A stretch of 36,842 nt of DNA, from positions 1 to 36,842 of the forward strand of contig JAFGJG010000059.1 of NCBI GenBank assembly GCA_016929195.1. The letters are read 5' to 3'. The stretch comes from Thermoleophilaceae bacterium. GTDB taxonomy: Bacteria; Actinomycetota; Thermoleophilia; Solirubrobacterales; Thermoleophilaceae. This document shows positions 1-36,842 of this stretch, in pieces. The position numbers and the translations under genes are program-made. The notes below the pieces were generated by a model. It had not been told where the DNA came from. It was given only the letters and a program-made list of their open reading frames with translations, and did no database searches. Position 1 is the stretch's first letter. Every line of letters begins with the position of its first letter.

Positions 1-169
1 GGACGTCGACGATGTCGATGCCCTCCTCGCGGCAGCCGTCGTAGATCGAGAACAGGTGGCCGCCGGAGAGGGTGAAGAGCTTCGTGACCCCGTGCGCCTT
101 CAGGCGCTTGGCCACGAGCCGGCCGCCGTGGAGCCCCACCCGCTGCTCGGTCTGGGCCTCGGTCGACAC
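1..169 (-). CDS. Thiamine-diphosphate-dependent enzyme, N-terminal part (acetolactate synthase-like), cut by window edge
   Basis: Only the first 56 codons are inside the window. Read on the minus strand from a GTG at 167-169, the translation contains a [20 protein letters not shown] stretch. This matches the opening of the Pyr domain of the acetolactate synthase/benzoylformate decarboxylase family (the usual GVTHVFGVPG region, which contacts the cofactor). The catalytic Glu would lie just past the window edge. No Shine-Dalgarno is seen. A TAGCCT hexamer (177-182) lies 7 bases before the GTG, consistent with a leaderless start. The gene is divergent from the hydrolase at 207. Acetolactate synthase itself, an oxalyl-CoA decarboxylase or another family member cannot be told apart from this fragment. 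Confidence 0.75.
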
Positions 170-206
170 GGTCGCGAGGCTATCCGATTGCTATACGTCC
201 GGAGCC

Positions 207-1097
207 ATGGGCAGATCGCTCGACGGGGACTTCGACGGCACGTTCCCGTTTTCCGGCGGGTTCGTGCAGTCGGGCCCCGTGAAGCTCCACTACGTGGACG
301 AGGGACCCAGGGACGCCGCGGGCGCCGTCCTGCTCGTGCACGGCAACCCGACCTGGAGCTATCTGTGGCGCCACCAGCTGCGCGAGCTGCCCGCCGCGGG
401 GCACCGCTGCGTCGCCTTCGACCACATGGGCTTCGGCCGCTCGGACAAGCCGCCGCGGCTGTCCGCCTACAGCCTCCAGGCGCACGTCGACAACGCGGTC
501 GCGGTGATCGACGAGCTCGACCTGCGCGACGTCGTCCTCGTGGTGCACGACTGGGGCGGGCCGATCGGGCTCGGGGCGATCCTCGAGCGCTCCGACCGGC
601 TCAGGGCGCTGGTCGTGATGAACACGTGGGCCTGGGAGCTGCCGAGCTTCCTCCCGCCGTTCGTGCGCGAGTTCCGGACCGAGGGGCTGGGCGAGATCCT
701 CGCCCTCGGCGGCAACCTGTTCGTGGAGTCGATCCCGGGCGGGATGGAGCGCCGCGACACCGACCCGGTGATGATGGACGCCTACCGGGCGCCCTTCCCC
801 GACTACTGGTCACGCGTCGGAACGCTCGCGTTCCAGCGCGACATCCCGCTGAGCGAGCGCGACCGGAGCGCCGCGCTGATCGCCTCCATCCACGAGCGCC
901 TCGACGGAGTCGACGTTCCCGTCCTGCTCGTCTGGGGAATGCGCGACCGGGTCTTCCAGCCGGTCTTCCTCGATCAGTGGCGCGAGCTGTTCCCGAAGGC
1001 GCGCGTGGTCGAGCTGGACGACGCCGGGCACTTCCTCGTCGAGGACCGCCCCGACGCGGTCACCCGGTCGATCGGCGGCTTTCTTCAGGACCTCTGA
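207..1097 (+). CDS. Haloalkane dehalogenase-like alpha/beta hydrolase
   Basis: The 296-residue cytoplasmic alpha/beta hydrolase has haloalkane-dehalogenase signatures. HGNPTW at 45-50 supplies the oxyanion region and the halide-binding Asn. The nucleophile elbow VHDWGG puts Asp at 115, where ordinary esterases have Ser. NTWAW at 139-143 offers a halide-binding Trp. The acid is probably Asp247 in GMRDRVF and the base His275 in DAGHF. Family enzymes hydrolyse carbon-halogen bonds to an alcohol and a halide; the natural substrate cannot be read from sequence. I chose the ATG at 207 because upstream codons run into the divergent TPP-enzyme gene. A GGAG and a TATACG hexamer (192-197) lie just upstream. 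The 3' end overlaps the convergent GGDEF gene by 38 bases. A fluoroacetate dehalogenase or epoxide hydrolase is less likely. Confidence 0.85.
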   Translation: MGRSLDGDFDGTFPFSGGFVQSGPVKLHYVDEGPRDAAGAVLLVHGNPTWSYLWRHQLRELPAAGHRCVAFDHMGFGRSDKPPRLSAYSLQAHVDNAVAVIDELDLRDVVLVVHDWGGPIGLGAILERSDRLRALVVMNTWAWELPSFLPPFVREFRTEGLGEILALGGNLFVESIPGGMERRDTDPVMMDAYRAPFPDYWSRVGTLAFQRDIPLSERDRSAALIASIHERLDGVDVPVLLVWGMRDRVFQPVFLDQWRELFPKARVVELDDAGHFLVEDRPDAVTRSIGGFLQDL

Positions 1098-2094
1098 GCC
1101 AGCGCCGCTCGATCTTGCGCGCCAGCATCTCGGCGCGCACCTGCTTCGCCCGGTGGAGCGCGGTGTCTGCCTCCGCGTGAAGCGCACGCGGATCGAGGGT
1201 GCGCGCCTCGGCGGCACCCACAGACACGGTGGCCTGTTTCGCGATCTGGATGCTCTCGGCGACCCCGTCGGCCACGCGCCCGCCCACGCGCTCGGCGTTC
1301 TCGAGGCTGGTCTCCGGAAGGATGAGGGCGAACTCGTCGCCGCCGATCCGGTAGCCCTGGTCCCCCGTCCGCCCGGCGGCGATGATCCGCCCGACCTCGG
1401 CGAGGACGGCGTCGCCGCGCTCGTGGCCGAAGCGGTCGTTCACGCCCTTGAAGCCGTCGATGTCGAAGAGCACGAGCGAGAGCAGCGACCCGTAGCGGAC
1501 AGAACGGGCAGCCTCGCGGATCAGCGCCTCGTCGTAGGAGCGCCGGTTGCCGAGCCCCGTGAGCGTGTCGCGGCGGCTCTCGTCGCGCAGGGTCGCCTGC
1601 TCCTGCGCGTTGCCGAGCCCGGCCACGATCAGCCCGCTGAGGAGCGTGAGCGTCTCCTCGTCCGCGTCGTCGAACGCTTGCGCGGTCGGCGCGTGGACCT
1701 TGAGCACGCCGGCGATGTCGCCGTCGTCGAGCCGCAGCGGCACGCAGATCATCGAGATGGCACCGACGGCCAGGCACGCCTCGCGGTCGGCGCGCGGGTC
1801 CGACATCGTGTCGTCGGTGCGCAGGACCTGGCCGGTCTCGACGCAGAGCCCGGACATGCTCGTGGCTGCGGGGAGGCGGAGGCCTACGAACTGCTCGGCG
1901 GAGCCCGACGCGGCGCGGGTCACCAGCTCGTCGCCCTCGGCCGTCTCGACGAGGGCGGCGTGGGCGCCGGTGATCCGGCACGCGCTGTCCAGGACGTGGC
2001 GCATGACGCCCTCCAGGTCCAGGCGGGACTTCGCGATCTCGGTCTGCGTGTCGATGACCAGCCTGAGCCGGTCGGCCTCGGAGCGCTTCTCCAT
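1060..2094 (-). CDS. GAF-GGDEF diguanylate cyclase
   Basis: The 344-residue protein has no membrane segment. It has an N-terminal helix, a GAF-type sensory domain (about 25-165) and a GGDEF domain (about 175-335). The active-site motif is intact (RIGGDEF, GGDEF at 251-255), and RTGD at 242-245 matches the RxxD product-inhibition site five residues before it. It should therefore make cyclic-di-GMP from two GTP and be feedback-inhibited. The GAF ligand is unknown. The ATG start (2092-2094) has a GGGA close upstream that can fold into a small hairpin (2096-2110). Its last residues overlap the convergent dehalogenase gene. The next gene upstream is an SpoIIE phosphatase on the same strand 43 bases away, so co-transcription is possible. 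Confidence 0.93.
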   Translation of the reverse strand: MEKRSEADRLRLVIDTQTEIAKSRLDLEGVMRHVLDSACRITGAHAALVETAEGDELVTRAASGSAEQFVGLRLPAATSMSGLCVETGQVLRTDDTMSDPRADREACLAVGAISMICVPLRLDDGDIAGVLKVHAPTAQAFDDADEETLTLLSGLIVAGLGNAQEQATLRDESRRDTLTGLGNRRSYDEALIREAARSVRYGSLLSLVLFDIDGFKGVNDRFGHERGDAVLAEVGRIIAAGRTGDQGYRIGGDEFALILPETSLENAERVGGRVADGVAESIQIAKQATVSVGAAEARTLDPRALHAEADTALHRAKQVRAEMLARKIERRWLRGPEESRRSTG

Positions 2095-2095
2095 A

Positions 2096-2110
2096 CGTCC
2101 CTATCGGACG
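2096..2110 (-). promoter_or_regulatory. Small hairpin covering the ribosome-binding region of the GGDEF gene
   Basis: CGTCC (2096-2100) and GGACG (2106-2110) can pair around a 5-base loop, one base before the ATG at 2094. On the mRNA this would bury the only purine-rich ribosome-binding candidate. The stem is short, so it could equally be a protein-binding dyad or chance. Confidence 0.3.
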
Positions 2111-2137
2111 CTCAGGGGATTTGTTGACGCCGGGGCC

Positions 2138-4153
2138 CTAGCGGGCGGCGGCGCGGCGTGAGGCCGACTCGATGCTCTCGACGTTGCGCGGGAGCACCTC
2201 CACGCGGCGCCGGTTGCCGAACACCACGTGGAGCACGACGCCGCCGAAGCGCTGGGCCACGGCGCGCGCCTCCTTCTCGGCGGCCTCGACCTCGTGTTCC
2301 GGCAGCTCGCAGGACTCGAGGAAGTTGCGCGCGATCGGGCTCTCGAGCTCGCGGGCCGAGAGCTCCAGCTGCTCCGTGCGGAACAGGCCCGCCGTGGCGG
2401 CGGCGGTCGGCGAGATCACGACGGCCGCGATGTCGTCCGCGCTCACCCGCGCCTCGGCGGCCACGCGCTCGATCAGGGCGTCGGCGGAGGTCTCGGAGCC
2501 GAGCTCGTCCAGCAGCTCGGTCAGGCGCTCGCGCCCGAGGGTCCCGTCCTCGGTCCGCGCCTCGATCAGGCCGTCGGTGAACAGGCAGGCCACCGACCCG
2601 GGCACCAGCGGCACGGTCGTCTGCCGGAGACCGGTCCGCTCGCCCACGCCGATCGGCGGCGACGAGCTGGCGGTCACCGGGTCGTGCGGCTGCGGGCCGA
2701 CGACGATCGGCGCCGGGTGGCCGGCGGTCGCGTACGTGAGCGAGCCGGTGTCCGGGTCGTGGACGGCGAGCAGGACCGTGGCGAAGTCCCCGCCGAGGTT
2801 CTCGTCGATCACGCGGCCGGCGACCTGGAGCGCGACGCGCGGCTCAAGACCCGCCTCGAGATAGGCGCGGAGCGTGTAGCGCATGAAGGCCGTGCGGGCG
2901 AGCGCGCCGCGGCCGTGGCCGGACACGTCGCCGAGGATGAAGCCGACGCGGCCGCCGGAGAGCGGCAGCGCGTCGTAGAAGTCGCCGCCGGCGCCCACGC
3001 CCTCCGCGGGCCGGTAGGCGACCGAGGTGCGGAGCGCGCCGAGCCGCTCGGGCACCGGCGGCAGCAGCGCGGTCTGGAGGAGGCCGACCTCCTGGAGCAG
3101 GTCGTGGCGCTGGCGCGACAGCCGGCGCGCCCGCATCGCGGCGAAGAAGTAGCCCGCGCCCAGCAGCAGCGACAGCGCCGCCAGCGCGCCGAGCGCGACC
3201 TTCAGCTCGTCGGGGACGACCTCGACGATGTCGCGCACCGTGGTCACGATCGGGGCCGAGTCGTCGGCCGGGGCGGCGTCGCGGACGCCGCCGTCGCCGC
3301 CGCGCTCGTTGGCGCCGACGCGGGTGAATCCCGACGCGCCGGCGGCCGGCGCGGGGTCGGCGCCCTGCACCGGGTCACCGGCGCCCTGGACGACGGCCAC
3401 GAGCGGCGCGCCGGTGGCGCGGGCGAAGCGGATGGTCCGCTGCTGGGCGGTCTGCCCGGCGGCGCCGCCTTCGCGGTCGAGCGTCTCCGGGGTGGGTTCC
3501 TCGCTGAGGCCGAGGTCCTCGACGGCCGCCTGCTGATCCGCCGTAAGCGGCGGGGAGGTCACCGCCGGCGGATTCGAGGTCCCCTCCGCGGGCGGCCCGC
3601 CGGCCGCGTTGTTAGGCGGCGGCAGCGGCCTGCCCGGCTCCACCGGCGGCTCGGACGGAGCCGGCTCCTCCACGGGCGGCTCGGGCTCGCTGACCGGCGG
3701 CTCCTCACCCATGGCGGGCGGGTCCACCGGCTCGACCGGATCGCCCGGAACCTCGGGCTCGGGGCCCGGCTCCTCGACCGGCGGCTCGTTCGGCTGTTCG
3801 GCGGGCGGCTCGCCGGCCGGGTCGCCCCCGGCCGGGGGCTCCTCCACCACGGGCTCGCCGACGGGGTCGGGTGCGGGCTCCGGGATGCCGGGGACCGGCT
3901 CCACGGGCGCCTCCACCACGGGCTCGTCGGGCACTCCGGCGGGCGGCAGGTCCGCGCTGCCGAGCACCGGCTCGGGCTCGATCGCCGGCGTTCCGGACGC
4001 GCCGGACTCGCCGCTGGCCGAGGCGCTCGCGAGCGGGCCCTGCGAACCGCCGGCCAGGAGCGCCGCGGCGAGAGCCAGGAACACCGCCATGGCCGCGACC
4101 CACGGGCCCAGACGGGCCCGCGCGAGATCACGCAGCGGATGGGGTGTCTGCAT
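2138..4153 (-). CDS. Membrane-anchored SpoIIE-type PP2C phosphatase with Pro/Glu-rich outer segment
   Basis: The 671-residue protein has an N-terminal membrane segment or signal anchor (18-35), a long Pro/Glu/Val-rich stretch (about 58-200), a further non-cytoplasmic stretch to about 315, and a second membrane segment (about 318-340). A cytoplasmic SpoIIE/PP2C domain follows (about 355-585). Metal-binding motifs are present: GGDFYD (389-394), GDVSGHG (408-414), FTDGL (Asp527) and SADDIAAVV (Asp573/574). A C-terminal piece of about 80 residues is not recognised. Such phosphatases usually dephosphorylate anti-sigma-factor antagonists and so control sigma factors. The first membrane pass suggests that the Pro-rich part spans the wall. 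The start is ATG with GAGAGAAAG upstream. No kinase or antagonist partner is adjacent; a sigma-factor gene begins 740 bases away on the other strand. Confidence 0.9.
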   Translation of the reverse strand: MQTPHPLRDLARARLGPWVAAMAVFLALAAALLAGGSQGPLASASASGESGASGTPAIEPEPVLGSADLPPAGVPDEPVVEAPVEPVPGIPEPAPDPVGEPVVEEPPAGGDPAGEPPAEQPNEPPVEEPGPEPEVPGDPVEPVDPPAMGEEPPVSEPEPPVEEPAPSEPPVEPGRPLPPPNNAAGGPPAEGTSNPPAVTSPPLTADQQAAVEDLGLSEEPTPETLDREGGAAGQTAQQRTIRFARATGAPLVAVVQGAGDPVQGADPAPAAGASGFTRVGANERGGDGGVRDAAPADDSAPIVTTVRDIVEVVPDELKVALGALAALSLLLGAGYFFAAMRARRLSRQRHDLLQEVGLLQTALLPPVPERLGALRTSVAYRPAEGVGAGGDFYDALPLSGGRVGFILGDVSGHGRGALARTAFMRYTLRAYLEAGLEPRVALQVAGRVIDENLGGDFATVLLAVHDPDTGSLTYATAGHPAPIVVGPQPHDPVTASSSPPIGVGERTGLRQTTVPLVPGSVACLFTDGLIEARTEDGTLGRERLTELLDELGSETSADALIERVAAEARVSADDIAAVVISPTAAATAGLFRTEQLELSARELESPIARNFLESCELPEHEVEAAEKEARAVAQRFGGVVLHVVFGNRRRVEVLPRNVESIESASRRAAAR

Positions 4154-4435
4154 GCTTTCTCTCTCGGTTCGTCACACGCGCGCGACAAGCGCCTGCGCAC
4201 GGCGCGTAGGACGTTCGTCTACGCCCGCAGGAAGGCGTGCTGAGACCTCGACGGACGGCGCGGAATCGGTTGTGCCCTGCAAGTGGAGGGCTCCTCTCGG
4301 GACGACTGCATGCCGCGCTGAGGAGTGCGCGGGCGACGCCTGGGGCGGGCGCCACATATCCAGTATCTCCGCGTTTTGCGCTCAGCGCGAACGAAAATCT
4401 TCGTTACGTCCGGAAACTGTCCGCGGGAACGCGCC
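4154..4435. other. Intergenic region upstream of the SpoIIE gene
   Basis: No gene is supported in these 282 bases. The region holds the 5' flank of the SpoIIE gene and the 3' flank of the DUF4235 gene, both on the minus strand. A perfect 6-bp dyad lies at 4390-4405 and a small GCGC-TCA-GCGC dyad beside it. No convincing -35/-10 pair was found. Confidence 0.5.
4390..4405. terminator. Hairpin between DUF4235 and SpoIIE genes (terminator or operator)
   Basis: AACGAA (4390-4395) and TTCGTT (4400-4405) form a perfect 6-bp stem with a 4-base loop, about 30 bases past the DUF4235 stop. It is AT-rich against a very GC-rich background. No U-tract follows, so it may instead be an operator in the SpoIIE promoter region. 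Confidence 0.4.
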
Positions 4436-4714
4436 CTATTCGGGCTCTGGCCGCTCTTCGCCGGGCCAGGTACCGGTCGTGCGGGCGAACGCACGCCGGC
4501 TGTAGTGATCGGTCGCGGCCTTCACGCCGCGGAAGATCGCGCCCTGGAGCGCGGCGGCGGCGAGCATCTTCGCCCAGGGGACGTCACGGTGCTTGCTCTC
4601 GGGCGGCTCGTCCGAGTCGACGAGGCCCCAGATCTGGTCGAAGGCCTTCCGCGACACGACCCCGGCCAGGAGGCCGGCGACGATGCTGACGGGGATGAAG
4701 AGCAGCTTTCCCAT
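4436..4714 (-). CDS. DUF4235 domain protein (small membrane protein)
   Basis: The 92-residue protein has a hydrophobic N-terminus (KLLFIPVSIVAGLLAGVVS), an FDQIWG segment and a second hydrophobic stretch (LAAAALQGAIFRGVKA). This matches the actinobacterial DUF4235 family of small two-helix membrane proteins, whose function is unknown. I chose the ATG at 4712-4714 over an in-frame start at 4759 because the longer form would run through the tRNA gene. TATACA on the minus strand (4721-4726) lies 6 bases before this ATG, indicating a promoter and probably a leaderless mRNA. Confidence 0.8.
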   Translation of the reverse strand: MGKLLFIPVSIVAGLLAGVVSRKAFDQIWGLVDSDEPPESKHRDVPWAKMLAAAALQGAIFRGVKAATDHYSRRAFARTTGTWPGEERPEPE

Positions 4715-4735
4715 GCGCGCTGTATATCGGCTTAT

Positions 4736-4808
4736 GCCCGGGGTGGGAGTCGAACCCACACTTGAGCCGGGTTTAAGCCGGCCGCCTCTACCGTTGGGCC
4801 ACCCGGGC
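4736..4808 (-). tRNA. tRNA with UAA anticodon (Leu-type decoding of UUA) but a short variable loop
   Basis: The 73-base minus-strand sequence folds into a complete cloverleaf. The acceptor GCCCGGG/CCCGGGC is perfect, the D arm is GCC...GGC, the anticodon stem GCCGG/CCGGC closes the loop CTTAAAC, and the T arm GTGGG/CCCAC closes the loop TTCGACT. The base after the acceptor is A and no CCA is encoded. The anticodon reads UAA, which decodes the Leu codon UUA. Bacterial tRNA-Leu normally has a long variable arm, but here it is only about 6 bases. The acceptor stem and A73 resemble tRNA-Leu, while the D loop (CAACGGTAGA) resembles class I tRNAs. The amino-acid identity is therefore uncertain. Confidence 0.8.
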
Positions 4809-4815
4809 GCAGACC

Positions 4816-4821
4816 AGTCTA
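4816..4821 (-). promoter_or_regulatory. -10 element of the UAA tRNA gene
   Basis: TAGACT on the minus strand ends 7 bases before the mature 5' end of the tRNA, so transcription could begin at or next to the first tRNA base. No clear -35 element was seen. Confidence 0.5.
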
Positions 4822-4836
4822 GGACTGCAAAACCGC

Positions 4837-4859
4837 AACTTCCCCGTTGCTACCGTGTC
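4837..4859 (+). promoter_or_regulatory. Candidate ECF-type promoter of the sigma-factor gene
   Basis: GCAAC (AAC at 4837-4839) and GTC (4857-4859) are 17 bases apart, the usual shape of ECF sigma promoters (AAC...GTC). An alternative TACCGT -10 (4851-4856) overlaps it. Either placement puts the transcription start near 4863, which would exclude a start codon at 4847. Autoregulation by the encoded sigma factor is an inference. Confidence 0.35.
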
Positions 4860-4894
4860 TCTCAGAGGGAAGGATCCCCCGTACGGGTCACGTC

Positions 4895-6415
4895 TTGGAG
4901 GCCTCCGCACTACAACAGACGGCGCGTCTGCCGGCTCTGGCAGGACGATCGCCCCTGCTCCGCCTCCAGAGCGACGAGAAGCTCGTCGCGCTGATCCGCC
5001 GCGGCCACCACGGCGCCTTCGAGGCGCTCGTGCAGCGCTACCAGCCGCGGCTGCTCGCCTTCTGCCGTCACATGCTCAGCTCGCGCGAGGACGCCGAGGA
5101 CGTGCTCCAGGAAGTCTTCGCGGCCGCGTTCAACGCGATCTGCGCCGACGAGCGCCCGATCAACGCGCGCCCATGGCTCTACCGCATTGCGCGCAACCGC
5201 TGCCTGAACCACCTGCGCCGGCCGCAGCACTCGGGCCAGGACTCGATGGACGTCTTCGAGCGCGACGGCGGCATCACGACCGCCGACACGGTCCACCAGC
5301 GCGAGGAGTTCCGCCACATCGTCGGCGACGTCCAGGAGCTTCCCGAGACGCAGCGCACCGCTCTCCTCCTGCGCGAGATCGACGCGCTCACCTACGAGCA
5401 GATCGCCGAGGCGATGGACACGACGGTGCCGAGCGTCAAGTCGCTCCTCGTGCGCGCGCGCGTGGCGCTGGCGGAGGCCGCCGAGGCCCGCCTGCTCACC
5501 TGCGACGAGGTGCGGCTCGAGCTTGGCGGCGTGGCCGAGGGCATCACGCGGACGTCGGCTCCGATCCGCCGCCACCTCAAGACCTGCGAGCGCTGCCGCA
5601 CCTTCCGCTCCGAGCTGCGCCGCACCTCGAAGGCACTGGCCGCGATCTACCCGATCGGGCCGTTCCTGATCTTCAAGAAGCTGTGGATCGCGAAGCTCGG
5701 GCTCGGCGGAGCCGCCGGCGCCGCGGCCTCCTCGTCGGGCGGCGCCGCCGCGGGCGGGATGGCCGGAGCCGCGGCCGGAGCCGCGGGCGGCATCACCGCC
5801 GGCGGCGCGATGTCCGCGGGCGTCTCGACCATCGCCACCAAGGCCGCGGCCGGCATGGCCGCCGCCGTGATCGTCACCGCCGGCGCGGTCGAGGTGAAGC
5901 ACGTGAACGACCGCCCGGCCGCACCCCCGCCGCAGGTTGCCCAGGCCCTTCCCGTCGCCGCGCCGTCCGTGGCCGCCGCGCCCGCGCCGGTGGCGAACGA
6001 GAAGAAGGCGCTCGCCGTGGAGACCGGCAAGAAGATGACCGCCCGGCCCGCCGAGGAGAAGGCCGCCGCCGTGCCGCCCACGGATCCCGCCGCCACGACG
6101 CCCGAGGACGCCACCGCCGTACCGCCCACCGCACCGGTCCAGGAGGACGGGTCCACCGTCACGCTCCCGCCGCCCGACCGCGAGGTCCTGACGCAGCCGG
6201 AGACGATGCCCGTCGCCCAGCCGCCCACGACGACCACTCCCGCGGAGACCCCCGCACCGTCGCCGGAGGATACGAGCGCCGACACGCTGCCGGCCGCGCC
6301 CGTGGAGGGCCAGAGCACCCCGGGAACCCCGGTCGTCCTCCCCAAGGACACCCTCGAGCCGGCGCCCACCGAGGAGCAGCCGGCCCCCGCCGAGGAGCTC
6401 GGTCCCGTCGACTAG
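4895..6415 (+). CDS. Sigma-70 family (ECF-like) sigma factor fused to a zinc finger, membrane segment and outer tail
   Basis: This protein of about 506 residues begins with sigma region 2 (about 42-109; EDAEDVLQEVF, RPWLYRIARNRCLNHLRR) and region 4 (about 142-196; LPETQRTALLLREIDALTYEQIAEAM). An HxxxCxxC motif (HLKTCERC, His227/Cys231/Cys234) with an upstream Cys203 resembles the anti-sigma zinc-binding fold. An Ala/Gly-rich stretch then leads to a likely membrane segment (about 315-334) and an Ala/Pro/Thr/Glu-rich tail of about 170 residues. The polypeptide thus appears to carry its own regulator and membrane tether. The TTG at 4895 is preceded by AGGGAAGGA at some distance. An in-frame TTG at 4847 is possible but lies upstream of the likely promoter, so the start is uncertain. 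Confidence 0.88.
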   Translation: MEASALQQTARLPALAGRSPLLRLQSDEKLVALIRRGHHGAFEALVQRYQPRLLAFCRHMLSSREDAEDVLQEVFAAAFNAICADERPINARPWLYRIARNRCLNHLRRPQHSGQDSMDVFERDGGITTADTVHQREEFRHIVGDVQELPETQRTALLLREIDALTYEQIAEAMDTTVPSVKSLLVRARVALAEAAEARLLTCDEVRLELGGVAEGITRTSAPIRRHLKTCERCRTFRSELRRTSKALAAIYPIGPFLIFKKLWIAKLGLGGAAGAAASSSGGAAAGGMAGAAAGAAGGITAGGAMSAGVSTIATKAAAGMAAAVIVTAGAVEVKHVNDRPAAPPPQVAQALPVAAPSVAAAPAPVANEKKALAVETGKKMTARPAEEKAAAVPPTDPAATTPEDATAVPPTAPVQEDGSTVTLPPPDREVLTQPETMPVAQPPTTTTPAETPAPSPEDTSADTLPAAPVEGQSTPGTPVVLPKDTLEPAPTEEQPAPAEELGPVD

Positions 6416-6428
6416 GCTGCCGCGCGCG

Positions 6429-6758
6429 GTGGCCACCTTCGAGCAGTTCCTGGAGATCGACATGCGCGTCGGGCGCGTGGTGGCGGTCGACGAGTTCCCC
6501 GAGGCGCGCAAGCCGGCCTGGAAGCTGCGGATCGACTTCGGCGCCGAGCTGGGGGAGAAGCGCTCCTCGGCGCAGATCAGCCACTACTCGCGCGAGGACC
6601 TCGAGGGCCGCCTGGTCGTCGCGGTCGTGAACTTCCCGCCGCGCCAGATCGGCCCGGTCATGTCCGAGGTGCTCGTGCTCGGCCTGCCGGACGAGGAGGG
6701 CCGTGTGACCCTCCTGCAGCCGGACTCGGACGTCCCGCTCGGCGGGCGGGTCTACTGA
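6429..6758 (+). CDS. csaA: CsaA-like tRNA-binding domain protein
   Basis: The 109-residue protein consists of one EMAP/tRNA-binding OB-fold domain. It shows FLEIDMRVGRVV, AWKLRIDFG, SSAQI, VVAVVNFPPRQIGPVMSEVLVLG and a C-terminal VPLGGRVY, all typical of CsaA. Family members bind tRNA as dimers and have been linked to secretion-associated chaperone activity; the role here is not proven. The GTG start at 6429 has no Shine-Dalgarno. TAGGCT (6413-6418) lies 10 bases upstream and coincides with the TAG stop of the sigma-factor gene. Transcription ends at a strong hairpin directly after the stop. Confidence 0.9.
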   Translation: MATFEQFLEIDMRVGRVVAVDEFPEARKPAWKLRIDFGAELGEKRSSAQISHYSREDLEGRLVVAVVNFPPRQIGPVMSEVLVLGLPDEEGRVTLLQPDSDVPLGGRVY

Positions 6759-6804
6759 AGCGTCCTGACTTCTGGTTGCAGAGCAACCACAGGGCAGGAC
6801 GCTT
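6758..6804. terminator. Bidirectional terminator hairpin between csaA and the R2-like oxidase gene
   Basis: AAGCGTCCTG (6758-6767) pairs perfectly with 6795-6804, and an inner TGGTTG/CAACCA stem (6773-6778 with 6784-6789) extends it. It sits between two convergent genes and touches the csaA stop. No U-tract follows on either strand. Confidence 0.75.
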
Positions 6805-6819
6805 GGCTGCCCGTGGGTG

Positions 6820-7743
6820 CTAGGCCGCCGCGGGCGCCAGCCCGATTACCTTGAGGCGGCGCTCCAGGCACTTCATCGCGAACGCCTTGGTCTCCTCCAT
6901 CGTGTAGCCGAAGACCTCGGGCTCCTCATCCTCGTCGTACCACGGCGGGGTGAGCACGCCGTCGGCGGCCGGGCCACTCTCGACGAGCGTGCGCTGGATC
7001 GCATCGCGATAGCGCGTGTCCGCCTGCGCCATGTCGCGCAGGAAGCGCGCGCCGAACGCGACGTGGCGGTGCTCGTCGCGGGCGATCTTCGTGAAGCCGT
7101 CGACGAAGCCGGGGAGCGTCCCCTGCTGCTCGTTGTACTCGGTGATGAAGTGCTGGCCGGTCAGGGCGAGCATTCCCTCGATGATCATGTGGTAGAGCGT
7201 CACGGCCTCGACCAGGGTCTCGAGGTCCTCGGGCTTGCGCGCGAGGCGGTCGACGCGGCTGGCGAGGTGCTCGTCGAAGAGCACGTTGAACTGCGGGTTC
7301 AGGTGGGCGCTCGTCTCCGCCAGGCGGTCCTGGAGGTTGTCCGACTCGAGCACGCCGACCTCGTCGTAGAAGCGGTTGAAGAAGCGGACGTGGCGCGCCT
7401 CGTCCGCGATCTGCGTGCAGAGGAAGATCCGCATCTCCTCCGTCGGCGCCGCGCGCATCATCGGGCCGAGCTCCTCGGCCACCTTCTGCTCGCCGATGAA
7501 GAACGAGCTGAGCCCGTACATGCGCTGGTAGCGCTCCTCGGGCGAGATGCGCTCGTGCCAGTCGACCTTGTCCTGGGTGAAGTCGAGGTCCTGGGTCGAC
7601 CACTGCTGGCGCTCCCAGAGGTTGTAGAGCTCCTCGTACCCGAGCAGGTTCACCTCGCCGCGGTCCGCGGACTCCTGGAGTGCCGGATCGCTGGTGGCCT
7701 GGAAGTCCTCGCGCTCGGTGCGCTGCATGACGGGGTCGGTCAC
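6820..7743 (-). CDS. R2-like ligand-binding oxidase (ferritin-like di-metal protein)
   Basis: The 307-residue protein belongs to the ribonucleotide-reductase R2/ferritin-like group. The di-metal ligands appear to be Glu85, Glu115 with His118 (DEARH), Glu189 and Glu224 with His227 (DEHRH). Val88 follows the first ligand by three residues, and Tyr184 precedes Glu189 by five. Those are the positions of the Val-Tyr cross-link that defines R2-like ligand-binding oxidases (R2lox), which use a Mn/Fe site and bind a fatty acid. It is therefore probably not a ribonucleotide reductase subunit, although it may be named so by similarity. The GTG start has AGGAGAG 8 bases upstream. Two overlapping TACGCT hexamers (7780-7790) and a 16-bp palindrome (7793-7808) lie upstream. 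Confidence 0.88.
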   Translation of the reverse strand: MTDPVMQRTEREDFQATSDPALQESADRGEVNLLGYEELYNLWERQQWSTQDLDFTQDKVDWHERISPEERYQRMYGLSSFFIGEQKVAEELGPMMRAAPTEEMRIFLCTQIADEARHVRFFNRFYDEVGVLESDNLQDRLAETSAHLNPQFNVLFDEHLASRVDRLARKPEDLETLVEAVTLYHMIIEGMLALTGQHFITEYNEQQGTLPGFVDGFTKIARDEHRHVAFGARFLRDMAQADTRYRDAIQRTLVESGPAADGVLTPPWYDEDEEPEVFGYTMEETKAFAMKCLERRLKVIGLAPAAA

Positions 7744-7792
7744 AGGTGTCTCTCCTCTCAGCTCCCTGGGCTGCGGCTCAGCGTAGCGTAAG

Positions 7793-7808
7793 TTGGCTGG
7801 CCAGCCAA
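7793..7808. promoter_or_regulatory. Perfect 16-bp palindromic operator candidate upstream of the R2-like oxidase
   Basis: TTGGCTGGCCAGCCAA is a perfect palindrome. It sits directly upstream of the TACGCT -10 candidates (7780-7790) and 50 bases before the R2-like oxidase start, where a repressor would block the -35 region. It also touches the stop of the lipoprotein gene. No regulator gene is adjacent, and the cognate regulator (perhaps TetR-like) is unknown. Confidence 0.65.
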
Positions 7809-7811
7809 AGA

Positions 7812-8363
7812 CTAAGGACCGGGCTCGGCCGTGGCCTCGATGCGCACCGGATTCCCGGCGCCCGTCGCCGACTTCCCGACCAGCGCGGCGCCCGGCCGCA
7901 GCCCGTCGAAGCGGTGCGACATGGAACGGACCTCGTCGCGCACGGCGAGCGTCGTGCCCCCGAAGCGGAGCACGTACGGACCGCCGTCTGCCGAGCGCAG
8001 CTCGACCCGCACGGAGATGAACGCGGGCACGCGCACGACGCGCGGCGTGATGCGCCCCCCGCGGCCGGTGAGAAGCGCCTGGGACTGCGCGGGCACCTCG
8101 TCCCCGGCGCCGCCCTCCTGGTCCTCGGGCGAGGTGGCAGGCGCGGTGTCCTCCGGCTCGGTCGCATCGGTCTCCGTGGCCGGCTCGCCCGGGGCGGTGG
8201 ACGTCTCGGTCGCCGTGGCGGTCGCGTCCGAGGGGGTCGGGGCCGGCTCGTCCTCGTCGTCCCCGCCACAGCCCGCGAGCGCCACGACGAGCGCCGTCAG
8301 GCATATGGCGCACCTGCGCGAGAACGGGTTTACGGTGGTAGGGCGGTATGTCAAGGCGGCCAT
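7812..8363 (-). CDS. Putative lipoprotein
   Basis: The protein of about 183 residues has a lipoprotein signal: a basic n-region, the hydrophobic ICLTALVVALAGC and a Cys at the expected lipobox position. A low-complexity Glu/Thr/Ala/Pro linker follows, then a C-terminal part of about 85 residues (RITPRVVRVPAFISVRVELR...). That part looks like a small beta-rich domain, but I do not recognise the family. I chose the ATG at 8361-8363 because TACCGT (8370-8375, minus strand) lies 6 bases before it. A GTG two codons upstream is possible. Its 5' end overlaps the start of the small plus-strand gene at 8348. It should be exported and anchored on the outer face of the membrane. Confidence 0.75.
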   Translation of the reverse strand: MAALTYRPTTVNPFSRRCAICLTALVVALAGCGGDDEDEPAPTPSDATATATETSTAPGEPATETDATEPEDTAPATSPEDQEGGAGDEVPAQSQALLTGRGGRITPRVVRVPAFISVRVELRSADGGPYVLRFGGTTLAVRDEVRSMSHRFDGLRPGAALVGKSATGAGNPVRIEATAEPGP

Positions 8364-8545
8364 GGACACACGGTAATCGCCTGATCGGGCTCGACCTGCC
8401 GCGCCGCCGCGTCTGGATCGCGGGGCAGCGGGTCCATCACGGCGCGACGGGCGCCTTCCTGGCCCTCCTCGGCACCGTGCTCATGGCGCACGACCGCAAG
8501 GACCTGCCGTTCTGGTTCCGGCGCGGCGCGGGCCTCAGCGACTAG
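8348..8545 (+). CDS. Small hypothetical protein with one hydrophobic segment
   Basis: The 65-residue ORF has a basic N-terminus (RPWTHGNRLIGLDLPRRRVWI), a hydrophobic GATGAFLALLGTVLMAHD segment and a basic, aromatic end. This looks like a real small membrane protein rather than a reading-frame shadow, because no other gene occupies 8364-8545. The ATG at 8348 has GGTAGGG upstream and TACGGT (8331-8336) 11 bases before it. It is divergent from the lipoprotein gene, and the two coding starts overlap by about 16 bases. It ends one base before the convergent MBL hydrolase stop. Its function is unknown. Confidence 0.55.
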   Translation: MSRRPWTHGNRLIGLDLPRRRVWIAGQRVHHGATGAFLALLGTVLMAHDRKDLPFWFRRGAGLSD

Positions 8546-9229
8546 TCAGACGCTGAGCGTCCCGCCCGGATCGAGCACCTCGACCGTGGTGCTCCCGCCC
8601 GTGCGCGACTCCACGTCCTGCTTGAAGGCCTGAGCGTCCGTCTCGATCGGCGGGAACGTGTCGTAGTGGCACGGGACCACGGTCCTCGCGCCGACCCACT
8701 CCGCCGCGATCGCCGCGTCGTGGCGGTCCATCGTGTAGTGGCCCCCGATGCACATGAGCGCCACGTCCACCGGGTCGCGTTCCTTGACGAGCTTCAGGTC
8801 CGAGAACAGGCAGGTGTCGCCGAGGTGGTAGACGACCTTGCCGCCGAGGTTCACGACGAGCCCGGCGGGCGTGTTCACGGTGCCGTTCGGCGTTGTCGAG
8901 GTGTGCCACGCGGGCACCAGCCGGACCCAGCCCCAGTCGAACTCGACCGTGCCGCCGAGGTTGGGGTCGGAGACGTTCTCCACGCCCTGCTCCCCCAGCT
9001 CGCCGGCGAGCTCGACGATCGCCAGGGCCGGGGCGCCCGTGCGCTTCGCGATGTCGACCACGTCGCCGTAGTGGTCCGAATGGCCGTGCGTGAGCAGGAT
9101 GTGGGTGGGCTCGAGCTCCGACGCCTCGACGGCTGCCTTCGGGTTGCCGGTCAGGAACGGGTCGATCAGCACGCGCGTGTCACCTTCGCTCAGCTCGAAG
9201 CACGCGTGCCCCAGGAAGCGGATGTCCAC
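8546..9229 (-). CDS. Metal-dependent hydrolase, UPF0173 family (MBL fold)
   Basis: The protein of about 227 residues starts VDIRFLGHACFEL and carries the metallo-beta-lactamase metal motif THGHSDHYGD plus further metal positions HLGDTCLFSDLK and CHYDTFPP. This pattern is characteristic of the UPF0173 family of small zinc hydrolases with undefined substrates. I chose the GTG at 9227-9229 because GGAGGAG lies about 10 bases upstream and the previous stop is 4 bases away. A longer in-frame form would overlap the upstream gene. It probably forms an operon with the 106-residue unknown and the rhomboid-like gene. Confidence 0.88.
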   Translation of the reverse strand: MDIRFLGHACFELSEGDTRVLIDPFLTGNPKAAVEASELEPTHILLTHGHSDHYGDVVDIAKRTGAPALAIVELAGELGEQGVENVSDPNLGGTVEFDWGWVRLVPAWHTSTTPNGTVNTPAGLVVNLGGKVVYHLGDTCLFSDLKLVKERDPVDVALMCIGGHYTMDRHDAAIAAEWVGARTVVPCHYDTFPPIETDAQAFKQDVESRTGGSTTVEVLDPGGTLSV

Positions 9230-9233
9230 TGTC

Positions 9234-9554
9234 TCAGTCTCCTCCGTCGTCGTTTTCAGTCTCGAGCTCACGGGCGAGCTCCCAGCCGACGGCCACGCCG
9301 ATCAGCATGCCCATGCGCGTCTCCTCCGCGAGGAGCGTGCGCACGCGGTCCTCCTGATCGCCGGGGTCGGCGGCGAGCGCCTGGCGCAGCTGCGACTCGT
9401 GCGCCTCGCCGAACCAGCCGCCCTCCTCGAGCGCCTGGGCGAGTATGAGCTGGAGCTGGGGGGCGACAGCCGCCAGGCTGCGCTCGGCGCCCGCGAAACG
9501 CTCGGGGTCCGACAACGCTTGGACGGCCGCCTCGACCTGCTCGTCCGTGAACAC
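9234..9554 (-). CDS. Hypothetical protein, 106 residues
   Basis: I do not recognise the family. The sequence is mostly helical and acidic, with FTDEQVEAAVQALSDPERFAGAERSL near the start and EETRMGMLIGVAVGWELARELE near the end, and it lacks a signal peptide. The GTG at 9552-9554 is favoured because TAGTAT (9562-9567, minus strand) lies 7 bases upstream. That hexamer uses the TAG stop of the rhomboid-like gene. A start at 9602 would overlap that gene. It lies 4 bases before the MBL hydrolase start, so the two are likely co-translated. Confidence 0.7.
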   Translation of the reverse strand: MFTDEQVEAAVQALSDPERFAGAERSLAAVAPQLQLILAQALEEGGWFGEAHESQLRQALAADPGDQEDRVRTLLAEETRMGMLIGVAVGWELARELETENDDGGD

Positions 9555-9564
9555 CGGCGGGATA

Positions 9565-10359
9565 CTAGAACGCGCTCTTCCGCGTGAAGAGCGGGAGAGC
9601 AAGGCCCAGCAGGGCCCCGGCCGCCGCGCCGCCGAGCGCGGCCCCGACGTTCGCCTCGACCACGGCGAGCGACAGCAGGACGAGCACGGCGGCCGACACG
9701 TAGACGCCGATCAGGTCGTTGCCGCGCTCGTCGCCGCGGCGTGCGGCGAGGCGGTCGTCCACGAGCCACGCGAACAGCAGGCCGAGCGCGGCACCGTTCG
9801 CGCCGAGCACGGGATAGACGGCGCGGTCGTCGAGCAGCGGGGGCACCTCGAGCGAGACGGCCACCGCGGCGCCCGCGGCGCCGGCCAGCACGAAGACGAG
9901 CACGACCGGCACGGGGCCGAAGCGGCGCTCGAGCATGGTCCCGAAGATCCCGACGCCCAGGAGCGAGGCGAACTGGTAGCCGAGGCTGTCGTGCACGAAC
10001 GGGGTGGTGAACCAGCGCCAGATGTCCTCGTCGAGCGGGACGATCACGCCGCCCACGTCGTTCAGGAACACCTCGCCGGTCGCGACCACGAGCGACAGGA
10101 CGAGCGAGACGGCGATGATCGTGAGCGTCGCGTAGGGCCTGACGTCGGGAGCGATCCCGACGATCTCCTCCGCGCGAAGGCGCGGCAGCTTGGGCCGTCC
10201 GCGCCGGCGCCCGCGCCCCTCCGCGCGGGCCTCACCACCGCGATCGATCTTCGGCGCCCGCTTGCGGATCCGCTGCCCGCAGTAGGGGCACTCGGTGACG
10301 TACGGGCTGACCTCCGACCCGCAGTTCTTGCAGACGACGAAGAGGTCCGGCTGTGACAC
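9565..10359 (-). CDS. Zinc-ribbon rhomboid-family membrane protein lacking both catalytic residues
   Basis: The 264-residue protein starts with a zinc ribbon (Cys10/Cys13/Cys24/Cys27), then a basic linker, then at least six hydrophobic segments (from about 78 to 258). Rhomboid features are clear: WRWFTTPFVHDSLGYQFASL (114-133) and FGTMLERRFG. However, the GxSG nucleophile motif reads GANGAALGL with Asn188 in place of Ser, and the partner His of the last segment is Asn237 (EANVGAALGG). It is therefore predicted to be an inactive pseudoprotease that may bind membrane clients. The GTG start has TACCCT (10367-10372) 7 bases upstream and a 21-base palindrome before that. It heads a likely operon with the 106-residue and MBL genes. 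Confidence 0.87.
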   Translation of the reverse strand: MSQPDLFVVCKNCGSEVSPYVTECPYCGQRIRKRAPKIDRGGEARAEGRGRRRGRPKLPRLRAEEIVGIAPDVRPYATLTIIAVSLVLSLVVATGEVFLNDVGGVIVPLDEDIWRWFTTPFVHDSLGYQFASLLGVGIFGTMLERRFGPVPVVLVFVLAGAAGAAVAVSLEVPPLLDDRAVYPVLGANGAALGLLFAWLVDDRLAARRGDERGNDLIGVYVSAAVLVLLSLAVVEANVGAALGGAAAGALLGLALPLFTRKSAF

Positions 10360-10378
10360 TCAGGGGAGGGTACTTGGC

Positions 10379-10399
10379 GCACGCCGCCGAGCCGCGTGC
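10379..10399. repeat. Palindromic repeat, copy 1, upstream of the rhomboid-like gene
   Basis: Arms at 10379-10387 and 10391-10399 form a 9-bp dyad with one mismatch around CGA. Copy 2 is at 20041-20061; with their flanks the two copies match at about 27 of 30 positions. The dyad centre is 30 bases before the GTG at 10359, just upstream of the TACCCT -10. It also follows the GCS2 stop, so it could be an operator, a terminator or both. Confidence 0.6.
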
Positions 10400-10407
10400 C
10401 TCCGCAA

Positions 10408-11544
10408 CTACTCCTGCGGTATGTCCGCCTCCTCGGGCACCGTGGCCGCGACGATCTCCGCGACCACCTCGCGCAGGTCGTGGTTCGCCTCGTAGACGAC
10501 CGCCTGCCGCGACGCACCGTTGCCGTTCTCGAGGATGTCCTCCACGCATTCGAGGTCCTCGGTCGACCCGAGCTCCTCGGCATGCGGCGCCAGGCGGTCC
10601 AGCAGCCGGCGGGTGAGGTCGGCGGCCGGCACCCGGCTCATGTCCGGGAGGTCCACCAGCGAGCCGCCGAGCCCGTGGCGGGCGGCGAGGAACTTGTTCT
10701 CGTCGAGCATCTCGTACGGGTAGCGCGACAGCTCCGTGCCGGCCTCGTAGTGCTCGGCCAGCTCCTTCACCATCGCCTGGATCAGGGCGGCGAGCCCGAT
10801 CGTGTGCTCCACGCGCGTCTGCGAGTCCATCACGCGCACCTCGACGGTCCCGAAGTTCGGGTGCGGGCGGACGTCGTACCAGAGGTAGGTGTAGTCGCGG
10901 ATCACCCGGCTCCCCGTCATGAACTCGATCCGGGCCGCCCAGTCGTCGAAGTCCCGGTAGCGCGGCGGGATGCCCACGCGCGGGAAGGCGCGGAAGATCG
11001 GCGTGCGGGTCGAGTCGAGCCCGGTCTGGTCGCCGCGCCAGAACGGCGAGTTCGCCGACAGCGCGAGCAGCAGCGGCAGGTGGACCCGCATCCCGTTCGT
11101 CACGTGGATGGCCTTGTCCGGGTCGTCGACACCGACGTGGACGTGGATCCCGAAGATGATCTCCTGACGCGCCACGAACTGGAGCCCCGCGATCAGGTCG
11201 CGGTAGCGCGGGCGCGAGACGATCCGCTGGTCCTCCCACAGGGCGAACGGATGGGTCCCGGCGGACCCGACCCGGAGCCCGCGCGCCGACGCCACCTGCT
11301 GCACCGTCCGGCGGAGCGCGCGTAGCTGCTCGCCGACCTCGCGCGTGCCGCTGCAGGGAGTCGTCGCGATCTCGCACACGGACTCCATCAGCTCGGGCTT
11401 GACCTCGCCCTGCATCGGGATCTCGCGCAGATCCGCGAGGAGCCCCTCGATCGAGTTCGACAGGTCGAGCGTCTCCGCGTCGACGATCATGAGCTCTTCC
11501 TCCACGCCGAGCGTGTAGGGAGGGCCGGAGAAGCGGTGCTCCAC
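10408..11544 (-). CDS. GCS2-family carboxylate-amine ligase (glutamate-cysteine ligase-like)
   Basis: The 378-residue protein matches the YbdK/GCS2 family. TLGVEEELMIVD near the N-terminus, CEIATTPC, the metal and substrate motif IIFGIHVHVGVDD, LLLALSANSPFWRG and TVEVRVMDSQT are all present. Members form gamma-glutamyl or related amide bonds with ATP. In actinobacteria they are often annotated as putative glutamate-cysteine ligases, but substrates are usually untested. The GTG at 11542-11544 is chosen because TACGAT (11551-11556) lies 6 bases upstream. The in-frame ATG at 11604 would add 20 low-information residues and collide with the divergent small gene. No thiol-pathway gene is adjacent, so its role in thiol synthesis is open. 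Confidence 0.88.
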   Translation of the reverse strand: MEHRFSGPPYTLGVEEELMIVDAETLDLSNSIEGLLADLREIPMQGEVKPELMESVCEIATTPCSGTREVGEQLRALRRTVQQVASARGLRVGSAGTHPFALWEDQRIVSRPRYRDLIAGLQFVARQEIIFGIHVHVGVDDPDKAIHVTNGMRVHLPLLLALSANSPFWRGDQTGLDSTRTPIFRAFPRVGIPPRYRDFDDWAARIEFMTGSRVIRDYTYLWYDVRPHPNFGTVEVRVMDSQTRVEHTIGLAALIQAMVKELAEHYEAGTELSRYPYEMLDENKFLAARHGLGGSLVDLPDMSRVPAADLTRRLLDRLAPHAEELGSTEDLECVEDILENGNGASRQAVVYEANHDLREVVAEIVAATVPEEADIPQE

Positions 11545-11602
11545 GCGGGCATCGTAACCAGCGCGGGGGGCGGGAGGGCGTGCGTAGTAGCCTTCCCGCG
11601 TC

Positions 11603-11842
11603 ATGCGAATGCGGCAATCACTCGCGCAGTTCGAGCGCGAGTTCCTGGAAGAGGCGGAGGAGTCCGTCGTACGTCGCGAGCGGCTCCGGAAGACGGCTGC
11701 TCAGCGTTCCAAGGTGCGCCGCGTCGAGCGCTCCCGCAAGGCCGGCAAGCTGCGCTTCACGATGCTCTCGCTGACGATCGTCGCCACCGCCGTGGTGGTC
11801 ACGATCGCGATGTTCGAGACGCTCGCCCGGATCGCCGGGTAA
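11603..11842 (+). CDS. Small single-pass membrane protein
   Basis: The 79-residue protein has a highly charged, probably helical N-terminal half (REFLEEAEESVVRRERLRK, RRVERSRKAGK) and one membrane segment near the C-terminus (about 53-73). The family is not recognised. The charge pattern suggests a cytoplasmic coiled-coil head and a tail anchor. TAGCCT (11588-11593) lies 9 bases before the ATG, with no Shine-Dalgarno. It is divergent from the carboxylate-amine ligase and convergent with csrA 9 bases away. Confidence 0.7.
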   Translation: MRMRQSLAQFEREFLEEAEESVVRRERLRKTAAQRSKVRRVERSRKAGKLRFTMLSLTIVATAVVVTIAMFETLARIAG

Positions 11843-11851
11843 GCGTCCGGC

Positions 11852-12091
11852 CTACTTCGCGCCGCCGTCCGGCGAGCTCAGCTGGCCGAGCGCCTCGTCG
11901 ACCTGCTTGCGGTCCTCGTTCGGGTCGCGACCCTGCTGGATCTCGACGTAGACCTCCTTGCGGAAGACCGGAACCGAGCGCGGGGCCTCGATGCCTATGC
12001 GCACTTTCTCACCCATGATCGCGAGAACCGAGATCTCGATGTCGTCGCCGACCATGATGCTCTGGTTTGACTTACGGGTGAGAACGAGCAC
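11852..12091 (-). CDS. csrA: Carbon storage regulator CsrA
   Basis: The 79-residue protein opens [20 protein letters not shown] and continues [19 protein letters not shown], the complete CsrA fold with the conserved RNA-binding residues of the first strand and the VPVFRKE segment. CsrA dimers bind GGA motifs in mRNA leaders and usually block translation. In Gram-positives this is classically flagellin mRNA, with FliW as antagonist. No flagellar gene or fliW is in the window. The GTG start is led by a strong AGGGGAGG 9 bases upstream, which itself contains GGA, so autoregulation is possible. An 8-bp inverted repeat (12111-12118/12146-12153) lies upstream. Confidence 0.95.
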
Positions 12092-12110
12092 GACTGGGTG
12101 CCTCCCCTGC

Positions 12111-12153
12111 CTGGTGAAGGACTGAATACGTCACTAAAGCAGGCATTCACCAG
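12111..12153. promoter_or_regulatory. Inverted repeat upstream of csrA
   Basis: CTGGTGAA (12111-12118) and TTCACCAG (12146-12153) form a perfect 8-bp inverted repeat with a 27-base spacer, 19 bases before the csrA start codon and just outside its ribosome-binding site. It could be a regulator-binding pair or, if transcribed, the stem of a leader structure. Confidence 0.4.
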
Positions 12154-12226
12154 CGGTGCAAGCAAGTACGGCGCGGGTCCGAGACCGCCGGGTGAGGGCA
12201 ACCCATGTTGGTAGTCTCCCGCCCCC

Positions 12227-12790
12227 TTGGCACGGCGATCGCTCAAGCCACAGCTGAACCAGATCCGCACCTGGGTGCGGCAGGGCCGGACCGACGCGTG
12301 GATCGCCCACCAGCTCGACGTCTCGGTGGGTGACATCCGCTCGTTCAAGCGCGACCACGACCTGGCGCCCGAAACCGGCGAAGCTGACACCGATGCCGTC
12401 GGCGTCGGCGAGCTCGACGAGCCCGATCTGCGCGCCGAGGACGACGCGCTCGTGGCCGCCGCGCTCGAGGCCGAGGCGGAGGAGCAGGACGACGACGAGC
12501 CCGACGCCGACGACGAGCCCGACTCGGGCGACGACGACAACGGCGACAAGCCGCGCAAGCGCCGTCGCGGACGCCGCGGCGGTCGCGGCCGGCGCAAGCG
12601 CCCCGCCGCGCTCGAGGGGACGTTCGACCACGGCGACGAGGGCTACGGGCTCTGGCTCGACCCGGCCGTTCAGGACGACCCCGTCTACGCCGAGCACTGG
12701 GCCGGCCACCGGCCCGTGACCATCGTGGTCGAGCCGGAGCGGATCGTCATCACGCGCACCGGCGAAGAGCCCGACTCGGACGAGGACTAG
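12227..12790 (+). CDS. Putative nucleic-acid-binding protein: N-terminal HTH, acidic linker, arginine-rich segment
   Basis: The 187-residue protein has four visible parts. The first is an HTH-like segment (about 8-43: IRTWVRQGRTDAWIAHQL then VSVGDIRSFKRDH). A strongly acidic Asp/Glu stretch (about 47-107) follows. An Arg/Lys/Gly-rich segment (about 108-127: RKRRRGRRGGRGRRKR) comes next. The last part is a compact C-terminal domain (EGYGLWLDPAVQDDPVYAEHW, ITIVVEPERIVITR-like). The architecture suggests DNA or RNA binding with charge-patterned disorder. I do not know a named family. The TTG start at 12227 has TAGTCT (12212-12217) 9 bases upstream and no Shine-Dalgarno. It converges with the next small gene. 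Confidence 0.7.
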   Translation: MARRSLKPQLNQIRTWVRQGRTDAWIAHQLDVSVGDIRSFKRDHDLAPETGEADTDAVGVGELDEPDLRAEDDALVAAALEAEAEEQDDDEPDADDEPDSGDDDNGDKPRKRRRGRRGGRGRRKRPAALEGTFDHGDEGYGLWLDPAVQDDPVYAEHWAGHRPVTIVVEPERIVITRTGEEPDSDED

Positions 12791-12799
12791 GCCCGGGTC

Positions 12800-13126
12800 C
12801 TACGGGCGCGCGTGCGTCTCGCGGGCGCGGCCGCCCGCGAAGTCGGAGGCCTCGCGCGCATAGCGGCCGAACGCCGCATCCACGACGGCGGCTGCATCGG
12901 TGCCGGCGGCATGACGGCGGGCCAGCTCCGTGGCCCAGTCGGTGTCGGCCCCGTAGAGGTCCACCAGCTCGCCCAGCACGAAAGACGACCCGAGGCGGCG
13001 GCGCAGCTGCTCCACGACCGCGTCCGCCGCGCGGTCCAGGTCGGCACGCGCGGGCTCGCTCGTCTCCGCGAGTCGGCGTTCGCCCTCGCGCCACTGAAAG
13101 AGGGCGTTCTCCGGCGCGTAGCTCAC
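12800..13126 (-). CDS. Hypothetical protein, 108 residues
   Basis: The family is not recognised. This is a soluble, helical protein opening MSYAPENALFQWREGERRLAE, with LRRRLGSSFVLGELVDLYGADTDWATELARRH in the middle. The latter is conserved-looking and free of low complexity, so the gene is likely real. The GTG start (13124-13126) has TAGCCT (13134-13139, minus strand) 7 bases upstream, and that hexamer begins with the TAG stop of ftsB. It follows ftsB on the same strand but appears to have its own promoter. Confidence 0.72.
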   Translation of the reverse strand: MSYAPENALFQWREGERRLAETSEPARADLDRAADAVVEQLRRRLGSSFVLGELVDLYGADTDWATELARRHAAGTDAAAVVDAAFGRYAREASDFAGGRARETHARP

Positions 13127-13136
13127 GCGCCCGAGG

Positions 13137-13451
13137 CTAGCGGGGCAGTCTGTGCACCACGTAGGGCCGCTCGCCCTGGCGCACCATGCCCAGGCGGCGT
13201 GCCTCGCGCTCCAGGGCGCCCGGGTCCCTGAGCGCGTGGACCCGCTTCTTGAGGGCCCTGTTGTCGTCCCGCAGCGACTGGAGCTCGCGCTTCTGCTCGC
13301 CGGCCGTGCGCGACTGCTGGAGCCAGTGGCGTGCGGGTGACACGTACAGGCTGAGGATCACGAGCAGCGTCGCGAGCAGAGCGATGCGCCCCACCCGGTC
13401 CCAGCGGATCCCCGCGGACCGGCGAGGGCGTGCTGCTGCTGCGTAGGCCAT
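13137..13451 (-). CDS. ftsB: FtsB/DivIC-like septum formation initiator
   Basis: The 104-residue protein has a basic N-terminus, one membrane segment (about 22-40) and a coiled coil (about 45-75: AGEQKRELQSLRDDNRALKKRV), followed by LEREARRLGMVRQGERPYVV. This is the FtsB/DivIC pattern. It should sit in the membrane with its coiled coil outside and join FtsL and FtsQ in the divisome. Location right after eno (36-base gap) is the usual actinobacterial arrangement. AAGGGG lies 8 bases before the ATG. Confidence 0.88.
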   Translation of the reverse strand: MAYAAAARPRRSAGIRWDRVGRIALLATLLVILSLYVSPARHWLQQSRTAGEQKRELQSLRDDNRALKKRVHALRDPGALEREARRLGMVRQGERPYVVHRLPR

Positions 13452-13487
13452 TCGGGTGCCCCTTCGGCGCCCGCGGCCGCGTTCCTC

Positions 13488-15370
<1,883 letters not shown>

Positions 15371-15378
15371 AGCGCCAC

Positions 15379-16581
15379 CTAGGGCTGGCTCTGCGGCTGC
15401 GGCGTGGGCGTGGGCGCCTGCTGCTGCTGGCCCTGGCCCTGGCCCTGCGGAGTACCGCCCGAGGCCGCGCCGGTGTCGGTCTCTTCCGGGCCGTTGCTGC
15501 ACTCGGCGACCTCGTAGTCGTCGGCGCAGGACGTGTCCGCCCGGTAGTTCTCGCGGAAGTCCTTGATGAAGTCGTCGAGCGCCTTCTGCTGCCGCTGGGA
15601 GCGCAGGAGGTTCTTGATCGTCTCGGCGGCCTCCTGCTGCGACTGCTGCGAGGCCGGGGTGATCTTGCTCACCTCGAAGACGTACCAGCCGAACTGGGTC
15701 TTGACCGGGCCCTCGAGCGTGCCCTTCTTGGCCGAGAAGACCGCCTCGTCGAGCGACTTCTCCTGCTGGCCCTTGGCGACGGCGGGCAGCTTGCCGCCCT
15801 GCGCCTTCGACGCCTCGTCGATCGAGTACTGCTTCGCGACGTCCTTGAAGTCCTGGCCGCCCTCGATGGCCGCCTTGGCCTCGTTGGCCTTGGCCTCGTC
15901 CTTGGTCAGGACGATGCGCAAGTCACGCCGCTCGGGCTGGGCGAAGCGCTTCTTGTTCTTCTCGTAGTACTCCTTGACGTCCTCGTCGGAGATCTTGGTC
16001 GCGCTCTTCGTGATCTTCTGCGTGAGCTTCGTCTGGAGCTCGTTGAGCTTGACGCGGAAGAGGATGTCCTCCTCGCTCATGCCGGACGTCTTGAGGAACT
16101 CGGCGTAGGCCTTGTCGGTCGGGAACGAGGCCTTCTTCTGGTCCTCGAACGAGCGCTTGATCTCGGCGTCGGACACCTTGATGTCCTGCTTCTCGGCCTC
16201 CTGCTGGACCCACTCCGCCTGGATCAGGAACTGCATGACCTCGCGCTTGAGCGTGTCGTACTCGGTCTTGCACTGCTTCTTCAGCGCGCTCTCCGTGGGC
16301 TTCGCCTGGCCCTTCGGCACGGGCACCTTCTGCTTGGCCGCCACGCACTTCTCGAAGTCGGGCGGGTCCGGCACCGTGGCGGTGCCGCCGGGCTGCGTCT
16401 GGCTGCTGGCGGCGGTGGTCAGCCACTTGTCGAACTCGTCCTGGCTGATGGTGGAGTCGCCGACCTTGGCGACGGCGCCGGTGGGAACGTCGTTCCCGCA
16501 CCCGGCGATGGCGGCGGCGGTGAGGCCGGCGAGGAAGAGGCCGGTGAGGATCCTGATCGGAGCGTGAGTCATCGCAAGCAT
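15379..16581 (-). CDS. Parvulin-type peptidyl-prolyl isomerase lipoprotein (PrsA/SurA-like)
   Basis: The protein of about 400 residues is a predicted lipoprotein: hydrophobic ILTGLFLAGLTAAAIAGC, then Asn. It has a SurA/PrsA-like helical N-domain (VAKVGDSTISQDEFDKWL onward) and a PPIC parvulin domain (about 250-350: QPERRDLRIVLTKDEAKA, GGKLPAVAKGQQEKSLDEAVF, VKTQFGWYVFEV). A Gln/Pro/Gly-rich tail follows. It should help fold exported proteins outside the membrane. Two in-frame ATGs (16581 and 16572) are equally possible and a GTG at 16623 is less likely. It lies between mfd and mazG, with mazG following closely. Confidence 0.9.
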   Translation of the reverse strand: MLAMTHAPIRILTGLFLAGLTAAAIAGCGNDVPTGAVAKVGDSTISQDEFDKWLTTAASSQTQPGGTATVPDPPDFEKCVAAKQKVPVPKGQAKPTESALKKQCKTEYDTLKREVMQFLIQAEWVQQEAEKQDIKVSDAEIKRSFEDQKKASFPTDKAYAEFLKTSGMSEEDILFRVKLNELQTKLTQKITKSATKISDEDVKEYYEKNKKRFAQPERRDLRIVLTKDEAKANEAKAAIEGGQDFKDVAKQYSIDEASKAQGGKLPAVAKGQQEKSLDEAVFSAKKGTLEGPVKTQFGWYVFEVSKITPASQQSQQEAAETIKNLLRSQRQQKALDDFIKDFRENYRADTSCADDYEVAECSNGPEETDTGAASGGTPQGQGQGQQQQAPTPTPQPQSQP

Positions 16582-16678
16582 GTCTAAGAGGTATTCGTAA
16601 AGCTCGCCTAAGCGGGTCTGCACACAGGCAGCAGCGAGTCGAGGTGCCCTGCGCGACGCGGAAGGGTAGCAATGCCCC

Positions 16679-19600
16679 TCACGAGGCCGGGCGGGTTGTC
16701 ACCTCGAGGATCGCCTCGGCCGCCGCGACCACCGCGGGGAAGCGCTCGGCGGCCTCGTCCGGCACGCGCACGCGCACCGTGCTGCGACCCGACTCGTAGA
16801 CCGCCTCGGGAACGGCCTCACGGAGGGCCTTCGCGCCCGTTGAGTCGAGCTCGACCGGGGCGACGGCCATCCGCCCGCCGCGGAACTCGACGCTGTTGAC
16901 GCCGGCGCGACCCAGCTTGATGCGCGCGTCCTGGAGCTTGATCAGGTTGTCGAGCGGCTCGGGGACCGGCCCGAAGCGGTCCTCGAGCTCCTCGCGGAGG
17001 AGGATCAGGTCCGCAATCTCGCGGGCGCCCGCCACACGGCGGTGGAGCTCGATCTTCGCGGCCTCGTACGGCACGTAGTCGCCGGGCACGTACGCGTCGA
17101 CCGGCAGGTCCATGCGCACAGGCTCGGCCGCCTCCTCGGCGGAGTCCGCGCTCAGCAGGCGCACGGCCTCGTCGAGCATCCCCATGTAGAGCTCGAAGCC
17201 GACCGCGGCGACGTGCCCGGACTGGTCCGCGCCGAGCAGGTTGCCCGCTCCGCGGATCTCGAGGTCGCGCATCGCGATCTTGAAGCCGGAGCCCAGCTCC
17301 GTGTAGTCGGACAGCGTCGAGAGCCGCTTGCCCGCCTCCTCAGAGAGGGCCGCCGATGACGGGTAGAGGAGGTACGCGTAGGCACGCTCGCGTGACCGCC
17401 CCACGCGTCCGCGGATCTGGTAGAGCTGAGCCAGGCCGAGCTCGTCCGCGCGCTCGACGATCAGAGTGTTCGCGCTGGGTATGTCGAGCCCCGACTCCAC
17501 GATCGTCGTGCAGACGAGCACGTCGGCCGCGCCGCGGAGGAACTCGAGCATGACCTGCTCGAGCTGGCCCTCGGCCATCTGCCCGTGCGCGACCAGCACG
17601 CGCGCCTTCGGCACCATCGCGCGCACGCGCTCGGCCGTCTCGTCGATCGTGTCCACGCGGTTGTGCAGGAAGAAGACCTGCCCCTTGCGCTCGAGCTCGC
17701 GCTCGATCGCGCGCGTGACCAGCTCCTCGTCGTAGTCGCCGACGTACGTCTTCACCGGGCGCCTGCCCTCGGGCGGGGTCTCGATCACCGAGATGTCGCG
17801 CAGCCCGGCCAGGGACATCTGGAGCGTGCGCGGAATGGGCGTGGCCGACAGCGAGAGCACGTCCACGCGGAGGCGCAGCTGCCGCAGCAGCTCCTTCTGC
17901 TTCACGCCGAAGCGCTGCTCCTCGTCGACGATCAGGAGCCCGAGGTCCTTGGGCCGGACATCGCGCGAGAGCAGGCGGTGGGTGCCGATCATGATGTCGA
18001 CCTTCCCCGCGGCGAAGTCGGCGAGCGAGTCGCGCACCTCCTTCGCGGACTGGAAGCGCGACGCCACCTCGATGCGCACGGGGTAGTCGCGGAGCCGCTC
18101 GGTGAAGGTGCCGAAATGCTGCTGGGCGAGCACCGTCGTCGGCACCAGGAACATGACCTGCTTGCCGTCCTCGGCGGCCTTGAACGCCGCACGCAGCGCA
18201 ACCTCGGTCTTGCCGTAGCCCACGTCGCCGCAGACGAGCCGGTCCATCGGGCGCGCCTCCTCCATGTCGGCGCGCACCGCCTCGATCGCGTCGAACTGGT
18301 CGGGCGTCTCGCGGTAGGGGAAGCGCTCCTCGAGCTCCACCGACCACTCGCCGTCGCGCGCGAACGCGTGGCCGGCGCGGCGGCGGCGCTCGGCGTAGAG
18401 GTTGATGAGCTCGCCGGCGAGCGCCTCGGCCGCGCGCCGGGCGCGGAGCTTCATCTGCTCCCACTGCTTTCCGCCGAGCTTGGAGAGCGGCGGGTCGCCG
18501 GCATCGGCGCCCACGTAGCGCGCCACCTTGTGGAGCTGGTCGCTCGGCACGAACACGCGGTCGCCGTCCTTGAACTCGAGCTCCAGGTAGTCGCGCGTCA
18601 CGCCGCCGACGGTCTTGGTCTCGAAGCCCACGAACTTGGCGATGCCGTGGTCCTCGTGCACCACGGCGCCACCGGCGCGGAGCTCGGTGAACGAGGCGAT
18701 CGCCGTGCCGCCCGGCTTCGGCCGCGACGGGCTCTCCGAGCGCCGATTCCGGAGCAGGCGGTGCTCGGGCAGGATCGCGAGCTTCAGCTGGGGCGCGAGG
18801 AAGCCCTCGCGGAGCGGGGCGTGCGCGAAGGTCACGCCGGGCTCGGCCGACGCCGGCCTGCCGTCGAGGAAGTCGGCGTGGACTCGCGTGAGGTTGTAGC
18901 GGGCGCGCTCGGCCTCGCCGCGGCGCGCCCAGGCCACCACCGTGCGGTAGCCCGAGCGCACTAGCTTCTCGAGCTCGGGCTCCGCCTCGCGCAGCGAGCG
19001 CGCGGCGGTGTCGGCGCTCTGGGCGCGGAACTCGTGCGGCTGGTCCTGCGAGATGCTCGACAGCCGCAGCTCGGCGCGCTCCGCGAGGGACGCGTCGAGC
19101 CGGTCCGGCGGCACGTACAGATGGTGCGCGTCCTCGTCGTGGAAGCTCGTCGTGACGTCGTCCCAGTAGTCGCGCAGGGACGGCGCCAGCTCCTCCTCGG
19201 CGGCCACGGCGATCAGAGCGTGGGCCGGGACGAGGTCGAGCAGCTCGCGGAAGCGGTCGACCGGCAGCACGTCGGCCACGTCGGGGCGCTCGGACTCGTC
19301 GCTCGTGGCCGCGATCTCGGCCAGCTCGCGCTGCTCGGGGGCGAGCTCGGCGGCCGGGGCGATCTCCACGCGCTCGGCCTCCTCGAGCGAGCGCTGCGTG
19401 AACGTGGAGAACCAGGTGAGCCGCTCCACCTCGACGTCGAAGAGCTCGCAGCGAACCGCGCGCTCCTCCGTGGCCGGGTAGACGTCGAGGATGTCCCCGC
19501 GGGTGGCGAACTGGCCGCGGTTCTCGACCTGGTCCACGCGCTCGTAGCCGCAGGCCACGAGCTGGCCGGCCGCCTCCTCCAGGTCGAGCAGGCCCCCCTT

Positions 19601-20023
19601 CTCGATCTCGAAGCCGTGCGGGCGCAGCGCGGGGTCGGGGACCTTCTCGGCCAGGGCGACCGCCGAGGTCACGAGCACGGCGGGCTGCTCGCCCAGGAGA
19701 GCGTCGAGTGCCGCCACGCGCAGGCCGACCAGGTGTGGCGGCGGCGCGAGGTGCGACTCGTAGCGCACGCCGCGCGCCGGGTAGAAGCGCACCTCGCGCG
19801 GCGCGAGGTAGGCGCGCAGGTCGGCCGCGAGGTCACGGGCGGCGCGGTCGTCGCCCGCCACCACGAGCGCGGGGCGGTCGGCGTCGAGGTCGATCAGCGA
19901 CGAGAGCAGGTAGGGGCGCAGGCTCGCGGAGACGAATGCGCGCTGCGGCTCACGGCGCGCGGCCTCCGCGAGGGCGTTGACCTCGGGGGCCTCCTCGGCG
20001 TATGAAAGGAGTGAGCGGAGCAT
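16679..20023 (-). CDS. mfd: Transcription-repair coupling factor Mfd
   Basis: The protein of about 1114 residues has the full Mfd layout. The UvrB-like N-terminal modules include RGVRYESHLAPPPHLVGLR and GQFATRGDILDVYP. The RNA-polymerase-interacting CarD-like domain lies at about 445-505 (GGAVVHEDHGIAKFVGFE). The RecG-like motor follows, with Walker A GDVGYGKTEVAL near 598, the IVDEEQRFG box near 698 and the QIRGRVGRSRERAYAYLL motif. The C-terminal TRCF domain contacts UvrA-related surfaces. Mfd displaces stalled RNA polymerase and recruits excision repair. The ATG at 20021-20023 is preferred over the GTG at 20044 because the latter would lie inside the palindromic repeat at 20041-20061. Confidence 0.96.
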   Translation of the reverse strand: MLRSLLSYAEEAPEVNALAEAARREPQRAFVSASLRPYLLSSLIDLDADRPALVVAGDDRAARDLAADLRAYLAPREVRFYPARGVRYESHLAPPPHLVGLRVAALDALLGEQPAVLVTSAVALAEKVPDPALRPHGFEIEKGGLLDLEEAAGQLVACGYERVDQVENRGQFATRGDILDVYPATEERAVRCELFDVEVERLTWFSTFTQRSLEEAERVEIAPAAELAPEQRELAEIAATSDESERPDVADVLPVDRFRELLDLVPAHALIAVAAEEELAPSLRDYWDDVTTSFHDEDAHHLYVPPDRLDASLAERAELRLSSISQDQPHEFRAQSADTAARSLREAEPELEKLVRSGYRTVVAWARRGEAERARYNLTRVHADFLDGRPASAEPGVTFAHAPLREGFLAPQLKLAILPEHRLLRNRRSESPSRPKPGGTAIASFTELRAGGAVVHEDHGIAKFVGFETKTVGGVTRDYLELEFKDGDRVFVPSDQLHKVARYVGADAGDPPLSKLGGKQWEQMKLRARRAAEALAGELINLYAERRRRAGHAFARDGEWSVELEERFPYRETPDQFDAIEAVRADMEEARPMDRLVCGDVGYGKTEVALRAAFKAAEDGKQVMFLVPTTVLAQQHFGTFTERLRDYPVRIEVASRFQSAKEVRDSLADFAAGKVDIMIGTHRLLSRDVRPKDLGLLIVDEEQRFGVKQKELLRQLRLRVDVLSLSATPIPRTLQMSLAGLRDISVIETPPEGRRPVKTYVGDYDEELVTRAIERELERKGQVFFLHNRVDTIDETAERVRAMVPKARVLVAHGQMAEGQLEQVMLEFLRGAADVLVCTTIVESGLDIPSANTLIVERADELGLAQLYQIRGRVGRSRERAYAYLLYPSSAALSEEAGKRLSTLSDYTELGSGFKIAMRDLEIRGAGNLLGADQSGHVAAVGFELYMGMLDEAVRLLSADSAEEAAEPVRMDLPVDAYVPGDYVPYEAAKIELHRRVAGAREIADLILLREELEDRFGPVPEPLDNLIKLQDARIKLGRAGVNSVEFRGGRMAVAPVELDSTGAKALREAVPEAVYESGRSTVRVRVPDEAAERFPAVVAAAEAILEVTTRPAS

Positions 20024-20040
20024 GCAGATGACATCGGTGC

Positions 20041-20061
20041 GCACGCGGCCGAGCCGCGTGC
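20041..20061. repeat. Palindromic repeat, copy 2, upstream of mfd
   Basis: Arms 20041-20049 and 20053-20061 are a perfect 9-bp dyad (GCACGCGGC/GCCGCGTGC) around CGA, with a conserved TTCCGCGAC-type flank (20062-20070). The dyad centre is 28 bases before the mfd ATG at 20023. Copy 1 (10379-10399) has nearly the same spacing to its downstream gene. Confidence 0.65.
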
Positions 20062-20181
20062 TTCCGCGACGAAAGGCCGCCCGGGCGGTCCCGCGCGGCT
20101 CGTTTCCGATTCTAGGCGCGGCTCTCGAGACAGCAGCCGCGCATCGTCACCTCACACGCCTCCGGGCCGTGGCCGCGCGGG

Positions 20182-20763
20182 CTAGCCCTCCAGGAGCAGC
20201 CGCTCCAGGGAGTCGGTGGCGCGCTCGACGAGCGAGCGGACCTCGTCCGGCGGCTCGCGGAAGCGACCGAGCACCCAGGCCGACACGATCTCGGGGTCGG
20301 TCGAGTCGGGACGGCCGACGCCGACCCTGATGCGGTGGAAGTCGGGGCCGCCGAGCTCGCGCTTGAGGGACTTGAGCCCGTTGTGTCCCGCGAGCCCGCC
20401 GCCGAGCCGGGCCTCCACGCGCCCGAACGGCAGGTCGATCTCGTCGTGGATCGCCACGACCCGGTCGAGCGGGACGCCGAGCGCGCCGCGGGCCGGCCCG
20501 GCCGACCGGCCGGAGTCGTTCATGTGCGTCTGCGGGAGCAGCACGCCGACGCGCGGGCCGCCCGGGCCCACCCTCCCGTCCGAGTAGAGGCCGGCGAACT
20601 TCGGCTTGGCCCTGGGCAGGGCCCAGCGATGGGCCGCCTCCGCGGCGACCTCGAAGCCGACGTTGTGGCGGGTCCGCGCGTAGCGGTCACCCGGGTTCCC
20701 GAGCCCCACCACCAGCCAGTCGACCTTGCCGCCGCCCCCGGAGCGACGGCGAAACAGGCTCAC
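20182..20763 (-). CDS. pth: Peptidyl-tRNA hydrolase
   Basis: The 193-residue protein has all Pth signatures: VVGLGNPGDRYARTRHNVGFE with catalytic His33, THMNDSG (Asn83), HDEIDLPFG (Asp108) and GGGLAGHNGLKS (Asn129). It releases tRNA from peptidyl-tRNA dropped by ribosomes. The GTG start overlaps the rplY TGA stop (GTGA at 20760-20763), indicating coupled translation. An N-terminal extension of about 14 residues (SLFRRRSGGGGK) precedes the usual core. Confidence 0.95.
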   Translation of the reverse strand: MSLFRRRSGGGGKVDWLVVGLGNPGDRYARTRHNVGFEVAAEAAHRWALPRAKPKFAGLYSDGRVGPGGPRVGVLLPQTHMNDSGRSAGPARGALGVPLDRVVAIHDEIDLPFGRVEARLGGGLAGHNGLKSLKRELGGPDFHRIRVGVGRPDSTDPEIVSAWVLGRFREPPDEVRSLVERATDSLERLLLEG

Positions 20764-21470
20764 TCCGAGTCGGAGTCGCCGCCCTCGTCGCCGCCGCCGG
20801 ACTCCTCCTCCGCGGCGGCCTCCTCGGCCTCGGCCTCGATCGGCTCGCCGTCCTCGCCCACGAGCTCGGTCTCCTCCTCGATCTCCTCGGGCTCCTCGAC
20901 CTCGGTCGGGACGACGACCGTGGCGACGATCGTCTCCTCCGGGTCGTCGAGGAACTCCACGCCCTCGGGCGGGGTGAGCTCGGAGAGGTGCATCGTGGCC
21001 GCGATCTCCATGCCGGAGACGTCGGCGGTGATGAAGTCTGGGATGGCGGTCGGCAGCGCCTCGATGTTCAGCTGGTGGGTGACCTGCTCCATCACGCCGC
21101 CCTCCTTGACGCCGGGCGCCTCCTCGGCGCCCTCGATGTGGAGGGCCACGGGCGCCTGGATCTTCTCGTCGAGGCGGACCTCGAGGAGGTCGATGTGCAT
21201 GACCTCGCCCCGGACGGGGTGGAGCTGCTGGTCCTTGACGATCACCGGACGGGTCTTTCCGCCCGCGATCTCCAGGTCGATCAGGGCCGAGCCGTCCACG
21301 AGGACCTGGCGCAGGGCGCGGTAGTCGACCTTGAAGGAGGTGCAGTCCCCGTCGCCGCCGCCGTAGACCACGCCGGGCACGACGCCCTCACGACGCAGCC
21401 TGCGCACGGCGCGGCTGCCGCGCTCCTCGCGCTGGTCGACTGAGAGTGTGGGTCGCTTTGAGTCCGCCAT
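20760..21470 (-). CDS. rplY: 50S ribosomal protein L25 (general stress protein Ctc type)
   Basis: The 236-residue protein has the L25 5S-rRNA-binding domain at the N-terminus (RGSRAVRRLRREGVVPGVVYG, KDQQLHPVRGEVMHIDLLEV). The longer CTC-type beta domain follows (about 100-190: IPDFITADVSGMEI, LTPPEGVEFL), then a very acidic tail (about 192-236). It binds 5S rRNA in the large subunit, and Ctc-type forms are often stress-induced. TACACT (21481-21486, minus strand) lies 10 bases before the ATG. The gene starts the rplY-pth coupled pair and is divergent from the AarF-type kinase gene. Confidence 0.95.
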   Translation of the reverse strand: MADSKRPTLSVDQREERGSRAVRRLRREGVVPGVVYGGGDGDCTSFKVDYRALRQVLVDGSALIDLEIAGGKTRPVIVKDQQLHPVRGEVMHIDLLEVRLDEKIQAPVALHIEGAEEAPGVKEGGVMEQVTHQLNIEALPTAIPDFITADVSGMEIAATMHLSELTPPEGVEFLDDPEETIVATVVVPTEVEEPEEIEEETELVGEDGEPIEAEAEEAAAEEESGGGDEGGDSDSE

Positions 21471-21523
21471 CCGGCGCGCCAGTGTAGCGGGGGCCTGCGC
21501 GCCGACCTATCCTCATTCGAGGC

Positions 21524-22933
21524 TTGGCAAGACGCGACGACAGCTCGATCCCGGCGGGACGCGTCCGCAGGACCGCGGAGGTGGGATCGGTGCTCGGCAC
21601 GCAGGGGGCGCGCTACGCGGGCACGCGCGCCGCGAACCTGACGCGCTCGCCGGAGGCGGCCGCCGAGGCGCTCGAGCGGCGCCACCTCGAGGCGGCCGAG
21701 CGCATGGTGGAGACGCTCGGCCGGATGAAGGGCGCCGCGATGAAGATCGGCCAGCTCGCATCCTTCATCGACACCGAGTTCCTGCCGCCCGAGTACCGCG
21801 ACCTCTACCAGGAGCAGCTCGCGTCGCTGCGCACGTCGGCGCCCCCGATGCCGTGGAGGAAGGTCGAGAAGGTGCTCCGCGAGGAGTGGGACGAGCCGGT
21901 GTCCGAGCTGTTCGAGGACTTCGACGAGGAGGCGGCCGCCGCCGCCTCGATCGGCCAGGTGCACCGCGCTGTCCTCTGCGACGGCCGGCGCGTGGCCGTG
22001 AAGATCCAGTACCCCGGCGTGGCGGACGCGATCGCGGCGGACATGCAGAACGCCGGGATGCTCATGCGGATGGCCAAGGCGCTGGCCCCCGGGCTCGACG
22101 CGAAGGCGGCGGCCGGGGAGCTGAAGGAGCGCGTCATGGAGGAGCTCGACTACGAGATCGAGGCCCAGAAGCAGCGCTCGTTCGCGCGCGGCTACAGCGA
22201 CCACCCGTTCATCTTCGTCCCGGACGTGGTCACGCGCCTGTCCACCACGCGCGTGCTCGTAACGGAGTGGGTCGACGGCGTGGGCTTCGACGAGGTCGTC
22301 GCGCTGTCGCAGGAGCAGCGCGACGCCTTCGGCGAGATCGTCTACCGCTTCTGCTTCGGGTCGATCTACCACCTCCAGCACTTCAACGCGGACGCGCATC
22401 CCGGCAACTACCTGCTGATGCCGGACGGGCGCGTGGCCTTCCTCGACTTCGGCATGACGAAGCATCTGGACGCCGAGCAGATCGATCTCGAGATCGCCGC
22501 GCTGGCGGCTGTCTTCGACGACGACCCGGAGCGCCTGCGCGTGGCTCTCCACGACCTCGGCTTCCTGCGCGACCCGCGCAAGGTGGAGGCCGAGCAGCTG
22601 ATGCGCCACGTCCGCGCCATCGGCGGGTGGTACATGGAGGACCGCGAGGTCACGATCGACTCCGCCCGGGTGATGGACGCCATCTCGGCGGTCTCGGACC
22701 CGCGCTCCGACTTCTACCGGCTCGTGCGGCGCGAGAACCTGCCCGCGAACGAGTTGATGGGCCGCCGGATGGAGACCGGGGTGCTAGCCGTCCTCGCTCA
22801 GCTGACCGCCACGCGCAACTGGCACCGGATCGGCCGCGAGTGGTGGTTCGGCGAGCCGCCGGCGACGGAGCTGGGCGAACAGGAGCGGGCCTACTTCGAG
22901 GCGCGCGGCGAGCGCCGCCGCGGCCACGCCTAG
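21524..22933 (+). CDS. ABC1/AarF (UbiB) family atypical kinase
   Basis: The 469-residue protein shows the UbiB hallmarks. KIGQ at 74-77 belongs to the inhibitory helix, and [11 protein letters not shown] at 137-147 is the Ala-rich nucleotide loop. Also visible are Lys160 (VAVKIQYPG), Glu-Leu-Asp at 207-209, the catalytic loop [11 protein letters not shown] (Asp290, Asn295) and the DFG-type motif LDFGMTK (308-313). Family members are ATPases/kinases tied to isoprenoid quinone lipids, but the substrate is unknown. TTG at 21524 is the start; TATCCT (21508-21513) lies 10 bases before it. No quinone biosynthesis gene is adjacent. A bidirectional hairpin separates it from prs. Confidence 0.92.
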
Positions 22934-22935
22934 AG

Positions 22936-22956
22936 CCTGGGGGCGCGAGCCCCCGG
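22936..22956. terminator. Bidirectional terminator hairpin between the AarF kinase gene and prs
   Basis: GGGGGC (22939-22944) pairs with GCCCCC (22949-22954) around a GCGA tetraloop, extended by CC/GG with one bulged T. It lies in the 29-base gap between two convergent genes. No U-tract is seen. Confidence 0.7.
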
Positions 22957-22962
22957 ATGTGA

Positions 22963-23997
22963 TCAGAAGAGCTGGTTCTCGCCGGCGAAGATCTCGGACA
23001 CCGAGTCGTCCAGGAAGATCCGCCGGATCGAGTCGGTGAGGATGTCCGCCGAGGTGAGCTGGCGGACCATCGAGGGCGCTCCGCTGCGCAGCGGGACGGT
23101 GTCCGTCACGACGATGCCCTCGAGCGGCGAGTCGTCGAGCGTCTGGAACGCGTTGCCGGCGAACAGCCCGTGCGTGGCGACCGCGTAGACCCTGCGCGCG
23201 CCCTCGTCCATCACCGTCTGGGCCGCCGCGGCGAGCGTGCCGCCCGTGCCGATGATGTCGTCGACGATCACGGCGGTCTTGTCCTTGACGTCGCCGATCA
23301 CATGCCCTATCTCGGCCACGCCCTGCGCCGGGCGCTCCTTCTCGAGCAGCGCGTAGGGGGCGCCCACCTTGCGGGCGAAGTTCTTGACGAGCTTCACGCG
23401 GCCGGCGTCCGGGGCGATGATCGTGAGGTCCTGGTCGCCGATGTTGTCCTGCACGAACTGCGTGAGGATCGGCATCGCGGTCATGTGGTCGACGGTCTTC
23501 GAGAAGAACCCCTGCATCTGGCCGGCGTGGAGGTCCATCGTCACCAGCCGGTCGATGCCCGCCACCTCGAGCAGCTCGGCCACGAGGCGCGCCGAGATCG
23601 GCTCGCGCGGGGCCGACTTCTTGTCCTGGCGCGAGTACCCGTACCAGGGGCAGACCGCGATGATCCGGTGCGCCGACGCGTGCTTCGCGGCGTGGATCAT
23701 CAGCAGCAGCTCCATCAGCGCGTCGTTGGGGGTGAGCCCCTCGCGCTCCGAGGCGCAGATCGACTGGACGATGAACAGGTCCGCGCCGCGGATCGACTCG
23801 CCGTAGCGGCAGTAGACCTCGCCGTCGGCGAACGTCTTCAGGCCGGGGTCCACGGGCTCGAGCGCCAGCCGGCTCGTGATCTTCGCCCCGAGCTCCTGGC
23901 TCGCGCGCCCGGCCGTGACCATCAGGCGCTTCTCGTACCCGGCCGTGATGGCCGTGCCGAGGCTCGGTGCTGTCGCCGTGTCGAGGGCCTTGCTCAT
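22963..23997 (-). CDS. prs: Ribose-phosphate pyrophosphokinase
   Basis: The 344-residue protein is a class I PRPP synthetase. FADGEVYCRYGESIRG, the ATP-binding PWYGYSRQDKK (117-127), the catalytic loop PDAGRVKLVKNFA (196-208) and the PRPP-binding motif VIVDDIIGTGGT (243-254) are present. It makes PRPP from ribose 5-phosphate and ATP for nucleotide, His and Trp synthesis. An N-terminal extension of about 22 residues precedes the usual start. The ATG is 3 bases after the glmU stop, so the two are an operon, a standard actinobacterial pair. Confidence 0.97.
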   Translation of the reverse strand: MSKALDTATAPSLGTAITAGYEKRLMVTAGRASQELGAKITSRLALEPVDPGLKTFADGEVYCRYGESIRGADLFIVQSICASEREGLTPNDALMELLLMIHAAKHASAHRIIAVCPWYGYSRQDKKSAPREPISARLVAELLEVAGIDRLVTMDLHAGQMQGFFSKTVDHMTAMPILTQFVQDNIGDQDLTIIAPDAGRVKLVKNFARKVGAPYALLEKERPAQGVAEIGHVIGDVKDKTAVIVDDIIGTGGTLAAAAQTVMDEGARRVYAVATHGLFAGNAFQTLDDSPLEGIVVTDTVPLRSGAPSMVRQLTSADILTDSIRRIFLDDSVSEIFAGENQLF

Positions 23998-24000
23998 TGG

Positions 24001-25377
24001 CTAGTCCTTCGGGTCCACCCGGTCTGCGTATCCCTCGACGTTCCTCTGCTTGGCGCGGGCGATTCCGAGTGCGGCTTCGGGCACGTCCCCGGTGATCACT
24101 GAACCGGCCCCAGTGTACGCCCGATCCCCGACGTCGACGGGGGCCACGAGCGAGGTGTGGATCCCGGTCTTCACGCTCTCTCCGATGCTCGTGCGGTGCT
24201 TCCTGCGGCCGTCGTAGTTGGCCGTGATGGTGCTCGCCCCGAGGTTGCTCCCGGCGCCCACGTCCGCGTCGCCGATGTAGGACAGGTGCGGGATCTTGGC
24301 GCCCGCGCCCACGTCGGAGTTCTTCACCTCGACGAACGTCCCGACCTTGGCGCCCTCCCCCAGCACGGTGCCGGGGCGGAGGTAGGCGAACGGGCCCACG
24401 GTGGCGTCCGCGCCGACCTCGGACTCGACCACGTAGGAGTGGAGCACCCGCGCGCCGTCGGCGACGCGGGAGTCGATCACGGTCGCGTGGGGGCCGATCT
24501 CGGCACCCGCGCCCACGGCCGTGGCGCCCAGCAGGCTCACCCCCGGGCCGATCACCGTGTCCACCCCGATCTCGACACCCGCCTCCACGCGGGTGGTCTC
24601 GGGCTGGAGGAAGGTCACGCCGGCCTGCGCGTGCGCCTCGAGCAGCCGCTCCTGGGCGACCGCCTCGGCGCGCATCAGGTCCGCGCGGTCGTTGACGCCC
24701 AGGGCCCCGCTTGCGTCATCGGTCAGGTGCGTGACGATGCCCTTGCCGCGCTCGCTCAGGACGCCGATGGCGCCGGTGAGGTAGCGCTCGCCGTCCGACT
24801 CGCCGACGGTGTCGAGAGCGGACACGAGCGCGTCCGGCGCGAAGGCGTAGGTGCCGAGGTTGATCTCGCGGATCGCGAGCTCCTCCTCCGGAACGCCCTC
24901 CGGATGCTTCGTCTCGACGATCCGCTCCACCTGGCCGCCCCCGTTGCGGACGATGCGGCCGTAGCCGCTCGGGTCGAGCCTGTCGGTGGTGAGGATCGTG
25001 ACCGCCGCACCGTCGGCCCGATGCGCGTCGAGCAGTCCGGTGAGGTGCTTCGCCGAGACGAGCGGGTGGTCCCCTGAGAGCACGACGACGGGGCCGTTCG
25101 CGGATTCGATCTGCTCCCGCGCTGCGAGCACCGCGGAGCCCGTGCCCTCTCCATCGGTCTGCTCGGCCAGCTCGACGCCGTCGGGCAGGCCCTCCGCCAC
25201 GCCGTCCCCGGGACGGACGACGCAGACGATGCGGTCCGCGCCCGCCTCGCGACCGGCGTCAACCACCCACTCGAGCATGGGCTTCCCACAGACGCGGTGA
25301 AGCACCTTCGGCAGCTCCGAGCGCATCCGAGTCCCCCGCCCGGCGGCCATGATCAGGACCGTGAAGGGCTCAGCCAT
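24001..25377 (-). CDS. glmU: Bifunctional GlmU (UDP-GlcNAc pyrophosphorylase / GlcN-1-P acetyltransferase)
   Basis: The 458-residue protein has an N-terminal uridylyltransferase domain (MAAGRGTRMRSELPKVLH at 10-27; GDHPLV at 102-107) and a C-terminal left-handed beta-helix acetyltransferase domain (about 250-440) with IPHLSYIGDADVG, STITANYDG and the SLVAPVDVG region. It makes UDP-GlcNAc for peptidoglycan in two steps. The ATG at 25375-25377 is chosen because the conserved domain begins there and TACGCT (25387-25392) lies 9 bases upstream. A longer in-frame ORF to 25593 would run through the tRNA-Gln gene. Confidence 0.97.
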   Translation of the reverse strand: MAEPFTVLIMAAGRGTRMRSELPKVLHRVCGKPMLEWVVDAGREAGADRIVCVVRPGDGVAEGLPDGVELAEQTDGEGTGSAVLAAREQIESANGPVVVLSGDHPLVSAKHLTGLLDAHRADGAAVTILTTDRLDPSGYGRIVRNGGGQVERIVETKHPEGVPEEELAIREINLGTYAFAPDALVSALDTVGESDGERYLTGAIGVLSERGKGIVTHLTDDASGALGVNDRADLMRAEAVAQERLLEAHAQAGVTFLQPETTRVEAGVEIGVDTVIGPGVSLLGATAVGAGAEIGPHATVIDSRVADGARVLHSYVVESEVGADATVGPFAYLRPGTVLGEGAKVGTFVEVKNSDVGAGAKIPHLSYIGDADVGAGSNLGASTITANYDGRRKHRTSIGESVKTGIHTSLVAPVDVGDRAYTGAGSVITGDVPEAALGIARAKQRNVEGYADRVDPKD

Positions 25378-25497
25378 TCGGACTTGAGCGTACCGCCGGA
25401 GAGGGCGCTGAGCGAGGGCCGGGAGACCTCCCTCAGTCGAGTCGTGGACATTTCTCGCCACATTGGCCACTTTTGTCCACGAGTCGGTGGAAGGAGG

Positions 25498-25568
25498 CTG
25501 GGGAGGGAGGAATCGGACCCCCATTTCGTGGACCAAAACCACGCGTCTTGCCATTAGACCACTCCCCA
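25498..25568 (-). tRNA. tRNA-Gln (anticodon UUG)
   Basis: The 71-base minus-strand cloverleaf has acceptor TGGGGAG/CTCCCCA, D arm GTCT...AGAC, anticodon stem CGTGG/CCACG with loop TTTTGGT (anticodon TTG) and T arm GGGGG/CCTCC with loop TCCGATT (one G-U pair). The discriminator is G and CCA is not encoded. The weak U1-A72 pair and G73 fit tRNA-Gln. Confidence 0.93.
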
Positions 25569-25606
25569 CCGAGCGTGCCGGCGAAGGTACCACCGGCAGT
25601 TTCGGC

Positions 25607-26914
25607 TCAGCGGTCCTTGCGTTCGAGCGGCACGCGGCCGGCTTCGGCGCCCGCCTCTTGGGCAGGGCCGCCGGGCGGGTGGATGCCGAGCACGCGCATC
25701 GCCTTCAGGCCGAGCGACAGGCGCTCGCGCCCGTCGGTCGACGACACGTCCAGGCCGCTCAGCTCGCGCACCCGCTCCAGGCGATAGCGGATCGTGTGGC
25801 GGTGGGTGAAGAGCCGCTCGGCCGTGCGCGCGACGTTGCCGTCCGCGTCGAGGAAGCTCTCGACCGTCCGCACCAGCTCGGTCTCGTACTGCTCGTCGTA
25901 GTCAACGAGCGGCGCGACGGTCTCGTCGAAGAAGCCCTGCAGCTCGCTCGGGTCCTCGCTCATGGCGGGCAGCAGCAGGCGGTAGGCGCCGGTCTCCTCG
26001 AAGGAGAGCTGCTCGAGGCCGCGCGCCTCGGCGACGTTCGCGGCGAGCAGCGCCTCGGTGCCCGCGCGGTGGAGGTCGGCGGGATCCTGCGCGTGGCGGC
26101 TGATCGCGACCGTGAGCACGTGGCCGGGCAGGCCGGCCTCGAGCTCGCTGCGAACGGCGTCGGCCACGCGGCGGCCCGCCGCGGCGTCGGGCCCGGGCGC
26201 CACGATCACGAGCTCGCGGCCGCCCATGGGGCCGCCGTCCCCGTTCGCCGAGCGCGCGTGGCGCGCGACCCAGCCGGCCGAGGCCAGGGCGGTGAGCGAC
26301 CCGCGCTCGATCGCACGGGCGCCGCGCTCGGCGACGGTCAGGACGCGAGCGCGCCAGTCGCCCTCCTCGGGATGCTGCGGCCGCGCCCGGGCCACCAGCA
26401 CGATCGCGCCGGCGGACAGGTCGCAGCCCAGCTCGGCCGCGCGCGCCGCGACCGTCTCCGCGTCGGGGATCCGCCGTGCCAGGAGGTCGTCCACGAAGTC
26501 GGCCACCGCCGCCTCGGTCGCACGCTCGGGCGCCTTGGCGCGATCCACCTCGAGGCCGATCAGGTTCGCCACGAGCCTCATCAGCGCCGACGGCGGCTCG
26601 GCGCCGCGGGTGCGGAAGCGCAGCTCGCCCACCGACGTGTCGGCCACCGTCAGGTCCACCGCGCGGGTGTCGCCCTCGAGGCCCATGACCGCCCGCTCGT
26701 CCTCGCGGGAGGCGCACGCGACGGCCAGGATGCTCCGGCGCGCGTCGAGGACGATCACGCTCGCGTCGAGCGCACGGCCGGCCGCGCGGGCGACGCTGGG
26801 CAGGCCGGCGCCGGCCTCGACCGCCTCCGAGACCTCCTCCAGCGCTTCCAGAAACGAACGCGGCTCGTCGATGAGCTCGCCGGCCGCGCTCGCCGGTTCG
26901 TGCGAGACCGGCAT
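25607..26914 (-). CDS. PucR/CdaR-type transcriptional regulator
   Basis: The 435-residue protein has the C-terminal PucR helix-turn-helix (about 365-400: SFLDADGNVARTAERLFTHRHTIRYRLERVREL), preceded by a GGDEF-like degenerate middle region. An N-terminal segment (about 40-125) could be a GAF-like sensor. Such regulators control catabolic operons in response to small molecules; the ligand and targets here are unknown. TACCCT (26922-26927, minus strand) lies 7 bases before the ATG. The gene sits between tRNA-Gln and a small membrane-protein gene. Confidence 0.87.
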   Translation of the reverse strand: MPVSHEPASAAGELIDEPRSFLEALEEVSEAVEAGAGLPSVARAAGRALDASVIVLDARRSILAVACASREDERAVMGLEGDTRAVDLTVADTSVGELRFRTRGAEPPSALMRLVANLIGLEVDRAKAPERATEAAVADFVDDLLARRIPDAETVAARAAELGCDLSAGAIVLVARARPQHPEEGDWRARVLTVAERGARAIERGSLTALASAGWVARHARSANGDGGPMGGRELVIVAPGPDAAAGRRVADAVRSELEAGLPGHVLTVAISRHAQDPADLHRAGTEALLAANVAEARGLEQLSFEETGAYRLLLPAMSEDPSELQGFFDETVAPLVDYDEQYETELVRTVESFLDADGNVARTAERLFTHRHTIRYRLERVRELSGLDVSSTDGRERLSLGLKAMRVLGIHPPGGPAQEAGAEAGRVPLERKDR

Positions 26915-26948
26915 CCCCTCAAGGGTACTGCCGACCAGGCCGCGCGCC

Positions 26949-27167
26949 CTATGCGTACTGGTCGTAGCTCCAGACCACCGCGAGGCCGATCGCGGTGCCG
27001 ACCCCGAGCAGGGTGGCGAGGATGAAGAGCGTCAGGAAGCTCGCCGCGACCTTCTCCCACATCCGGCCGTAGCAGCGCCAGGCGGGCATGACGATCAGCC
27101 CGACGTAGCTCGACACCACCAGGCCGCTGGCGAGGGCGATCGTGAGCTCTGTGGTGGTCAGGTCCAT
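26949..27167 (-). CDS. Small two-helix membrane protein
   Basis: The 72-residue protein has two hydrophobic segments (about 8-28 and 44-66) around a short charged loop (RCYGRMWEKV). The family is not recognised. Its ATG shares one base with the TGA stop of the DedA-PAP2 gene (TGATG at 27165-27169), so it is almost certainly translated after that gene and may work with it in the membrane. Confidence 0.7.
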   Translation of the reverse strand: MDLTTTELTIALASGLVVSSYVGLIVMPAWRCYGRMWEKVAASFLTLFILATLLGVGTAIGLAVVWSYDQYA

Positions 27168-28699
27168 CAGCGAGGGGACGGCGCGGGATCGCGCCCATTG
27201 TTGCGGACCTCTCTGACGACGAGCGCGAGCGTGGCCACCAGGCCGAAGATCGCGGCGCCCAGCGCCCAGCCGGCGGCGACATCCGACCAGAAGTGGGCGC
27301 GCAGGTAGACGCGCGTGAGCCCGATCGCGGCGCAGAGCAGCACGGAGCCGGTCACGATCGCCGCCTGGCTCGGCAGGCCGCGTTCTCGCGTGACCGCGTA
27401 GGCCGTGGCCACCCAGGCCGTGGCGTATGCCGCGTGCGCGCTCGGGAACGACGACTCGCTCGTCGGCACGAGCGGACCCGCTGGGCGCGAGCGCTCGATC
27501 GCGTCCTTCGCGATGTCGACCGCGAACACGATCACCGCGAAGCCCAGGATCAGCAGCGCGGCGTCGACCGGCCGGCTGCGCGTGGCGAGGTAGAGGGCGG
27601 CGACGGCCAGCAGGATGCTCACGGCGGTAAACGACCCGAGGTCGGTGACCGCCTTCGCGACGTCGATCGCCATGTCGTTCCGCGTGTGCCGGCCGACGTC
27701 GAAGAGCTCGCGGTCGAGCGGCGTGAGCCCGGGGTCGCGCGAGAGCGTGACCGTGTAGAGCGTGAAGACGTACGCCCCGCCGCCGGCCACCGCCATCGCC
27801 GTGACCAGCTTGATGCTCAGCCACTCGGATACGAAGCGCACCTCGGGGCCCAGCAGCCGGTGCAGCCAGCGCCCCGCCACCACCAGCGGGCGCACGAGCG
27901 GATGCCGCTCGCGGGCGAGGAACCAGTCGCGGATCTCGTCCCGGCGGCGGTAGGCGACCACGACACCCACGATCACGGCGACGGTCAGGCCGAAGCCGAA
28001 CACCGCCTGGCCGGCGATGTGGGCGACCTGGTCGAAGGAGCGCCAGAAGACGTAGCCGAGCACGCAGAAGGCGGTGGCCCAGAGCCCGGTGCCGACGACG
28101 CTGAACGGGATGAAGCGCCCGTAGGGGAGGCGCGACGCGCCCGCGATGAACGGCGCCAGGGCCCGGACCAGCCCGATGAAGCGCCCGACCAGGATCGTCT
28201 TGCCGCCGTGGCGGTCGAAGTACCCCTCCACCTGCTCGAGCCGCTCGTGGGTGATCTTCACGCGCGGGCCGTTGCGCTCGAGGAAGTCGCGGCCGAGCCG
28301 GCGGCCGATGTAGAAGCTGGTCGTGTCACCGAGCACGGCGCAGATCCAGACGAGCCCGATCAGCGGGAGCAGGTCGATCTCCCCCTGCCCCGCGATCACG
28401 CCGCCCGCGATCACGACGGTCTCGCCGGGCGCGACGAGACCGACGAACGCGCCGGTCTCGAGGAAGGCCATCACGCCCACCAGCACGTACGTCCATGCGC
28501 CGAGCGTCTCGGCGATATCCCCGATCAGCTGCTTCGGGTCCGGGAGCTCGGAGAGCACGCCGCTCGCGTAGACGACGAGCGCGAGCGCCACCAGCACGAG
28601 CCCGGCCTTCCGCTCGAGCTCCAGGCGGCGCCACCGCCAGGCGACGAACCCGGCCATGGTCGCCGCCGCAACGGCCGCTGCGATCTGGCCCGCTGACAC
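27167..28699 (-). CDS. DedA family - PAP2 phosphatase fusion protein
   Basis: The 510-residue membrane protein has two domains. The N-terminal DedA/VTT domain (about 65-235) has FLETGAFVGLVAPGETVVI, GDTTSFYIGRRLG and GRFIGLVRALAPFIAGASRLPYGRF. The C-terminal PAP2 domain (about 300-500) has the phosphatase motifs KDAIERSRP (398-406), FPSAHA (418-423) and RVYLRAHFWSDVAAG (463-477). DedA proteins are linked to lipid-carrier recycling and PAP2 enzymes remove phosphate from lipid pyrophosphates. The fusion could therefore dephosphorylate and flip undecaprenyl pyrophosphate (inference). The GTG start has TACAGT (28707-28712, minus strand) 7 bases upstream. Together with its small partner and the PucR regulator, it lies between ispE and glmU. 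Confidence 0.9.
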   Translation of the reverse strand: MSAGQIAAAVAAATMAGFVAWRWRRLELERKAGLVLVALALVVYASGVLSELPDPKQLIGDIAETLGAWTYVLVGVMAFLETGAFVGLVAPGETVVIAGGVIAGQGEIDLLPLIGLVWICAVLGDTTSFYIGRRLGRDFLERNGPRVKITHERLEQVEGYFDRHGGKTILVGRFIGLVRALAPFIAGASRLPYGRFIPFSVVGTGLWATAFCVLGYVFWRSFDQVAHIAGQAVFGFGLTVAVIVGVVVAYRRRDEIRDWFLARERHPLVRPLVVAGRWLHRLLGPEVRFVSEWLSIKLVTAMAVAGGGAYVFTLYTVTLSRDPGLTPLDRELFDVGRHTRNDMAIDVAKAVTDLGSFTAVSILLAVAALYLATRSRPVDAALLILGFAVIVFAVDIAKDAIERSRPAGPLVPTSESSFPSAHAAYATAWVATAYAVTRERGLPSQAAIVTGSVLLCAAIGLTRVYLRAHFWSDVAAGWALGAAIFGLVATLALVVREVRNNGRDPAPSPR

Positions 28700-28716
28700 G
28701 GCCAGGACTGTAGGCG

Positions 28717-29538
28717 TCAGGCCGCGCGCAGCCGCGTTGGCAGCGCGCCGGGGATCGCCTCGGCGGCCGCGCGCGCGGCGTCCGCGCCGCGGAACAGGCC
28801 GAAGCAGGTCGGGCCCGATCCGCTGACGCCCACGCCGAGCGCTCCGGCCCGGCGCAGCGCGTCCAGCGCGCCCGCGATGTCCGGCAGGAGCGCGCGCGCC
28901 GCCGGCTCCAGGTCGTTCTCGAGGATGCCCGCGAGCTGCTCCGCTCCGGCACCGGCCAGCGCCCGCAGCGGCCCGGGGTCGAGCCGCTCGCGCCAGCCTC
29001 CGGCCCGGTCGAGCTCCGCGTACACGGCGCCCGCCGAGAGGCCGCGCTCGTCCGGCACGAGGACGAGGTCCACGGGCGCGAGCTCGATCGGCTCGATCAC
29101 CTCGCCGGTGCCGGTGACCACGGCGTGTGCCGGCTCGACCTGGCTCGGCACGTCGGACCCGAGGCCGGCCGCGAGCTCGCGCAGCTCACCCGCGCCGACC
29201 TGCGCGCCGGCCAGCCGGCCGGCCGCGCGCAGAGCCGCGGCGGCGTCCGCGCTGCCGCCGCCGAGCCCGGCCGCGACCGGGATCCGCTTGTCGATCCGCA
29301 CCTCGAGCGGCGGAAGGTCCGGCAGCCTGCGCTCCCGCAGCTCGCGCACCGCGAGCGCGGCGAGGTTCTCGCCGTCCACGCCGGGGCAGACGACCCGGTC
29401 CTCGTCCGCCTCCTCGACCTCGACCAGGTCGGCGAGCTCGAGCGAGGCGAACAGCGACGCGATCGGGTGCATCCCGCCATCCGGCGGCCCGACCTGGAGG
29501 ACCAGGTTGAGCTTCGCGGGCGCGACCTCGGCGATCAC
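28717..29538 (-). CDS. ispE: 4-diphosphocytidyl-2-C-methyl-D-erythritol kinase
   Basis: The 273-residue GHMP kinase has PAKLNLVLQVG at the N-terminus (Lys9), the ATP motif PVAAGLGGGSADAAAAL (87-103) with GSDVPSQ (Asp129), and the C-terminal GVGVSGSGPTCFGLF motif. It phosphorylates CDP-methylerythritol in the MEP isoprenoid pathway. The GTG start overlaps the rsmA TGA stop (GTGA at 29535-29538). The order metG-tatD-rsmA-ispE is a conserved bacterial neighbourhood. Confidence 0.95.
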   Translation of the reverse strand: MIAEVAPAKLNLVLQVGPPDGGMHPIASLFASLELADLVEVEEADEDRVVCPGVDGENLAALAVRELRERRLPDLPPLEVRIDKRIPVAAGLGGGSADAAAALRAAGRLAGAQVGAGELRELAAGLGSDVPSQVEPAHAVVTGTGEVIEPIELAPVDLVLVPDERGLSAGAVYAELDRAGGWRERLDPGPLRALAGAGAEQLAGILENDLEPAARALLPDIAGALDALRRAGALGVGVSGSGPTCFGLFRGADAARAAAEAIPGALPTRLRAA

Positions 29539-30359
29539 GCGAGCGCCTGCGCCAAGCGGGTCCAGTCCTCGGGGGCGAGCCGCTCCGCCCGGGCGTCGGC
29601 CGGATGGCCGAGCCCCTCGAGGGCGGCGCGCGCGGCGTCCCGCACCCCGGGCGCCGCGCCGGGCGCGAGCGCCAGCGAGCCGGCCAGCGCCTTGCGGCGG
29701 TGTGCGAAGCCCGCGTGCACGAGGTCCCGGACCGCCTCGGGCGGCGCCGGCCCCGTCCGCCGCATCGTCACGAGCACCGAGTCCACATGAGGCGCCGGGT
29801 GAAAGACGGTTCGCGGCACCTTCCGGAGAACGCGGACTTCGCACGCGAGCTGTGCGAGGACCGAGCTCGCGCCGTACGTGCGGCCGCCGGGCCCGGCCGC
29901 GAGCCGCTCCCCCACCTCGCGCTGCACCATCGCGACCCACAGCCCGGCGTCCGGCAGCTCCACGACGGACTTGAGCAGCACCGTCGCGGCGACGCCGTAG
30001 GGCAGGTTCGCCACCACCTTCGTGGGGACCGGGTCGAGCGCGGCGAGGTCGAGCTTCACCGCGTCGGCCAGGTGCAGCGTCGTGTTGCCGAAGGGCGCCA
30101 GCGCGTCGGCCAGGGCGGGCTCGAGCGAGCGGTCCACCTCCACCACGTGCAGGTGGCCGACGCGCGCGGCCAGGTGCTCGGACAGCACCCCCAGCCCGCC
30201 GCCCACCTCGAGCACGACGTCCGCCGGGTCGAGCTCGGACGCCCGTTCGATGACGCCCAGGACGTTGTCGTCGATCAGGAAGTTCTGGCCGAGCTCGCGG
30301 TTGGGCCTGACCTCGAACCGCCGCAGGCGGCGCAGGCTGGCCTGGCGCGGCTCGCTCAC
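29535..30359 (-). CDS. rsmA: 16S rRNA (adenine(1518)/(1519)-N(6))-dimethyltransferase
   Basis: The 274-residue protein (KsgA) has LGQNFLIDDNVL near the N-terminus, the SAM-binding VLEVGGGLGVLSEHL (49-63), Glu74 in VVEVD and the catalytic NLPY (118-121). The C-terminal small domain is present. It dimethylates two adjacent adenines near the 3' end of 16S rRNA late in 30S assembly. The GTG start overlaps the tatD stop (GTGA at 30356-30359), and the gene's own stop overlaps ispE. Translation of the three genes is chained. Confidence 0.95.
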   Translation of the reverse strand: MSEPRQASLRRLRRFEVRPNRELGQNFLIDDNVLGVIERASELDPADVVLEVGGGLGVLSEHLAARVGHLHVVEVDRSLEPALADALAPFGNTTLHLADAVKLDLAALDPVPTKVVANLPYGVAATVLLKSVVELPDAGLWVAMVQREVGERLAAGPGGRTYGASSVLAQLACEVRVLRKVPRTVFHPAPHVDSVLVTMRRTGPAPPEAVRDLVHAGFAHRRKALAGSLALAPGAAPGVRDAARAALEGLGHPADARAERLAPEDWTRLAQALA

Positions 30360-31108
30360 CAGCGGAGCACCCGCGCGGCGTTGGCCTCGATGCTGCGCTC
30401 GAGCTCCTCGTAGGGGACCCCGCGCAGCTCCGCCATGTGACGAGCGGTGTGGACCACGTTCGCGGGCTCGTTGGGCTTGCCGCGCAGCGGCTGGGGCGAC
30501 AGGTACGGCGAGTCGGTCTCCACGAGCAGCAGCTCCGCCGGCACCCGGCGGGCCGCCTCCTGGAGCTCGGCCGCCTTCGGGTAGGTCACGTTGCCGGCGA
30601 AGGAGCAGAGGTACCCGCGCTCGACGCACTCCTCGAGCCGGTCCGGCGCCGAGAAGCAGTGGAGGATGACCGCGGCGAGCGCGCCGGAGTGCTCGCGCAG
30701 GAGCGCGAACGTGTCGTCCTCCGCCGCCCGCGTGTGGATCGCGACCGGGAGGCCGAGCCGCGCCGCGAGCTCGAGCTGCGCCTCGAAGGCGCGCAGCTGG
30801 TCGTCCCGCGGCGCGCGGTCGCGGTAGTAGTCGAGCCCTGTCTCCCCGATCGCGCGCACCTGCGGGTCCGCCGCCGCGCGCTCGATCTCCTCGAGGTCCG
30901 CCTGCCCGAAGCCCTCCGTCTCGTGCGGGTGGCGCCCGACGATCGCGACGACCTCGGCGCGCTCCCGCGCCGTTGCGAGGGCCCGCCCGATCGAGGGCCC
31001 GTCCGTGCCGACCGTCGCGACCCGCGTGACCCCCGCGGCGAGCGCCCGCTCGACGAGCTCACCGTCCGGCGGCTCGCAGAAGTCGAGGTGGCAGTGGGTG
31101 TCGACCAC
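30356..31108 (-). CDS. tatD: TatD family metal-dependent deoxyribonuclease/hydrolase
   Basis: The 250-residue TIM-barrel hydrolase starts VDTHCHLDF (metal His5 and His7) and carries AIGETGLDYYRD (metal Glu), AIHTR, ILHCFS and VETDSPYLSP (metal Asp). Family members are Mg-dependent 3'-5' exonucleases and DNases. The GTG at 31106-31108 is chosen because the first conserved strand begins right there. It is 10 bases after the metG stop. Confidence 0.93.
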   Translation of the reverse strand: MVDTHCHLDFCEPPDGELVERALAAGVTRVATVGTDGPSIGRALATARERAEVVAIVGRHPHETEGFGQADLEEIERAAADPQVRAIGETGLDYYRDRAPRDDQLRAFEAQLELAARLGLPVAIHTRAAEDDTFALLREHSGALAAVILHCFSAPDRLEECVERGYLCSFAGNVTYPKAAELQEAARRVPAELLLVETDSPYLSPQPLRGKPNEPANVVHTARHMAELRGVPYEELERSIEANAARVLRW

Positions 31109-31118
31109 GCCCCGGCCG

Positions 31119-32642
31119 TCAGGCTGCCGTGACCTCGGTCGGCTCGACGCGCGGGAAGAGCTGCCCCGGCTCGGAGGTGGTCGCCCCGCCGGGCGCGGCG
31201 CCGAGGCGCGCCCTGCCGAGGTCGGGGTCCTCGTTCCCGAGCGCCGCGAGCAGCCGCTCAGCCGAGGCGGGCATGAACGCCAGGAGCAGCACGGACACCA
31301 CTCGCAGCCCCTCGGCGAGCGAGTAGAGGACCTCGTCCAGGCGCTCGGCCTGGCCCTCGTCCTTCGCGAGCTGCCACGGCTGCTCGTCCTGCACGTAGCG
31401 GTTGAGGCGCTTGACGCGCTGCCAGATCTCGTCGAGCGCGAGCGAGGGCTCGACCCTGTCGAGCAGGCCCGACACCGTCTCGGCCAGCCCCTCGAAGTCG
31501 CCCACGAGCTCGGGATCCGGCGTGGCATCCGGAACCACGCCGTCCCGGTAGCGGCCGACCATCGCGAGGGTGCGGCTCGCCAGGTTGCCGTACTCGTTGG
31601 CCAGCTCGGTCGTGTAGCGCTTCTCGAAGCCCTCCGGAGAGACCTCGCCGTCCTGGCCGAAGCGCACCTCGCGCAGGGCGTAGTAGCGCAGCGCGTCGGC
31701 CCCGTAGAGCTCCACCACCTCGAACGGCTCGATCACGTTCCCGAGCGACTTGGACATCTTGTGCTCGCCGAGCAGCAGGAAGCCGTGGACCCCGACCTGC
31801 CGCGGCACCTCGATCTCCGCCGCCATCAGCATCGCCGGCCAGATGACGGCGTGGAACTTGAGGATGTCCTTGCCGATCAGGTGGAGGTCGGCCGGCCAGA
31901 AGCGGTCGGTCAGATCCTCGCCCTCACGCGCGTAGGAAAGCGCCGTGTAGTAGTTCAGAAGCGCGTCGATCCAGACGTACACGACCTGCGACTGGTCCCA
32001 CGGCACGGGCACGCCCCACTTGAGGCGCGAGCGGCTCAGCGAGAGGTCCTGGAGCCCGCTCTGAATGAACGACAGGGCCTCGTTGAACCGCTCCTGCGGG
32101 ACGACGAAGTCGGGCCGCTCGGCGTACAGCCGCTCGAGCGGCTCCTGGAACGCCGACAGCCGGAAGAACCAGTTGTCCTCCTTGCGCCACTCGAGCGGGA
32201 TCCTGTGGATCGCGCAGGTGTTGCCCTCCTCGATCTCCGAGTCCGTCTTGAAGTCGGCGCAGCGCGGGCAGAACCAGCCCTCGTAGGTGCCCTCGAAGAC
32301 GTGCCCGTTGTCGTGGATCCGCTGCACGACCTCGGCCACCTTCTCGAGGTGCTCGGGGTCGGTCGTGCGGATGAAGAAGTCGTTCGTGGCGTTCAGCGCC
32401 GCCGCCAGCTCCTTGAACCGGACGGCGTTGCGGTCGCCCAGCTCGCGCGGTGTGATCCCGAGCGCCTCGGCGGCCTGGGCCACAGGCTCGCCGTGCTCGT
32501 CGGTCCCGGTGAGGAAGAAGACATCCTCGCCGCGCTGACGCATGTGCCGCGCCAGCACGTCGGCCGCGATCGTCGTGTACGCGTGCCCCAGATGGGGCTC
32601 GCCGTTCACGTAGTAGATCGGCGTCGTCACGTAGTAGGACAC
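31119..32642 (-). CDS. metG: Methionyl-tRNA synthetase
   Basis: The 507-residue protein has the HIGH-type motif PHLGHAYT (16-23), the zinc-binding insert FCPRCADFKTDSEIEEG with a further Cys and His, the KMSKS motif near 294-298 (GEHKMSKSLGN) and the anticodon-binding helical domain. There is no C-terminal EMAP-type dimer domain, as in short actinobacterial MetRS. It charges tRNA-Met. The GTG at 32640-32642 starts the conserved SYYVTTPIYYVNG. TAGCAT (32651-32656) lies 8 bases upstream and begins with the TAG stop of the M23 peptidase gene. Confidence 0.96.
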   Translation of the reverse strand: MSYYVTTPIYYVNGEPHLGHAYTTIAADVLARHMRQRGEDVFFLTGTDEHGEPVAQAAEALGITPRELGDRNAVRFKELAAALNATNDFFIRTTDPEHLEKVAEVVQRIHDNGHVFEGTYEGWFCPRCADFKTDSEIEEGNTCAIHRIPLEWRKEDNWFFRLSAFQEPLERLYAERPDFVVPQERFNEALSFIQSGLQDLSLSRSRLKWGVPVPWDQSQVVYVWIDALLNYYTALSYAREGEDLTDRFWPADLHLIGKDILKFHAVIWPAMLMAAEIEVPRQVGVHGFLLLGEHKMSKSLGNVIEPFEVVELYGADALRYYALREVRFGQDGEVSPEGFEKRYTTELANEYGNLASRTLAMVGRYRDGVVPDATPDPELVGDFEGLAETVSGLLDRVEPSLALDEIWQRVKRLNRYVQDEQPWQLAKDEGQAERLDEVLYSLAEGLRVVSVLLLAFMPASAERLLAALGNEDPDLGRARLGAAPGGATTSEPGQLFPRVEPTEVTAA

Positions 32643-32653
32643 GGAGATCGATG

Positions 32654-33682
32654 CTACTCGCGCGCCTCGGATGCCCCCCTGCGCCCGCGACCGGCGAGCG
32701 CGGGCAGCAGGGCGGCCAGCCGCGGCCGGAACGGCCGGCGCCGATCGCGGTCCGCGCGGCCCGCCGCCAGCAGGAGCGCGGCGCCGAGCAGCCCCGCGCA
32801 GGCGGCCGCCCAGCCGAGGTCGGGACCGTCCTCCGGAGACCTCTCCGGACCGCGGGGTGCGGGCTCCGCCGGCGCCGGCGCGGCGCGCGGGGCCTCGCCG
32901 AGCGCGGTGGGCCGCGGGAGGGCCGGCGCCGGGGAGCGCGCGGGACCGGGACCGGCGCGCGGAACGGGGACGGCGCGCGGCCTGGCGGCGGGAACGGCCT
33001 GCGGCAGGTCTCGCGGGGCCGTGACCGGCACACGGCGCGAGACCGGCAGTCGCACGGGCCTGCGTGCCGGCCCCGGCTCGCGCACCCGGCGCGGCGCGGG
33101 CAGTGGGCGCCGGCGCGGCACGGGCGAGGGCGAGGGCGAGGGCGAGGGCGAGGGGTGGACGGGCGCCGGGGCGGCCACGGGAACGGCCGCCGGCGGACGC
33201 GGCGCCGGGGCCCCTAGCGGCGGCAGCAGCGCGAGCGGGTCGAGATAGTCGTGGCGGGTGCCCGCCCGGCGGACCCCGAAGTGGAGGTGCGGCCGCTCCG
33301 CGGAGCGCACGCCGGAGGTGCCGACCGTCCCGAGCACGCGCCCGGCCGCGACCTGGGCTCCGCGCCGCACCGCCAGGGAGCCGAGATGCAGATAGGAGAG
33401 GTCGTAGGCGCCGTCGGCGGTGCGGACCCCGACCGTCAACCCCGACGACCCGGCGGTCCCAGCGAAGCGCACCACCCCGGCGGCGGCAGCGACCACGCGC
33501 GAGCCGGCCGCGCCCGCGATGTCCACCCCCCGGTGCTGGCCCGCGGCGTACGGGTCGTCCCCGTTCCGGTACGCCGTGATCACCTCGCCGCGCAGCGGCC
33601 ACGTCCACGCCGCGAGCGCCGGCGGCGGCGCGGCCGCGAGCGCGACCAGCGAGAGCGGGACGGCGGCGGTGAATCGGGGCAT
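32654..33682 (-). CDS. Secreted/anchored M23 family (LytM-type) peptidase with Pro-rich tail
   Basis: The 342-residue protein has an N-terminal signal peptide (about 1-24) and an M23 peptidase domain (about 26-150). The zinc residues are complete: His50 and Asp54 (HRGVD), His99 (YLHLG), and His132/His134 (HLHFG). A long Pro/Arg/Ala-rich segment follows (about 157-290), including a Ser-Pro run, then a C-terminal membrane segment (about 293-313) and a basic end. M23 enzymes cut peptidoglycan cross-bridges, and some act as amidase or division cofactors. The TACGGT -10 (33690-33695, minus strand) is 7 bases before the ATG. A wall-spanning enzyme held by its C-terminus is inferred. Confidence 0.88.
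   Translation of the reverse strand: MPRFTAAVPLSLVALAAAPPPALAAWTWPLRGEVITAYRNGDDPYAAGQHRGVDIAGAAGSRVVAAAAGVVRFAGTAGSSGLTVGVRTADGAYDLSYLHLGSLAVRRGAQVAAGRVLGTVGTSGVRSAERPHLHFGVRRAGTRHDYLDPLALLPPLGAPAPRPPAAVPVAAPAPVHPSPSPSPSPSPVPRRRPLPAPRRVREPGPARRPVRLPVSRRVPVTAPRDLPQAVPAARPRAVPVPRAGPGPARSPAPALPRPTALGEAPRAAPAPAEPAPRGPERSPEDGPDLGWAAACAGLLGAALLLAAGRADRDRRRPFRPRLAALLPALAGRGRRGASEARE
33122..33151. repeat. Hexanucleotide tandem repeat encoding Ser-Pro dipeptides
   Basis: GGGCGA is repeated five times in a row inside the M23 peptidase gene and encodes the Ser-Pro run after residue 174. Such repeats can change copy number by slippage without breaking the frame. Confidence 0.8.
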
Positions 33683-33759
33683 GGCGACGACCGTAGGCCC
33701 GGAGGGCGGGAGCGTGGGACGGGTTTTTCCGAACCGTGCGCCGCCGTCGCGAAGTTGTC

Positions 33760-33773
33760 ACGGCCGAAGCCGT
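33760..33773 (-). terminator. UUCG-loop hairpin directly after rsmI
   Basis: On the minus strand ACGGC-TTCG-GCCGT forms a 5-bp stem with the very stable UUCG tetraloop, adjoining the rsmI stop (33774-33776). There is no U-tract. It is plausible as a terminator or mRNA 3' end. Confidence 0.45.
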
Positions 33774-34592
33774 TCAGTCACCCGAGGTGAGCGCCCGGTA
33801 GAGCGCGTTCGCGCTCCCCCCGGTCAGCTCCGCCACCACTCCCGCGGCCGCCCGCGGCTTCGCGCCGGCTTCCACGAGGCGCCGCAGCGCGTCGAGGGCG
33901 GCCGCATCCTCGCCCTCCCGCTCGCCGCTCTCCGTGGGCCCGAGCACCAGCACCACCTCACCTCGCGGCGGATCGCCCGCGTAGCGCTCCGCAAGCTCGG
34001 CCGCGCTCCCGCGCACGACCTCCTCGTGCGCCTTCGTCAGCTCGCGGCAGACCGCCACCCCGCGCTCGGGGTCGAGCGCCGCGACCACAGCCAGCGTCGC
34101 CGGGACCCGGCGCGGGGACTCGAACGCCACCAGCGTGCCCCCCGGCTCGCGGAGCACGGCCTCCAGCTCGCCGCGCTTCCGCGGGAGGAAGCCCTGGAAG
34201 CGCCACTCGGCCGCCGGTAGGCCGGACGCCACCAGCGCGGTGATCGCCGCCGAGGGGCCCGGCAGCACCTCGACCGGCAGCCCGGCCGCGACGCAGGCGC
34301 GGACCAGCAGATAGCCGGGGTCCGACACGAGCGGCATACCGGCGTCCGAGACGAGCGCGACCGTCGACCCGTCCCGCATGCGATCGACGAGCTCTCCGGC
34401 CCGCGCCCGCTCGTTGTGCTCGTGGTAGGAGACGAGCCGGGCCTTGACGCCGTAGCGGTCGAGCAGCACCCGCGTGCGCCGGGTGTCCTCGCAGGCGACG
34501 ACGTCGGCCTCGCGCAGCGCGGCGAGCACGCGCAGCGTCACGTCCTCCAGGTTGCCGATCGGCGTCGGGCAGACGACCAGCCGGCCGCTCAC
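33774..34592 (-). CDS. rsmI: 16S rRNA (cytidine(1402)-2'-O)-methyltransferase
   Basis: The 272-residue tetrapyrrole-methylase-fold protein starts RLVVCPTPIGNLEDVTLRVL and has the EDTRRTRVLL, SYHEHN, LVSDAGMPLVSDPGYLLV and VEVLPGPSA motifs typical of RsmI. It 2'-O-methylates C1402 in the decoding centre of 16S rRNA. The GTG start overlaps the stop of the ROK kinase gene (GTGA at 34589-34592). A short C-terminal helical extension (ALDALRRLVEAGAKPRAAAGVVAELTG-like) resembles the RsmI C-terminal domain. Confidence 0.95.
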   Translation of the reverse strand: MSGRLVVCPTPIGNLEDVTLRVLAALREADVVACEDTRRTRVLLDRYGVKARLVSYHEHNERARAGELVDRMRDGSTVALVSDAGMPLVSDPGYLLVRACVAAGLPVEVLPGPSAAITALVASGLPAAEWRFQGFLPRKRGELEAVLREPGGTLVAFESPRRVPATLAVVAALDPERGVAVCRELTKAHEEVVRGSAAELAERYAGDPPRGEVVLVLGPTESGEREGEDAAALDALRRLVEAGAKPRAAAGVVAELTGGSANALYRALTSGD

Positions 34593-35545
34593 AGGACGCC
34601 CCCGTCGAGCGCCATCAGGGCGGCGCCGAGCATCCCCGACTCGGCCCCGAAGTGGGCGGGGAGAATCCGCACGACGTCCCGCGACGGAGGGAGCGCGCGC
34701 TCGGCCACGACCGCGCGCGCCGGATCGAGGAGGAGGTCGCCGGCCGCCACGGCCCCGCCGCCGATGACCACCACCTCCGGGTTCAGCGCGTTCACGATGC
34801 TCACGATCCCGGCGCCCAGATAGCCGCCCACAACGGCGAGCGCCTCGATCGCCGCCTCGTCGCCCTCGTGCGCCAGCTCGGTGGCGATCGCGCCCGTTAT
34901 CTCCCCGCCGGCGGCCAGCCGGCGGCCCAGCTCCGAGTCGGGCCGCTCGGCGGCCAGCCGCTCCGCCTCGCGCCCGATGGCCGTGCCCGACGCCATCACC
35001 TCGAGGCAGCCGCGCCCCGGGCAGGCCCCCTGGCACTCCGGCCCGTCCACGTCGACCACGATGTGGCCGAGCTCGGCGCCGACCCCGATGAACCCGCGGT
35101 AGATGCGGCCGTCCAGCAGCAGGCCGCCGCCGATGCCCGTCCCGAGCAGCAGCATCGCCGCGTGCTCGTGGCCCGCGGCGGCTCCGCGCCGGTGCTCGGC
35201 GAGCAGCGCCACGTTCGCGTCGTTGTCCACGTGCACGGGCAGGCCGAGGCGCTCGCTCATCAGGTCCCGGAAGGGGACGCCCTCGAGCGGCAGATGCGTG
35301 GACCACGAGCTCTGGCCCGTCCGCTGGTCGACGAGCGCCGGCAGGCCGAACCCGACCGCGTCGACGTCGGGGGACGCCGCGCGGACCTCCTCGACGGCCT
35401 CCACGAAGATGTCAAGCGTCTCCTGGCGGTCGGCTCCGCGCCACAGCCGGTGCACCCGGTGGTGGACCACGAGCCCCTCGTCCACGACGCCGCCGAGCAG
35501 CTTCGTGCCTCCCGCGTCGACGCCGATTACCCGTCTCGGCGGCAT
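34589..35545 (-). CDS. ROK family sugar kinase (glucokinase-like)
   Basis: The 318-residue protein has the ATP motif VDAGGTKLLGG (9-19), catalytic Asp109 in the VDNDANVALL segment and the GTGIGGG motif (135-141). The ROK zinc site has His161 (ELGH) and Cys171/Cys175/Cys180 (CQGACPGRGC), and SGTAIGREA follows. It lacks the HTH of ROK repressors, so it is an enzyme, probably phosphorylating glucose or a related sugar. GATATA on the plus strand (35554-35559) reads TATATC on this strand, 8 bases before the ATG. The gene is divergent from the LCP gene and coupled to rsmI. Confidence 0.9.
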   Translation of the reverse strand: MPPRRVIGVDAGGTKLLGGVVDEGLVVHHRVHRLWRGADRQETLDIFVEAVEEVRAASPDVDAVGFGLPALVDQRTGQSSWSTHLPLEGVPFRDLMSERLGLPVHVDNDANVALLAEHRRGAAAGHEHAAMLLLGTGIGGGLLLDGRIYRGFIGVGAELGHIVVDVDGPECQGACPGRGCLEVMASGTAIGREAERLAAERPDSELGRRLAAGGEITGAIATELAHEGDEAAIEALAVVGGYLGAGIVSIVNALNPEVVVIGGGAVAAGDLLLDPARAVVAERALPPSRDVVRILPAHFGAESGMLGAALMALDGGVL

Positions 35546-35553
35546 GGCCGGAC

Positions 35554-35561
35554 GATATACA
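35554..35561. promoter_or_regulatory. Shared bidirectional -10 region between the ROK kinase and LCP genes
   Basis: The 23-base gap between the two divergent starts contains GATATACA. Plus-strand TATACA (35556-35561) ends 7 bases before the LCP GTG, and minus-strand TATATC (35554-35559) ends 8 bases before the ROK ATG. The two -10 elements overlap, so only one polymerase could bind at a time. Confidence 0.6.
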
Positions 35562-35568
35562 GGGGTAG

Positions 35569-36663
35569 GTGAGTGATCCGCCCCGCCCCCCTTCGGAGCC
35601 CGGTCCGCCGGAGTACAACGTCTACAGGTCGCGCCGTCGCGCTCCCGCGAAGCTCGGCGGAGGCGGCGATCTCGACGCGCTCCGGAAGCGGCTCTCGCGC
35701 TTTCGCGACCGCGAGCCGCGCCGGCCCGGCGAGCGCCGTGGCATCACGCCGGGGAGGGTGGTCAAGTGGGTCCTGCTGGCCGTCGTGGGCTGGCTGCTGC
35801 TGTCGCTCGTCCTGTTCCTGGTCAGCGCTCAGACCGAGGAAGGAGTCTCGAGCAGCGCCGAGCGTGCGCTGTCGAGCGACGGCAACCTCATGTCCGGCAG
35901 CACGATCCTCGTGCTCGGCTCAGACGCGCGAGTCGGCGAGTCGATCGACGAATCCCAGCAGGGGCCCTCGCGCGCCGACACGATCATGCTGGTGCACGCG
36001 GCCCTCGGGAGCGTCCGCAAGCTCTCGATCCCGCGCGACTCGTACGCGGAGATCCCCGGCCACGGCGGCCAGAAGATCAACGCGGCCTACGCCCTGGGCG
36101 GGCCGGCGCTGATGATCCGCACCGTCGAGGACTTCATGGGGAACGACGTGGACGTGAACCACCTGATCGAGGTGGACTTCGAGGACTTCCCGAAGCTCAT
36201 CGACGCCCTCGGCGGGATCGACGTGACGGTCGAGCAGCGGATCTGCTCCCCGCCGTTCGACAACTTCTGGAAGGGGCTTCGATTCAAGAAGGGCGAGCAC
36301 CACCTCGACGGCGAGCGGGCGCTCGGGTTCGCGCGGATCCGCAAGAACGCGTGCGCTCCGAACGAGACCGACATCGAGCGCGCGGCGCGCCAGCAGCAGG
36401 TGCTCACGGCGATCAAGGACAGCGTCGTGTCACCGGGCACCTTCCTCCGGCTGCCGCTCGTGAGCTGGCGCGCGCCGAAGGCGCTCAGGACCGACATGAA
36501 GGGCCCGCAGCTGCTCGCTCTGTTCGCCGACCTCGCCACGGGCAGCAGCGACGAGACCAAGGTTCTCGAGCCGTCCTGCCTCTCGTGCGGGCCGGCCGGG
36601 AGCCTGGTCGTGTCGGAGGGCGCGAAGGGCGACGGCGCGAACTACCTGCTCGAGGGCGACTAG
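35569..36663 (+). CDS. LytR-CpsA-Psr (LCP) family cell-wall glycopolymer transferase
   Basis: The 364-residue protein has a basic Pro-rich cytoplasmic N-terminus, one membrane segment (about 66-86) and an extracellular LCP domain (about 110-275). The domain shows LVLGSDAR (Asp119), SRADTIMLVH (Arg135, Asp137), LSIPRDSY (Arg156, Asp157), KINAAYALGG, HLIEVDFEDFPKLIDALGGIDVTV and ALGFARIRKN (Arg256, Arg258). These enzymes move glycopolymers from lipid carriers to peptidoglycan or other acceptors. The GTG at 35569 has no Shine-Dalgarno and uses the bidirectional -10 region. A C-terminal Cys pair (CLSC) may form a disulphide. Confidence 0.92.
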   Translation: MSDPPRPPSEPGPPEYNVYRSRRRAPAKLGGGGDLDALRKRLSRFRDREPRRPGERRGITPGRVVKWVLLAVVGWLLLSLVLFLVSAQTEEGVSSSAERALSSDGNLMSGSTILVLGSDARVGESIDESQQGPSRADTIMLVHAALGSVRKLSIPRDSYAEIPGHGGQKINAAYALGGPALMIRTVEDFMGNDVDVNHLIEVDFEDFPKLIDALGGIDVTVEQRICSPPFDNFWKGLRFKKGEHHLDGERALGFARIRKNACAPNETDIERAARQQQVLTAIKDSVVSPGTFLRLPLVSWRAPKALRTDMKGPQLLALFADLATGSSDETKVLEPSCLSCGPAGSLVVSEGAKGDGANYLLEGD

Positions 36664-36732
36664 CCGGGTATTTGCAGTTCGCCTGCGGAAATCTGCCAGA
36701 GTGGGCGCCGGACCCACCGAGGAGGAGAGAGA

Positions 36733-36842
36733 GTGCCCCGTATCGCCCGAGTCGTCCTGCTGTGCGCAGTCGCGCTGGTCGCGGCGGCCGCCCCGGCCGC
36801 GGCCGAGGTGCCGAAGGCCCCCGCCGGCCTGAAGCTCTACAA
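36733..36842 (+). CDS. Secreted protein, N-terminal fragment cut by window end
   Basis: GTG at 36733-36735 is preceded by a strong GGAGGAG (36721-36727). The 36 visible codons give a signal peptide (MPRIARVVLLCAVALVAAAA followed by PAAAE) and the start of a mature domain. The function cannot be read. It follows the LCP gene by 70 bases, with no clear terminator between. Confidence 0.7.
   Translation, partial: MPRIARVVLLCAVALVAAAAPAAAEVPKAPAGLKLY

What the first reader, a model, noticed from the sequence alone, without database searches (positions are those of the whole stretch)
9565..10359. Rhomboid pseudoprotease with zinc ribbon: both catalytic residues are Asn
The rhomboid fold signatures are preserved (WRWFTTPFVH, FGTMLERRFG, six or more membrane segments), but Ser in GxSG is Asn188 and the partner His is Asn237. 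Both codons were checked in the DNA (AAC in each case). The rest of the gene is intact, so this looks like a maintained pseudoenzyme rather than decay. The N-terminal four-Cys ribbon could bind nucleic acid or protein. Eukaryotic iRhoms and derlins show that dead rhomboids can work as client-binding factors. The operon with a 106-residue unknown and an MBL hydrolase may define its partner set.
Basis: partly seen in the sequence, partly recalled or inferred. Interest (0 to 1): 0.62.

Follow-up and report, generated by a model that had tools for sequence, protein, structure and literature searches.

The report
Order-wide dead rhomboid with zinc ribbon
This gene encodes a rhomboid membrane protease that has lost its whole cutting site in every relative examined across one order of soil bacteria, yet is kept as one copy per genome with a nearly unchangeable zinc-binding tip, so it probably handles membrane proteins without cutting them.

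Summary
The 264-aa ORF at 9565-10359 (-) is intact. It carries a four-Cys ribbon and a Pfam Rhomboid domain, and its predicted fold matches GlpG (Z 19). Asn188 does replace the catalytic Ser. The catalytic His position, however, is Ala241 and not Asn237: Asn237 lies one helical turn earlier, where active relatives carry Ser. The oxyanion pair is also gone (Tyr128, Ser132), so all four active-site residues are replaced, while 22 of 22 catalytically complete rhomboids from the same class keep them.

This is not one decayed copy. All 53 same-order (Solirubrobacterales) genomes sampled have it. No member has the TM6 His in either set (56 and 81 sequences, largely the same organisms), and dN/dS is 0.11-0.36. 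The family is one clade, and the same genome carries two catalytically complete rhomboids. The most constrained part is the ribbon plus its KRAPK tail (82-84% mean pairwise identity, against 38-41% for the membrane domain). Asn188 is common (79%), not fixed; Asn/Asn is not a conserved pair.

Best reading: a dedicated bacterial rhomboid pseudoprotease. I infer an adaptor: the cytosolic ribbon docks on a conserved partner and the rhomboid fold holds membrane clients, like YqgP for FtsH. Partner and clients are unknown.

The parts
9565..10359 (-). zinc-ribbon rhomboid pseudoprotease gene, 264 aa
   Evidence: ORF; Pfam Rhomboid and Zn ribbon; orthologue alignment
10249..10347 (-). N-terminal four-Cys zinc ribbon and RxRKRAPK tail (aa 5-37), the most conserved part
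   Evidence: mean pairwise identity 0.82-0.84 versus 0.38-0.41 for the TM domain; fourfold-site divergence is not reduced there
10144..10248 (-). basic, variable cytosolic linker (aa 38-72)
   Evidence: net charge of aa 29-75 averages +10; low pLDDT
9586..10143 (-). six-helix rhomboid membrane domain (aa 73-258)
   Evidence: model m572c8d1125a3; Z 19.4 to GlpG
9976..9978 (-). Tyr128, at the position of GlpG His150
9964..9966 (-). Ser132, at the position of GlpG Asn154
9796..9798 (-). Asn188 (AAC), at the position of catalytic Ser201
9637..9639 (-). Ala241 (GCG), at the position of catalytic His254
9649..9651 (-). Asn237 (AAC), one turn before the His site; not the His position
   Evidence: Ser in 21/22 active relatives
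9234..9554 (-). neighbour: 106-aa all-helical protein of an order-specific family
8546..9229 (-). neighbour: UPF0173/PRK00685 metallo-beta-lactamase-fold hydrolase
   Evidence: NCBIfam NF001911 E 7e-79
10408..11604 (-). neighbour: YbdK-type carboxylate-amine ligase (GCS2)
   Evidence: Pfam GCS2 E 1e-59, NF010039 E 3e-114

Best explanation
It is a dedicated rhomboid pseudoprotease of the order Solirubrobacterales: a membrane protein with the rhomboid fold but no catalytic machinery, fused to a short cytosolic zinc ribbon. SHOWN: all four active-site residues are lost across the order, the fold is kept, the gene is under purifying selection, and the ribbon is the most constrained part. INFERRED: it works as a non-cutting membrane adaptor. 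The rhomboid bundle recognises transmembrane clients laterally, helped by its membrane-thinning shape. The ribbon and its basic tail, on the cytosolic side, dock on one highly conserved cytosolic machine; my first guess is FtsH, and the ribosome or Sec machinery is the second. The adaptor hands clients to that machine, like B. subtilis YqgP for FtsH or Derlins in ERAD. I put catalytic inactivity and active maintenance at about 0.95 and the adaptor mechanism at about 0.45.
For: Catalytic columns: 22/22 catalytically complete class relatives have H150/N154/S201/H254, and the family has lost the set. No His at column 241 in 56 orthologues or 81 sequences; these two sets overlap heavily in organisms. 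Fold positions stay invariant or nearly so: W114, E144, R146, G148, G186, G244, G248, G252. Modelled fold Z 19.4 to GlpG, 17.2 to iRhom1, 10.9 to Derlin-1. Found in 53/53 same-order genomes and 39/39 good-quality close relatives. dN/dS 0.11-0.36 in the 20 closest pairs. One clade, 100/99 support, apart from active rhomboids, with the catalytic columns removed. Two catalytically complete rhomboids coexist in the genome. Ribbon conservation is at protein level, since fourfold sites diverge equally in ribbon and TM domain. Positive charge supports a cytosolic ribbon (inference). Precedent: YqgP is an FtsH adaptor independently of its protease activity, and its cytosolic N-terminal domain binds Mn/Zn and is needed for this (PMC7231995); Derlins and iRhoms (PMC12615303).
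Against: No partner or client is identified. Neighbouring genes are metabolic (YbdK-type ligase, MBL hydrolase) and give no quality-control context. No defining adaptor motif was found. The ribbon has no significant solved relative (best E 0.03). The former active site is only moderately conserved: N188 ranks 42nd-47th of 186 TM positions, so a precise role for that pocket is not supported. Inactivity is inferred from sequence, not assayed.
Confidence: 0.5

Rival explanations
1. The rhomboid bundle is only a membrane anchor. The conserved ribbon with its RKRAPK tail is the working part, for example tethering ribosomes, RNA or a soluble enzyme to the membrane.
For: Ribbon 82-84% identical versus 38-41% for the TM domain; strongly basic tail and linker; weak, non-significant resemblance to RNA/ribosome zinc ribbons such as bL32, all E > 0.1.
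Against: The specific fold residues of rhomboids (W114, E144, R146, G148, the TM6 GxxxGxxxG) are invariant or nearly so over an old divergence, which a bare anchor would not need.
Confidence: 0.25
2. It regulates the active rhomboids of the same cell by binding their substrates or the proteases themselves, as first proposed for iRhoms.
For: Two catalytically complete rhomboids are encoded in the same genome.
Against: No genomic link with either active gene; no other evidence.
Confidence: 0.12
3. It works with the adjacent 106-aa helical protein and the MBL hydrolase as one complex.
For: The 106-aa family is confined to the same order (47 of 53 same-order genomes, none outside); directly adjacent in 43 of 80 loci.
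Against: The 106-aa gene is coupled to the MBL gene (gap of 10 bp or less in 47/53) rather than to the rhomboid. selD is inserted antisense between them in at least 15 loci, and in some genomes the two are far apart or on different contigs.
Confidence: 0.12
4. It is a decaying or recently inactivated protease, or an artefact of this assembly.
For: The pseudo-catalytic columns drift (N, H, S, Q and others at 188).
Against: Order-wide, open frame, one clade, purifying selection, no member with the TM6 His.
Confidence: 0.01

Closest known systems
YqgP (GluP) of Bacillus subtilis, FtsH adaptor rhomboid (PMC7231995)
   Same: Rhomboid fold with a cytosolic metal-binding N-terminal domain; its adaptor role does not need proteolysis
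   Different: YqgP keeps the Ser/His dyad and is also an active protease; its N-terminal domain is, as far as I know, not a four-Cys ribbon; no sequence comparison was run here
Derlins (Der1, Dfm1)
   Same: Rhomboid fold without catalysis; W-R motif and TM6 GxxxG kept; structural Z 10.9 to Derlin-1
   Different: Eukaryotic ER proteins with a C-terminal p97-binding SHP box, which this protein lacks (C-terminus ends ...FTRKSAF); no zinc ribbon
iRhom1/iRhom2
   Same: Dead rhomboid with an important cytosolic N-terminal part; Z 14-17; HMM hits E about 1e-5
   Different: No large L1 iRhom homology domain here; no GPxG at the serine site (GANG instead); bacterial
B-box zinc-finger rhomboid proteases of Actinomycetota (e.g. 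L171 in the same genome)
   Same: N-terminal zinc finger plus rhomboid domain, same phylum
   Different: All S/H/H/N catalytic residues present; a different zinc finger (CYRHP...CxxC); separate clade
E. coli GlpG
   Same: Fold (Z 19.4), WR, ExRxG and GxxxG motifs
   Different: S201, H254, H150 and N154 replaced by N188, A241, Y128 and S132

Membership tests
Rhomboid superfamily (fold) | Pfam PF01694 match | tested here: met
   59 bits against a cut-off of 22.6; 78/78 members scanned
Rhomboid superfamily (fold) | six-TM rhomboid bundle | tested here: met
   AlphaFold2 pLDDT 86.7; Z 19.4, rmsd 2.7 to GlpG over 172 residues
Rhomboid superfamily (fold) | WR in L1, ExRxG after TM2, GxxxG in TM6 | tested here: met
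   W114, E144, G148, G244, G248 invariant or nearly so; R115 in 69/81
Active rhomboid protease (S54) | catalytic Ser in GxSG of TM4 | tested here: not met
   Asn188; Ser in only 4 of 81 family members
Active rhomboid protease (S54) | catalytic His in TM6 | tested here: not met
   Ala241; no His in 81 sequences; 22/22 active controls have His
Active rhomboid protease (S54) | oxyanion His150/Asn154 in TM2 | tested here: not met
   Tyr128/Ser132; 22/22 controls have H and N
Rhomboid pseudoprotease | conserved family that keeps the fold and lacks catalytic residues | tested here: met
Rhomboid pseudoprotease | maintained by selection | tested here: met
   dN/dS 0.11-0.36
Rhomboid pseudoprotease | binds membrane-protein clients without cleaving them | not testable with these tools
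   needs biochemistry
iRhom | large iRhom homology domain in L1 | tested here: not met
   only about 20 residues between TM1 and the L1 helix
iRhom | Pro in GPxG before the serine site | tested here: not met
   GANG in the window; position 187 is A, G, S or T in all 81
Derlin | C-terminal SHP box for p97 | tested here: not met
   C-terminus ends shortly after TM6...FTRKSAF
YqgP-like adaptor rhomboid | FtsH interaction | not testable with these tools
   none
YqgP-like adaptor rhomboid | homologous metal-binding N-terminal domain | not tested
   YqgP sequence not compared

The most novel reading that the evidence does not exclude
A bacterial order has evolved a dedicated Derlin/iRhom-like client receptor: the near-invariant 33-residue zinc ribbon docks the dead rhomboid on the ribosome or a membrane AAA protease, making a co-translational membrane-protein quality-control or biogenesis factor unknown elsewhere in bacteria.
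Probability: 0.2. Interest if true: 0.8.

Novelty: new variant of a known kind. Interest (0 to 1): 0.55.

Why it matters
Rhomboid pseudoproteases with known functions (iRhoms, Derlins) are eukaryotic. The YqgP work argues that their adaptor role arose in bacteria, but from an enzyme that is still active. A whole bacterial order that keeps a dedicated dead rhomboid beside active ones would be a natural test case for non-proteolytic rhomboid function. Its nearly invariant ribbon gives a direct handle for finding the partner. Cultured hosts exist (Solirubrobacter, Conexibacter).

Tried and rejected
Asn237 as the catalytic His site: rejected. Decay of one copy: rejected. DNA-level constraint as the cause of ribbon conservation: rejected, fourfold sites diverge equally. 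Link to the Pup-proteasome: Pup absent in 41/41 order genomes, control positive in Corynebacterium. Identity of the ribbon by sequence: no significant solved relative; the ribbon does not recur elsewhere in the genome (next best E 0.6). The 106-aa neighbour: no Pfam or NCBIfam family; all-helical model only. Phylum-wide DNA pattern for the ribbon was too strict, since it missed the window itself, and is uninformative. Several genome searches failed for technical reasons. Literature searches found no description of this family, but only open-licence papers are held. Caveat: the 80-locus set was found through ribbon motifs, so ribbon conservation was re-measured on the whole-protein set (0.82).

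Full report
OBSERVATION. The reverse-strand ORF 9565-10359 (264 aa, GTG start) is intact. It has a Pfam Rhomboid domain (aa 110-254, E 8e-16) and an N-terminal zinc ribbon (E 2e-5, just under the Pfam cut-off). An AlphaFold2 model from 78 sequences (pLDDT 86.7) shows a short ribbon, a disordered basic linker and a six-helix bundle. The bundle aligns with GlpG at Z 19.4 over 172 residues, with iRhom1 at 17.2 and with Derlin-1 at 10.9.

CORRECTION. The family profile aligned to GlpG places Ser201 on Asn188 but His254 on Ala241, not on Asn237. To test this independently I aligned 27 family members with 22 catalytically complete rhomboids from the same class, two of them from the same genome. In the active set, columns 128/132/188/241 are H/N/S/H in 22 of 22. 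In the family they are mostly Y / A,T,C,S / N / G,A. Column 237 is Ser in 21 of 22 active enzymes: it is the residue one helical turn before the catalytic His.

MAINTENANCE. Orthologues were found in 57 of 61 close relatives and in 39 of 39 good-quality genomes among them. They were found in all 53 same-order genomes of a class-wide sample, while the remaining class genomes gave only weak hits; of 20 such weaker hits that I fetched (18 from outside the order, two from inside), all are rhomboids with the B-box-type N-terminus and an intact Ser/His pair. A phylum-wide sample gave family-level scores only in the same order. A scan of named genomes returned 192 relatives; the 80 kept are almost all labelled Solirubrobacterales, Thermoleophilaceae, Conexibacter or Solirubrobacter, or by phylum or class only. 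Across 56 orthologues of the first set and 81 sequences of the second (the two sets share many organisms) there is no His at 241. The four members with Ser at 188 also lack the His. Pairwise dN/dS in the 20 closest pairs is 0.11-0.36. With the catalytic columns removed, the family is one side of a branch with 100/99 support; the tree used only close active relatives and says nothing about deeper placement.

WHAT IS CONSERVED. Fold residues (W114, E144, R146, G148, G186, A197, W198, G244, G248, G252) are invariant or nearly so. The former active site is middling: N188 ranks 42nd-47th of 186 TM positions, position 241 ranks 56th-78th. Asn188 is therefore favoured but not required. The ribbon and its tail (aa 5-37, LFVVCKNCGSEVSPYVTECPYCGxRxRKRAPK) are by far the most constrained: mean pairwise identity 0.84 in the 80-locus set and 0.82 in the whole-protein-search set, against 0.41 and 0.38 for the membrane domain. 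The second figure matters because the first set was collected through ribbon motifs. Fourfold-degenerate sites diverge equally in both regions (0.50), so the constraint is on the protein. The ribbon does not recur elsewhere in the genome and has no significant solved relative.

SURROUNDINGS. The order gcs2 (YbdK-type ligase) - rhomboid - 106-aa protein - MBL hydrolase is widely kept. The 106-aa gene and the MBL gene are within 10 bp in 47 of 53 loci. The rhomboid and the 106-aa gene are directly adjacent in 43 of 80 loci, with an antisense selD between them in at least 15. The 106-aa family is also order-specific (47 of 53 same-order genomes, none outside), so co-evolution with the rhomboid is possible, but the arrangement ties it first to the hydrolase. 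In some genomes the two genes lie on different contigs.

MECHANISM. Shown: loss of the catalytic set, retention of the fold, selection, and the dominance of the ribbon. Inferred: the N-terminus is cytosolic (basic linker, positive-inside loops), and the protein is an adaptor that binds transmembrane clients in the rhomboid fold and a conserved cytosolic machine through the ribbon. The nearest experimental precedent is YqgP, whose cytosolic metal-binding domain and rhomboid core present MgtE to FtsH independently of proteolysis (PMC7231995). Derlins and iRhoms give the eukaryotic parallels (PMC12615303). A Pup-proteasome link is unlikely, since Pup was not found in 41 order genomes. The main rival is that the bundle is only an anchor for the ribbon; the invariant rhomboid fold residues argue against it.

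NOVELTY. It is a rhomboid pseudoprotease, a known kind, but not an iRhom or a Derlin on the features tested, and unlike YqgP it lacks the catalytic pair. I found no paper on it in the held open-access library, which lacks most subscription journals, so the claim of an undescribed family is provisional. The 2025 review states that inactive members occur across all domains, so dead bacterial rhomboids as such are not new; a universally kept, ribbon-bearing, order-wide family is the new element.

Noticed in passing
9234-9554 (-): 106-aa all-helical protein family with no Pfam or NCBIfam match, found in 47 of 53 same-order genomes and in none of the other class genomes searched; its long C-terminal helix carries a conserved GMLVGVAVG stretch.
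   Followed up: partly
L063, L064, L066, L077, L091 and others, between rhomboid and 106-aa gene: selD (selenide water dikinase) gene inserted on the opposite strand in at least 15 loci; absent from the window.
   Followed up: partly
window 12227-14759: Conserved surrounding cluster: hypothetical 187-aa gene (no Pfam match), DivIC-like septum protein and enolase accompany the rhomboid locus in many genomes.
   Followed up: no
L171:1068-1886 (-): Active-type rhomboid in the same genome with an N-terminal B-box-like zinc finger, matching PF00643 just below its cut-off.
   Followed up: partly
L046, L048, L050, L052 (family f4): One family of the order has lost even the Asn at position 188 (I or Y instead); in two sampled genomes of this family (G033, G039) the 106-aa gene lies on another contig than the rhomboid.
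   Followed up: no
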